NCBI GenBank assembly: GCA_020722065.1
Contig: DYLK01000019.1
Span: forward strand, 1-51,190
Length of the DNA: 51,190 nucleotides
From: Melioribacter roseus
GTDB lineage: Bacteria > Bacteroidota > Ignavibacteria > Ignavibacteriales > Melioribacteraceae
Direction of reading: 5' to 3'
Shown here: positions 1-51,190 of the stretch, in pieces
How positions within the stretch are numbered: position 1 is the stretch's first letter
Layout of the letters: each line of letters starts with the position of its first letter
The notes under the pieces: model-generated
Told to the model about the DNA's origin: nothing
What the model saw: only the letters and a program-made list of their open reading frames with translations
Database searches by the model: none
Program-made: the position numbers and the translations under genes

Positions 1-667
1 CATTTGCTATTTTTACACTCATATCTACTTGGAATGTGATATTTACTGTGGTTGGTTCAAAAACCATTGTGTGTGCACCCAAATATGTAAAAGTATTTTG
101 GTCATAAACAATCCATTCAGAATCATCAGTGTTTGTCCCTGCTGCAACTGTCCAATTAGTGTTTCCACTTGTAACAGTTTCTTTTCTAACTAATGTATGA
201 TTAGCAGTAGCATCGGTAATACCAGCAACCGCCCAGCCAGTCCCTGGATCTTCTGTTGGGATTCCAATAACATCGATTATTGTCGTATCAGTACCGTTAA
301 CTTTGCATAACGCTCTTGCGTCATCTCCGTTGTGGTGAACAACACTTGGATAGGCAAGTACTTCATCAGCATTTGCTGCATCAAAAAGTGCTGGGTCAAC
401 TGCATCTGTAATAATAACCCAAACATCTCCATCTGCTATTGTAGCTCCAGCTGGAAAAGTGTGAACATATTGCCAATCTCCACCATTGACTGATTGTCTT
501 ATTAAATATTGAGAAAGATCAACTGTTGCTCCGGTACCATTATAAATTTCGATACCTTTATTGTTACTACTTCCTTCAATATACTCAGAAAAGAATAAAT
601 CTGTTGCTTGAGCATTGAGTATAGTAACCGCAAACAGAAAGTTAAATATCATGAAGAGTTTCTTCAT
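1..667 (-). CDS. Secreted lamin-tail-domain protein (partial, 3' end outside window)
   Basis: The minus strand is open from an ATG at 667 to the left edge, about 222 codons, so the C-terminus is missing. A GGAG lies 6 nt before the ATG. The N-terminus is a signal peptide (MKKLFMIFNFLF, ending near NAQA). It is followed by FFSEYIEGSSNNKGIEIYNG, typical of lamin-tail (LTD) domains in secreted proteins of this group, covering roughly residues 22-190. Near the edge the text VNITFQVDMSV resembles the start of a repeated surface domain common in Ignavibacteria-like secreted proteins. It is probably a large exported or cell-surface protein. The LTD fold is recognised with fair confidence, but no enzymatic function can be assigned from this part. 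Confidence 0.8.
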   Translation of the reverse strand, partial: MKKLFMIFNFLFAVTILNAQATDLFFSEYIEGSSNNKGIEIYNGTGATVDLSQYLIRQSVNGGDWQYVHTFPAGATIADGDVWVIITDAVDPALFDAANADEVLAYPSVVHHNGDDARALCKVNGTDTTIIDVIGIPTEDPGTGWAVAGITDATANHTLVRKETVTSGNTNWTVAAGTNTDDSEWIVYDQNTFTYLGAHTMVFEPTTVNITFQVDMSVKIAN

Positions 668-790
668 TTGTTGCTCCTTTATAGTTTATGGTTTGTTAAA
701 TTATAATTTAATTAATAACTTTTTAAATAGTACTTATAAGTCAGTTGTTAACTTAAATAAATATTTTCTATTATAAAAATTAAATTTTTA

Positions 791-1810
791 TTAAAAAATG
801 CTAGTTAAATTTTTCCTTTTTCTTTCTTTCCAAGCTTCTTTTTCATAAGCATATCCAACTATTAATGGCATTGCTAAGGTTGCTTCTGCATAAACCATTT
901 GTTCGTAGGTTGTTTCAACTTTTCCCCAAGAACTTGCTTCTTTTAGCGTTGAACTTGATAAAGCTCCATCACGTACATCTGCCACAGTAATTTGTACAGC
1001 ATACTTGTGCATTGGGACATCTTCTTGAAGTAGATCTGCAGCAACAACAATATCTTGAGTAAAGTTTTTTGGAACACCTCCGCCAATCATAAAAATGCCA
1101 GTTTCTTTTGAGTAAAGTTTAATTTTTGTAAGTTCAAGGAAATCTTTGCCAGAATCGAATGAAACATGATTATCAGGATTTTTAATTTGATGCATTACAA
1201 TTCCAAAGCCTGCTGAACAATCAGAAAATGCTGGGACAAATAAGGGAACATTATGTTTATATGCCGCATAAATTATACTATCATCAACTTTAGGTCCACC
1301 ATTTTCATCAAGATATTTACCAAAATGCCATAACAATTCGCGTGAAGAATATGCTCGTGGTGGCAAAGAATCGAAAATTAAAGCAGTTGTATCATCGCAA
1401 ATACGTAATTCATCTTCATCAATATAAGTATCATAAATTCTATCAATGTGCAATTCTCGAAGTTGATTATCATCAGAATATTGCGAACCGATATAATGTT
1501 TAAATCCGAGAGCTTCAAAAAAGTCTTGATCAACCATTAAAGCTCCAGTAGAGACAATTGCATCAACCATTTTGTTTTCAATCATGTCGTGTACAATCTT
1601 TTTTAATCCAGCACTAAAAATACTTCCAGCCAAAGTTAAAATTATTGTTGTGTCTTTATCCTTTAACATCATATCATAAATTTTTGCTGCTCTATTTAAA
1701 TCACGAGCAGAAAAAGCCATTTTTTCCATACTTTCAACAATTCCGACAACTTTGTTCTTTTTAATATCGTAATGTTGAATTGTGTCCTTCAAGAAATCAG
1801 ATTTATTCAT
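791..1810 (-). CDS. Deoxyhypusine synthase-like protein
   Basis: 339 residues, full length for the deoxyhypusine synthase family. The C-terminal half carries the GGGVPKNF glycine motif and the EASSWGKVE motif, in which K297 matches the lysine that forms the imine intermediate in human deoxyhypusine synthase (SWGK). The family transfers the aminobutyl group of spermidine in an NAD-dependent reaction. Bacteria lack eIF5A, the eukaryotic substrate, so the enzyme more likely makes a polyamine such as homospermidine; that is inference. AGGA precedes the start (AGGACAAAAATG). It is divergent from tsaB across about 85 nt, and no other polyamine gene is nearby. The family assignment is confident, the substrate is not. 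Confidence 0.88.
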   Translation of the reverse strand: MNKSDFLKDTIQHYDIKKNKVVGIVESMEKMAFSARDLNRAAKIYDMMLKDKDTTIILTLAGSIFSAGLKKIVHDMIENKMVDAIVSTGALMVDQDFFEALGFKHYIGSQYSDDNQLRELHIDRIYDTYIDEDELRICDDTTALIFDSLPPRAYSSRELLWHFGKYLDENGGPKVDDSIIYAAYKHNVPLFVPAFSDCSAGFGIVMHQIKNPDNHVSFDSGKDFLELTKIKLYSKETGIFMIGGGVPKNFTQDIVVAADLLQEDVPMHKYAVQITVADVRDGALSSSTLKEASSWGKVETTYEQMVYAEATLAMPLIVGYAYEKEAWKERKRKNLTSIF

Positions 1811-1895
1811 TTTTGTCCTTTGTTTTAAGAATTTATATTATTTTTTTAAGTCATTATTTAAATTTATTTAACTATTAGAACTTAACAAAGGTTTT

Positions 1896-2543
1896 ATGCA
1901 AGAATTTCTTCCAATTTTATCATTAGAAACTTCCGCTGAAAATTGCAGTGTTTCGATTTACACATCCGATAACAAATTTTCTGATTTTAATTTGAATATT
2001 CGGAATATTCATTCAGAAAAATTATTTGAATTGATTGAGTTTAATTTAAAATCATTTGGTTTTTCATTAGATGAAATTCATTCTATTGCAATTTCGAGCG
2101 GTCCTGGTTCATTTACTGGATTACGAATCGGTTTTTCGGCTGCAAAAGGAATTGCTTTTGGTAAAAAATTGCCAATAATTCAAGTTCCAAGTTTTGAAGC
2201 AATGGCTTTAAAAATCTCAAAATTCCTTCCAAAATCTGAATTTATTATACTTAAAAAAGCAACTATTTCAGAATTTTATTATACAAAATTTCAATCTGAA
2301 AAAGATTTTATCTATAGAATTATTGAACCTACAAAAATGATAGAAATTTCATATTTCCAATTTTTTGGAAACACAACTGTTTTTGCTGATGTAAAAGCTG
2401 AAAAGTTTCTACAACTTCCGATATTAACCGCTTTTGATGTTGCAATTTGGGCTGATAAATATGGAAAAGATTTATTAACTTTTGATGTTGATTTTATAGA
2501 ACCAAATTATTTTAAAGATTTTATACCAAAGGTAATTTTATGA
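1896..2543 (+). CDS. tsaB: tRNA threonylcarbamoyladenosine biosynthesis protein TsaB
   Basis: 215 residues of the ASKHA-fold TsaB family. The N-terminus ILSLETSAENCSVSIY is the typical phosphate-1-like loop, and ISSGPGSFTGLRIGFSAAKG (from about residue 67) is the family signature. TsaB dimerises with TsaD and helps make the t6A modification at position 37 of ANN-decoding tRNAs. It is the first gene of a tight three-gene operon: its TGA overlaps the ATG of the next gene by four bases (ATGA at 2540-2543). AAAGG lies 4 nt before the start. Confidence 0.92.
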   Translation: MQEFLPILSLETSAENCSVSIYTSDNKFSDFNLNIRNIHSEKLFELIEFNLKSFGFSLDEIHSIAISSGPGSFTGLRIGFSAAKGIAFGKKLPIIQVPSFEAMALKISKFLPKSEFIILKKATISEFYYTKFQSEKDFIYRIIEPTKMIEISYFQFFGNTTVFADVKAEKFLQLPILTAFDVAIWADKYGKDLLTFDVDFIEPNYFKDFIPKVIL

Positions 2544-3265
2544 AACTGATATTAAAGATATTATTACTTATTCCTTTTTTTGTTTTCGCTCAAGATTCTG
2601 ATGGTCCTCGCATACGTGCTTGGATTCGTGATTGGGATTTTGGGGACATTCGAGAAGGAGAAATTATAAGCCACAATTTCAAAATAAAGAACATTGGCAA
2701 AAAGGATTTAGTAATCGAAAAAATTCGTTCTTCGTGCGGATGTACTGCAACGAATGCAAGTAAATCAATTATTCCTCCCGGTGATTCCACTATTATTCGC
2801 GCTGAATTTAATTCTACAAATAGAAAAGGTCCACAAAAAAAGGAAATTGATGTTTTTACAAATGATGCTTCTTTTCCAAAATTGAAATTAACAATTCACG
2901 GGACAGTTTATGGCAAAAACGATAATATTGAATTAATAAAAAAAGGTCCAAGATTACAATTAAGAAGCAATCAAATTCGATTTCAAGATGTAAAAAAAGG
3001 TGAAATTATTGAGACGAAAATTGATCTTAAAAACACGGGCAAAAAACCATTGATAATTGCAGAAATTAAATCATCTTGCGATTGCATAAAAGTTTTTGCA
3101 GATAAGTATCAAATTCAACCCAACGAAATGGGAAGTGCATTTATAAAAATTGATACTTCAAAACTTCAAGGCACGGTTGCAAGAACAATCGTAATTCGTT
3201 CAAATGATCCAATCGACCCAAATCAAGTAGTAACTGCATTCATTTCATTAAAAAAGGATAAATAA
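2540..3265 (+). CDS. Secreted DUF1573 protein with two domains
   Basis: 241 residues. A signal peptide (MKLILKILLLIPFFVFAQ) is followed by two DUF1573 modules, at about residues 30-120 and 145-240. Each begins with a hydrophobic strand (WDFGDI; IRFQDV) and contains a short cysteine pair (SSCGC; SSCDC). DUF1573 is an immunoglobulin-like (ASPM/SPD-2/Hydin-type) fold common in secreted Bacteroidota proteins, with no agreed function. It overlaps tsaB by four bases and accD by one base (TAATG at 3263-3267), so it is translationally coupled to both. That coupling probably reflects operon packing rather than a shared pathway. Confidence 0.85.
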   Translation: MKLILKILLLIPFFVFAQDSDGPRIRAWIRDWDFGDIREGEIISHNFKIKNIGKKDLVIEKIRSSCGCTATNASKSIIPPGDSTIIRAEFNSTNRKGPQKKEIDVFTNDASFPKLKLTIHGTVYGKNDNIELIKKGPRLQLRSNQIRFQDVKKGEIIETKIDLKNTGKKPLIIAEIKSSCDCIKVFADKYQIQPNEMGSAFIKIDTSKLQGTVARTIVIRSNDPIDPNQVVTAFISLKKDK

Positions 3266-4110
3266 TGGGCTGGTTTAGTAAATCAAAAGGTCAACTCGAC
3301 CCAAAGACAAAAAAGATTGAAGTTCCTGATGGAAAATGGCTTAAATGTCCTTCTTGCGACGAAATTATACATATCAAAACAATTGAAATAAATTCATGGG
3401 TTTGCCCAAAATGTGATTACCACATTAGAATTGGAAGCAATGATTATATTCAAATTTTGATTGATCCGAAAACATTTCGCGAAATAAATTCTTCTATGAA
3501 ATCTGCCGATCCTTTGCAATTTCGTGATACAAAAAAATACACAGATAGAATTAAATCTTCTATTGCATCAACTGGCTTGAATGATGCTGTAAAAACTGGA
3601 ATTGGAGAAATAAACGGACGAAAAGTTGCTATTGGAATAATGGATTTTGAATTTATTGGCGGAAGTATGGGTTCTGTAGTCGGTGAAAAAATTGCTCGTT
3701 TAATTGATAAAGCACGCGATAGTAAAATTCCATTGATTATTATTTCAAAAAGTGGCGGTGCAAGAATGATGGAAGGAGCTTTTTCGTTAATGCAAATGGC
3801 AAAAACAAGTGCAAAATTGGCTCAACTTGCAAAGAGTAAAATTCCATATTTATCCATTTTAACCGACCCAACTACTGGCGGAACAACTGCAAGTTATGCA
3901 ATGCTTGGTGATATGAATATTGCTGAACCAAATGCTCTGATTGGATTTGCTGGTCCGCGTGTAATCAAACAAACAATTGGCAAAGATTTACCAAAAGGTT
4001 TTCAAAAATCTGAATTTTTAGAAGAACACGGATTTGTTGATTTAATTGTTGACCGTCGTGAACTGAAGTCAAAAATAAGTACGATTTTAGATTATTTATC
4101 AGACAATTAA
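3265..4110 (+). CDS. accD: Acetyl-CoA carboxylase carboxyltransferase subunit beta
   Basis: 281 residues, normal for AccD. The N-terminal zinc ribbon is CPSC...CPKC (about residues 28-51). The crotonase-like carboxyltransferase core follows, with SKSGGARMMEGAFSLMQM, DPTTGGTTASYAMLGD and GFAGPRVIKQTIG, all standard AccD segments. It pairs with AccA to move the carboxyl group from biotin to acetyl-CoA, giving malonyl-CoA for fatty acid synthesis. accA is not in the window. It is the last gene of the tsaB operon and is followed at once by a strong terminator hairpin. Confidence 0.95.
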   Translation: MGWFSKSKGQLDPKTKKIEVPDGKWLKCPSCDEIIHIKTIEINSWVCPKCDYHIRIGSNDYIQILIDPKTFREINSSMKSADPLQFRDTKKYTDRIKSSIASTGLNDAVKTGIGEINGRKVAIGIMDFEFIGGSMGSVVGEKIARLIDKARDSKIPLIIISKSGGARMMEGAFSLMQMAKTSAKLAQLAKSKIPYLSILTDPTTGGTTASYAMLGDMNIAEPNALIGFAGPRVIKQTIGKDLPKGFQKSEFLEEHGFVDLIVDRRELKSKISTILDYLSDN

Positions 4111-4113
4111 CAA

Positions 4114-4139
4114 AAAAGGCTATCAAAAGATAGCCTTTT
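4114..4139 (+). terminator. Rho-independent terminator after accD (convergent)
   Basis: A perfect 11-bp stem, AAAAGGCTATC (4114-4124) with GATAGCCTTTT (4129-4139), and an AAAA loop. The A-run on the left and T-run on the right let it work for the tsaB-accD operon and for the convergent YbjQ-family gene ending at 4169, although its main partner is accD, which ends 3 nt upstream. Confidence 0.88.
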
Positions 4140-4168
4140 CCATAACTAATTAACTACATTTTCTATAA

Positions 4169-4489
4169 CTAATCTAATCTTACCGCTGTTCCACTAATTG
4201 AAACCATCAACATTCCATTTGTTTGTCCAATTGTTTCATAATCTAAATCAATCGATAAAATTGCATTTGCACCTAATCGAATTGCAGCATCTGTCATTTC
4301 TTGGATTGCAATTTCTTTCGCTTTTCTAAGCTCATTTTCATAAGATTCTGATCTTCCACCGACAATATCACGAATATTTGCAAAGAAATCTTTAAAGATA
4401 TTTGCTCCAAGAATCGCCTCACCAGTTACAATTCCATAATAAAAAGATATTTTCTTCCCTTCTACATTTGGGGTTGTTGTAAGTAACAT
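4169..4489 (-). CDS. YbjQ/UPF0145 family protein
   Basis: 106 residues, the usual length for YbjQ (DUF74) proteins. Family features are the start [12 protein letters not shown], the core [13 protein letters not shown], the helix with a YENELRKA stretch, and [16 protein letters not shown] followed by GTAVRLD at the end. The protein forms a homo-oligomer in structures of relatives; no biochemical role is established. GGAG stands 5 nt before the ATG. It sits alone between two hairpin terminators. Confidence 0.88.
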
Positions 4490-4574
4490 ATTTACTCCGT
4501 TTTTATTTATGTATTCAGACTTTCAAAACAATACAAAGTTCATTAAATAATTTAAATAATTTAGACTTTTATCG

Positions 4575-4602
4575 TCGATTTCAGTAGAATTTGCGAAATC
4601 GA
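4575..4602. repeat. 8-bp inverted repeat upstream of the YbjQ gene
   Basis: TCGATTTC (4575-4582) and GAAATCGA (4595-4602) form a perfect 8-bp dyad around a 12-nt spacer, about 90 nt upstream of the YbjQ-family start. No T-run follows on either strand, so it is not an obvious terminator. It could be an operator or mRNA hairpin, but that is only inference. Confidence 0.3.
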
Positions 4603-4617
4603 AGGATTTTGACCATA

Positions 4618-4652
4618 AAAAACCTCTATAGAATGAATTTATAGAGGTTTTT
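4618..4652 (-). terminator. Terminator of pruA
   Basis: AACCTCTATA (4621-4630) pairs perfectly with TATAGAGGTT (4640-4649) around a 9-nt loop. The stem extends into flanking A and T runs. Read on the minus strand it follows the pruA stop at 4675 by about 22 nt and ends in a T-run, as expected for a Rho-independent terminator. Confidence 0.85.
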
Positions 4653-4674
4653 CATAATTCTTACAAGAAAAGGA

Positions 4675-6303
4675 TTATTCTTCCATAAAAGGATAAGTCC
4701 AATCTTTTGGTGGCTCGAAAGTTTCTTTAATTGTTCGAGCAGTCATCCAACGAAGAATATTCATTGCCGAACCAGCTTTGTCGTTCGTTCCCGAAGATCT
4801 TCCCCCACCGAAAGGTTGTTGTCCAACGACTGCGGCAGTCGGTTTATCGTTTATGTAGAAATTACCAGCTGCATTTCGCAAACCATTCATCATATAAATC
4901 AATTTATTTCTATCTTGCGACCAAATTGCTCCAGTTAGTGCATAAGGTGAAGTTGAGTCACAAAGTTGAACTGTTTCTTCAAATTTTTCATCTTCATAAA
5001 CATAAATTGTAAGAACTGGTCCAAAAATTTCTTCTTGCATCGTTTTGAATTTCGGATTTGTTGTTACGATTGTAGTTGGTTCAATAAAATATCCTTTCGA
5101 ATCATCATACTTTCCGCCAGTAATAATTTCAGCTTCATCGGATTTTTCGGCGAATTTTATGTATTCAGTGATACTTTCGAATGCGCCTTTATCTATTACT
5201 GCCGACATAAAATTGGTAAAATCTTCAACATCACCCATTTTTATTTTATTTACTTCATTTACATATTTTGTTTTGAACTCATTCCAACGAGATTTTGGAA
5301 TATACATTCTTGAAGCTGCTGAACATTTTTGTCCTTGATATTCGAAAGCACCTCGCAATGCCGCAACAACTACTCCATCAATATCTGCTGAATTATGAAC
5401 AAAAATGAAATCTTTTCCGCCAGTTTCACCTACAATTCGTGGATAATATTTCATTTTGGAGATATTATTTCCGATTGTTTTCCACATATTTTGAAAAACT
5501 GCAGTCGAACCAGTGAAGTGAATTCCAGCTAAATCGGGACTTTCCATTACTGGATTTCCTACATTGCCACCGGTTCCTGGGACGAAATTAATAACACCAT
5601 CTGGCAAACCAGCTTCTTTTAATAACATTAAAATCTGATAAGCTGAAAAAACTGCACTTGAAGCTGGTTTCCATAAAACTACGTTACCAACCATTGCTGG
5701 TGCAGTTGGCAAATTTCCAGCAATTGATGAAAAATTGAATGGAGTTACTGCAAAAATAAAACCTTCCAATGCTCGGTATTCAACTCGGTTCCACATTCCA
5801 CGAGGTGAATATGGTTGGTCAGACATTATCTGTGCCATAAAATAGCTGTTAAATCTCCAAAAATCAATTAATTCGCAAGCAGAATCAATTTCGGCTTGAT
5901 AAACTGTTTTTGATTGGGCTAACATTGTGGCGGCGTTAATTCTTGCTCGCCAACTTCCGGCAAGCAAATCAGCAGCTTTTAAGAAAATTGAAACACGCTG
6001 TTCCCAAGGCATTTCTGACCATTCTTTTCTTGCTGCAAGTGCCGCTTCAATTGCCATTTTAACTTCTTCTTTTCCAGCCTTGTGGTAAATTCCCAAAACG
6101 TGTTTGTGATTATGTGGAATTACCATTTCTTCCGTTTTTCCAGTGCGAATTTCTTTTCCACCAATTATTAATGGAATTTCTATTTGTTGAGCCTTGAAAT
6201 TATTAATTGCACTGATTATTTCATTTCTTTCTTTTGAATTCTTTTTATAGCTTAAAACCACTTCGTTTATTGGTTCAGGCACTTTGAAAATTGCATTTGA
6301 CAT
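4675..6303 (-). CDS. pruA: L-glutamate gamma-semialdehyde (1-pyrroline-5-carboxylate) dehydrogenase
   Basis: 542 residues, the length of the single-domain, ALDH4-type enzyme. An NAD-dependent aldehyde dehydrogenase fold is evident: FAVTPFNFSS, the cofactor loop FTGSTAVF, catalytic base E293 in VGETGGKDF, nucleophile C327 in GQKCSAASR, and EEIFGPVLTIYVY near residue 425. It oxidises glutamate semialdehyde from proline breakdown to glutamate. Proline dehydrogenase is not in the window. A GGAG precedes the ATG by 5 nt. The gene is monocistronic, between its own terminator and a divergent intergenic region of about 115 nt. Confidence 0.94.
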   Translation of the reverse strand: MSNAIFKVPEPINEVVLSYKKNSKERNEIISAINNFKAQQIEIPLIIGGKEIRTGKTEEMVIPHNHKHVLGIYHKAGKEEVKMAIEAALAARKEWSEMPWEQRVSIFLKAADLLAGSWRARINAATMLAQSKTVYQAEIDSACELIDFWRFNSYFMAQIMSDQPYSPRGMWNRVEYRALEGFIFAVTPFNFSSIAGNLPTAPAMVGNVVLWKPASSAVFSAYQILMLLKEAGLPDGVINFVPGTGGNVGNPVMESPDLAGIHFTGSTAVFQNMWKTIGNNISKMKYYPRIVGETGGKDFIFVHNSADIDGVVVAALRGAFEYQGQKCSAASRMYIPKSRWNEFKTKYVNEVNKIKMGDVEDFTNFMSAVIDKGAFESITEYIKFAEKSDEAEIITGGKYDDSKGYFIEPTTIVTTNPKFKTMQEEIFGPVLTIYVYEDEKFEETVQLCDSTSPYALTGAIWSQDRNKLIYMMNGLRNAAGNFYINDKPTAAVVGQQPFGGGRSSGTNDKAGSAMNILRWMTARTIKETFEPPKDWTYPFMEE

Positions 6304-6367
6304 TTTTTCTCCTAAGTTATTTGAATAAAATATATTCCAAAAATACCAAAAAATTCGCCGATTTTTG

Positions 6368-6375
6368 TAATTTTG
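6368..6375 (+). promoter_or_regulatory. Possible Bacteroidota-type -7 box before the giant fusion gene
   Basis: TAATTTTG matches the Bacteroidota -7 consensus TAnnTTTG exactly, 44 nt before the ATG at 6420. No TTG sits at the expected -33 distance, so support is only partial. A GAGG ribosome binding site lies 4 nt before the ATG. Confidence 0.3.
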
Positions 6376-6419
6376 AGCGTTGATTACAAACTTATTTCAG
6401 AATCTACTTTCGAGGAAAA

Positions 6420-9400
6420 ATGTCTTTATCAGAAATTAACAACATACTTTTAGCCGGAATTTCGGCAATTGAGGAAAATCAAAAAGATAATCTTGTTGAA
6501 CAAATAACAAAAAATCTTCTCACTTTTGATAACAATGAACTCGGCGAAATTAATTCCCTTCTCTTAAATTTGATAAATAATGGATTTGTTATTCATTTTA
6601 CGAAAGTAATTCCAACCGAAAAGTTTTATGAATTTGGTGAAATTCTTGTTCAAGATGGAAATTCTGATATAAATAGTCAAATAATTCATAACTATCTTGA
6701 TATTCTCCGTAGAAGTGAATTTTTAACTCGAATTTACAATGAAAGGAAATGGGACAAATTAATTGAAAAATTAATTCGTAAAAGCAATTTCAGAGTAAAA
6801 GAATTATTTGAGCAACGTGCTAAATTCTATCAAACAAAACCTTTACTTGTAAATATTGAAGGTGAAAAAATTTTTGAAGAAGATTGGATAAAAGTTCAAA
6901 AGGATGTTGAAAAGTTTTCGAAATCGCTAAAAGTTCTCTTAAATAATTATTCCGAAGAAACAAAAGTTGCCTTTTTGCTCGAAAATAGTAAAGAAATGAT
7001 AAAACTCGACTTGGCTTGTTTAACTTCTGGAATTGTCAATATGATGATTGCATCGAATTCTGTCCCCGAACATATCGAACTCATTCTGAATCAAGCTGAA
7101 GCAAAAGTAATTTTTATTGCAGACGAAAAACAACTTGCAAAGTTAAAAAGTGTGAAAAATAATCTAAAATATCTCGACAAAATTGTGATTATAAATGGCA
7201 CTTCGATTGACGAAAATATTGTGAATTTTGCCGACTTTCTCGATTTATCAAAAAATTACAACCAAATCCAAAGTTTTTACGATTCTAAAATTTACACCGT
7301 TGATGATGTTGCAACAATAATGTACACTTCTGGAACAACTGGAGAACCAAAAGGAATTTTGTTTTCGTATATGAACATTGTTTATAAAAGATTTTGTCGA
7401 GCAATGGCACTTCCTGAAATTGGAGATTCGGATAGATTCTTGGCTTTTTTACCACTTTTTCACACTTTTGGACGATATTTGGAAATGATGGGAACAATTT
7501 TTTGGGGTGCGGAATACGTTTTTATGGAAAATCCATCAGTCGAAGCAATGATAAAAAATATGAATCAGATAAAACCGACTGTTTTTATAAGTATTCCAAA
7601 AAAATGGATTCAACTTTACGAAGAAATTACAGCTCGTGTAAATATTGAACTTGATGACGAAGAAGAAATAAAAGCCGCTGTTGTTGCTGTTACTGGTGGG
7701 AAGTTGCGATTCGGACTTTCGGCTGCTGGTTATCTTCCACCTGATATTTTTATGTTTTTCCAAAGATATAATATTGAGTTGATGAGCGGTTTTGGAATGA
7801 CGGAAGCCACTGGTGGAATTACAATGACGCCAATACATTTATATAAAGAAAATTCACTTGGGAAAGCACTTCCTGGAATTGAGTTAAAACTTGCTGAAGA
7901 TGGTGAACTTTTGATTAAAGGTGCTTATGTAACTTTGGGATATTACAAACGCGATGATTCTTTTGATGAAAATGGATGGCTTCATACTGGCGATGTTATG
8001 GTAAAAGATGAAAAGGATTTCTTTGAAATAGTTGATAGAAAGAAAGAAATCTATAAAAACGTGAAAGGCGAAACAATTGCACCACAAAAAATTGAAAATC
8101 TGTTCCGTGATTTTGAATTTGTAAAACAAGTTTTTCTTGTCGGCGACCACAAATTATTCAACACTGTGCTGATTTTCCCAAATTGGGAATCAAATCTCTT
8201 TAATTCTCATTCATTTTCAAAAAATGAATTGAATGAGATATTTTCATCAGTGATCGTTACTGTAAACACATTTTTAGCCCCGTTTGAACGAATTATCGAT
8301 TTCCGAATTATTGAGCGAGCTTTCGATGAAGCAAATGGAGAACTTACTCCAAAAGGGACTTACAAACGCCGAGTTATAGAAAAAAATTTTGATTCATTAA
8401 TCTCAGAAATGTATCAATCGCAATACACAAAAATTGACTTCGAAAATTACTCAATCCGAATTCCAAACTGGTTTTTACGAGAAAAAGGTAAATTGAGCGG
8501 TGATATCGAATTAATAGAAAACAAACTCAAAATCAAAGGACAGAAGGAAGAATTACTTCTCGAAAGATTTGGAGATAACGAATTTTTGATAGGTAATTTT
8601 TTATATCACATTGAAAATAATAAAATAGAATTTCAGCATTTTTTCACAAACCCAATTTATTGGCTTGGAAATCAAAATCTATTGGAATTTTGCGGAGAAA
8701 ATATTTTTCAATGGTATCGAAATCGCGAACCTGAAAAATATATCGAATTTCTCTCATCAAGAAAGAATATTCTAACAAAACCAGAATTATTAGAAAATGT
8801 TAGAAAACTACATATTGGTGGCGAAAAATCACTCTACGGGTTGAATAATGCAGTTTTGCTACTTCAATCTGAAATTGAAGAGAACGCTTTTGCGGCTTTA
8901 GATTATATAAAATTTTTAAGTAAAGATGAAACAAGTTCACTTTTTAAAATTATCAAAGAAATTCTAAAGCGACCATTAATAACATCAAATATTAATGTAC
9001 GAAGGAAACTTTTGCGTAATGCGATTTATGTTTATCACACAAGCAAATTAGATTGCTTACTTGAACTTTTCTTCAAGCACAATTATGATATTTTGAATGA
9101 AGAAGTAATAAATACGCTAATTGAAGTAAAATCGAATGAAATTCTTCCAATAATCGAAGGATTAATAAACAACACAATTTCAGATTTTGAAAATATCAAA
9201 ATTGAGCTAACACCAATACCAAATTTGTTTCAGTTTTTGAAAAATTACGTAAATTTTCATCCAACAGGCTACCGAACTATACGAAGAATTTTAGTACAAT
9301 ATAAAATTCAAGGCAAAAATTCTGAAATAATTCATCTTGCAACAGAAACTTTACAGGCAATAAAAATTGGTTTCAGAAAGTGGCTCGGGCAAAATCAAAC

Positions 9401-11150
9401 AATTGCAATTGATAATGAAACTGGCGAAGAATACACTTGGCACGACATTTTAATTTTCGAAGAAAATATCCCAGAATCCGACAAAGAAAGAATGATTTTT
9501 GGAATTGTAAACCAACCAATTGTTCGTGAAGCAATATTTTTCTTTTTTAACGGAACAATAGTCCGTTTGAACGATATTTTGCCTGGTGGAATTTGGATTT
9601 CATTTCATAAAGATTTCAAAAATTACCGAGTTTATCGCGTTTCAGTTCAAACAAGATATTTCGGAGCGTTCGATTTTTCGATGATATTGAATATTTCTTT
9701 ACCAAAAGAAGTTGTTATCCGAGAAACAGATTGGCTTATTATCACAAGTTCAAACGCATCTGGACAAATTTTAACCGATAATTATGGTGGATATTGTGAT
9801 TCGTGTGATATTTGGACTGAAGAATACAACCCAAACGAAAACACTTGGCATTTTATTGAAAGAATATTCAGAAAAAATAACAACAAAGATTTTCAGATGG
9901 TTTATCATCTTTGGCCATTTTTTGTTTGGAATGCATCGACTGCAATATTAAACTTTGCAAAATTAACTGATTGGAAATTACGACTTGGCGATACTTCTCC
10001 AACAAATTTTATAATTCCAAAACATGATTATCAAACGGGGACGAGAATTATTACTATTGAATCTAGAAAAGAATTCGTCTCAATTTCTGAACTTTTTACT
10101 GATTTTTATTCTAATTTTGTCGAAAAAACTTTAACCAAATTCCCACAATTATTCCGAAAATCAATTTGGAATCACATTTTTTCGGGAGTAATTTCATCAA
10201 TGGGAGAAGTTGATGGAAAAGCTTTATTACTAAAACTGAAAGATGAAATAGAACAAGACATTAATTTCCCGCAAAAAGAACTTGCTTTAGAAAAATTAAT
10301 AGAATTTATTAATGCTTTAGAAAAAGGCAGTTTTATTCCAAAACGGCTATATTTTGCAATAAAGCGATTTAGAAGATGGAAAGAGTTAAATCCTGAAGCA
10401 TCTATCGAAGCAACTGAGGAAATGCTAAATGAACTTTACTTGAATTATCAATTAAACGAAGTTGAAACTGAATTTAAGGAAACAAGAACAAAATTTTATT
10501 ACGAAACTTGTTTTAATGAATCTTCGAACGAATTACAAAATGAATTGAAAAAAGTAATTCAACTTCAGCATCAAAATAAAATTAAAAGAAAAGAAACATT
10601 AGCGATAATCACAGAAATTAAATCAAATTATGAACTAAATGAAAAAGAAAAGTACTTTTTAACACGAATTAGCTATTCACATCTAAAACCACAAGATGAA
10701 GCTGAAATTCTCAAAATTGCATCTTCTTCTGGGACAAAAGAGAATTTAGTTGTGCAATTTTTTGATTATAATGGAAATCCGTTTTCTATTCGCGCTCCAA
10801 TAAATCCTAAAGAAATTTCCCGTTTACATAAAATATTTCTCGATTCAAGTTTGATGGTCAGTTTTCGCTCCGACCACCAATTTCTTGTTGCAATATCTGA
10901 ACGAGGCTATATTATTGGTGGTTTATTTTATAAACAAATTGATAATTCGATGGTTTATATGGATAAAATTGTCGTTTCAGAAAATTATCGAAAACAAGGA
11001 ATTAGCGATATTTTAATGAAAGAATTCTTTAATCGATTGAAAAATGAGAAGTATGAATATGTTGCAACTGGATTTTTCCGTCCTGAGTATTTTTACAAAT
11101 TTGGTTTCAGTGTCGAGAAAAAATATTCTGGGTTAGTTAAAAAATTATAA
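6420..11150 (+). CDS. AMP-forming acyl-CoA ligase / unknown middle / GNAT acetyltransferase fusion, 1576 aa
   Basis: One uninterrupted frame of 1576 residues. Residues 1-130 are an unrecognised helical leader. Residues about 140-690 form an AMP-dependent synthetase resembling long-chain acyl-CoA ligases: P-loop TSGTTGEPKG (303-312), GFGMTEATGG near 457, HTGDV near 521, and a DRKKEIYK hinge near 540. At the C-terminal catalytic position the text is LTPKGTYKRR. An ungapped comparison with FadD-type LTPxxKLKR puts T647 where the adenylation lysine normally sits. Residues about 790-1000 look like helical repeats. Near 1190 GDTSPTN (D1191, N1196) recalls the catalytic loop of kinase or aminoglycoside-phosphotransferase folds, with no clear DFG. 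Residues about 1440-1576 are a GNAT domain (motif RKQGIS near 1524). It is monocistronic. Ligase and GNAT calls are confident; the middle is not assigned. Confidence 0.85.
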   Translation: MSLSEINNILLAGISAIEENQKDNLVEQITKNLLTFDNNELGEINSLLLNLINNGFVIHFTKVIPTEKFYEFGEILVQDGNSDINSQIIHNYLDILRRSEFLTRIYNERKWDKLIEKLIRKSNFRVKELFEQRAKFYQTKPLLVNIEGEKIFEEDWIKVQKDVEKFSKSLKVLLNNYSEETKVAFLLENSKEMIKLDLACLTSGIVNMMIASNSVPEHIELILNQAEAKVIFIADEKQLAKLKSVKNNLKYLDKIVIINGTSIDENIVNFADFLDLSKNYNQIQSFYDSKIYTVDDVATIMYTSGTTGEPKGILFSYMNIVYKRFCRAMALPEIGDSDRFLAFLPLFHTFGRYLEMMGTIFWGAEYVFMENPSVEAMIKNMNQIKPTVFISIPKKWIQLYEEITARVNIELDDEEEIKAAVVAVTGGKLRFGLSAAGYLPPDIFMFFQRYNIELMSGFGMTEATGGITMTPIHLYKENSLGKALPGIELKLAEDGELLIKGAYVTLGYYKRDDSFDENGWLHTGDVMVKDEKDFFEIVDRKKEIYKNVKGETIAPQKIENLFRDFEFVKQVFLVGDHKLFNTVLIFPNWESNLFNSHSFSKNELNEIFSSVIVTVNTFLAPFERIIDFRIIERAFDEANGELTPKGTYKRRVIEKNFDSLISEMYQSQYTKIDFENYSIRIPNWFLREKGKLSGDIELIENKLKIKGQKEELLLERFGDNEFLIGNFLYHIENNKIEFQHFFTNPIYWLGNQNLLEFCGENIFQWYRNREPEKYIEFLSSRKNILTKPELLENVRKLHIGGEKSLYGLNNAVLLLQSEIEENAFAALDYIKFLSKDETSSLFKIIKEILKRPLITSNINVRRKLLRNAIYVYHTSKLDCLLELFFKHNYDILNEEVINTLIEVKSNEILPIIEGLINNTISDFENIKIELTPIPNLFQFLKNYVNFHPTGYRTIRRILVQYKIQGKNSEIIHLATETLQAIKIGFRKWLGQNQTIAIDNETGEEYTWHDILIFEENIPESDKERMIFGIVNQPIVREAIFFFFNGTIVRLNDILPGGIWISFHKDFKNYRVYRVSVQTRYFGAFDFSMILNISLPKEVVIRETDWLIITSSNASGQILTDNYGGYCDSCDIWTEEYNPNENTWHFIERIFRKNNNKDFQMVYHLWPFFVWNASTAILNFAKLTDWKLRLGDTSPTNFIIPKHDYQTGTRIITIESRKEFVSISELFTDFYSNFVEKTLTKFPQLFRKSIWNHIFSGVISSMGEVDGKALLLKLKDEIEQDINFPQKELALEKLIEFINALEKGSFIPKRLYFAIKRFRRWKELNPEASIEATEEMLNELYLNYQLNEVETEFKETRTKFYYETCFNESSNELQNELKKVIQLQHQNKIKRKETLAIITEIKSNYELNEKEKYFLTRISYSHLKPQDEAEILKIASSSGTKENLVVQFFDYNGNPFSIRAPINPKEISRLHKIFLDSSLMVSFRSDHQFLVAISERGYIIGGLFYKQIDNSMVYMDKIVVSENYRKQGISDILMKEFFNRLKNEKYEYVATGFFRPEYFYKFGFSVEKKYSGLVKKL

Positions 11151-11151
11151 A

Positions 11152-11181
11152 AAAAACGGCAAAATCATATTTGCCGTTTTT
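11152..11181 (+). terminator. Bidirectional terminator between the fusion gene and the nifJ pair
   Basis: AAAAACGGCAAA (11152-11163) pairs perfectly with TTTGCCGTTTTT (11170-11181) around a 6-nt loop. It lies 1 nt after the fusion gene stop and about 20 nt from the convergent dihydroorotate-dehydrogenase-like gene. The A and T flanks suit both directions. Confidence 0.88.
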
Positions 11182-11199
11182 ATTAAATATTTTCGATTA

Positions 11200-12192
11200 T
11201 TATAAAGAATAGCTTTGCAGAGTTTTCATATAATTTGCTCTTTCAAAAGCTGCTGGATCAGCAACTGATTTTTGGCTCATACTTCCTTGCATTTGTTTGA
11301 TAGAAGAATATTCATTTTCAACCATCCAATTTTGCAAATCATTTAAAATTTCTGAAATTCTCTTTGGTCCCTTTTTTAGTAATTCTGAAGCAAGCATTGC
11401 AACGTTTCCACCAGCCATCATTGTTTTGATAACGTCAATATGTGTCTGAATTCCACTTGTTGCAGCCAAACTTAAATTAACTTGTCCGTGTAGAATTGCT
11501 AACCAGCGTAATGGTAAACGCATTTCCCAATTTGAACTTAGTTGCAAATTTGGTACAACTTCAAGTTTTTCCAAATCGAAATCTGGTTGATAAAATCTGT
11601 TAAATAAAACCAAACCTTTTGCACCAGCTTCTTCTAATCTGATTGCCATATTCGCCATTGAACTAAAAAATGGACTTAATTTTACAGCAATTGGGATTGT
11701 AACTTTTGATGCAATTGCCTTTACTGTTTCAATATACATTTCTTCAATTTGAGAAGAAGTAACTTTGGGATTTGTTGGAACGTAGTAAATGTTCAATTCC
11801 AAAGCATCTGCTCCAGCATCTTGAATATTTTTTGCATAATCAACCCAACCACCTTTACTAACTCCATTTAGACTTCCAATAATTGGAATTTCAAGTGATT
11901 TTTTAAGATTTGCAATGTGGTCAAGATATTCATAAGGTCCCGTTTTATATTCTTCAAGTTCTGGAAAATATGAAGTTGCTTCTGAATAACTTTCAGCACC
12001 CAAACTTAAATAATGGTCTAATTCACCAGATTCGTGAGTAATTTGTTCTTCAAAAAGAGAATAAACAACAATAGCAGAAGCACCCGAATCTTCGAGTGCT
12101 TTCGCTGTTGAAATTTTCTCAGAAAGTGGAGAGGCTGAAGGAATAATAGGATTTTTTAATTCTAAACCAAGATAATTCGTTCTTAAATCCAT
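11200..12192 (-). CDS. Dihydroorotate dehydrogenase-like flavoprotein, partner of nifJ
   Basis: A TIM-barrel FMN protein of the dihydroorotate dehydrogenase superfamily: [17 protein letters not shown] at the start, DALELNIY in the middle, [10 protein letters not shown], and [12 protein letters not shown] near the end. Class 1 enzymes have a catalytic cysteine in the N-x-S-C-P-N loop after the ELN strand. Here that loop is NIYYVPTNP with no cysteine, so classical dihydroorotate oxidation is doubtful. An ATG at 12204 overlaps the nifJ stop by one base, but GGAG stands 6 nt before a second in-frame ATG at 12192, which I prefer (330 residues; 334 otherwise). Tight coupling to nifJ suggests a redox role with pyruvate:ferredoxin oxidoreductase; this is inference. 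Confidence 0.87.
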
Positions 12193-12203
12193 TTTAATCT
12201 CCA

Positions 12204-15200
12204 TTATTGATTTTCGTTATTTTTTATAAATGAAAAATCTTGTTCAGCCAAATGACTATATGATTTCCAAACTTCTTCGGCTTGGTTTTGTGCTAATTCT
12301 GCTAACATTTTTGCTCGTTCAGGATTTGATTTTGTTAGCATTTTATATCTTGTTTCAGTGTAAATGTAATCTGTAATTGGAATTTTTGGTCCCTTGTAAT
12401 CTAATTTCAAAGGATTTTTTCCTTCTTTTACATTATCAGGATTAAAGCGGAATATTGGCCAATAACCAGTATCTACTGCAAGTGTTTGATGTTCAAAGCC
12501 ATATTTCAAATCATAGCCATGAGCAATACAATGGCTATAAGCAATAATAATTGAAACACCGTCATATCGTTCTGCTTCAACAAAAGCTTTTACTGTTTGT
12601 GCATCACTTTTTCCCATCGCAACTTGGGCAACATAAACATTTCCGTAAGACATTGCAATTTTTGCTAAGTCTTTTTTAGGGTTACCTTTTCCACTTGCGG
12701 CAAATTTTGCAACCGCGGCTAAACCAGTTGCTTTTGATTGTTGTCCTCCAGTATTAGAATATACTTCTGTATCAAGAACAAGAATATTAACATTTTTCCC
12801 AGATGCAAGAACGTGATCTAATCCGCCAAAACCAATATCATAAGCCCAACCGTCGCCACCCATAATCCAGACTGAACGTGTAATCAAATAATCAATTACT
12901 GTTAGTAATTCTTTGGCATCTGGATTTGATGATTTTTCAAGTTTGGCTTTAAGTTCTGAGACTCGTTCACGTTGAAGTTTTATTTCTTCTTCTGTTTTTT
13001 GTGGTGCAGAAATTATTGCTTCTGCTAATTCAACACCAACTTCATTTTTCAATTTTGTAAGTAATTCTTTGGCATAATCAGTTTGTCTATCAACGGCTAA
13101 TCTCATACCAAGACCAAATTCAGCATTATCTTCGAATAGCGAGTTATTCCAAGCTGGACCTCTTCCATCTTTATTTTTTGCCCAAGGAGTTGTTGGTAAG
13201 TTACCTCCATAAATTGACGAACATCCTGTAGCATTTGCAACAATTAATCTATCACCAAATAATTGAGATACTAATTTAACATAAGGTGTTTCGCCACAAC
13301 CTGGGCAAGCACCCGAAAACTCAAATAATGGTTGAAGTAATTGACTTTCAGCAACGTTATCAACACGAATTTTTGTTCTGTCAAATTCTGGTAAATCTAA
13401 AAAGAAATCTAAATTAACTCTTTCTGTTTCTCGCAATGGTAATTGAGAAGACATATTAATTGCTTTTCTTTTGACTTCTGTTTTATCTTTTGCAGGACAA
13501 ACTTCAACGCATAAACTACAACCAGTGCAATCTTCTACTGCAACTTGAATTGTATATGCTTTGCTTCCGTCTTTATAACCACGAGCATCCATAAATTTGA
13601 ATGTTTCTGGAGCATTTTCAAGTTCAGTTTTATCATATACTTTTGCTCTAATTGCAGCATGCGGACAAGCTAAAACACATTTATTACATTGAATGCACAA
13701 CTCAGATTCCCATACTGGAACTTCGTTTGCGACATTTCTTTTTTCCCATTTTGCTGTTGCAGTAGGAAAAGTTCCATCAACTGGCATTTGACTAACAGGA
13801 ACATCATCACCTTTTCCAGCAATTAGTTGGCTGAGTACGTCTTTTACAAAATCTGGAGCTTTCTCAGATACGATAGGTTTTGGTGCATTTTGATTTGTAA
13901 CTTCTGTTCCATATTTAACTTCGTAAAGATTAGCCAAAGTTGAATCAACCGCTTCAAAGTTCTTTTGAACTACTGCTTCTCCTTTTTTCCCATAAGTTTT
14001 TTTGATTGAATTTTTAATTTGTGCAATTGCTTCATCTTTTGGCAAAATTCCAGAAATAGCGAAGAAACAAGTTTGCATAACTGTGTTGATTCTTCCGCCC
14101 ATTCCAGTATTTTTTGCAACTTCAATTGCATCGATAACGTAGAATTTAAGTTGTTTTTCAATTATGGATTCTTGCACTTGCTTTGGTAAATGATCCCAAA
14201 CTTCATCTTTAGAATATGGTGAATTTAATAAAAATGTTCCACCTTTTTTGATATTTGCAAGAACATCAAAACTTTCGAGAAGAACAAATAAATGACATCC
14301 AACAAAATCTGTTTCTTGAATTAGATAAGTTGAACGGATTGGATTTTTACCAAATCGCAAGTGTGAAACAGTTGTTGAACCAGATTTTTTGGAATCATAT
14401 ACAAAATAACCTTGAGCATAGTTTTCGGTTTCTTCCCCAATAATTTTGATTGAATTTTTGTTCGCTCCAACTGTTCCATCTGATCCAAGTCCATAAAACA
14501 TACATTTTGTTGCGTGTGGATCTTCAATAATAAATGATTTATCAAATGGCAAACTTGTAAATGTAACGTCATCAATAATTCCAACAGTGAAATGATTTTT
14601 TGGTTTGCTTTCTTTTAAGTTATCAAAAACTGATTTAATCATCGATGGAGTAAATTCTTTAGATGAAAGTCCATATCTACCACCAACAATTATTGGCATT
14701 TTTTCAAATGGCTTTTCATCAGATGCCATTGCTTCGGATACTGCTGTAACAACATCAAGATATAATGGTTCACCAATTGAACCAGGTTCTTTTGTTCTAT
14801 CCAAAACTGCAATCTTTTCGACCGTTTTTGGTAAAGCATCAATAAAATGTTTAACTGAAAATGGTCTATAAAGTCTAACTTTTAAGATACCAATTTTCTC
14901 TTCGTTGTTTTTCATTAAATAATCAACAGTTTCTTCAGCAGCTTCGGCTCCTGAACCCATAATAACAATAATGCGTTTTGCTTCTTTATCGCCATAATAA
15001 TCAAATAGGTTGTATTTTCTTCCTGTTAGCTCGAAGAATTTATCCATCGCATTTTGTACGATTTCTGGAGTTTGATTGTAAAATTTATTAACAGTTTCGC
15101 GTCCTTGGAAATAAACATCAGGATTTTGTGCTGTTCCACGTAAAAAAGGTTTTTCTGGATTCATTGCACGTGAACGAAATTGATGAATTGCATTGGCATC

Positions 15201-15791
15201 AACAAATTGTTTTAAGTCTGAAATTGTTAATTCTTCAATTTTTTGTATTTCGTGAGATGTTCTAAAACCATCAAAAAAATGTAAAAATGGAATTCTAGAT
15301 TCCAAAGTTGCTTTATGTGCAATTGCAGCAATATCATGAACTTCTTGTACTGAATTTGAAGCAATCATCGCAAAACCAGTTTGTCGAACTTGCATAACAT
15401 CACTATGATCGCCAAAAATTGATAAGGCTTGGGCTGCGAGTGAACGAGCAGTAACGTGAAAAACAGTCGGAGTTAATTCTCCAGCAATTTTATACATATT
15501 TGGAATCATTAAAAGTAAACCTTGTGAAGCAGTAAAAGTTGTGGTTAGTGAACCAGCTTGTAATGATCCGTGTACTGCACCAGAAGCTCCACCTTCACTT
15601 TGCATTTCAGTTACTGAAGGAATTGTTCCAAAAATATTTTCCCCTCCTTCTGCTGACCAAGCATCCGAAAGTTCGCCCATTGGTGATGAAGGTGTGATTG
15701 GATAAATTGCAATAACTTCACTCAACTTATAGGCAACTTTTGCGGCAGCTTCATTTCCGTCGATAGTAATTTTTTTTCGCTTAATTTCCAT
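12204..15791 (-). CDS. nifJ: Pyruvate:ferredoxin (flavodoxin) oxidoreductase, single chain
   Basis: About 1195 residues, the standard single-chain enzyme. The N-terminal pyrimidine-binding domain ([16 protein letters not shown]) and the gamma domain come first. A ferredoxin insert has two 4Fe-4S motifs, [12 protein letters not shown] (about residue 699) and [12 protein letters not shown] (about 757). The C-terminal thiamine-pyrophosphate domain has the third-cluster cysteines [10 protein letters not shown] (about 829) and the [12 protein letters not shown] binding motif (about 979). It interconverts pyruvate plus CoA with acetyl-CoA, CO2 and reduced ferredoxin, and is reversible in anaerobes. 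An ATG at 15803 exists, but GGGAG lies 5 nt before an ATG at 15791, so the latter is chosen. It is co-transcribed with the flavoprotein gene downstream. Confidence 0.96.
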
Positions 15792-15842
15792 GGATTCTCC
15801 CATATATTTTAATTTATTCTATTAATCTTTTCTTTTTACATA

Positions 15843-15872
15843 AGAAAATAAATTCGGACATAAATATACCAA
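15843..15872 (-). promoter_or_regulatory. Candidate promoter of nifJ
   Basis: On the minus strand TTG (15872-15870), a 19-nt spacer and TATTTTCT (15850-15843) resemble the Bacteroidota -33/-7 promoter (TTG, N19, TAnnTTTG) with an imperfect -7 box. It lies about 51 nt before the preferred nifJ start. Confidence 0.35.
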
Positions 15873-16001
15873 TATAAAAATCAACAAAAAAGTTTTAGAA
15901 TTTATTTCATTTAGATTTAACTGTTTGAAGAACTTCTGTTTTCGGGTTACAGATGTAAAAATTTTATTAAACTATTGTTTTTATATCAATGACTTTCAGT
16001 A

Positions 16002-16036
16002 TAAAAAAACCTTCGTAGAAATTTTCTGCGAAGGTT
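16002..16036 (-). terminator. Terminator of the efflux operon
   Basis: AACCTTCG (16008-16015) pairs with CGAAGGTT (16029-16036). The stem continues inward through AGAAA/TTTCT with one wobble pair. On the minus strand it is followed by seven T residues. It lies about 40 nt after the last permease gene of the operon (stop at 16076) and before the nifJ regulatory region. Confidence 0.85.
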
Positions 16037-16075
16037 GAAATTTTTCATCTAAAATTAGAGTTAATAAATCTTATC

Positions 16076-17299
16076 TTATTCGTATCTCAAAGCTTCAATT
16101 GGGTCAAGGTTTGCCGCTTTATAAGCTGGATAAGTACCAAAACCAACTCCAACAAGTACGCAAAGTAGAATACCAATAATCACCCAAAGTATTGGAATAG
16201 CTGCGGTTGCTTCTAAAAATGAGCCTGCTAAATTCCCAGCAATTACGCCAAGAATTATCCCAATTACACCACCAACAAGTGATAAAACCACGGCTTCTGA
16301 AAGGAATTGAATAAGAATATTTGATTTTTTTGCACCAATTGCTTTTCTGATTCCAATTTCACGAGTTCGTTCAGTTACAGAAACAAGCATAATATTCATG
16401 ATTCCTACACCAGCGGCAAGCAAAGCAATTAAGGCAACAGCTATTGAACCAATTCGAGCTCCAGAAGTGATATCATTTATTTGTTCCATTATCGATTTAT
16501 TTGAATAAATACCAAAATCATCTTCTTCTCCTGGTGGAACTTTTCGCAAAGTCCTCATAATTCCAGTAGCTTGTTCAATTAATTCATCATAATCATCTTC
16601 TGAAAATGACATTACAGTAATGTTTAATGATTGATCATATTTTCCATACATTGATTCAAAAGATGAAAATGGAACTATTATGAAATTATCTTGACTTTGT
16701 CCAAATGTTGCACCTTTTTTCTCGAGAACTCCTATTACTCTCAAATTGAAATTATCAACTCGTATTGTTTGTCCGAGCGGACTAATATTTTTGAATAATT
16801 TTTCAGCAATTTCTGCTCCAATTACTACAACTTTTTCTGATCTTTCAATATCTCTTTCGTTAAATTCTCGTCCTTCTGCAATATTCCAATTATTATTGAT
16901 AAAAACACCAAAGGTTCCACCACCAATACTTACGTTGGGATTTGTTTCCTCACCGCGATATTTTACAACTTTTCCTCTTTCCCAACGTTCTGCTGCTACA
17001 TTTTTAGCATTTTTTATTTTCATTTCAAATCTTTTAAAATCATCGTATGTAATATCTTTTCTGTTTCTAAATCTATTTCTGTGTGGAGCACCCATATTTA
17101 TTTGTACAGGAAATTTTTGAATTTGAAATGTATTTTGGCCTAAACTCGAAACTCCTTGTTCAATAGTTTCTTGTAAAACTGTAATAATTGTACTAATTGA
17201 AATAATTGAAAAAATACCCACCACTATACCAAGTATTGTTAGTGATGACCTTAATTTATTTGATCGAATTGAATCTAAAGCAACTTTTAATATTTCCAT
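16076..17299 (-). CDS. MacB-like ABC transporter permease (second)
   Basis: 407 residues with MacB architecture: an N-terminal membrane segment (about 20-45, in a region starting LRSSLTILGIVVG), a large periplasmic MacB_PCD domain (about 50-270), and three C-terminal membrane segments preceded by ERTREIGIRKAIGAKKSNIL, the conserved FtsX/MacB coupling region. Such permeases lack an ATPase domain of their own and use the separate ATPase encoded just upstream. It is 7 nt downstream of a paralogous permease with clearly different sequence, so the pair may form a heterodimer. The substrate is unknown. Confidence 0.9.
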   Translation of the reverse strand: MEILKVALDSIRSNKLRSSLTILGIVVGIFSIISISTIITVLQETIEQGVSSLGQNTFQIQKFPVQINMGAPHRNRFRNRKDITYDDFKRFEMKIKNAKNVAAERWERGKVVKYRGEETNPNVSIGGGTFGVFINNNWNIAEGREFNERDIERSEKVVVIGAEIAEKLFKNISPLGQTIRVDNFNLRVIGVLEKKGATFGQSQDNFIIVPFSSFESMYGKYDQSLNITVMSFSEDDYDELIEQATGIMRTLRKVPPGEEDDFGIYSNKSIMEQINDITSGARIGSIAVALIALLAAGVGIMNIMLVSVTERTREIGIRKAIGAKKSNILIQFLSEAVVLSLVGGVIGIILGVIAGNLAGSFLEATAAIPILWVIIGILLCVLVGVGFGTYPAYKAANLDPIEALRYE

Positions 17300-17306
17300 T
17301 TTCTAC

Positions 17307-18542
17307 CTATTCATATCTTAAAGCATCAACTGGATCTAATTTTGCGGCAGTGTATGCTGGAGCAAAACCCGATAGAATTCCAGTTAATAAGGAAATTCCA
17401 ACAGCTAAAATAATGGCATCGAATTGTACAACTGTTGGTAACCATTGATTTATTACAAATCCAGTAATTACGGCAAAAATTAGTCCGATAAATCCACCGA
17501 TTAAACAAATAATTGATGCTTCGGCAATAAATTGTCCGAGAATTGTTCTCCGTTTTGCACCAATTGCTTTTCGAATTCCAATTTCTTTTGTTCTTTCTTT
17601 TACTGAAACAAACATTATATTCATAATTCCAATAGCTCCAACAAAAAGTGATAATCCTGTGATGAAATATCCAGCTATTTGAATTACTCCAACTGTTTTA
17701 TCTATTTCTCCTAACAAACCAGATTGTTGATTTATTGAAAAATCGTTTTCTTCATTGTATTTTAGACTTCGCACTCTTCTCATAATTCCGATAGCTTCTT
17801 CTTCCACTTCTGCGACCGATTGCGGATTTGCTGCTCGCACGTTAATTGTGATTGATTCGCGTCTGTGAATAAAATTCTTGAAAGTAAATTCTAATGGGAA
17901 ATATATTTGATTGTCGGGATTAAAATCGCCCATAACCCAACTTCCCTGCTCTTCAAGAATTCCGACCACACGCAACTTTTTGCCTGAAACATCAATTATA
18001 TTTCCAACAGCACCGCCATTTGGGAATAATTTTTCAGCGATTGCACTCCCCAAAACTGCTACTGCACGTCCGCCATTACTTTCCAATTCATTAAAGAATC
18101 TTCCATCAGAAAAGGTAAGATTTGTTGTCTTTATAAATTCGCTTGTAGTTGCTGTTAGAAAAACGCTTTCGAGTAGATTATCACCGTATTTAACTTGTTT
18201 TCTTGTCCAATTAGTTGGAGCAATTGCAATTGGTAATTTGGCTAGTGAGCGGTATTTTTCATAATCTTCCATTGTTAAATCGCGACGATTACGAAGTTCC
18301 CACCAAGGGGTATCGTTGTTGAACCAAGCCCATTTGTCAATGTAAATATTATCAGAACCAAGTGAAGCTACTCCAGTTTTAAAGGCGTTATCTATTCCTT
18401 TAATTGCAGTGGACATTGTTACAACTGCCCAAACTCCAATTACAATTCCGAGTGTTGTAAGTACAGAACGTCCCTTGTTTGCAGCAATTGCTCGAAAAGA
18501 AATAAACAAACCTTCTTTTAGTTCAAATAAGAAATTTCGCAT
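17307..18542 (-). CDS. MacB-like ABC transporter permease (first)
   Basis: About 411 residues with the same layout as its downstream neighbour: an N-terminal membrane helix around GRSVLTTLGIVIGVWAVV, a periplasmic MacB_PCD domain, and a C-terminal three-helix FtsX-type domain after KERTKEIGIRKAIGAKRRTI. An upstream in-frame GTG (18554) would overlap the ATPase gene by 11 nt. I prefer the ATG at 18542, which directly follows the ATPase stop and is preceded by GGA. The protein works with the ATPase and adaptor of this operon to move a substrate across the envelope. Confidence 0.9.
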   Translation of the reverse strand: MRNFLFELKEGLFISFRAIAANKGRSVLTTLGIVIGVWAVVTMSTAIKGIDNAFKTGVASLGSDNIYIDKWAWFNNDTPWWELRNRRDLTMEDYEKYRSLAKLPIAIAPTNWTRKQVKYGDNLLESVFLTATTSEFIKTTNLTFSDGRFFNELESNGGRAVAVLGSAIAEKLFPNGGAVGNIIDVSGKKLRVVGILEEQGSWVMGDFNPDNQIYFPLEFTFKNFIHRRESITINVRAANPQSVAEVEEEAIGIMRRVRSLKYNEENDFSINQQSGLLGEIDKTVGVIQIAGYFITGLSLFVGAIGIMNIMFVSVKERTKEIGIRKAIGAKRRTILGQFIAEASIICLIGGFIGLIFAVITGFVINQWLPTVVQFDAIILAVGISLLTGILSGFAPAYTAAKLDPVDALRYE

Positions 18543-18543
18543 A

Positions 18544-19251
18544 TTAATTTCCACTCAAAAATGTTCGTTCTTTAACTATTTCATCTCTTTCAACAAAACC
18601 ATCACGAATTCTGATTATTCTGTTTGCATGAAGTGCAATTTCCTCCTCGTGAGTAACAAGAATTATAGTATTTCCTTTTTCGTGTAAATCTTGAAATAAT
18701 TTCATAATATCATTCCCAGTTTTGGAATCTAAATTTCCTGTAGGTTCATCTGCTAATATTATGGATGGATTTGTAACTAACGCACGTGCAACTGCTACTC
18801 TTTGTCTCTGTCCGCCCGAAAGTTCGTTTGGTTTATGTTCAACGCGGTCTGAAAGTCCTACATTTTCCAAAGCTTTATAAGCTCTTTCTAATCTTTCGGC
18901 TTTTGCAATTCCTGCATAAACAAGCGGAAGTTCAACATTATGAAGTGCGGTTGAGCGAGGAAGCAAATTAAATGTTTGAAAAACAAAGCCAATTTTTTTA
19001 TTTCTGATAGTAGCTAATTGATTGTCATCCATTTCGCTTACATTAAAACCTTCAAAATTATAAATTCCTCTTGATGGTGTATCCAGACAACCTAGAATAT
19101 TCATCAAAGTTGATTTGCCAGAGCCGGAAGGACCCATAATTGCTACGTATTCGTTTTTGTCAATTCGCAACGAAACATCTGCAAGTGCCTTTACTATTTC
19201 GCTTCCAACTTCATAAATTTTAGCAATATGTTCAATGTTTATGATATTCAT
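18544..19251 (-). CDS. MacB/LolD-type ABC transporter ATP-binding protein
   Basis: 235 residues, the usual size of a stand-alone ATPase of the LolD/MacB subfamily. Walker A is GPSGSGKST (residues 40-48), the Q-loop is [11 protein letters not shown], the signature is [15 protein letters not shown], Walker B is [12 protein letters not shown], and the switch histidine is in LVTHEEE. It energises the two permeases encoded directly downstream. It lies 5 nt after the adaptor gene. Confidence 0.95.
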
Positions 19252-19256
19252 TTTAA

Positions 19257-20546
19257 TTACTTCTTAGAAAATTTTGATGAATTTGATTTTTCTTCCTTTA
19301 CAACTTGTGAACCATCTTCAAGTTCACGAGAGATTGATTTATATGGTCCACTAATTACTTCATTTCCGACTGATAAACCACTAATTATTTCAATATAATC
19401 GTCATCACTAATTCCAGTTTTTACTGGTTTTTTAACAGCTTTTCCATCTTTATATATAAAAACTATTTCTTGTAATTTGTGTTTTTTACCATTTGTTGGT
19501 GCTTGAATTTCCTCACTTTCATCTGAATTTTCTTTTTTGTAATTAGTTGGAGTATCCATTCTTGCAGTTACACTCTGAATTGGAACTGATATCACATTCA
19601 TTTTCGTTTCTGTTTCGATATCTGAATCACAAGACATTCCAGGTTTTATTTTTTCATTCTTTCCAATTAATTTGATTTTTACTTCAAAATTAACAACTTG
19701 ATCTTGTGTCCCAAGGTTTGCAGCAATTGCACTATTCCCAACTTGATAAACTACACCTTTAAATTTTTCTTCACCAAAAGCATCAATTGAAATGTTAGCT
19801 GTATCGCCGACTGAAACTAAAACTACGTCATTTTCATCAACTTCAACTACAGCTTCCATATTATTTAAATCTGCAATAGTCATTATATCTGTACCTTGAC
19901 TAAAACCGCTACCTAAAACTCTTTCGCCAAGTTCAACATTAAGTTTACTTACAACTCCGTCCAAAGGTGAATAAATTGAAGTCTTTGCTAAATCTTCTTC
20001 TTGTTCTTTAAGTGATTCTTGATTCTGACGAACATTAGCAATTTGAGATTCATATTGCCCTTTCGCACTTAAATAATTTGCTTTTGCAACATCAAGTTCT
20101 TGTTGTGAAACAAGTTGTTTTGTAAATAATTTTTTGATTCGTTCAAATTCAGCTTCAACTTTATCCAAATTTGCTTTTGAAACAGATAAACTTGCTTTTG
20201 CTGCTTCCAAAGAAGCAACTGCTCTATTTCGTTGTGCAATATATATATCAGGTTTTATTCTGATAAGCAAAGTTCCTTTTTTAACAAAATCACCTTCTTG
20301 AACAGGAAGTTGAACAATTTCACCAGTAACTTCGGGAGTAATTACCACTTTATCAATCGGGTCAATTGTTCCCGTTGCATTTACCACTTGAGTAATATTT
20401 CTCTTTTGAACTTTTTCGACAGTTACTTTTGTTATTTTTTCTTTATTACCATTTATAATTGCTATTACAATCAATGCAATTACTAGTAACCCAAGTGTAC
20501 TAAAAATTATGATTTTCTTCTTATTATTTTTATTAGATTTTCCCAT
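19257..20546 (-). CDS. HlyD/MacA-like periplasmic adaptor (membrane fusion protein)
   Basis: 429 residues. A single N-terminal membrane anchor (about residues 11-29, after a lysine-rich start) is followed by a lipoyl/barrel segment ([22 protein letters not shown]), a long coiled-coil hairpin (about 95-195), the second lipoyl half ([19 protein letters not shown]) and a beta-barrel. The end is rich in lysine and serine. It links the inner-membrane MacB-like complex with the outer-membrane TolC-like protein encoded just upstream. GGAG lies 6 nt before the ATG. Confidence 0.93.
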
Positions 20547-20561
20547 TTTTGCTCCAGGAAT

Positions 20562-21905
20562 TTAGTTCAAAAATTTGTTATCAATTTTTCCAATACTATT
20601 TAAAAGTGTTTGTTTATTTACAAGATATAAGAATTCAGCATCAATTTTATTTCTATATGCATCTTGATAATCACTATCTGCTTTCAGAACTTCAACTATA
20701 CTTGCAGAACCGAGTTTATATTTTTCACTTGTCAAATTTCTATTTTCTTCAGATGCTTTAAGAGTTTTAATGCTAACCTCTAATCCTTTTTTGGCGGTTT
20801 TAAGATTCAGAAACGATTGTTTCACTTCTTTTGCCACTTCTCGTTTATATGAATTATATTCTTCAATTCCATTTATTTCTGAAATTTTTGCAGATTCATA
20901 AGATAATGTTGTTCGATAATTACTAAAAATTGGAATACTTAACGAAAGTGATGCAGAATACGTATTTCTGTTAAATAAGCTACTAATTTCCGTCCCCGCA
21001 GTTCCCCAACCATAACTTCCACTTAAACTTGGTAAAAAGCCTCCGCGAGCTGCAATAACATTATCAGAGAGTGCTTGCAAATTGTACTCTTTGCTTTTTA
21101 TATCCGAACGATTTTCATAAGCTATTTGCACTAAACTTTCGATTGTTGAAAATTCTTCTTCAAATCTTGGTAAATCATTTATTGAAGTGAAAGGATTAAT
21201 AATTTGATATTCCTCCAAAACATCAAGCGAAAGAAAATGAAGCAATTCACTTACTGCTAATTGGTAATCGTTTTCTGCATTTATCAAAGAAAGTTCTGCA
21301 TTTCCTTCTTGAACTTGTTGAGCATATAAATCAGCATTTGGAACCGCACCAATTTTAACTTTTTCAGAAATTAAATCTGAAAATTTTCTATTGTAATCAA
21401 GATTATCTTTCCGCACTTTCAACATATTTTCAGCTTTGATAATATTGTAAAACAAAGTTTGTGCTTGCAAAACGATATCTTGTTTTAATTTATTCAAAGC
21501 TTGAATGTTTGATTGAAGTTGATTTTCGGCACTGCTGATTGTTGAATAATTCGCAAGTCCATCAAAAATTGTCCAACTTCCACCAACTCGCAAATTATAA
21601 TCTCGACTATCAGTTTCAGTGAATGGCGTTGTAACGATATTTCCCAAATAATCTTTTTGCTTGCCACCTTCGTCCATAATTTTTGCCCAACTCCAACCAG
21701 CTGATGCATTTAAACTCGGCAAAAGCTCCATTTTTGAAGATAAAACAGAATTTTTATAATTCTGAAGACTATTTTCGCTTGTTTTAAGAGTTGTGTTATT
21801 TTGAAGTGCGATGGAAATTACTTCATCGAGCGTTAATTTTTTCTGAGCAATGCTTGATGAAGTTACCAAAAGTATTAGGATTACCACTTTACTAATTCTA
21901 TGCAT
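20562..21905 (-). CDS. TolC-like outer membrane efflux protein
   Basis: 447 residues with a signal peptide (MHRISKVVILILLVTSSSIAQ) and two repeated OEP halves. Each half has long helices and a strand region (KLTLDEVISIALQNN at the start; RSDIKSKEYNLQALSDNVIAA in the second half), which is the TolC/OprM plan. It forms the trimeric outer-membrane channel for the MacA/MacB-like pump encoded downstream and is the first gene of the five-gene efflux operon. GGG precedes the ATG. Confidence 0.93.
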   Translation of the reverse strand: MHRISKVVILILLVTSSSIAQKKLTLDEVISIALQNNTTLKTSENSLQNYKNSVLSSKMELLPSLNASAGWSWAKIMDEGGKQKDYLGNIVTTPFTETDSRDYNLRVGGSWTIFDGLANYSTISSAENQLQSNIQALNKLKQDIVLQAQTLFYNIIKAENMLKVRKDNLDYNRKFSDLISEKVKIGAVPNADLYAQQVQEGNAELSLINAENDYQLAVSELLHFLSLDVLEEYQIINPFTSINDLPRFEEEFSTIESLVQIAYENRSDIKSKEYNLQALSDNVIAARGGFLPSLSGSYGWGTAGTEISSLFNRNTYSASLSLSIPIFSNYRTTLSYESAKISEINGIEEYNSYKREVAKEVKQSFLNLKTAKKGLEVSIKTLKASEENRNLTSEKYKLGSASIVEVLKADSDYQDAYRNKIDAEFLYLVNKQTLLNSIGKIDNKFLN

Positions 21906-22007
21906 TTTTTTCCCTAAAATAATTTTTCATAATACAAACTGACGGTATTACATTTTATAAGTTCCAAAATAATTTTCAAAATTCAATAAATATTAAATTT
22001 TGTAAAC

Positions 22008-22083
22008 CAGATTGCTTAGCGAAGCAAGAAATCTGTAAATGCATTATTGTCTTTTCTTTTTCTCAGATTGCAAGCGATCTGAG
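22008..22083. repeat. Pair of short dyad elements between cca and tolC
   Basis: Two adjacent imperfect palindromes share the sequence CAGATTGC. The first (22008-22035) nests GCTT/AAGC inside CAGATT/AATCTG. The second is a perfect 7-bp stem, CTCAGAT (22062-22068) with ATCTGAG (22077-22083). On the minus strand the second hairpin is followed by A-rich sequence, so neither is a standard terminator for cca. They may be transcript-processing hairpins or short dispersed palindromes. Confidence 0.4.
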
Positions 22084-22091
22084 TTGCATAT

Positions 22092-23510
22092 TTAATCAAT
22101 AAATTCGTTTTTAATTTTTAATAGATATTCCTTAGCTGCCTCATATTCATTCGGGATTATTCCCTCAAGAATTGCATTTTCAATTGCCGCTTTAATTTCA
22201 CCTACCTTTTTAGATGGGTGCAGATTACAAATTTCCATAATTTCTTCACCTCGAACGGGAGATTGGAATGCTCGTAATTTGTCTTTTTCTTCAACTTCTT
22301 TAATTTTTTCTACAACTCTATCATAATTTTTTAGATACTTTGTTACTTTTGCTAAGTTTTTACTTGTAATATCGGCTCGGCATAAAAGTATCAAATCATC
22401 TAAACTTTCACCAGCAGCAACAATTAATCTTCTTATTGCTGAATCAGTTACAATTTCATCAACAAGTGCAATTGGGCGAAGATGAAGTCGAACTAAATTT
22501 TCGACATAAGGAATATGCACAAACGGAAATTTCATCTTCTTGAAAATATGTTTTACCATTCTTGCCCCAATTTCTTCGTGTCCGTGAAAAGTCCAACCAA
22601 TTCCTTCTACAAAGTTCTTCGTTCGAGGTTTTGCAATATCGTGCAACAAACCAGCAATTCTAAGCCACAGATTATCAGATTTTGCTGCAATATTATCAAC
22701 CACTTGACAAGTATGTAAAAAAACATCTTTGTGGTGAAAATCTAATCTTTGTTCAACTCCACTTAAATTAGCAATTTCATTAAAAATAATTTCCATTACT
22801 CCCGTTTCTTGCAATAAAACTAAACCGATTGATGGTTTTTCTGCTCCCATTATTTTTAGAAATTCGTCAGATATTCTTTCTTGGGAAATAATTCTTAATC
22901 GCTCTCTCTGAGTTTTTATTCCTTGAATCGTTTCATCAGAAATCTTAAAATTCAATTGCGTTGCAAATCTGATTGCTCTCATAATACGTAAAGGGTCATC
23001 TGAAAATGTTTCATCTGGAGCAAGTGGTGTTTTAATTATTCTCTTTTTAAGATCTTTAATTCCCTCGAATTTATCTATAATTTCACCAAAATCCGTTTTC
23101 CCAATCGAAATAGCAATTGCATTGATTGTAAAATCTCTTCTATTTATATCATCATCAAGAGAACCAGAAGTAACTATAGGATTTCTACTTCCGAAATTAT
23201 ATGATTCTTTTCGTGCTCCCACAAATTCAAAATTCATTTTTTTGTACTTAAAGTGTGCAGTCCCAAAGTTTCGGAAAGTATTAATTTCATCTATATTAAA
23301 TTTTTTAGCAAGCTTTGTTGCAAACTCAACACCGTCGCCAAGTACTAAAAAATCCATTTCATCTCGCAATTCGTCTCGTCCAAGAATAATATCTCGTATG
23401 TAACCGCCAACTAAATAAATTTCCGAATCAGTCTCGATGGAAGTTTGTCTGAATTTTTCCCAGAAGTCGAATGTATTTAATTGCTTTTTTATTAGATATT
23501 CAATTTGCAT
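22092..23510 (-). CDS. CCA-adding / poly(A) polymerase family nucleotidyltransferase with HD domain
   Basis: 472 residues. The N-terminal class II nucleotidyltransferase head has VGGYIRDIILG and then RDEMDFLVLG; the metal-binding D-x-D of the family appears here as E-M-D. The RNA-binding neck follows (DDPLRIMRAIRFATQL, near residue 170), then an HD domain (LLHDIAKPRTKNF, HGHEEIGARM, about 290-340). Such proteins add or repair the 3' CCA of tRNAs, or add poly(A). Which activity applies cannot be settled by eye. It lies 1 nt downstream of the membrane metalloprotease gene. Confidence 0.9.
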   Translation of the reverse strand: MQIEYLIKKQLNTFDFWEKFRQTSIETDSEIYLVGGYIRDIILGRDELRDEMDFLVLGDGVEFATKLAKKFNIDEINTFRNFGTAHFKYKKMNFEFVGARKESYNFGSRNPIVTSGSLDDDINRRDFTINAIAISIGKTDFGEIIDKFEGIKDLKKRIIKTPLAPDETFSDDPLRIMRAIRFATQLNFKISDETIQGIKTQRERLRIISQERISDEFLKIMGAEKPSIGLVLLQETGVMEIIFNEIANLSGVEQRLDFHHKDVFLHTCQVVDNIAAKSDNLWLRIAGLLHDIAKPRTKNFVEGIGWTFHGHEEIGARMVKHIFKKMKFPFVHIPYVENLVRLHLRPIALVDEIVTDSAIRRLIVAAGESLDDLILLCRADITSKNLAKVTKYLKNYDRVVEKIKEVEEKDKLRAFQSPVRGEEIMEICNLHPSKKVGEIKAAIENAILEGIIPNEYEAAKEYLLKIKNEFID

Positions 23511-25649
23511 TTAATTCAACTTTATGTTTTTAATGATGTTTTGATTGGAATTCATCCAAATAACTTTTTCAATAAATCTCTGTGATTCTGGTATATTTGC
23601 CAAGTTTTCCAATCTACTTTTTATAATTAAGGCGTTTTCAAAGTCCAAATTTGTTAAAAAATAATTCCCAATAAAAATCATACTTTCGATATTTTTTTCA
23701 TTTTGCAAGTCTATTTGTGTAAAATATTGAACATTTTCTTTATAACTTAAGTAAGGTATTAATTCTTCAAGAAAATTGATTTGTGGATTTTTCTCAAAAT
23801 TTTCTTTCAAAATCTGAGTTTTATATTCTTTAGAAAGAAAATATCCAGTAAAATCAATTTTTCCATATTCCATTAAATCAGTAATTATTTGCGTTTTTTG
23901 GCGAATTTCTTTGTTAACACTTTCACTTAACAATTTGTAAGATATTTTTTTTGCTTCAGTAAGATGATTTTTAACTAATTCAACTTTAAGTTTATAATAC
24001 AGTAGTAAATCGTTATAAATTGTATTTTTTAATATATCTTCATTTTGCCCAATTATGAATTCGACTGAATCATATTTTTCAGATTTGAATAACAAATTGA
24101 GTGCTTTGAAAAAAACTCTCGGATTTTGATATTTTTCCCAAATAGAATTATAAATTTCGATTGCATCGGACAATTTATTCATTTTAACAAATTCATCCGC
24201 TTTCTGAATCTGCTCCGCAATGAAATGATTATTTGCTTTTTTATAAATTGGTTTTACTTTCGAGAAAAGTTTTTCAAATTCATTAAAATTTATTAATTCA
24301 ACTTTTTCGATAATTCCCCAAAATTCCTTTTCATCATATTCAATTTTGTTCCCAAAAGTTAAAGTATAATTTCCATTTTGATAATATTTTTTAAACTTTT
24401 GTACCCCATATTTCCCAACAAGATATTTAACGTAACTTCCACTAATTAAATAACTTACAGTTGGTGAATAAATAAAGAATTTATTCTCAATAAATAATTT
24501 TTTAATACTTAATGAAGAATCTTTTTCCTTAAAATATTTTGCAAGTTCAAATAATGGATAACCTAATAAGTTATCTTCAATAAAAATAGGAAGCCCTTCG
24601 AGTGCAGCAAAATTATAATTGTGTGGCAACTTCAAATATCCATTGCCAATGTTTTTTGAATAAGAATGTACTAATTCGTGAAGTATATTTTCATCGAAAG
24701 AATTTTCATCTAAAAATATCGAATTTTGCCATATTTTGCTTACATCTGCTCCAGACGAACCAAAATAACGTTGTTTTTGGAAATTATCACAAAAAATATA
24801 AGTTTCAACTTTTTGCTTTAAGTTCAATTGAATTTTTGAAAATATTTTAGATTTTTCATATTCATGCTCTAAAATTCTGTATTTTGATAAAACTTCATTA
24901 AAGTTACAAAAAGAAGTTATCTTGAAATTTTTGTTTTCAATTATGCATTTTGATTGTTTCTGCAAACTTCTATTTGAAGTGGAAAAGCCCAAAACTGGTT
25001 TAATAAAAATTAAATAAATAGAGAAAATTATTATAGTTACAGTAATTCCTATTTTTTTGTTTAGACTTTTAGCTAAAAAGTAAAAAGCCATTAACAAAAA
25101 AATCGTAATAACTCTATAAAAAAAAAATTTTCCATCTAATGAGATATAATCGTCATAAATCGTCCCTGGGAAATAGCCTATTATCGGATTATAAAAGTAA
25201 ATCTGAGGTAAAAAATAAATTTCGAAAATGGGTATTAAAGCTAATATGCCAACAATTAAATAATAAACTAATATTTTGTGTTTTGGAGCATAAGAAATAA
25301 TTGTTAACCAAATTATATATAAATTTATAAGTGTAAAGAGAAAGATTCCGATAAAATATTTAGTTTCAAATAACAATAATTCTATAGAATTAAAATGTTT
25401 AATAATTAGAGCAATTATTTGAAATAAAATAAAGAATACGATTGGATTTTTATAATGGGCAACTTTGGAAGTAGAGTTTACTTTTCCATTTATTTCCATA
25501 ATTATTGGAAATAAAAGTACAAGCAAAAATACATTCACAATAAAAAATTCATAACTAATGTTATTTAAAAGCGGTGAGAAAAATGAGATTAGATTAATGG
25601 CTATAACTATAATGATTACAACACTTTGAGCTATTTTACTTCTATTCAT
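23511..25649 (-). CDS. Multi-spanning membrane protein with gluzincin (HELVH) protease domain
   Basis: 712 residues of unrecognised family. Residues 1 to about 220 contain around seven hydrophobic segments. A soluble domain follows with LHELVHSY, a zinc-protease HExxH motif (H324, E325, H328), and ALEGLPIFIED 23 residues later, giving a plausible third ligand, E351. This spacing resembles the peptidase MA / gluzincin clan. Residues about 480-700 are helical and resemble TPR-like repeats. The catalytic domain probably faces the periplasm, but topology was not computed. It sits in a minus-strand run with murA upstream (3 nt) and the CCA enzyme downstream. The metalloprotease motif is clear; the substrate is unknown. 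Confidence 0.75.
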   Translation of the reverse strand: MNRSKIAQSVVIIIVIAINLISFFSPLLNNISYEFFIVNVFLLVLLFPIIMEINGKVNSTSKVAHYKNPIVFFILFQIIALIIKHFNSIELLLFETKYFIGIFLFTLINLYIIWLTIISYAPKHKILVYYLIVGILALIPIFEIYFLPQIYFYNPIIGYFPGTIYDDYISLDGKFFFYRVITIFLLMAFYFLAKSLNKKIGITVTIIIFSIYLIFIKPVLGFSTSNRSLQKQSKCIIENKNFKITSFCNFNEVLSKYRILEHEYEKSKIFSKIQLNLKQKVETYIFCDNFQKQRYFGSSGADVSKIWQNSIFLDENSFDENILHELVHSYSKNIGNGYLKLPHNYNFAALEGLPIFIEDNLLGYPLFELAKYFKEKDSSLSIKKLFIENKFFIYSPTVSYLISGSYVKYLVGKYGVQKFKKYYQNGNYTLTFGNKIEYDEKEFWGIIEKVELINFNEFEKLFSKVKPIYKKANNHFIAEQIQKADEFVKMNKLSDAIEIYNSIWEKYQNPRVFFKALNLLFKSEKYDSVEFIIGQNEDILKNTIYNDLLLYYKLKVELVKNHLTEAKKISYKLLSESVNKEIRQKTQIITDLMEYGKIDFTGYFLSKEYKTQILKENFEKNPQINFLEELIPYLSYKENVQYFTQIDLQNEKNIESMIFIGNYFLTNLDFENALIIKSRLENLANIPESQRFIEKVIWMNSNQNIIKNIKLN

Positions 25650-25652
25650 TTT

Positions 25653-26918
25653 CTAAAATTCTTCAGTTTTCACTCTTTCAATTTGAGCACCTAATTTAGT
25701 CAATTTTTCTTCAATTTTTTCATATCCACGGTCCAAGTGATAAATTCTTAAAACTTCTGTTTGACCTTTTGTTGCTAACCCTGCTAAAACTAAAGATGCA
25801 GATGCTCTCAAATCAGTTGACATAACTTTTGCACCTTTTAAACTTGTAACACCGTTAACTACTGCAGTATTTTCCTTTAATTCAATAGAAGCTCCTAAAC
25901 GAATTAATTCGGGGACATGTTTAAATCTATCAAAATATATAGTATCAGTTGTATGCGAAGTTCCATTTGCTAAAGACATGTAGGCAATCCATTGTGCTTG
26001 CAAATCTGTAGGAAATCCAGGATAAATTGATGTAGAAACATTAACTGGTTTTATAGAATCTGAAATATTTTTAATTGAGACTAAATCGTTGTTAATATTG
26101 ATTTTACAACCACTTTCTTCCAGTTTTTCAAATAAAATGGAAAGGTGATCGCTATTTTTATATTCTAATGTAATTTCACCTTTGGTAATTGCCGAGGCGA
26201 TTAAAAGAGTTCCCGCTTCAATTCTATCATCAATATTTTCACAATTATTAGGAGTTAAGTCTTCAACTCCTTCAATTTCAAGAATGTTTGTACCAATTCC
26301 ATTAATTCGTGCTCCCATTTTGAGAAGAGAATTTGCGAGTAAAGTAATTTCAGGCTCTATTGAAGCATTAATTATTTTTGTTGTTCCTTTCGCCAAAACT
26401 GCTGCCATTAAAGCATTTCCAGTTGCTCCAACTGAGGAAATCTCAAAATTAATTTTAGTTCCAATTAACTTAGAAGATTTTGCAATTATGTAGCCATCTT
26501 CATAATCAATTTCTGCTCCAAGTTTTTTCATAGAATCAATATGTAAATTGATTGGTCTTGGTCCCCAAGCACAACCTCCAGGCATTGAAACTTTTGCATA
26601 ACCGTAACGAGCTAATAATGGACCGAGTACATAGATTGAAGCTCGCATTTTTTTAACATGTTCATAAGGAGCATCTTGATTATGAATCTTAGAATTATCG
26701 ATAGTTAGAGTACCATTATCAAATGTAATGACTGAACCTAAATGTTCCATCAATTTTTTCATTGTGAAAATATCATTTACATGTGGAATGTTAGTTAACC
26801 TATTTTTACCATTTGTCAATAATGTTGCTGGCATAATAGCTAAAGCAGAATTTTTTGCCCCGCTTACTTTCACTTTGCCAAATAAGGGTTTTCCACCGAG
26901 AATAATAAATTTTTCCAT
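25653..26918 (-). CDS. murA: UDP-N-acetylglucosamine 1-carboxyvinyltransferase
   Basis: 421 residues, normal for MurA. The N-terminal KVSGAKNSALAIMPA has the K-N pair that binds phosphoenolpyruvate. C116 in MPGGCAWGPRPINLHI matches the E. coli C115 loop, the fosfomycin target. DLRASASLVLAGL near residue 370 is also conserved. It performs the first committed step of peptidoglycan precursor synthesis, transferring enolpyruvate to UDP-GlcNAc. Neighbours are a protein kinase gene upstream (3 nt) and the metalloprotease gene downstream (3 nt), so they are probably co-transcribed. Confidence 0.96.
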   Translation of the reverse strand: MEKFIILGGKPLFGKVKVSGAKNSALAIMPATLLTNGKNRLTNIPHVNDIFTMKKLMEHLGSVITFDNGTLTIDNSKIHNQDAPYEHVKKMRASIYVLGPLLARYGYAKVSMPGGCAWGPRPINLHIDSMKKLGAEIDYEDGYIIAKSSKLIGTKINFEISSVGATGNALMAAVLAKGTTKIINASIEPEITLLANSLLKMGARINGIGTNILEIEGVEDLTPNNCENIDDRIEAGTLLIASAITKGEITLEYKNSDHLSILFEKLEESGCKININNDLVSIKNISDSIKPVNVSTSIYPGFPTDLQAQWIAYMSLANGTSHTTDTIYFDRFKHVPELIRLGASIELKENTAVVNGVTSLKGAKVMSTDLRASASLVLAGLATKGQTEVLRIYHLDRGYEKIEEKLTKLGAQIERVKTEEF

Positions 26919-26921
26919 ATT

Positions 26922-28844
26922 TTATCTAGATTTGAAGTTAATAAGTGAACCGTTACTTCCGACTACAAATAAATTCCCAGATTTTGTAACAGTAAAATCT
27001 TGTAACGGATAATATATTTTGGATGTAACTGTTTGCCAAGTTTTTCCGCTATTTTCTGAAATTAACATTACCCCGCGATTTCCAATTGCAAAAACTAAAT
27101 CATCAGTGATAAATCGAATGCGACTTAATGTTACAGAATTTCCGATTTCTTCACTAGTCCAAGTTTTACCAGCATCTTTAGTGCTAAAAATTGCATTAGT
27201 TCCTCCAACTGCAATTCCACTTTTATCACTTTTAAAAGAAATTGATTTCAAATACTTATTAGTAAACTTGTCAATTTCTTCCCACCTATAACCTGAATCA
27301 TCAGTTCGAAGCATTGTTCCATTCCAACCTACAATGTAACCTTCATTGTGAGAAACAAATTCAATATCATATAGAATATCTGAAGTTCCGCTTTTTATTG
27401 CAAACCAACTCGTTCCTCCATCTTCTGTACGATAAATTTCACCTTTACTCCCAACTATAAAACCAAGTTGATTATTAACAAATTCCACATCAAATAACGA
27501 TGCAGTTGTATTTAACTCCATTTTAGAAATATTTTGTAATAAATTCTCGGATTTTACTGCTAAACCATTCTGCCCAACAAGAATTGCTTTGCCATTTTCG
27601 AAAAATTCTGATGCTAATATTGTTCTTCCATTAATTATATCAATTGAATCTGAAGTTACAACTTTTACTTTGTTCCATGTTTTTCCATCTAAAGTGCGAA
27701 GTACTAGTCCTGAATCTCCAAAAATATATCCAATATTTTCGTTCACAAAATTAATATGGTGAAGATTTGCTTGTGTGCCTATTTCAATTGATGTTAAACT
27801 TTCAAGATTTATATGTTTATTTGATTTGAAAAAATTACCAACATTATATTTCTCCATCTCTTCTAAAGTGTCGCTTTTCAGAAATTCATCGACTTGTTTA
27901 TAGATAAAATTCATAATGATTAGTAAAATTGCAAGAAAACCGACAATAAAGAAAATAGGTGCATATTTTTTTATACCTTTTTTTCCTACTGTTTGTGTGC
28001 CAGTTGGACTAAAATCTTTTAGTTTTTCGTATTTAACAATGTCATTTTTGAATTCATAACAATCTTTATATCTTTCAGCTGGATTTTTGGCAAGTGCTTT
28101 GGCTACAATTCCATCAATCGCCGGAGGTAACTCCGAAAGTTTAGTTGTAATCTTTGGAATTTCATTTTTCATGTGTGCTTCTAATACTTCATATTCGCTA
28201 TCGCCCATAAATGGTGGCTCGCCAGTTATAATCTCGAATAAAGTACAGCCAAGTGCATAAATATCAGTATGGAATGTAACATCTTTTCCTTTTATTTGCT
28301 CTGGACTCATATAAAATGGAGTTCCAACTTTAGCACCAGTTCTTGTAACTGAATTATCATCAAATACCGATTTTGAAATTCCAAAATCCATTATTTTGGC
28401 TGAGCCATCCTGTGTTACAATAATATTAGATGGTTTTATATCTCGATGAATAAATCCTTTTGAATGTGCATATCCAACAGCTGTAAGAACTTGTTTCATC
28501 AAAAAAAGAGCATCATTTATATGTAATCTTCTTTTCTGATAAATTAATTTGTCTAAACTTGTTCCCTCTACAAACTCCATTACAATTCCAAGCATTCCTT
28601 CGTAATCTAAAAATCCATAAACTGTTACAATATTTGAATGATTTAACTTAGCTTGATTTTTAGCTTCACGTTTGAATCTTTCACGAATATTTGGGTTATC
28701 AAAAATTTCACTTTTGAGAAATTTGATGGCAACATAACGTTCCAAATTGTTATCGTACGCACGGTAAACAATACCCATTCCGCCTCTACCCAAAATTTGA
28801 ATTATTTTGTAACCTTGTATGTTTTGTCCGATTAATTCTTTCAT
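26922..28844 (-). CDS. Membrane Ser/Thr protein kinase with Ycf48-like propeller
   Basis: 640 residues. The N-terminal Hanks-type kinase has a glycine loop GRGGMG (19-24), catalytic lysine K41, HRDIKPSN (catalytic D135), DFGISK and SPEQIKG. A single membrane helix (about 291-313) follows. Residues about 345-640 are repeats of the Ycf48/BNR type (GFIVGSKGEIYRTEDGGTSW, GYIVGWNGTMLRTDDSG), predicted to fold as an extracytoplasmic beta-propeller. This is the PknB-like plan with a propeller as the outer sensor, so it likely senses something outside and phosphorylates cytoplasmic proteins. It is followed by murA, but a link to cell wall synthesis is only suggestive. Confidence 0.92.
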   Translation of the reverse strand: MKELIGQNIQGYKIIQILGRGGMGIVYRAYDNNLERYVAIKFLKSEIFDNPNIRERFKREAKNQAKLNHSNIVTVYGFLDYEGMLGIVMEFVEGTSLDKLIYQKRRLHINDALFLMKQVLTAVGYAHSKGFIHRDIKPSNIIVTQDGSAKIMDFGISKSVFDDNSVTRTGAKVGTPFYMSPEQIKGKDVTFHTDIYALGCTLFEIITGEPPFMGDSEYEVLEAHMKNEIPKITTKLSELPPAIDGIVAKALAKNPAERYKDCYEFKNDIVKYEKLKDFSPTGTQTVGKKGIKKYAPIFFIVGFLAILLIIMNFIYKQVDEFLKSDTLEEMEKYNVGNFFKSNKHINLESLTSIEIGTQANLHHINFVNENIGYIFGDSGLVLRTLDGKTWNKVKVVTSDSIDIINGRTILASEFFENGKAILVGQNGLAVKSENLLQNISKMELNTTASLFDVEFVNNQLGFIVGSKGEIYRTEDGGTSWFAIKSGTSDILYDIEFVSHNEGYIVGWNGTMLRTDDSGYRWEEIDKFTNKYLKSISFKSDKSGIAVGGTNAIFSTKDAGKTWTSEEIGNSVTLSRIRFITDDLVFAIGNRGVMLISENSGKTWQTVTSKIYYPLQDFTVTKSGNLFVVGSNGSLINFKSR

Positions 28845-28927
28845 ATCATGTTTGAATAATTAATAAAAATAATATCTTAAATTCGGAAAAGATTTTCGTT
28901 TTTTTATTACAAATCTCTATTTTTTTT

Positions 28928-28963
28928 CATAAGCCCACAAAGTATTAACTTAATGGGCTTATG
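28928..28963. repeat. Perfect 10-bp inverted repeat between htpG and the kinase gene
   Basis: CATAAGCCCA (28928-28937) and TGGGCTTATG (28954-28963) pair perfectly with a 16-nt loop, 19 nt beyond the htpG stop. On the minus strand, the direction of both neighbours, the stem is followed by seven A, not T. So it does not look like an ordinary Rho-independent terminator and may be an mRNA-stabilising or processing hairpin. Confidence 0.6.
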
Positions 28964-28981
28964 ATATTTGTATAAAAAATT

Positions 28982-30877
28982 CTACAAAGAATTGATTTGT
29001 GTGTACCAGGAACTCGATTTTTCTAACATTTTATTGATATTTTTAACGAGTTGATGTGGGTCGTGCAAATAACCTTCAAGAAGTAAAGCTCCCTGATAAA
29101 GTTGATTTGTTACATCAGAAATATATGGATCGTTGTTATTCGCTTTATATACTTTCAGTAAATTTCTAACTAAAATGTGATCTGGGTTAACTTCCATTAT
29201 TCGTTTCGGAATAGATTTATCATTTTGAGAGATTTGCATTATTTTTTGCATCGTTGCTGAAATACTATCATCAGGATTTAGCAAAACTACAGGGCTATCA
29301 CTTAATCTTTTACTTTCTTTTACGGCTGTAACTTTATCACCAAGAATTTCTTTCATTTTTTCAAAAAGAGATGATAATTGAAGTTTCTCGTCTTTAGAAA
29401 GTTCTTCAGTTTTTTTATCATCTAACTTTTCGTCAGTAAATTTTTCTAATTTTGATAAATCTGCTTGGTCAACAGATTTTATTTCAAATTCCTTGTATTT
29501 TCTTACTGAATTTATAGCAAATTCATCCAAAGGATCAAAAAGATAAATGATTTCTATTCCCTTTTTCTTAAATATTTCAGTTTGAGCAGCGGTTTCTACT
29601 GCTTCGCGAGATTGTCCGAAAATATAATAAATTTCCTTCTGACCTTCTTTCATACGAGCAACATATCGTTCAAAACTTGTAAGTTGCTTTTCATTTTCGT
29701 TAAAAGAAGAATTAAATCGATACAAATCAAGCCATTTTTCTTGATTTGCGTAATCTCCGTATCCTAAAGTAAATACTCTTCCGTGCTCTTTCCAAAATAC
29801 TTCATATTCTTCGGCTCTATCTTTTGCCATTTTCATCAAGTGCGAAAGAACGGTGGTTGTAACACTTGATGAAATCTTATTGAAGATTATATTCTGTTGC
29901 AAAGTTTCGCGGGAAATATTTAGTGGAATATCTTCAGATTCTACTATTCCTTTTACAAAACTTAAATATTCGGGTAATAATTCCTTATTTTGATGTTGAA
30001 TCAACACGCGTCGAACGTATAAATCCAAGCCATAATTATCACGATTATAACCAAAAAAATCGAAATTTTTCTTTGGGATAAATAATAAACTAGTGAATTG
30101 AATTGGTGCGTCAACTGAAGTATGAATAACTTCCATCGGTGGTTCACTATCATAAGTAAATGATTTGAAAAATTCATCATATTGTTCTTTCTTTATAGAA
30201 GATTTTGGTTCACGCCACAATGCCGAAACTGTGTTAATTTGCTTTTCCCCAAGCTTTATTGGAAAAGAAATAAAATTTGAGTGAGTTTTTATGATATTTT
30301 CCAATCTATAATCTTCAGTAAAATCTTTCTCTTCTTCTTTCAGAAATATTTCAACTTCTGTTCCTCGTTCAAAATTATCTTCCATTTCTGAAAGTGTGTA
30401 ACTTCCCAATCCGTCAGATTCCCAAATTACAGCCTTTTCTCCAATTTTGTAAGATTTTGATTTTACAATCACCTTTTCGGCTACCATAAAAACAGAATAG
30501 AAACCAACACCAAATTTTCCGATAAGATTTGATACATTTTCTTTGCTTTCAGATAGTATTTTAAGAAATTCACCTGTACCCGATTTTGCAATTGTGCCAA
30601 TATTTTCAATTATTTCATCAACTGTCATTCCAATGCCGAAATCGCGAATTCGTAAAATATTTTTCTTTTTATCTGCGGAAATTTTAATCTCTAGTTCAAG
30701 ATTAGAGTTCTCAATTTCCATCCCTTTTATTTGGTTGAACCTTAATTTATCTGAAGCATCAGAAGCGTTTGATATTAATTCACGTAAAAAAATCTCTTTA
30801 TTTGTATATAAAGAATGAACTAGAATATTTAATAATTGTTTGATTTCAGCTTTAAACTCGAAAGTTGTTTTGTTCAA
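28982..30877 (-). CDS. htpG: Molecular chaperone HtpG (Hsp90)
   Basis: About 631 residues. The GHKL ATPase domain has ELISNASDASDKLRF, DFGIGMT (ATP-binding D and G) and GKFGVGFYSVFMVA. The middle domain has the catalytic-loop arginine in LNISRETLQQN, and the C-terminal dimerisation domain follows. An ATG lies at 30889, but GGAGG sits exactly 5 nt before an in-frame TTG at 30877, and the protein would then start M-N-K-T-T-F-E-F, as in typical HtpG. I therefore choose the TTG start. The ATP-dependent chaperone acts in the cytoplasm. The upstream zinc-ribbon gene is about 40 nt away on the same strand. Confidence 0.95.
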   Translation of the reverse strand: MNKTTFEFKAEIKQLLNILVHSLYTNKEIFLRELISNASDASDKLRFNQIKGMEIENSNLELEIKISADKKKNILRIRDFGIGMTVDEIIENIGTIAKSGTGEFLKILSESKENVSNLIGKFGVGFYSVFMVAEKVIVKSKSYKIGEKAVIWESDGLGSYTLSEMEDNFERGTEVEIFLKEEEKDFTEDYRLENIIKTHSNFISFPIKLGEKQINTVSALWREPKSSIKKEQYDEFFKSFTYDSEPPMEVIHTSVDAPIQFTSLLFIPKKNFDFFGYNRDNYGLDLYVRRVLIQHQNKELLPEYLSFVKGIVESEDIPLNISRETLQQNIIFNKISSSVTTTVLSHLMKMAKDRAEEYEVFWKEHGRVFTLGYGDYANQEKWLDLYRFNSSFNENEKQLTSFERYVARMKEGQKEIYYIFGQSREAVETAAQTEIFKKKGIEIIYLFDPLDEFAINSVRKYKEFEIKSVDQADLSKLEKFTDEKLDDKKTEELSKDEKLQLSSLFEKMKEILGDKVTAVKESKRLSDSPVVLLNPDDSISATMQKIMQISQNDKSIPKRIMEVNPDHILVRNLLKVYKANNNDPYISDVTNQLYQGALLLEGYLHDPHQLVKNINKMLEKSSSWYTQINSL

Positions 30878-30917
30878 TGTTACCTCCATAATTTTAATGT
30901 AAGTTAATATAATTCAA

Positions 30918-31208
30918 TTATTTAATGATAAAATTTGTAAGTATGAATTTTACTAAATACCCTGCAACTGCTGCAATAATGAAGTAAGTAATTAGATTTT
31001 TAAACGATACCGAAGTAAGTGTATAATTTGATTTTGTACCTCGCCAACCACATTCCCGACAGCGATAATATCTAAAAAAAGTAAATTTCGTTACAAATTG
31101 TTCCCAATTATTATGGGATTTTGATCTTCGAAGCGAACCCTGACTTTTGCAGTTCGGACAACTCGCAAATTGTGCATTATTGTGAAATATAATTTTTGGT
31201 GATCTCAT
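30918..31208 (-). CDS. Small zinc-ribbon membrane protein
   Basis: 96 residues of no recognised family. Residues 17-54 have CPNC and CREC, a four-cysteine zinc ribbon separated by about 30 basic residues. A C-terminal hydrophobic segment (about 71-92) could anchor it in the membrane. Its ATG overlaps the stop of the TauE/SafE gene by four bases (31205-31208), so it is translationally coupled. Function unknown. Confidence 0.72.
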   Translation of the reverse strand: MRSPKIIFHNNAQFASCPNCKSQGSLRRSKSHNNWEQFVTKFTFFRYYRCRECGWRGTKSNYTLTSVSFKNLITYFIIAAVAGYLVKFILTNFIIK

Positions 31209-31999
31209 GATAATATCAATAATTTTAATGAATACATTATTAAAAATAAAGAAAAGATAATTTTTATAAGTCGATTTGATGATTTGTTTAGAAAATGGAT
31301 CCCTACTTTTGGACCAAATAATGCTCCAATTCCCAATAGAATACTTGTCAAAAAGTTAACATATCCAATTTGATAAGGTTCATCAAACGTTTGATTTGTT
31401 GTAATAAATTGTAACATAGAAATGGAAATTGTAACTAAAATTATTAATGATGAAGTTCCAACTGACTTCTTAAAATCTAATTGTGTAAAAAAGTAAAGTA
31501 TTGGTCCATAAAAGATACCACCTCCCAAACCGCTTACTATTGCAATTCCTCCAAAAATAATCCCAAGTAAAATCTGAAGAATTGGTTTTGATTTCCCTAC
31601 TTTCTTAATTTTTTCATCCAAAAAAATTAAATATAAAGCGACAAGAATTAATACTATTGCAAGAATTTTAATTAGTAATTCGTGATTCAATTTACTCATT
31701 ATTAATGGAATAATTAATGCGGATATTGTTGCTCCAATTAATAGTGGAATTGCAGTTTTGAAAGAAACATTATTATTCTTTTTATGTTGATATAATGAAG
31801 CTGATGATGTTAAAATCGTTGTAAAAAGTGAAGTTGCAATTACTACTTGAATTGTTTCTAAAGATTTTATAAGGCCAAATTGTCCAACCGAAATCAATAC
31901 GGGCACAAAAACCAATCCACCACCAATTCCAAGTAAGCCAGACAAAAAACCACCTACAAATCCAGCAATAATCAAAAAAACAAAGAAAAGAATTTCCAT
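31205..31999 (-). CDS. TauE/SafE (DUF81) family permease
   Basis: 264 residues, the usual size, with about eight hydrophobic helices and the two family repeats. Each repeat starts with a glycine-rich loop: GFLSGLLGIGGGLVFVPVL near the N-terminus and GIAIVSGLGGGIFYGPIL in the second half. The family includes sulfite, sulfonate and other anion exporters; the substrate cannot be set from sequence alone. Its ATG overlaps the stop of the S41 protease gene by one base (TAATG) and its stop overlaps the zinc-ribbon gene start by four. Confidence 0.9.
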   Translation of the reverse strand: MEILFFVFLIIAGFVGGFLSGLLGIGGGLVFVPVLISVGQFGLIKSLETIQVVIATSLFTTILTSSASLYQHKKNNNVSFKTAIPLLIGATISALIIPLIMSKLNHELLIKILAIVLILVALYLIFLDEKIKKVGKSKPILQILLGIIFGGIAIVSGLGGGIFYGPILYFFTQLDFKKSVGTSSLIILVTISISMLQFITTNQTFDEPYQIGYVNFLTSILLGIGALFGPKVGIHFLNKSSNRLIKIIFSLFLIMYSLKLLILS

Positions 32000-33645
32000 T
32001 AACGCCTTTTCAAAATCTTGTTATAAAGTTTAGTGTTTTCAATAATTTTTACTGCTGTTGCTAATTGTTCATCAAATCCCTGTGCATATTCAATTTTTCC
32101 CTTCAAACCCATGCTTCGTGAAACAAGCTCTAATTTTATCAATTTTACGATTTCTTGCTTTTCTTTATTCAAAGCTGAACTTGATTTTTGAACAAGAATT
32201 GACTTAAATTCTGCAAATTTTTCACTCAATTCTTTTGATTCTTTTACAGATTTACTTTTTTCAATTTTTTCGATTGCCTTTCTATCTTCTCCGAGATAAT
32301 CAAAATTGTTCGCATTTAAGTATTCTTTAAATAATTCAAATATTTGATTATCAGAAATTTTTGAAATTTGAATTTTTCCGTCTTTTTCATTTTCATTAAA
32401 ATAATGTGATGCAAACTTGAAAAACATTCCAGACGAAAGTAATTCTTCTAAAATTGGACTTAATTCAAATGATTTCACAACTGAATCTGGCGTAATTCCA
32501 CCAGCCGACATTACAATTCTTCCATTATCTGTCTTAAATTTGGTGGCAATATTTCTTTGTGGAACTTCAAGTACTTTGTTATTATAATTCAATTTTTGAA
32601 TTAATCTTCCACTTGGCGTATAATATTTTCCAGTTGTAAGTTTTAATGTATTATTATATGGCAATTTAATAACCGATTGCACCAAACCTTTTCCAAACGA
32701 AGTTTCTCCAACAATCACACCTCGATCATGATCTTGAATTGCACCAGCAACAATTTCTGAAGCACTTGCAGAATTTCCATTAATTAGTATAACAAGTGGA
32801 ATTTTTCCCGCAATTGGCGATTCTTTTGAATAATATTTTTCAATTTTCACAGAATCTTTATTTGCGACTGATACAATCAGTTGTTCCGTATTCAAAAATT
32901 TTTCAGAAATATCAATTGCGGCATCAAGTAATCCGCCTGGATTTCCTCGCAAATCAAGAATTACACTTTTAATTTCTCGTTCTTTTTGCTTTGATTCGAA
33001 CTCATTCCGCAATTCTGTTCCAGCAGTTCTTGTAAAACCAGTTAGTTTTATATATAAATTATTGCTATTCTTCGGGAAAAATTCGCAATAAGTAATATTT
33101 TTAAGAATTATTTCTTCACGAACTAAATTAAAAGAAAGTGTATCTTCTTCACCTTGTCTTAAAATTTTTATTTTTACAAAACTTCCAGGTTCTCCTTTTA
33201 ATTTACTTCCCAAATCTTCATAATTGCTTTCATTTATTGGAATAGAATCGATTTTAACAATCACATCACCTATTCTTAAACCCTGAATTTGAGCTGGATA
33301 ACCATCCAACAAATCCATAATTGTAACTTGATTATCTTGTAACCCAACCGTGGCGCCAATCCCACCATATTTTCCGTTTGTAATTACTTCAACATCTTTC
33401 TCTTTTTCATAGTTATAAAAATTTGAATAGGGATCAAGTGAACTTAACATTCCTTCAATTCCTTTTTCCATAAATTTTTGCGGATTGATATTATCTACGT
33501 AATTTATAGTTACTTGCTTGTAAACTTCACCAAAAATGTCGATGCTTTTCGATATTTCAAAATATATATCACCATCACTTCGTAGTATAAATCCAAAAGT
33601 TAAAAAGATAAATGCTATAAAAAATATGTTTTTATTAAATTTCAT
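31999..33645 (-). CDS. C-terminal processing peptidase, S41 family
   Basis: 548 residues. An N-terminal membrane anchor or signal (about 7-22) is followed by a helical region (DPYSNFYNYEKE), a PDZ domain (about 90-170, GGIGATVGLQDN and GLRIGDVIVKIDS) and the S41 core. The catalytic serine is likely S294 in NSASASE and the general base K319 in SFGKGLVQ, the 25-residue spacing of the family. A basic helical tail ends the protein. Such proteases trim C-termini of periplasmic or membrane proteins. GAGG overlaps the end of tmk, and the ATG directly follows the tmk TAG. Confidence 0.94.
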   Translation of the reverse strand: MKFNKNIFFIAFIFLTFGFILRSDGDIYFEISKSIDIFGEVYKQVTINYVDNINPQKFMEKGIEGMLSSLDPYSNFYNYEKEKDVEVITNGKYGGIGATVGLQDNQVTIMDLLDGYPAQIQGLRIGDVIVKIDSIPINESNYEDLGSKLKGEPGSFVKIKILRQGEEDTLSFNLVREEIILKNITYCEFFPKNSNNLYIKLTGFTRTAGTELRNEFESKQKEREIKSVILDLRGNPGGLLDAAIDISEKFLNTEQLIVSVANKDSVKIEKYYSKESPIAGKIPLVILINGNSASASEIVAGAIQDHDRGVIVGETSFGKGLVQSVIKLPYNNTLKLTTGKYYTPSGRLIQKLNYNNKVLEVPQRNIATKFKTDNGRIVMSAGGITPDSVVKSFELSPILEELLSSGMFFKFASHYFNENEKDGKIQISKISDNQIFELFKEYLNANNFDYLGEDRKAIEKIEKSKSVKESKELSEKFAEFKSILVQKSSSALNKEKQEIVKLIKLELVSRSMGLKGKIEYAQGFDEQLATAVKIIENTKLYNKILKRR

Positions 33646-34269
33646 CTATTCCTCATATTTAGGATGATTTTTGATGTAATATTGAATTTCAGCTTGAACT
33701 TCTTCAATTGATTTTAATCCGTTAATAATAACAACTCGTTTTTCCATTTTTGCAATTTCATTGTAACCATTTAGTACATTTTGATAAAATTCGATATCGG
33801 AAATTTCAATTCTATCTAACTCAACAATAGTTCTTTTCAATTTTCTGTTAGAAATTGTTTGCAAAGGAACGTCAATAAAAAAAGTTAAATCGGGTTTTGT
33901 TTCTGAAAGTGTAAATTTATTTAATTCGTTGATAAAATTCACATCAATTCCACGACCAAATCCTTGATAAGCTGTGGAAGAATCGTGAAATCTGTCAGAT
34001 AAGACAAAGTATCCTTCATTAAGTTTCGGAATTATTTTTTCATTCAACAACTGAACTCTACTTGCGTAAAAAAGAAGAAGTTCTGTTTTTTCGTGCATTT
34101 TAGAATTTTTTTTATCGAGTAGTAATTCCCGTATTTTTTCGGAAATTTCCGTTCCACCTGGTTCGCGAATTAACATAACTTTTTTATGATTTGCTTCCAA
34201 ATATTCTTTTGTTTTTTCTATTTGAGTTGATTTTCCGCAAAAATCTAACCCTTCAAATGTAATAAACAT
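33646..34269 (-). CDS. tmk: Thymidylate kinase
   Basis: 207 residues. P-loop FEGLDFCGKSTQ at the N-terminus, REPGGTEISEKIRELLL, and SDRFHDSSTAYQGFGRG, all standard in TMP kinase. It phosphorylates dTMP to dTDP in DNA precursor synthesis. The P-loop reads GLDFCGKST where GxDGxGKST is usual, a small variation. It is coupled directly to the protease gene downstream and follows the YbbR gene by 1 nt. Confidence 0.95.
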   Translation of the reverse strand: MFITFEGLDFCGKSTQIEKTKEYLEANHKKVMLIREPGGTEISEKIRELLLDKKNSKMHEKTELLLFYASRVQLLNEKIIPKLNEGYFVLSDRFHDSSTAYQGFGRGIDVNFINELNKFTLSETKPDLTFFIDVPLQTISNRKLKRTIVELDRIEISDIEFYQNVLNGYNEIAKMEKRVVIINGLKSIEEVQAEIQYYIKNHPKYEE

Positions 34270-34270
34270 A

Positions 34271-35179
34271 TCAGTTCTTAATCACATATTCAATTTTATC
34301 TGGAATCAAATTGACAATCTTAAAATTCTTATCTGTACTTATTTTTGGGATGATAATTCCATTTGTATCCAAAATTGCATCGTCGTAATTTATTATCGCT
34401 TTAATATCTTCAGGTTTTGATGCCGCTATTATATCAATTCCACCACGAATTAGAACAGAAATTTCTTGAGGGAAAATATGTAATTCCCTATCGCTGCGTT
34501 GTCCAATTATTTGAATTGGCACATTTTGTATAATTCTATCACTTATTTTCTGAACACTAAAACTAATTACAGCAGAATTTATATCTGAATTTACACCGTA
34601 TGGAATTTTTAATGGATAAGTATCATTAACATCTGTATTCAAATTTGAAAATTCAATTGGAGCAGTTAGAATAGTATCAATTTTAGCAATTTGAGATTTA
34701 ATTCCAGAAATATTAATTTTAGCTGGAATTACAAGAATATCTGACACATAATCGTAACCATTTTCAAATTTAATTTTAAGATCTGGTTTAATTATAACTT
34801 CCTTCTCTGCGTTACTTTCCAATTTAACGGTAATTACAGAAGGAGAAATTGAAACTACATTAACTGTTGAAGGCAAAAGATTATTTTCCTTAAGTATCTG
34901 GCTTGTTGAGAATGTGTGCGTAAGTTTATCTGGTTTAATTTTTACTTTCAATACTTTACCTTTACCCCAATAATAATTTGAAAGTAACCAACCTTCGGCT
35001 TCAACATTCACAATAATAAATTTATCAGATTTTGATTTTACAGCATACTGATTTCCTTCAACTTCAACTTTAATTGGGAAATAAATATTCGCATAAAACG
35101 AATCAGAAAGTGTAACAAAAACCCACAAAACAGTGGAAAATGCTACAACATACAATATTTGTTTCCAATTTTTTTTCAC
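34271..35179 (-). CDS. YbbR-domain (CdaR-like) membrane-anchored protein
   Basis: 302 residues. An N-terminal membrane helix (about 8-28, ILYVVAFSTVLWVFVTL) starts a protein of repeated YbbR-like beta domains; strands such as FYANIYFPIKVEVEG and YDYVSDILVIPAKINISG fit. In Firmicutes the related CdaR regulates the diadenylate cyclase CdaA encoded beside it. No CdaA is next to this gene, so that role is unproven here. It starts the run YbbR-tmk-S41-TauE-zinc-ribbon, and the shell-protein genes lie upstream beyond a hairpin. Confidence 0.82.
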   Translation of the reverse strand: MKKNWKQILYVVAFSTVLWVFVTLSDSFYANIYFPIKVEVEGNQYAVKSKSDKFIIVNVEAEGWLLSNYYWGKGKVLKVKIKPDKLTHTFSTSQILKENNLLPSTVNVVSISPSVITVKLESNAEKEVIIKPDLKIKFENGYDYVSDILVIPAKINISGIKSQIAKIDTILTAPIEFSNLNTDVNDTYPLKIPYGVNSDINSAVISFSVQKISDRIIQNVPIQIIGQRSDRELHIFPQEISVLIRGGIDIIAASKPEDIKAIINYDDAILDTNGIIIPKISTDKNFKIVNLIPDKIEYVIKN

Positions 35180-35239
35180 AAATTTATAATAATAATTAAT
35201 GATAAATATAATAATAATTGAGGATTTTTGAGGAAAAGC

Positions 35240-35267
35240 AAATGAGATAGGCGAAACTATCTCATTT
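35240..35267 (-). terminator. Hairpin at the end of the shell-protein operon
   Basis: AAATGAGATAG (35240-35250) and CTATCTCATTT (35257-35267) form a perfect 11-bp stem with a GCGAAA loop. The upper arm overlaps the stop codon of the second shell-protein gene (35266-35268). On the minus strand it is followed by TGCTTTTCC, a moderate T-tract, so it probably terminates the shell-protein transcript. Confidence 0.65.
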
Positions 35268-36090
35268 ATCTCATTTCTTTAAACATTTGTAGTAAAGTTG
35301 TTCTATTTGCTTTGGAAATCTCTCTCCCTTTTATCGGAAAGTTTGTAAAACTTCTTGCAAAATGCCTTAATTGCTGAACATTTAAACTTTCTAAATCATT
35401 TTGAGATGGCAATTCTGATAATATTTCGGCTTTATTTGGTGATTCTAATTCAGAATTCATTTCAGATTCTTCTATTTTTTCTGTTAGATTTTCTTTAACA
35501 AGAACCTCTTCATTCTTCGGATTTAATGAATTATCAATTTCATCAACAGAAAATATTTTATGCTCTGAATCATGTAAATTTTTTTCTTCAGAAACTTCTT
35601 CTAATAATTCATCCACTTCTTCGGTTTTTAGTTCTTCATTAATTAAAGAGTCTTCAGTATCTTCGAAATTAATAAATTCATTTTGCTTTTTAGAATCATT
35701 ATAATTGCTCGTTATTTCAGATTCTCCCTTTTCAGTTACTTCCAATTGAGTAAATAAATCAATCTGATTTTTTTCATTTTCTTTATTATTTCTTCTTTTA
35801 TGTTTTTTTTCTTTTGGATTAATTTTAAAAAGTATTGATTCAAGTTGGTCATCAGGTCTTGGAATTACATGGGTAGAAACCAATTGTCCAACACGTTGTG
35901 CGGCAACTGCTCCAGCATCAACAGAAGCTTTAACAGCCGCAACTTCCCCAGCAACTTTAATTAAAACCATTGCTCCTGTTGTATATTCCTTCCCAATAAG
36001 TTGTACATTCGAAGCTTTTAGCATTGCATCAGCGGCTTCAATAGCTCCAATCAATCCTTTAGTTTCAATCAACCCAATTGCAAGAAGCAT
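35266..36090 (-). CDS. Microcompartment shell protein with acidic linker and SAP/Rho-N-like tail
   Basis: 274 residues. Residues 1-90 are a BMC-H shell domain (GLIETKGLIGAIEAADAML, VKASVDAGAVAAQRVG, VSTHVIPRPDD), paralogous to the gene upstream. Its pore loop reads TTGAMV, without the usual small polar residue. A basic patch (about 94-108, KEKKHKRRNN) follows, then about 125 residues very rich in E, D, S and N, predicted disordered. The last 40 residues (LNVQQLRHFARSF...KANRTTLLQMF) resemble helical SAP or Rho N-terminal motifs. BMC proteins with C-terminal extensions exist (PduK, EutK), but this arrangement is not one I recognise. GGA lies 5 nt before the ATG, 2 nt after the partner gene. 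The tail may recruit cargo or bind nucleic acid; this is inference. Confidence 0.85.
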   Translation of the reverse strand: MLLAIGLIETKGLIGAIEAADAMLKASNVQLIGKEYTTGAMVLIKVAGEVAAVKASVDAGAVAAQRVGQLVSTHVIPRPDDQLESILFKINPKEKKHKRRNNKENEKNQIDLFTQLEVTEKGESEITSNYNDSKKQNEFINFEDTEDSLINEELKTEEVDELLEEVSEEKNLHDSEHKIFSVDEIDNSLNPKNEEVLVKENLTEKIEESEMNSELESPNKAEILSELPSQNDLESLNVQQLRHFARSFTNFPIKGREISKANRTTLLQMFKEMR

Positions 36091-36092
36091 TG

Positions 36093-36371
36093 CTATCCTT
36101 TTTTAGGTAGAATTAATTCAACATCATTATGTGGACGTGGAATTACATGAACTGAAACTAGTTCACCTACTCTTTGTGCTGCTGCTGCTCCAGCGTCAGT
36201 TGCGGCTTTAACAGCCCCGACATCACCACGAACCATAACTGTAACATATCCACCACCAATAGTTTCTTTGCCAATTAATTCAACTTTTGCGGCTTTTACC
36301 ATTGCGTCAGCAGCTTCAATAGACCCAACTAACCCTTTCGTTTCTACCATTCCTAATGCATCAAGTGCCAT
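36093..36371 (-). CDS. Bacterial microcompartment BMC-H shell protein (PduA/EutM type)
   Basis: 92 residues, a single canonical BMC domain. [40 protein letters not shown] and [18 protein letters not shown] are close to PduA and EutM. Such proteins make flat hexamers that tile microcompartment shells. The pore loop is IGGGY, glycine replacing the serine of the PduA GSG pore. GGAG lies 6 nt before the ATG. The shell domain of the next gene is its paralogue. No vertex (BMC-P), trimer (BMC-T), aldehyde dehydrogenase or other signature enzyme is in the window. Confidence 0.96.
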
Positions 36372-36402
36372 AATTAACTCCTATTTAGTTAAATTCTTTA
36401 TG

Positions 36403-36433
36403 AAAACTTACTTTTTTAAGATGTGAAAGTCAA
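36403..36433 (-). promoter_or_regulatory. Candidate promoter of the shell-protein operon
   Basis: On the minus strand TTG (36433-36431), a 20-nt spacer and TAAGTTTT (36410-36403) match the Bacteroidota pattern TTG, N19, TAnnTTTG but for one base and one extra spacer position. It lies 31 nt before the BMC-H start, within the 68-nt gap after ruvX. This suggests the pair can be transcribed on its own. Confidence 0.45.
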
Positions 36434-36439
36434 TATATA

Positions 36440-36871
36440 CTATTTTTTTATTGAATCAAGATAATTTTGCAATATAACTGCAGCTGCCATTTTGTCAACA
36501 AGAGATTTATCTTGCCTTTTCTTTTTCGATTTAACACTTTCAATAATTTGATGCTCCGCTATTTTTGATGAATATCTTTCATCTATTGTTTCGATTTGAA
36601 TATTTGTTTTTAATTGTAATTCATTGATAAATTCATGAACTTTTTTTGCCAAATCTGATTCTGTACCGTCATTATAAAATGGTAATCCAATAATAATTTT
36701 TTCAATATTATAGCTTGCAATTGTTGATAAAAAATCTTTCCAAAAATGTGAGTTATTGTTTAGCGTAACTAGACTTGTTGCAAATAGTTGTAAAGGGTCA
36801 CTTATTGCTAACCCAATTCTTTTGATTCCCCAATCAATAGCAAGGATACGTAATTCATTGTTAATTAACAA
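36440..36871 (-). CDS. ruvX: Putative pre-16S rRNA nuclease / Holliday junction resolvase RuvX (YqgF)
   Basis: 143 residues of the YqgF family with an RNase-H-like fold. Acidic residues sit in ILAIDWGIKRIGLAISD, in TIDERYSSK, and in DKMAAAVILQNYLD at the end. Family members are implicated in 16S rRNA 5'-end maturation. The start overlaps the relA/spoT stop by 11 nt, so the two are coupled. Confidence 0.92.
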   Translation of the reverse strand: MLINNELRILAIDWGIKRIGLAISDPLQLFATSLVTLNNNSHFWKDFLSTIASYNIEKIIIGLPFYNDGTESDLAKKVHEFINELQLKTNIQIETIDERYSSKIAEHQIIESVKSKKKRQDKSLVDKMAAAVILQNYLDSIKK

Positions 36872-39026
36872 GTTGAGTCCTTTCTGCTGAAAATAATCCG
36901 TTAATTTTTTTCAATCTTTTAATTAAATGTTCTAAATGCTCCAAGTTTTTAACATAAACCGTAATAACTCCAGTGAAAAAGCCTTCATCAGTTTTTATGT
37001 TAATTGAATGAATATTTGTGTTTTCATAATTTGTAATACCATTTGAAATATCCTTTAGGATTCCAGGATTATCTTCACCTCTAATCGAAATTCCAGCTAT
37101 AAACTCATTTTTTTTGACATTTCGCCAATCAACTGAAATGAGCCTATCTGGGTTAGTTTTTGAAAGTGTAATAATATTCTTGCAATCTTTTCTATGAATT
37201 GTTACTCCTTTAGTAATTGTTACAAATCCAATAATTTCATCACCTGGAATTGGGTTACAACATTTTGCGTAGTAAATTTCAAATCCTTTTGCTCCATCAA
37301 TTACAATTCCTCCAACTTCTGAACGTACTTGACTTGTAAATTTATCAACTTGAAATTCACTTTTTGCTTCTTGTTGAGCTTGATTTGGGGCAAAAACTTT
37401 ATCCAAATCAATTTCCATTTCGCCTATTGCCTTAAAAAAGAATCTTACACTATCATACCGAAGTTTTGCTGCTAATTTTTGTACTTCATCATCGCTAAAA
37501 GTTAGTTTTAATTTCTTTATTTTCTTTTCCCAGATGTGTTTTCCATTCTCAATAATTTCGTCATCTTGATGATTTATATACTTTTTAATATTGTTTTTTG
37601 CTTTATGAGTTTTAACAAATTTCAACCAATTTTCAGTTGGATGTTGATTTTTAGATGTTAATATTTCAACTTGGTCTCCACTTTTCAACTCTGTATTCAA
37701 TGGTACAATTTTTCCGTTTACTTTTGCTCCGATACAAGTTTCACCGACTCTTGAATGTACTTCATAAGCAAAATCAATTGGCGTTGCACCAAGTGGCAAT
37801 TTTAGTAAATCCCCTTTTGGGGTAAAAACATAAATTTCTTCTTGATAAAGATACATTTGGAAACTAGAAATTATGTCTTTAGCTGCATCATCTTTCGATG
37901 AGTTTTCAAAAACATCCCTAATCCAATTTACCCATTCTTCCAACTCTTTATCTGAAGTAAAAGTTGATTCTTTGTATTTCCAATGTGCTGCCACACCACG
38001 TTCTGCCACTTCATGCATTGCTCGGGTGCGTATTTGGATTTCTATCATTCTTCCATCACTATTAATTACAGTGTTGTGCAAAGATTGATAATTATTTTTC
38101 TTAGGGACAATAATATAGTCCTTAAATTTACCTTGAACTGGTGTGTAAAGTTTATTAATAACCCCAACGGCATAATAACACAAATTAGAATCTGTGCTTT
38201 CTATAATTACTCGAATTGCAAGTAAATCAAAAATATTTTCGAAAACTGTATTCCTTTTTATCATTTTACGATAAATACTATAAAGATGTTTAGGGCGTCC
38301 ATAAACTTCGCATTGAAGACCTATTTCTTCCAAAGCAGTTTTAATAGGTTTGATAAAATCAGCAATATATTTTTCTCTTTCTTCTCTTTTATCTTTAATT
38401 TTTCGAGCTAATTCATTATACTCTTCTTTATTAAGATACTTAAAAGATAAATCTTCTAATTCCCATTTTATTTTAGCAAGCCCAAAACGACTTGCAAACG
38501 GGGCATAAATTTCCATAGTTTCTTTAGCTATTCGTCTTTGCTTATCAGGACGCATATAATGTAAAGTTCTCATATTATGCAATCTATCTGCAAATTTTAC
38601 TAATATCACGCGAATATCTCGAACCATTGACAGGAGTAACTTTCTATAATTTTCAGCTTGGTTAATTTCGTAGCCTTTAAATATCCCCCCAATTTTTGTT
38701 ACACCTTCAACAATTTCGGCTACAGTTACTCCAAATTCATTTTTAATCAATTCGTATGTTACTTCAGTATCTTCAATTACATCATGAAGCAACGCAGCCA
38801 CAACTGAAATATCGTCCAATGTAATTTCTTCAGCCACAATCTTTGCAACGGCAAGTGGATGATAAAAATAAGGCTCACCTGAAGCACGAGTATCGTTTAT
38901 GTGCGATTCGTAACTGAATTTGAAAGCATTTGTTATTAGCTTATCGTCAACACTTGGTAAAAACTTATGACAAGTTTCTAATAAATTGCTTAATAGCTTG
39001 TTATATTCTTCTTCTGAGATTCTCAT
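36861..39026 (-). CDS. Bifunctional (p)ppGpp synthetase/hydrolase
   Basis: 721 residues. An HD hydrolase domain (HPLAVAKIVAEE, LLHDVIEDTEV, about 57-95) is followed by the synthetase domain (KDYIIVPKKNNYQSLHNTV), a TGS domain (YVFTPKGDLLKLPLGATPID, about 400-460) and a C-terminal ACT domain (about 650-721). Both catalytic halves look intact, so it probably makes and degrades the alarmone as a single Rel enzyme. No second relA/spoT gene is in the window. It is followed by ruvX with an 11-nt overlap. Confidence 0.95.
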   Translation of the reverse strand: MRISEEEYNKLLSNLLETCHKFLPSVDDKLITNAFKFSYESHINDTRASGEPYFYHPLAVAKIVAEEITLDDISVVAALLHDVIEDTEVTYELIKNEFGVTVAEIVEGVTKIGGIFKGYEINQAENYRKLLLSMVRDIRVILVKFADRLHNMRTLHYMRPDKQRRIAKETMEIYAPFASRFGLAKIKWELEDLSFKYLNKEEYNELARKIKDKREEREKYIADFIKPIKTALEEIGLQCEVYGRPKHLYSIYRKMIKRNTVFENIFDLLAIRVIIESTDSNLCYYAVGVINKLYTPVQGKFKDYIIVPKKNNYQSLHNTVINSDGRMIEIQIRTRAMHEVAERGVAAHWKYKESTFTSDKELEEWVNWIRDVFENSSKDDAAKDIISSFQMYLYQEEIYVFTPKGDLLKLPLGATPIDFAYEVHSRVGETCIGAKVNGKIVPLNTELKSGDQVEILTSKNQHPTENWLKFVKTHKAKNNIKKYINHQDDEIIENGKHIWEKKIKKLKLTFSDDEVQKLAAKLRYDSVRFFFKAIGEMEIDLDKVFAPNQAQQEAKSEFQVDKFTSQVRSEVGGIVIDGAKGFEIYYAKCCNPIPGDEIIGFVTITKGVTIHRKDCKNIITLSKTNPDRLISVDWRNVKKNEFIAGISIRGEDNPGILKDISNGITNYENTNIHSINIKTDEGFFTGVITVYVKNLEHLEHLIKRLKKINGLFSAERTQLVN

Positions 39027-39048
39027 TCTATCTTGTTAAATTATATAA

Positions 39049-40077
39049 TTACAATTTATCTCTACTTTCGATATTTTCCAAAATCGATTTAGCTTTTTTT
39101 ATCCTTTCCCCAATATTTTTTTCTTCGTGCTTGGTAATATTTTTAAAAGAAATAATCGTTTGACATTGTAATTTGGCTTGTTCCCAATTTCCAATTTCAG
39201 TCGATAACATCGCAATTTTATGTCTTAATGTAATTTCATTTATTCGATTTTTTTCCTTTTTTGTCTTGGTCATTTTCAAAGCTTTAAGGTATAATTCGAT
39301 AGACTTCTTTTTATCAAACTTTTGATAAATATTGGCATAAGTCATTAGTAAATAACGACTTTGATTATTTGCATTAAATGCTTTTTCAACTAGAATTTTT
39401 GCTTTTTGCAATTGATTTTCATTCTTATAAATCCAAAAAAGAGAGATTACTCCCATATTATGACTATAGGAATTCTCTGCCACGGCTTTTTCTAATTCCC
39501 AAATTGCTATTGTCGAATTATTTTTTACAAATGGCAACCAACTCAATTTTTTTGAAAACCAATAATCATAAGTAGCAATAGCAATTTTTGATTCAGCAAA
39601 ATTTTCATCATATTCTAAACATTTTTCGAAATAATCCAAAGATGAATTACCATATTCCAAAGCAATTATATAATTTTCTTGAATTGCTTCCCAATATGCC
39701 CAAAAACCAAACGCTAATCCTAATGTGTAATATTTCCATTTTTGATTATGCTCCCATTTTTTATCTTTAGCTAATTGAATTCCAATCTCAAAATTCCTTG
39801 AAATTGTCCTTTGATTTTCTACAGTGTTAAAAGTAAAATTCTGCATTATTAAATTTGCAGATTTATAAATATATGGAATTGGTTCTGAACCATAATTCGT
39901 TATATAATAATTACATAACGAATCTGATTTAACAAACTCTTCATTTGTAATTAAGTGAGTAACTTGCGTTATAAAATTATGAATCTTACTGTTTGGATAA
40001 TCTTTTGCAGAAGTTGAAATGTAAAAAAAAATTAATAATAGAATTCTAAAGTGTACCAAATGTTCTATCTCCAGCAT
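39049..40077 (-). CDS. TPR-like secreted or membrane-anchored protein
   Basis: 342 residues of no named family. A hydrophobic N-terminal stretch (RILLLIFFYISTSAK) looks like a signal or anchor. The rest is helical with TPR-like periodicity (YGNSSLDYFEKCLEYDENFAESKIA, ELEKAVAENS, ELYLKALKMTKTK). The ATG at 40077 lies inside the end of upp (32-nt overlap). An in-frame TTG at 40059 would give a cleaner signal peptide, with GGAG at 8 nt, although that GGAG is part of upp coding. The start is uncertain. Function unknown. Confidence 0.7.
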   Translation of the reverse strand: MLEIEHLVHFRILLLIFFYISTSAKDYPNSKIHNFITQVTHLITNEEFVKSDSLCNYYITNYGSEPIPYIYKSANLIMQNFTFNTVENQRTISRNFEIGIQLAKDKKWEHNQKWKYYTLGLAFGFWAYWEAIQENYIIALEYGNSSLDYFEKCLEYDENFAESKIAIATYDYWFSKKLSWLPFVKNNSTIAIWELEKAVAENSYSHNMGVISLFWIYKNENQLQKAKILVEKAFNANNQSRYLLMTYANIYQKFDKKKSIELYLKALKMTKTKKEKNRINEITLRHKIAMLSTEIGNWEQAKLQCQTIISFKNITKHEEKNIGERIKKAKSILENIESRDKL

Positions 40078-40678
40078 CTCCTAAACCTGGAACAATATAA
40101 CCATTTTCATTTAACCCGCGATCAATTGATGTCGAATAAATTTTTACTTCGGGATGATTTTTATGTAGGTTTTCAATTCCTTCGGGAGCAGAAATAATAG
40201 AAACAAAATACAAATCTTTTGCACCGCGTTTTTTAATAAAATCAAAAGCTGCACAAGCACTTCCGCCAGTGGCTAACATTGGGTCTAAAATAAATACTTT
40301 TGCTTCTTCTAAATTTTTAGGTGTTTTATAATAATATTCAATTGGAAGCAGAGTTTCTTCATCGCGTTGCAAACCAATATGCCCAACTTTTGCATTCGGC
40401 ATTAATTCCACAAACGAACTAACCATACTTAAACCTGCTCGCAAAACTGGAATTAAAACAATCGAATTTTTAATTTTCACACCTTTAGTAACTTCCAACG
40501 GAGTTTCAATAAGAATTTCATCCAATTCAAGATTTTCGGAGACTGCTACCGCTAAATGGAATGCAAGGCGATTTAAACTTCTTCTAAAATCGCGAACACA
40601 TGTATTTTTATCTCGCAAAATTGTTATTTCCCTTTTTACTAATGGGTTAGTTACAAGTGTAAAATTATTGTAATTCAT
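40046..40678 (-). CDS. upp: Uracil phosphoribosyltransferase
   Basis: 210 residues. The PRPP-binding loop is VFILDPMLATGGSACAAFDFI, and the C-terminal GDAGDRTFGTL is the family uracil-binding end. VPVLRAGLSMV is also typical. It salvages uracil to UMP with PRPP. The start overlaps the flavoprotein gene by 14 nt, and its last 32 nt overlap the TPR gene start. Confidence 0.95.
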   Translation of the reverse strand: MNYNNFTLVTNPLVKREITILRDKNTCVRDFRRSLNRLAFHLAVAVSENLELDEILIETPLEVTKGVKIKNSIVLIPVLRAGLSMVSSFVELMPNAKVGHIGLQRDEETLLPIEYYYKTPKNLEEAKVFILDPMLATGGSACAAFDFIKKRGAKDLYFVSIISAPEGIENLHKNHPEVKIYSTSIDRGLNENGYIVPGLGDAGDRTFGTL

Positions 40679-42014
40679 TTGCTTTTTTTCCTAAAATATT
40701 TAATAAATTTATAAAAGGTGAAATTGGTGGAGTATAATTGAAATTAACATTTTCTAATATTCTAAAATCTGCTTTAAGCTTAATTAAAGCTGAAAGCAAA
40801 TCTCCGTATCCTGCGGCTTGATCTGCGCCCCAAAAAGACGCTCCCAAAATTCGTTTCGTTGCTTTTTCAAATATAAGTTTTCCGAAAATCTTCTCACTGT
40901 CTTTCATTACTTTAATTTTTGAGAATCCCAACGCAGAAACAGATTTTGTCGAAGGGAAAAATTCTCTTGCTTGTTCTTCAATTATTCCAACTGAAACATA
41001 AGTTTTCGTAAATACTTTTACTGCAATATTTTTTACAACAGAATCTGAAAATTCATTTCCTCCTGCAGAATTAGTTCCAGCAACATGACTTTGTGAATAA
41101 GCAATTGTTGCAAATGGAAGATAATCCGATTTCCCAGTTACTGAATTAATAACTTCAGTATTATCACCGGCAGCAAAAATGTTTGGATCTGAAGTTTTTT
41201 GCTTTTTATCTACTTTCAAACCACCAAATTTTCCTATTTCTAAGCCAATATTTTCACCAAGTTGAACATTTGGTTTAACTCCAATTGCAGAAATCACAAT
41301 ATCAAATTCTAAAATTCTTCCATCTACTTTTATCGCTGTTATTTTTTCATTTGAAAAAATGAATTGATATGGAATTCCGCCTATAAATTGCACACCATTT
41401 GCTTTCAATTCATCAGCAATTAGCTCTCTAATTTCTGGTTCTGCACCTGGGAAAGGTTGTAATTCAATATCAATTATTGTAACATTTTTCTTGATTTCAG
41501 AAAATGCTTCGGCAACTTCCAACCCGATAAATCCACTTCCTAAAATAAGGACAGAATTTACATCATTTTTATCTGTGAAATCTAATATTTTAATTAAATC
41601 AGGAATATTTTTTAAGTAAAATAAGTTGGAATATCCTTTTGCAAGAATTGGTAATTTTTTAACTACCGAACCAGTTGCTAAAATTAGTTTATCATAATCA
41701 AATTCAAATAAATCGTTTGATTTAATATTCCGTACAACAATTTTTTTTTCTTTTCTCTTGATTTCTTCAACTGAATGATTTGTGTAAACTCGCACACCTT
41801 TTGATTGAAAAAATGATTCGGAATCGAAAAGAACAATCTTTTTATAATTTTCTATTTTTTTAGAAATGACAAATGGCATTTCGCAAGTTCCAGTTGAAAT
41901 AAATTCCGTAGCTTCAAAAAGGATCACATTTGCTTGCGGATTTTCTCTTTTTGCTCTTGCAGCTGCTGCGGGACCAGCAGCATTTCCACCAATAATTATA
42001 ATATTATTATTCAT
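40665..42014 (-). CDS. FAD-dependent disulfide reductase (CoA-disulfide reductase / NADH oxidase type)
   Basis: 449 residues. FAD-binding IIGGNAAGPAAAARAKRENP at the N-terminus; single active cysteine C44 in TGTCEMPFV, matching C43 of CoA-disulfide reductases; NAD-binding LILGSGFIGLEVAEAFSE; and FAAGDNTEV near residue 285. The C-terminal dimerisation domain is present. The family reduces CoA disulfide or related persulfides, or acts as NADH oxidase or peroxidase; I cannot tell which applies. It is 1 nt downstream of the MFS gene and overlaps upp. Confidence 0.9.
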   Translation of the reverse strand: MNNNIIIIGGNAAGPAAAARAKRENPQANVILFEATEFISTGTCEMPFVISKKIENYKKIVLFDSESFFQSKGVRVYTNHSVEEIKRKEKKIVVRNIKSNDLFEFDYDKLILATGSVVKKLPILAKGYSNLFYLKNIPDLIKILDFTDKNDVNSVLILGSGFIGLEVAEAFSEIKKNVTIIDIELQPFPGAEPEIRELIADELKANGVQFIGGIPYQFIFSNEKITAIKVDGRILEFDIVISAIGVKPNVQLGENIGLEIGKFGGLKVDKKQKTSDPNIFAAGDNTEVINSVTGKSDYLPFATIAYSQSHVAGTNSAGGNEFSDSVVKNIAVKVFTKTYVSVGIIEEQAREFFPSTKSVSALGFSKIKVMKDSEKIFGKLIFEKATKRILGASFWGADQAAGYGDLLSALIKLKADFRILENVNFNYTPPISPFINLLNILGKKANELQ

Positions 42015-42015
42015 C

Positions 42016-43398
42016 TTACGCTTTGGTTTTGAAACCTTTCAACATCCAATTTTTAGCTAAAATTAGTGCGATAGGGCTTACCATCGCAATTACTCCATAA
42101 TAAAGCCACATTATTTCTGTGTTCATAAGATTTTGCGGTGTATCCGCTGGACAATAATTCATTAAAAACCAACCTGAATAAAGCGATGTTATCATTTTTG
42201 TCAAAAACCAAGGAAATTGTCCAATTCCCATGTAAATTCCAGTCATATTTTTAGGGGCAATTTCAGCGACCCATTGCAAAAATCTTGGCTGCCACATTGC
42301 TTCGCCAATTGTCATAATTACAAGATAAAGCATCAAATTTGTAAATGTTGCACCAGTTGCAAGGATAAAAGTTGGAGATGCCATCACAAAAGTTCCAATA
42401 ATCATCATTTCATAAGTATTCTTTTTGGATGTTAATGCAGTTACCATTGGAGTTAGAATAAATATCAAAATTGGGTTTAGATTTACAAAGAATTCAAAAT
42501 TTTGTTGAACAAATCCATCGAATGCTCGACTTGTGTAAAGTGGCAAAGTTAACCAATTATGAGCAAAAAGTGTCTGAACTGGAATTAATATAAAAATGAA
42601 AAATAGAAATCTTAAATCGCGAAGTGGAAAATTTTTGATGTAAAAATTCATCTTTTCTTTTGCAGACATTTTAGATAATTCATCATCATCTTCTTTTTCT
42701 GAATTACCATTTTCAGATTTTGCTTCTTCAATAGCTTGCTTTTGTGCTTTGTTTGTTATTATAAAAAAAACCGTTGTTAAACCAGCGACTGTTAATCCCA
42801 CATAAACCCAAAAAACTCCCGTAATTCCAAATGATTGACGAACTGGCGGAGAAATTAACCCTGGCAAAAATCCGCCTAGATTCATTAATGCATAAAGCAT
42901 TGCATATCCCATTGCCGCAGTATTTTCGTTTGTAAATTTTTTAACTGCTGTATAAGCCGCTGGCTGATAAATTCCGTAACCAACTATAATTCCAAGAATT
43001 CCAAACATTACAAAAATGTGATTCATTGACCAGATTCCACTCCCAGGGAAAAATGTTGGACTAATTGTAATCATAATTCTTCCTACAAGCATAAACAAAA
43101 GTGCAATAAGTAAAGATTTTCTAACTCCAATCCAATCCACAGTAGCCCCGAGTAAAAGTTGACTTAACGTAATTCCAGCCGTCATAATTCCAACCATCCA
43201 ACCTGCTTCAATGTCGTTTAACCCCACATATTTGTTAAAAAATATTGCCAAAAGACCCACAACACCAAAGTAAGTTATTCCTTCAAGAACGTATGAAAGA
43301 TTTAAACCAAATAATGCCCGTGATGTGTGAGCCAAATCTTTGAATGGTTGAATTAATTCCTTTATGATACTATTTTGTGAATTGTTTTCTGAAGCCAT
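42016..43398 (-). CDS. MFS transporter
   Basis: 460 residues with about twelve hydrophobic helices in two halves separated by a charged loop (about 224-255, rich in E, K and D). Helix 2-3 text VGIMTAGITLSQLLLGATVDWIG is the MFS motif-A area. GANI-type sugar motifs are absent, and it somewhat resembles POT or other peptide-type transporters only in general layout, so the substrate is unknown. GGAGG precedes the ATG by 5 nt. It lies 11 nt after murB. Confidence 0.85.
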   Translation of the reverse strand: MASENNSQNSIIKELIQPFKDLAHTSRALFGLNLSYVLEGITYFGVVGLLAIFFNKYVGLNDIEAGWMVGIMTAGITLSQLLLGATVDWIGVRKSLLIALLFMLVGRIMITISPTFFPGSGIWSMNHIFVMFGILGIIVGYGIYQPAAYTAVKKFTNENTAAMGYAMLYALMNLGGFLPGLISPPVRQSFGITGVFWVYVGLTVAGLTTVFFIITNKAQKQAIEEAKSENGNSEKEDDDELSKMSAKEKMNFYIKNFPLRDLRFLFFIFILIPVQTLFAHNWLTLPLYTSRAFDGFVQQNFEFFVNLNPILIFILTPMVTALTSKKNTYEMMIIGTFVMASPTFILATGATFTNLMLYLVIMTIGEAMWQPRFLQWVAEIAPKNMTGIYMGIGQFPWFLTKMITSLYSGWFLMNYCPADTPQNLMNTEIMWLYYGVIAMVSPIALILAKNWMLKGFKTKA

Positions 43399-43409
43399 TT
43401 ATCCTCCAA

Positions 43410-44408
43410 CTATAAAATGTTTACTTCTGTTTCTAATTTAATTTTGAATTTATCATCTACTAATTTTTGAATTTGCTTTGCAAATGTAAGAATTTCCTTT
43501 CCTTTTGCATTATTTTTATTGATAATTACAAGTGAATGCTTCTCAGAAAGTGCAACATTTTCTGTTTCGAATTGCTTTGTTTCAACATTTGATATTAACC
43601 AAGCTGCAGATATTTTCACATTTTGGCCATTGAAAATAAAAGATGGTATTTGAGGAAATTGAGATTTAAGCAATTCAAACTGTTTTTTTGAAATAATTGG
43701 ATTTTTGAAGAAACTTCCCGCATTACCAAATTCTTTAGGGTCAGGTAGTTTTGATTTTCTAATTTGTATTATTTTGTCTCTAATTTCAATTATTGATGGA
43801 TTTTTCCCCATATTTTTCAATTCACCATATTCCAAAATTGGTTTAGCTACCTTGCTCAACTTAAATTGGACAGAAACTATTATTCCCTTTTGCTTCAAAT
43901 CATTTTTGAAAATACTATTTCTGTAACTAAAATTGCATTCTTTGTTTGATATTTCGATAATTTCTCGCTTCTCAAAATTGAAGTAATTCACTTTTTCAAT
44001 TGAATTACTAACTTCCACTCCGTAAGCCCCAATATTTTGAACTGGCGAAGCTCCAACTGAACCTGGAATCAACGACAAATTTTCAATTCCCCAATAATTT
44101 CTTTCGGCACACCAAGACACAAAATCATCCCAAATTTTCCCGCCACCAACTTCAGCCACAATTTCATTTTGATTTTCAGTCAAAATTTCAATTTCATCTG
44201 ATAAATATTTTACGATAATTCCATCAAAATCTTGTGTAAATAATATATTACTTCCTTCGCCAATTACAAGAATTTTTTCACGATTTTCATTAATCAAATC
44301 GCAAAAATTCAGTAAATCTGACTTAGTTATTTCAACAAACTTACTCGTGCGAACATCAATTTTGAATGTATTTTTACTTTTTAGCGAGATTTTTTCTGAT
44401 ATTTTCAT
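43410..44408 (-). CDS. murB: UDP-N-acetylenolpyruvoylglucosamine reductase
   Basis: 332 residues of the MurB FAD fold. ILVIGEGSNILFTQDFDG binds FAD, and LSLIPGSVGASPVQNIGAYGVE, CNFSYRNSIFK and GNAGSFFKNPI are the usual motifs, including the catalytic serine (GNAGSFFKNP). It reduces the enolpyruvyl group made by MurA to give UDP-N-acetylmuramate. It starts a run murB-MFS-flavoprotein-upp-TPR on the minus strand. No ribosome binding site is apparent. Confidence 0.95.
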   Translation of the reverse strand: MKISEKISLKSKNTFKIDVRTSKFVEITKSDLLNFCDLINENREKILVIGEGSNILFTQDFDGIIVKYLSDEIEILTENQNEIVAEVGGGKIWDDFVSWCAERNYWGIENLSLIPGSVGASPVQNIGAYGVEVSNSIEKVNYFNFEKREIIEISNKECNFSYRNSIFKNDLKQKGIIVSVQFKLSKVAKPILEYGELKNMGKNPSIIEIRDKIIQIRKSKLPDPKEFGNAGSFFKNPIISKKQFELLKSQFPQIPSFIFNGQNVKISAAWLISNVETKQFETENVALSEKHSLVIINKNNAKGKEILTFAKQIQKLVDDKFKIKLETEVNIL

Positions 44409-44665
44409 TTGTGTTTGAACTGCCGTTTTAATTTAATAATGTGTAATAAAAGTAACATTTTCAGATTACGAATTCTTCTTATTTCTTTTAGCAAAGTTAT
44501 TGATTGTTTGTTTATTTGAAGAAAGAAAATGCATGAATCAAGATTTACATGATTACATGATTAAAGGATTTTCAAGATTAAACCATAAAAACAAACATAG
44601 TTTCCTAAGAACTATAAACTATTTACAATTCAAAATTTACTATTTATTGTTTACTAAATTGAAAA

Positions 44666-46129
44666 TTACTGAACTAAACTTTCTCGCGTGTATTTTCCAT
44701 CTGCAATTTGTAAAGTTGTTAAAAATGCAAGTCTTGTAATTTCTTCAAATAATTTGGGATTTAGTGTTTCAGTCTTGTCTGTCATATAATGCAAATGAGT
44801 GTAACTATTTGTTGTTACAAAATATAACGATGGAATTCCAATTTGATGAAATGGTGAAGCATCTGCACCGCCACCAGACCAAGTGTTTTTAACTGTCAGT
44901 TTTGCATTTTCTGAATCAATTAATTTTGATAATTCCCAAAGTTTTGGTGCCGATTTCCCATTTCCAAGTTGAATTGAATCTCCGTAACCAACGCAATCCA
45001 TATTTAGCATCGCTACTACTTTTTCATTTGGGAAAGGTAAATTTTTTGATAAAAATTCAGAACCTTCCAAGCCAGATTCTTCGCTTGCAAAAAGTACGAA
45101 CATTATGCTACGTTTGGTTTGAATATTATTTTTTGCGAAAGTTCGAGCAATTTCCAACACAGCCGCCGACCCTGAAGCGTTATCATTTGCTCCTGGAAAA
45201 TATATTTTCCCACCTTGTTCACCAACGTGGTCAAGATGTGCGCCAATAATTACAAACTCATCTTTCAATTTTTCATCTTTCCCTGGCAAAATTGAAATTA
45301 CATTTACCGTTTCTTTTTCCTTTTGATAATTAGTTTTAACTTGAATTTTTGCTTTTGCTTGCAATTCCATTGATTTTGGCGATTTTGTGGAATCAATTTC
45401 AGATTGCAACTGCTTTAATGTTTTCCCACTTTTAAACAAAAATTCATCTGCAATTGGAATATCAATATGTAATTGTGGAATATTAACTTGCTCGCCTTTC
45501 CCATGCATTACACTGCCAATTGTTTTTTGTGGATTTTTATCGTTCGGCAACGAAACAAGCAACAAACCTTTTGCTCCGTGATTTTTCGCCACTCGAGCTT
45601 TTTCGCGTGGCAAATCGCTCGGAAAGTTAACATTTTCAATTTTCCAACTTGGATTGAATTTGAACGCTAACACAATTTTGTCTTTTACATCAACATTTGC
45701 ATATTCATCATATTCGGGAATTGAAATTCCATATCCGACAAAAACTACTTCAGATTGAATATTCCCTTCGCCTGTAAATCCACGGAAAACAAAATCTTTC
45801 CCAAGCTCATATTCCTTTTCAACATCCGTAATTAGCTTAAATTCGATTGGTTGGTGAATTTCGTTATATTCGACAAAGAATTTTTGGAAATATGATTCAT
45901 CTTTAAGTTTATTCAAACCGAGATTTGTAAATTCCTTTGCCATAAATTCTGCTGCTTTATAAAAACCTTCACTTCCCGAAAATCTTCCTTCCAATTCTGG
46001 ACTTGATAAATATTCAACCGTTTTCAGTAAATTTTCTGATGAAATCTGGGAAGCATAATTTTTCGCTGAATTTTGCGAAAAAACAAAGTTTGTTGCTAAA
46101 ATACAAATCAAAAATAGATACTTTTTCAT
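44666..46129 (-). CDS. Secreted M28-family aminopeptidase with PA-like domain
   Basis: 487 residues. Signal peptide MKKYLFLICILATNFVFSQ is followed by a helical region, a protease-associated-type domain (about 110-210, VVFVGYGISIPEYDEYANVDVKDKI) and the M28 zinc-peptidase core. Metal ligands are in AHLDHVG, PGANDNASGSAAVLEIA and the catalytic pair in ASEESGLEGSEFL. The family removes N-terminal residues outside the cell. AGAGGAAAA precedes the ATG. The 257-nt gap downstream to murB holds only a weak 6-bp dyad and an 8-nt tandem repeat (TTACATGA, twice, 44545-44560). Confidence 0.92.
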   Translation of the reverse strand: MKKYLFLICILATNFVFSQNSAKNYASQISSENLLKTVEYLSSPELEGRFSGSEGFYKAAEFMAKEFTNLGLNKLKDESYFQKFFVEYNEIHQPIEFKLITDVEKEYELGKDFVFRGFTGEGNIQSEVVFVGYGISIPEYDEYANVDVKDKIVLAFKFNPSWKIENVNFPSDLPREKARVAKNHGAKGLLLVSLPNDKNPQKTIGSVMHGKGEQVNIPQLHIDIPIADEFLFKSGKTLKQLQSEIDSTKSPKSMELQAKAKIQVKTNYQKEKETVNVISILPGKDEKLKDEFVIIGAHLDHVGEQGGKIYFPGANDNASGSAAVLEIARTFAKNNIQTKRSIMFVLFASEESGLEGSEFLSKNLPFPNEKVVAMLNMDCVGYGDSIQLGNGKSAPKLWELSKLIDSENAKLTVKNTWSGGGADASPFHQIGIPSLYFVTTNSYTHLHYMTDKTETLNPKLFEEITRLAFLTTLQIADGKYTRESLVQ

Positions 46130-46275
46130 TTTTCCTCTGAATAATAAGTTAAAATTAGACTAATAATTAATTTAATAACACTTAAAATTGCATACAATTA
46201 AATAAATTTTAATATTCAAATCCAAAAATTGCAGTTTTAAGATTTTTCATTTTTCAACAAAAAATAACAAAACTT

Positions 46276-48042
46276 ATGAAATACATTCTTACTTTTCTTC
46301 TGCTTTTTAGTTCAACTTTACTTTGCCAATCAAAAAATTTCCTATGGTTGGTTTCTCCCGAAATTCAAACTGACGAGAATTATGAAATTCAGCTAAAAAA
46401 ATTGGCTTCTGAAAAAAATATTGATGCAGTATTTATTACTGGGAATTTGACTAAAAATGGGTTTCGAAATGAATTCAAGATTTTAAATAAAATGATAAAA
46501 TCGATTGATTTACCGACTTTTGTTCTGCCTTCAGGAAAAGATCTATTTTCAACCTCGCAATTTGAGTTAAATTATTATGAATATTTCGATGAACTTGAAT
46601 TTGGATTTTCTACCAGTAATTTGAATTTTGTTGGATTACAAACCGCAATCCGCAATTCTTCGGAAATTGGAATGATTTCGCCATATTTTAGTAATTGGTT
46701 CACAGATGAATTTCAATCTAAATCTGATTCAAACTATTTTTTCGCTTTTTCGAATAATGAACCTTTTGAAATTCTGAATTTTGAAAGTTTTGAAAATAAT
46801 CTTCAAAACAACTTTTTCCCAATAATTTTTCTACAAAAAAAACCACAAGAAATATCTCAAGAATTCTATTTTATTTATCCGCCAAATGCTGAAAGTGTTC
46901 TTTTTTTGAATTTTTCTGCTAATCATTTACAGGTAACAAATCAGCAAAATGAGGAATTATTTAACTTTGATTTTGATAAGATTAATTTGGTTGGCAAAAA
47001 TGAATCGAAAACCGAGTTGAAAATCCAGCCGAAAATTGGAAAAATCAATTGGTCCCAAAATATTGGTTCCCCAATTTCTAATTCACCAATTAGTAATTCC
47101 CAAAATACTTTTTGCGTTACGGATGATGGTTTGTTTTATTCAATCGAGTACGATGGAACTATTTTCTGGGAATTTGACTTATTTGCAGATTTTGCAAAAT
47201 CGCCAATTCTGAATGACGAAATTCTGGTTTTGTCATCAATTCAAGGTGATTTATTTACAATTAATTCGGCAAATGGCGAACAAATTCAAACCTTGAATGC
47301 CGAAAACACAATTATTACTGATTTGAAAACTTTTGATTACAAATGGGAATTGAATACAATGTCTCCAAAAACAAGTGGTTCGAAAGCCGCAGTTGTATTT
47401 GGGACAGAAAATTCCAAATATTTTTGTTATGATTTGGAAACACTCGAACAAATTTGGGAATTTCAATTCGAAGAAAGTGCTTTTTCTTCACCAGTTTTAG
47501 CAGACGATAAACTGATTTTCCAAAATGGCAATTCAGTAAAAGCAATAAGTTTGAAAGATGGAAGATTAATTTGGTCGTGGGAAACCGCTAATTTGTTAAA
47601 AAATGAGATATTCAGTAATTCTAAAAATGCTTTCGTTTCGGATGGAATAAATTTGTTTTCAATTGATTTGCAACTTGGAAAAGAAAATTGGCGAATTAAA
47701 ATTCCGAATTCGACAATTTATTTCTCAAAGAATTTCGGAATTTCAGTGCTTGAAACTAATGGAAAACTAACTTTTATTAACGAAAATAATGGGAAATTTA
47801 GGTCGGTAGTAAAACTACAAATCGATAAACGGTTTAATTCCATCAAATTCGCTGCAAATCAGAATAATCTTTTTTTGATAAACGGGACGAAAATTCACAA
47901 AATCAGTAAAAATTTCAAAATCTCAACAATAGCAGAATCTTCAAATTCGCCATTTTCTGGAATATCTTTCCCAGATAATAAATCAATAATTCTTACCGAT
48001 TTTGAAGGGAATATCTATAAAATCACACTTTTGGAAAAGTAG
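46276..48042 (+). CDS. Secreted protein: degenerate metallophosphoesterase fused to PQQ-type propeller
   Basis: 588 residues. Signal peptide MKYILTFLLLFSSTLLCQ. Residues about 21-230 follow the calcineurin-like phosphoesterase plan (DAVFITGNLTKNGFRNEF), but the metal motifs are changed: the usual GD is GN (56-57), the usual G-N-H-D is S-G-K-D (86-89), and no D-x-H is at the start. The domain is thus probably inactive. Residues about 250-588 carry PQQ-like propeller repeats (DDGLFYSIEYDGTIFWEFDL, SLKDGRLIWSWE, LGKENWRIK). It is divergent from the M28 gene; its stop lies 1 nt from the citrate-lyase-like gene, which runs convergently. Likely exported, binding a ligand or partner; function unknown. 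Confidence 0.75.
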   Translation: MKYILTFLLLFSSTLLCQSKNFLWLVSPEIQTDENYEIQLKKLASEKNIDAVFITGNLTKNGFRNEFKILNKMIKSIDLPTFVLPSGKDLFSTSQFELNYYEYFDELEFGFSTSNLNFVGLQTAIRNSSEIGMISPYFSNWFTDEFQSKSDSNYFFAFSNNEPFEILNFESFENNLQNNFFPIIFLQKKPQEISQEFYFIYPPNAESVLFLNFSANHLQVTNQQNEELFNFDFDKINLVGKNESKTELKIQPKIGKINWSQNIGSPISNSPISNSQNTFCVTDDGLFYSIEYDGTIFWEFDLFADFAKSPILNDEILVLSSIQGDLFTINSANGEQIQTLNAENTIITDLKTFDYKWELNTMSPKTSGSKAAVVFGTENSKYFCYDLETLEQIWEFQFEESAFSSPVLADDKLIFQNGNSVKAISLKDGRLIWSWETANLLKNEIFSNSKNAFVSDGINLFSIDLQLGKENWRIKIPNSTIYFSKNFGISVLETNGKLTFINENNGKFRSVVKLQIDKRFNSIKFAANQNNLFLINGTKIHKISKNFKISTIAESSNSPFSGISFPDNKSIILTDFEGNIYKITLLEK

Positions 48043-48043
48043 A

Positions 48044-50761
48044 TTACGAAAGAAATCGCAATTCTTCTTGCGGTGTTCGGCAATCCATATCTGTTCCACG
48101 TTCAAGATGGTCGATAATCTCGGCTGAAACTCCAACTGTTCTTCCAAAAAGGAAAATCAAAAAGCCAATATCTTGCAAATTTTCTGAAGTAAGTTTCCCT
48201 TTCGAAAAAGATTTCCACATCAATTTGAGAGAAATTACGGCAATTACAGCGTCAATATTAACACAATAAGTATTATTAGTTGCACCGATATTGAAAAGTT
48301 GTTCTACCAAATTATGGTAAAAATTCCAAAACACATTTTTAATATTTCTTGCTTCCAAATATTTTCGAATGTAATCTTCCCGCGGGTCGATATTTACTTT
48401 TTTACCTTTAAAAACAGGGTGATTTATACAAGGAATTCTAGTATAACTCATTTCGCCACTGAATTTTGCAGCATTTTTGTAATCAAGAAATTTCTTTGCT
48501 GATTTTTTAGCTATTTCGAGCGTTGAGAATTCATTTTCACCTTGTTCTGGATTTTCGATTCCCGTTCCTTCAAATGAATTTAACAAATATTCAATTGCTT
48601 CATAACCGCTTCCGCCGTGAGCTAAACCAGTGTTCGACAAATATCCAGCATAAATTGTTGCTAAATTATTTCTTGCACTTACACTTTCTTTTCCACCTTT
48701 CGCACTTAAAGTACCAGGTCCATTTGTTAAAGTTAAAGCCAAAAGTGCTGAAAATTCAACGAGCGATGCCGAAGTTGGTTCTTCATCAAAAAGTGAATAA
48801 TATGCTACTTTTGTAAAAGAAGTCGTTAATAAATTAAAGTCAGTTTGCTGCAGAATTTCATTTAACTTTTTATTTGATTGATAATTTACAGCTGAAAGAA
48901 AAACGGTTTTTGCAATCAAGGTGAAATAGTCTATTGAATCAATTACATTTTTACGTGAAATTCTCTTCAAAATGAGTGATTCTAAAGCTAAATCAACAAT
49001 TACTGAAGCAGTGAGAAATTCAAAATTCATAAAATTTTGGTTTTCTTCTGCAAGATTTACAAACAGACTGCAAAATGTAGATTTATAATTACACGTTTTT
49101 TGCATATTGAAAAGAAAAGCAGTAAGTGGATTTTTGTCCGAAGTTACTTGAGCAAATTTTTCTTTTGCTGCTGATTTTGCTTTTTCGAAGTCAATTTCTT
49201 GGTTTACATTTCTGATTCCTAATTCGCCAATAAATTCAATCAAATCCGAAACATTCTGTTTGATTTTTGAATTTTGAGCCAAATTCCCAGAAATTGGTAA
49301 AGCTGAAATTAACGCTTGATTTGGAGTCGCTCCATTTTCATAAGCCTTTTTGATAACTTCGAACTCAAAATCAGTTGGCTTCCCGAAGTAATTGAGAAGG
49401 AAACTGACAAATTTTTCCTTTTCTTTTTGTGGAAAAATCTTGAAAAGTGTGAAAACAATGTTTGATTCATAAGATTTTTCAATCAAATCCACAATTGGTT
49501 TGCGATGCAATTCGGCAACTTGTGTTTCATTATTAATTTTGGAAGCTCCCGATTTATTCCGCATATTCTGCTTGATGAAAGTAGTTCCAAGTTCTTTGTT
49601 TACTTTTGTAATTTCATCATTGTAAGGTGAAATGGCTTTGACTGTTGGAATTCTTAATTTTAGTGGAAGATTTTTTTCGAAATCGTTTCCAAACCAAGGT
49701 TTTAGACCAAGATTTCCAATTGGGTCAAAATCTGTACTTTTGCCACATTTTGCTAAAACTGCTTTTACTGCTTGAGGAATATGTTGAATTGAAACAACTC
49801 TAACGCCCTTTGTTGATACATTTTCTGGATTTTCTGGCGAAAACGGTTTTGACTCAAAATAATCATCAAACCACTTTTCTTTTGTAACTGCATCATCTCC
49901 CGAACCAGCCAAAGCTCCAGCGTGTCCGCAAGCTCGCGTTAAATTCGATTTCCATTTACCAGTAACACAAGCAATTATTGGTTTATCAAATTTCAATTTT
50001 CCAGATTGAATTAAATCTAATGCTTGCTTTTCGTAATAACCGCCAGGTTCGATATACAAAACAACCGCTTTTGTCCTAACATCATTTTGTGCAGCATAAA
50101 GGAATTCTGGGACGGCAAATTGAATAATAACATCTTTTCCAGAACTGATAATTGTTGAAGTTCCAAAACCTGTAGTTTTCAGATATTCTGCAATTGTTGT
50201 ACTAAAATTTCCAGAATTACTATGAATTGCGATAGAACCTTTAACTAGTGTTTCGTCAGGTTTATCGCCTCCTAAAGCTCCGCCAATTCTAACTCGATTC
50301 CAAGAATCTGCAACTCCCAAACAGTTAGCACCAAAAACATCAATTTGATTTGCTTGTGCCACTGCTCGAATTAATCTTTGATCTTTTACGCTAAGTTTTT
50401 CAGTAACAATTACAATTTTTTTAAGATTTATTGCATTGTAATGACATAATTCTGTTACTGCGTGAAAAACTGCTTCGGGTGGAAGATAAATTACCGCAGT
50501 ATCAAAAAAATGTTGTTTCGAAGCTTCTGCAACTCGGCTATAAACTGGAATTTCTCCTAAATCTGTTTTAATTTTTCCAGGGCGGCCATATTGCACTCCT
50601 GCAACTACGTTTCCACCGCTAAAAATATGTGAAATTGGAGTAACATTTTTGCTTTCATTTCCTAAAATGTTCATTACCAAAACTTTTGATTCACGAGTTG
50701 CAATTTCTTCTAATGAATTAATTCCAACAAAGTAATTGAATGGTTTATTAGATTCTGACAT
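48044..50761 (-). CDS. ATP-citrate lyase AclA-like / citryl-CoA synthetase-lyase fusion, 905 aa
   Basis: 905 residues. An N-terminal CoA-binding Rossmann domain (about 20-160, VVAGVQYGRPG) and a succinyl-CoA-ligase-like domain follow, with the phospho-histidine H280 in GHAGAL. Residues about 640-905 match the citrate-synthase-like citryl-CoA lyase end: LTNGPGTLSAKGGKESVSARN, H715 in HGGSGYEA, H781 in INHPVFKG followed by a DPR, D837 in VNIDAV, and RTVGVSAEIIDHLERG. About 240 residues (roughly 400-640) form an unassigned helical insert compared with the usual ~610-residue AclA. The ATP-grasp subunit is not in the window. It would cleave citrate to acetyl-CoA and oxaloacetate. GGAG lies 5 nt before the ATG. 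Confidence 0.85.
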   Translation of the reverse strand: MSESNKPFNYFVGINSLEEIATRESKVLVMNILGNESKNVTPISHIFSGGNVVAGVQYGRPGKIKTDLGEIPVYSRVAEASKQHFFDTAVIYLPPEAVFHAVTELCHYNAINLKKIVIVTEKLSVKDQRLIRAVAQANQIDVFGANCLGVADSWNRVRIGGALGGDKPDETLVKGSIAIHSNSGNFSTTIAEYLKTTGFGTSTIISSGKDVIIQFAVPEFLYAAQNDVRTKAVVLYIEPGGYYEKQALDLIQSGKLKFDKPIIACVTGKWKSNLTRACGHAGALAGSGDDAVTKEKWFDDYFESKPFSPENPENVSTKGVRVVSIQHIPQAVKAVLAKCGKSTDFDPIGNLGLKPWFGNDFEKNLPLKLRIPTVKAISPYNDEITKVNKELGTTFIKQNMRNKSGASKINNETQVAELHRKPIVDLIEKSYESNIVFTLFKIFPQKEKEKFVSFLLNYFGKPTDFEFEVIKKAYENGATPNQALISALPISGNLAQNSKIKQNVSDLIEFIGELGIRNVNQEIDFEKAKSAAKEKFAQVTSDKNPLTAFLFNMQKTCNYKSTFCSLFVNLAEENQNFMNFEFLTASVIVDLALESLILKRISRKNVIDSIDYFTLIAKTVFLSAVNYQSNKKLNEILQQTDFNLLTTSFTKVAYYSLFDEEPTSASLVEFSALLALTLTNGPGTLSAKGGKESVSARNNLATIYAGYLSNTGLAHGGSGYEAIEYLLNSFEGTGIENPEQGENEFSTLEIAKKSAKKFLDYKNAAKFSGEMSYTRIPCINHPVFKGKKVNIDPREDYIRKYLEARNIKNVFWNFYHNLVEQLFNIGATNNTYCVNIDAVIAVISLKLMWKSFSKGKLTSENLQDIGFLIFLFGRTVGVSAEIIDHLERGTDMDCRTPQEELRFLS

Positions 50762-50802
50762 ATTTTCTCCTACTTTAACTAGAGTGAGAATTGATATTTA
50801 TT

Positions 50803-50832
50803 AAAAGTTAAGTAAACAATTTTACTAAGCAA
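50803..50832 (-). promoter_or_regulatory. Candidate promoter of the citrate-lyase-like gene
   Basis: On the minus strand TTG (50832-50830), exactly 19 nt of spacer, then TAACTTTT (50810-50803) match the Bacteroidota -33/-7 pattern apart from the last base. It lies about 42 nt before the start at 50761. Confidence 0.5.
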
Positions 50833-50885
50833 TATTTTCTCAAATTTATATAATAACTATTTTCCAATATAGTATTAGATGAATA

Positions 50886-51190
50886 TTATTCATTAAAAGT
50901 GGTTAAAGGTTCTTCTTCAAGAATTGTAAAATCAAAAGATAATTTTACTTGATTAAGAATTGGTTCAACTCGTCTTTTAGCTAAATTAATATAATCTTCG
51001 TTTATTTCATATCCGACAAATTTTCTATCTGATTTAATTGCTGAAATTGCCGTTGTTCCACTACCCATAAATGGGTCTAAAATAATATCGCCTTTAAACG
51101 AATAAAGTTGTATTAATCTATATGGTAATTCTTCGGGAAATGGTGCAGGGTGTCCAATTCTTCTTGCACTCTCAGCGTTCATTGTCCAAA
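50886..51190 (-). CDS. DNA adenine/cytosine-N4 methyltransferase (partial, 5' part outside window)
   Basis: The frame stays open to the right edge (codons for W-T precede the methionine at 51182), so this is the C-terminal part only. HPAPFPEELPYRLI followed by DIILDPFMGSGTTAISAIKS is the C-terminal S-adenosylmethionine motif of beta-class amino-methyltransferases, in which the DPPY motif comes earlier, outside the window. KFVGYEINEDYINLAKRR follows. It could belong to a restriction-modification system or be a solitary methylase; no endonuclease is visible. Confidence 0.88.
   Translation of the reverse strand, partial: WTMNAESARRIGHPAPFPEELPYRLIQLYSFKGDIILDPFMGSGTTAISAIKSDRKFVGYEINEDYINLAKRRVEPILNQVKLSFDFTILEEEPLTTFNE

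Follow-up and report, generated by a model that had tools for sequence, protein, structure and literature searches.

This locus of Melioribacter roseus raises the question of why a single open reading frame joins an acyl ligase, a long middle region and a GNAT acetyltransferase, and what such a protein might do. The window, i.e., the entire stretch of DNA analyzed here, spans 51,190 nucleotides (contig DYLK01000019.1, positions 1 to 51,190); within it, the fusion gene starts with ATG and runs through 1576 codons with zero internal stops. Its parts follow the order AMP-forming acyl ligase, small beta domain, helical repeat, kinase-like fold, helical extension and GNAT domain (Table 1), preceded by an N-terminal extension with a mean majority residue of 0.32 in an alignment of 97 sequences (98 candidates minus L201, which is short). 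An earlier, sequence-only reading of this DNA took the frame for one polypeptide and named two genes with a missed stop as the alternative. The latter is ruled out because unbroken frames of approximately 1500-1650 aa recur in independent assemblies. The dN/dS values against the closest relative, L058, are 0.05-0.24 in every part of the gene and 0.10 overall; the 1576-aa frame is genuine and evolves under purifying selection. Silent divergence from the same relative is uneven, with pS of 0.19-0.29 in positions 6420-8423 (the N-terminal extension and the ligase) versus 0.46-0.60 in the rest, and the lower values across the first 2 kb suggest recombination there.

Table 1. Features of the fusion gene and its 3' flank (positions refer to the window)
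Feature	Positions	Strand	Basis and remarks
Whole fusion gene	6420..11150	+	1576 aa; ORF listing and relatives of similar length
N-terminal extension, residues 1-118	6420..6773	+	Poorly conserved
AMP-forming acyl ligase, residues 119-668	6774..8423	+	Pfam AMP-binding and AMP-binding_C_3; NCBIfam long-chain ligase models
A10-type motif TPKGTYKR, residues 643-650	8346..8369	+	Alignment
Small beta domain, residues 676-780	8445..8759	+	Predicted model and conservation; no Pfam match
Helical repeat region, residues ~788-989	8781..9386	+	Predicted model; 11 helices
Kinase-like fold, residues ~1006-1300	9435..10319	+	Predicted model; Foldseek; VIA Z 12.5 to 10.1
Degenerate catalytic loop LGDTSPTN, residues 1189-1196	9984..10007	+	Alignment
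Residue 1212, inferred DFG-Asp position	10053..10055	+	S 91, T 4, E 1, A 1 of 97
Helical extension, residues 1301-1425	10320..10694	+	R1356 and T1363 invariant; predicted model
GNAT domain, residues 1426-1576	10695..11147	+	Pfam; VIA Z; profile match to GCN5
GNAT motif A, R1524-x-x-G1527-x-S1529	10989..11006	+	Alignment; definition per PMC8556138
Terminator-like stem between convergent genes	11152..11181	.	12-pair stem; scored on minus strand only

The gene had also been credited with a terminator of its own and with the absence of any operon partner, and each of these claims holds in part. The 12-pair stem is indeed present, but the prediction scores it for the convergent, minus-strand gene only; since its A5/T5 ends are symmetrical, it may serve both genes. 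The long ORFs on either side of the fusion gene are both on the minus strand, and there is no operon partner in the window; in many relatives, however, a citrate synthase gene on the same strand lies directly upstream.

The fusion spans several phyla. Matches to the C-terminal 890 residues are found in 39 of 58 related genomes (window genome included), mostly in open frames of approximately 1500-1650 aa, and none are found in the other 19. A contig scan confirmed 102 stretches, the best 80 of which were taken as loci; according to the submitters' record titles, these come from Ignavibacteriota, Calditrichota, KSB1, Gemmatimonadota, Acidobacteriota and Planctomycetota, with one or few rows each from Bacteroidetes, Chlorobiota, Deferribacteres and Caldisericaceae. 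When residues 991-1423 are used as the query, 15 of 296 genomes in the phylum group of the window match, each in a frame of 1515-1638 aa, as do 26 of 297 genomes of the Acidobacteriota group, with 23 of these 26 in frames of at least 1525 aa. Of the remaining three frames, those of 1344 and 1283 aa are truncated by contig ends; the third, L201 (838 aa), shares its contig with L137, is truncated on one side, and its matches fall in more than one frame. Apart from contig-cut copies, the exceptions to the long unbroken frame are L087, with an internal stop, and L093, L111 and L137, with matches split over frames; these four are either assembly errors or decayed genes. In the FastTree tree of 72 rows, a main clade is separated from a divergent subfamily, and the window protein aligns with a member of the latter, L196, from residue 66 on with 26 % identity.

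The sequence-only reading had proposed to look for the same fusion and for split versions of it. Full-length relatives were found in several phyla, together with one ligase-less form. This form, encoded in L136 (4212-6611; Acidobacteriota), is a 799-aa protein that consists of the helical, kinase-like and GNAT parts, without the ligase or the beta domain; among these parts, Pfam recognizes only the GNAT domain. The ORF preceding this gene (3288-4019) is complete and shows no match to the fusion; when the rest of the genome is compared with the ligase half, the longer matches have 30-38 % identity and mostly lie in frames of 521-727 aa, as for ordinary ligases. Given this natural helical-kinase-GNAT protein, a single case from a metagenome bin, the effector part can occur separately from the ligase.

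Judging from its motifs, the ligase domain is an acyl ligase of the ANL superfamily. The FadD-like, AMP-forming assignment is borne out by Pfam matches to AMP-binding (residues 132-509, E 1.5e-57, 195.6 bits against a cut-off of 29.9) and AMP-binding_C_3 (residues 548-667, E 3.8e-13, 50.3 bits against 20.8), and no NDP-forming synthetase domain is found in the fusion protein by Pfam at E up to 1. The top NCBIfam matches are long-chain acyl-CoA ligase models, with the best scores for PRK06187 and FadD11; none of the best 25 of 99 matches is above the cut-off of its own model. Thus, the fusion shares with the FadD/ACSL long-chain ligases both Pfam domains and the best-scoring models but differs from them in scoring far under the model cut-offs, in a changed A10 site and in the presence of about 900 further residues. 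The core motifs, TSGTTGxPKG, GxTE, TGD and DRxKE, are kept: K311, G459, E462, G524, D525, D539, R540 and E559 are found in all 97 aligned sequences, G305 in 96 (with one gap) and T307 in 95. The exception is the A10-type site TPKGTYKR, where a catalytic Lys is expected at the position of Thr647. This position is Thr in 80 and Ser in 17 of the 97 sequences and never Lys, whereas Lys645, two residues earlier, is invariant. A stand-alone ligase of the same genome, L002, shows the identical shift. Because K645 is invariant and this paralogue shares the shift, we do not claim that the ligase is dead on account of the absent A10 Lys.

The A10 site bears on the possibility, raised by the sequence-only reading along with direct transfer of the activated acyl group, that the protein regulates itself in cis, with the GNAT domain acylating the ligase of its own chain much as Pat acts on Acs in trans. 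The presence of a ligase and a GNAT domain in one chain would fit such a mechanism, as would the invariant Lys645 near the A10 site, but the ligase-less form retains its GNAT domain and the canonical position never carries the required Lys, so that self-acylation appears improbable. In particular, Pat-like acylation of the A10 lysine itself is weakened, because that position is Thr or Ser throughout, although the invariant K645 two residues before it leaves such an acylation conceivable.

The region between the ligase and the GNAT domain was suspected to contain two or more undescribed domains, and several domains are indeed found there, all without a Pfam match. In the fusion protein, Pfam yields nothing for this region beyond a chance-level hit to DUF3574 (E 0.05-0.15, below the cut-off); in 68 aligned sequences, residues 991-1423 give only scattered matches, none with an E below 0.005 and none shared by more than 4 of the 68, and other middle regions of relatives were searched in L123, L136 and L196. 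Structure prediction and Foldseek comparison, the checks suggested for the middle, gave confident models and a central domain that matches kinases. The AlphaFold model of residues 676-1576, built with 68 alignment rows, has a mean pLDDT of 90.0 and pTM of 0.78, and that of residues 991-1423 reaches 93.2 and 0.89, respectively. The beta domain has conserved residues P682, W684, G725, W748, G750 and N751. The expected helical region is confidently modeled, and the arrangement of its helices suggests a HEAT/ARM-like repeat.

For the central domain, Foldseek returns 57 matches at E <= 0.001, and those among the matches listed are kinases. The 50 VIA matches listed are consistently kinases as well, with Z from 12.5 to 10.1 and, among the matches listed, identities of 6-14 %; the best is PsiK (Z 12.5 over 236 residues, 4.1 A), and Bud32 (12.2), choline kinase (11.9), methylthioribose kinase (11.3) and RIO1 (10.8) are also found. 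For mostly helical models, a Z below ~13 may carry little meaning, and here the values are 10-12.5; nevertheless, the kinase fold is accepted because the listed matches agree and cover 236 residues. The models therefore support a two-lobed kinase-like fold for this domain. The motif GDxxxxN (D1191, N1196), which had been compared to the catalytic loops of kinases or phosphotransferases, is present as described, and the fold is of the kinase type, but an active loop is unsupported. D1191 is Asp in only 38 of the 97 sequences (Asn in 21, Glu in 15) and is already Asn in L058. Residue 1212, which corresponds to the DFG Asp according to the order of secondary-structure elements in the model rather than to superposed coordinates, is never Asp. 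Given the variability of the former and the complete loss of Asp at the latter, the domain is probably a pseudokinase. The similarity to PsiK, Bud32/PRPK, choline kinase, methylthioribose kinase and RIO1 is thus one of fold, and the fusion differs from such kinases in the variable catalytic-loop Asp, the lost inferred DFG Asp and the extra helical extension.

The suggestion of an active kinase was accordingly set aside: the fold is accepted, but activity is unlikely. An unusual phosphotransferase or AMP-transferring enzyme could still be imagined on the basis of the confidently predicted fold and the frequent N1196 (78 of 97) and D1203 (86 of 97); with the two Asp positions in the state described, such an activity appears highly improbable. 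R1356 and T1363 are found in 97 of 97 sequences, and R1073 and W1320 in 95 each. Retention of these residues would fit a kinase-like domain kept for binding or scaffolding.

With the whole C-terminal model as the query, the first Foldseek match is Vps34 (E 5e-5 over 622 columns), which is weak, with TM of 0.20-0.28 and rmsd of 18 A; the likeness is confined to the arrangement of a helical repeat followed by a kinase, and this comparison gives no evidence of a common origin with the PI3-kinase Vps34/Tra1. The eukaryotic SAGA complex pairs Tra1 with Gcn5, and the order helical repeat-pseudokinase-GNAT would parallel that pairing, by analogy only.

The C-terminal GNAT domain, also predicted from the sequence, is confirmed by Pfam (residues 1482-1563, E 1.8e-6), by fold matches with VIA Z of 15.3 to E. 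coli YhbS (4rs2) and 15.1 to Tetrahymena GCN5 (1qsn), and by a profile match to GCN5 (E 1.5e-4). Motif A, given as R/Q-x-x-G-x-G/A in PMC8556138, is matched loosely, with Ser at the third position in the window protein. Among the 97 sequences, R1524 is found in 82 and G1527 in 91, and the third position is Ser in 57, Ala in 20 and Gly in 17. The position aligned with the catalytic Glu of Tetrahymena GCN5 is Tyr in the window protein and mostly His in relatives. Two positions after it, residue 1515 is acidic in 96 of 97 sequences, the other one having a gap.

The most frequent neighbor family of the fusion in relatives is citrate synthase (37 loci). The one such protein scanned against NCBIfam, encoded in L066, belongs to the eukaryotic (Si) type, scoring 750 bits with PRK09569 (above the cut-off) and 603 bits with TIGR01793 (just under the cut-off of 620). 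With this protein as a tblastn query against the 80 loci, citrate synthase is found at most 1 kb from the fusion in 36 of 80, in three arrangements: in 27 loci it lies upstream on the strand of the fusion, in 6 it lies downstream on the other strand and in 3 it lies downstream on the strand of the fusion. Among the other main-clade loci, it lies farther off in 5 of 80 and is not found in 39 of 80, a number of which are near contig ends. When only the 48 loci with at least 2 kb on both sides are considered, citrate synthase is within 1 kb in 28, farther away in 3 and not found in 17. Four of 10 further loci from the Acidobacteriota group have citrate synthase downstream on the opposite strand; two of these four are fragments at a contig end, and L181 repeats the already counted contig L127. 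As for other families within four ORFs (72 loci with neighbors), none common to both large clades occurs in more than 1-2 loci on the Gemmatimonadota/Acidobacteriota side. In L064, L066, L069, L073 and other Ignavibacteriota-type loci, citrate synthase and the fusion are embedded in a conserved block, with a family found in 19 loci before them and families found in 17, 15 and 14 loci after them; judging from sequence, these appear to be squalene/hopanoid-like, CTP synthase-like, TPR and purine-related genes, respectively.

The association is limited in several respects. In the divergent subfamily, citrate synthase is a neighbor in none of the 21 loci, nor in any of the 16 with 2 kb flanks, and no common partner is found in more than 4 of the 21. 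Two neighbor types occur in 3-4 of these 21 loci each (L189, L191-L194) and, judging from sequence, are presumably parts of a B12-dependent mutase and a GntR-type regulator. The only citrate synthase of the window genome is encoded on another contig; among the 58 relatives, this type of citrate synthase also occurs in genomes lacking a fusion match, and in 4 of 8 genomes with a divergent fusion, the only citrate synthase is distant (32-34 % identity). A comparison of citrate synthases from 35 fusion loci with 9 close and 4 more distant ones from genomes lacking a fusion match gave no clear case of a lysine that tracks the fusion; the largest internal contrast, K287, is present in 63 % of fusion loci versus 22 % of the close nine, yet in 75 % of the distant four.

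Taken together, the full-length relatives, the purifying selection, the preserved ligase and GNAT motifs, the kinase fold with its degraded catalytic residues, the adjoining citrate synthase, the ligase-less form and the presence of a sirtuin gene in the window genome lead us to favor, tentatively and at somewhat less than an even chance, a conserved multidomain protein N-acetyl- or acyltransferase controlled by its ligase. Under this scenario, the ligase domain would sense an acyl substrate or make acyl-CoA, the helical repeat and pseudokinase would serve as a scaffold and allosteric relay that couples the ligase to the GNAT domain, and the latter would acylate lysines on a partner protein. 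In the main clade, this partner might be citrate synthase or a metabolically nearby enzyme, in which case the fusion could perhaps tune how much acetyl-CoA enters the TCA cycle. The lack of a citrate synthase link in the divergent subfamily, in 39 of 80 main-clade loci and in the window genome, the lack of a citrate synthase lysine that clearly tracks the fusion, and the Tyr at the GCN5 Glu position speak against this reading. A bolder version, in which an ancient bacterial one-chain machine makes or senses the acyl donor with its ligase, recruits the target with its scaffold and marks citrate synthase with a Gcn5-like GNAT domain, thereby controlling how acetyl-CoA enters the TCA cycle, is improbable in this full form.

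Two other functions have to be weighed against the favored one. The fusion could be a biosynthetic N-acyltransferase, with the ligase activating a fatty or other organic acid, the GNAT domain passing the acyl group on to a small amine or lipid, and the middle being purely structural. The intact ligase motifs, the relationship to long-chain acyl-CoA ligases and the GNAT motif retained in most sequences agree with this option, which we consider unlikely but the more serious of the two: the neighbors show no biosynthetic cluster, the recurrent ones being citrate synthase and the squalene/hopanoid-, CTP synthase- and purine-like genes (the latter labels judged from sequence), and a conserved middle of ~750 residues would be unusual for such a role. 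Alternatively, the ligase, kinase-like and GNAT domains could all be ligand-binding modules of a non-catalytic sensor of acyl-CoA or acyl-AMP that regulates enzymes, citrate synthase or others, through binding. Degraded kinase residues, the Thr or Ser at the A10 Lys position in 97 of 97 sequences and the citrate synthase neighborhood are compatible with such a sensor; however, the remaining ligase motif residues are invariant, GNAT motif A is mostly kept and the stand-alone ligase L002 has the identical A10 shift, so we regard it as rather unlikely.

An acyltransferase controlled by a ligase would resemble a known class of enzymes. According to PMC8556138, bacterial GNAT acetyltransferases fall into five domain types; types I and II, represented by PatZ/YfiQ, SePat and SlPatA, are protein acetyltransferases that combine a GNAT domain with a large acyl-CoA synthetase-type domain in one chain, and in type I (Pat), the synthetase part is N-terminal, as it is in the fusion. 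The synthetase domain of Pat is an inactive, NDP-forming one that binds acetyl-CoA and, by the same account (PMC8556138), probably tunes the GNAT domain, whereas the fusion has an AMP-forming ligase with conserved motifs and adds the beta domain, the helical repeat and the kinase-like fold. By analogy, the fusion would be a Pat counterpart with an AMP-forming domain. The combination of a synthetase-type domain with GNAT is thus already known; the AMP-forming synthetase, the helical repeat and the pseudokinase are what differs. Among the open-licence PMC papers listed in literature searches, none appears, by its title and the beginning of its abstract, to deal with a ligase-pseudokinase-GNAT fusion.

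Much of the conserved, ~750-residue region that has no Pfam match in the fusion protein is assigned a fold by the present analysis. If the favored interpretation is correct, a type with an AMP-forming ligase, complete with a built-in pseudokinase and helical scaffold, would be added to the five GNAT types. In Melioribacter roseus, acetyl-CoA can be either converted to acetate or oxidized through the TCA cycle, as stated in PMC3534657; because the organism has both options, citrate synthase would be a reasonable place to exert control. If the interpretation holds, citrate synthase would be a concrete candidate target at the point where fermentation to acetate and respiration diverge in facultative anaerobes like Melioribacter, and the fusion may represent a new kind of metabolic regulator.
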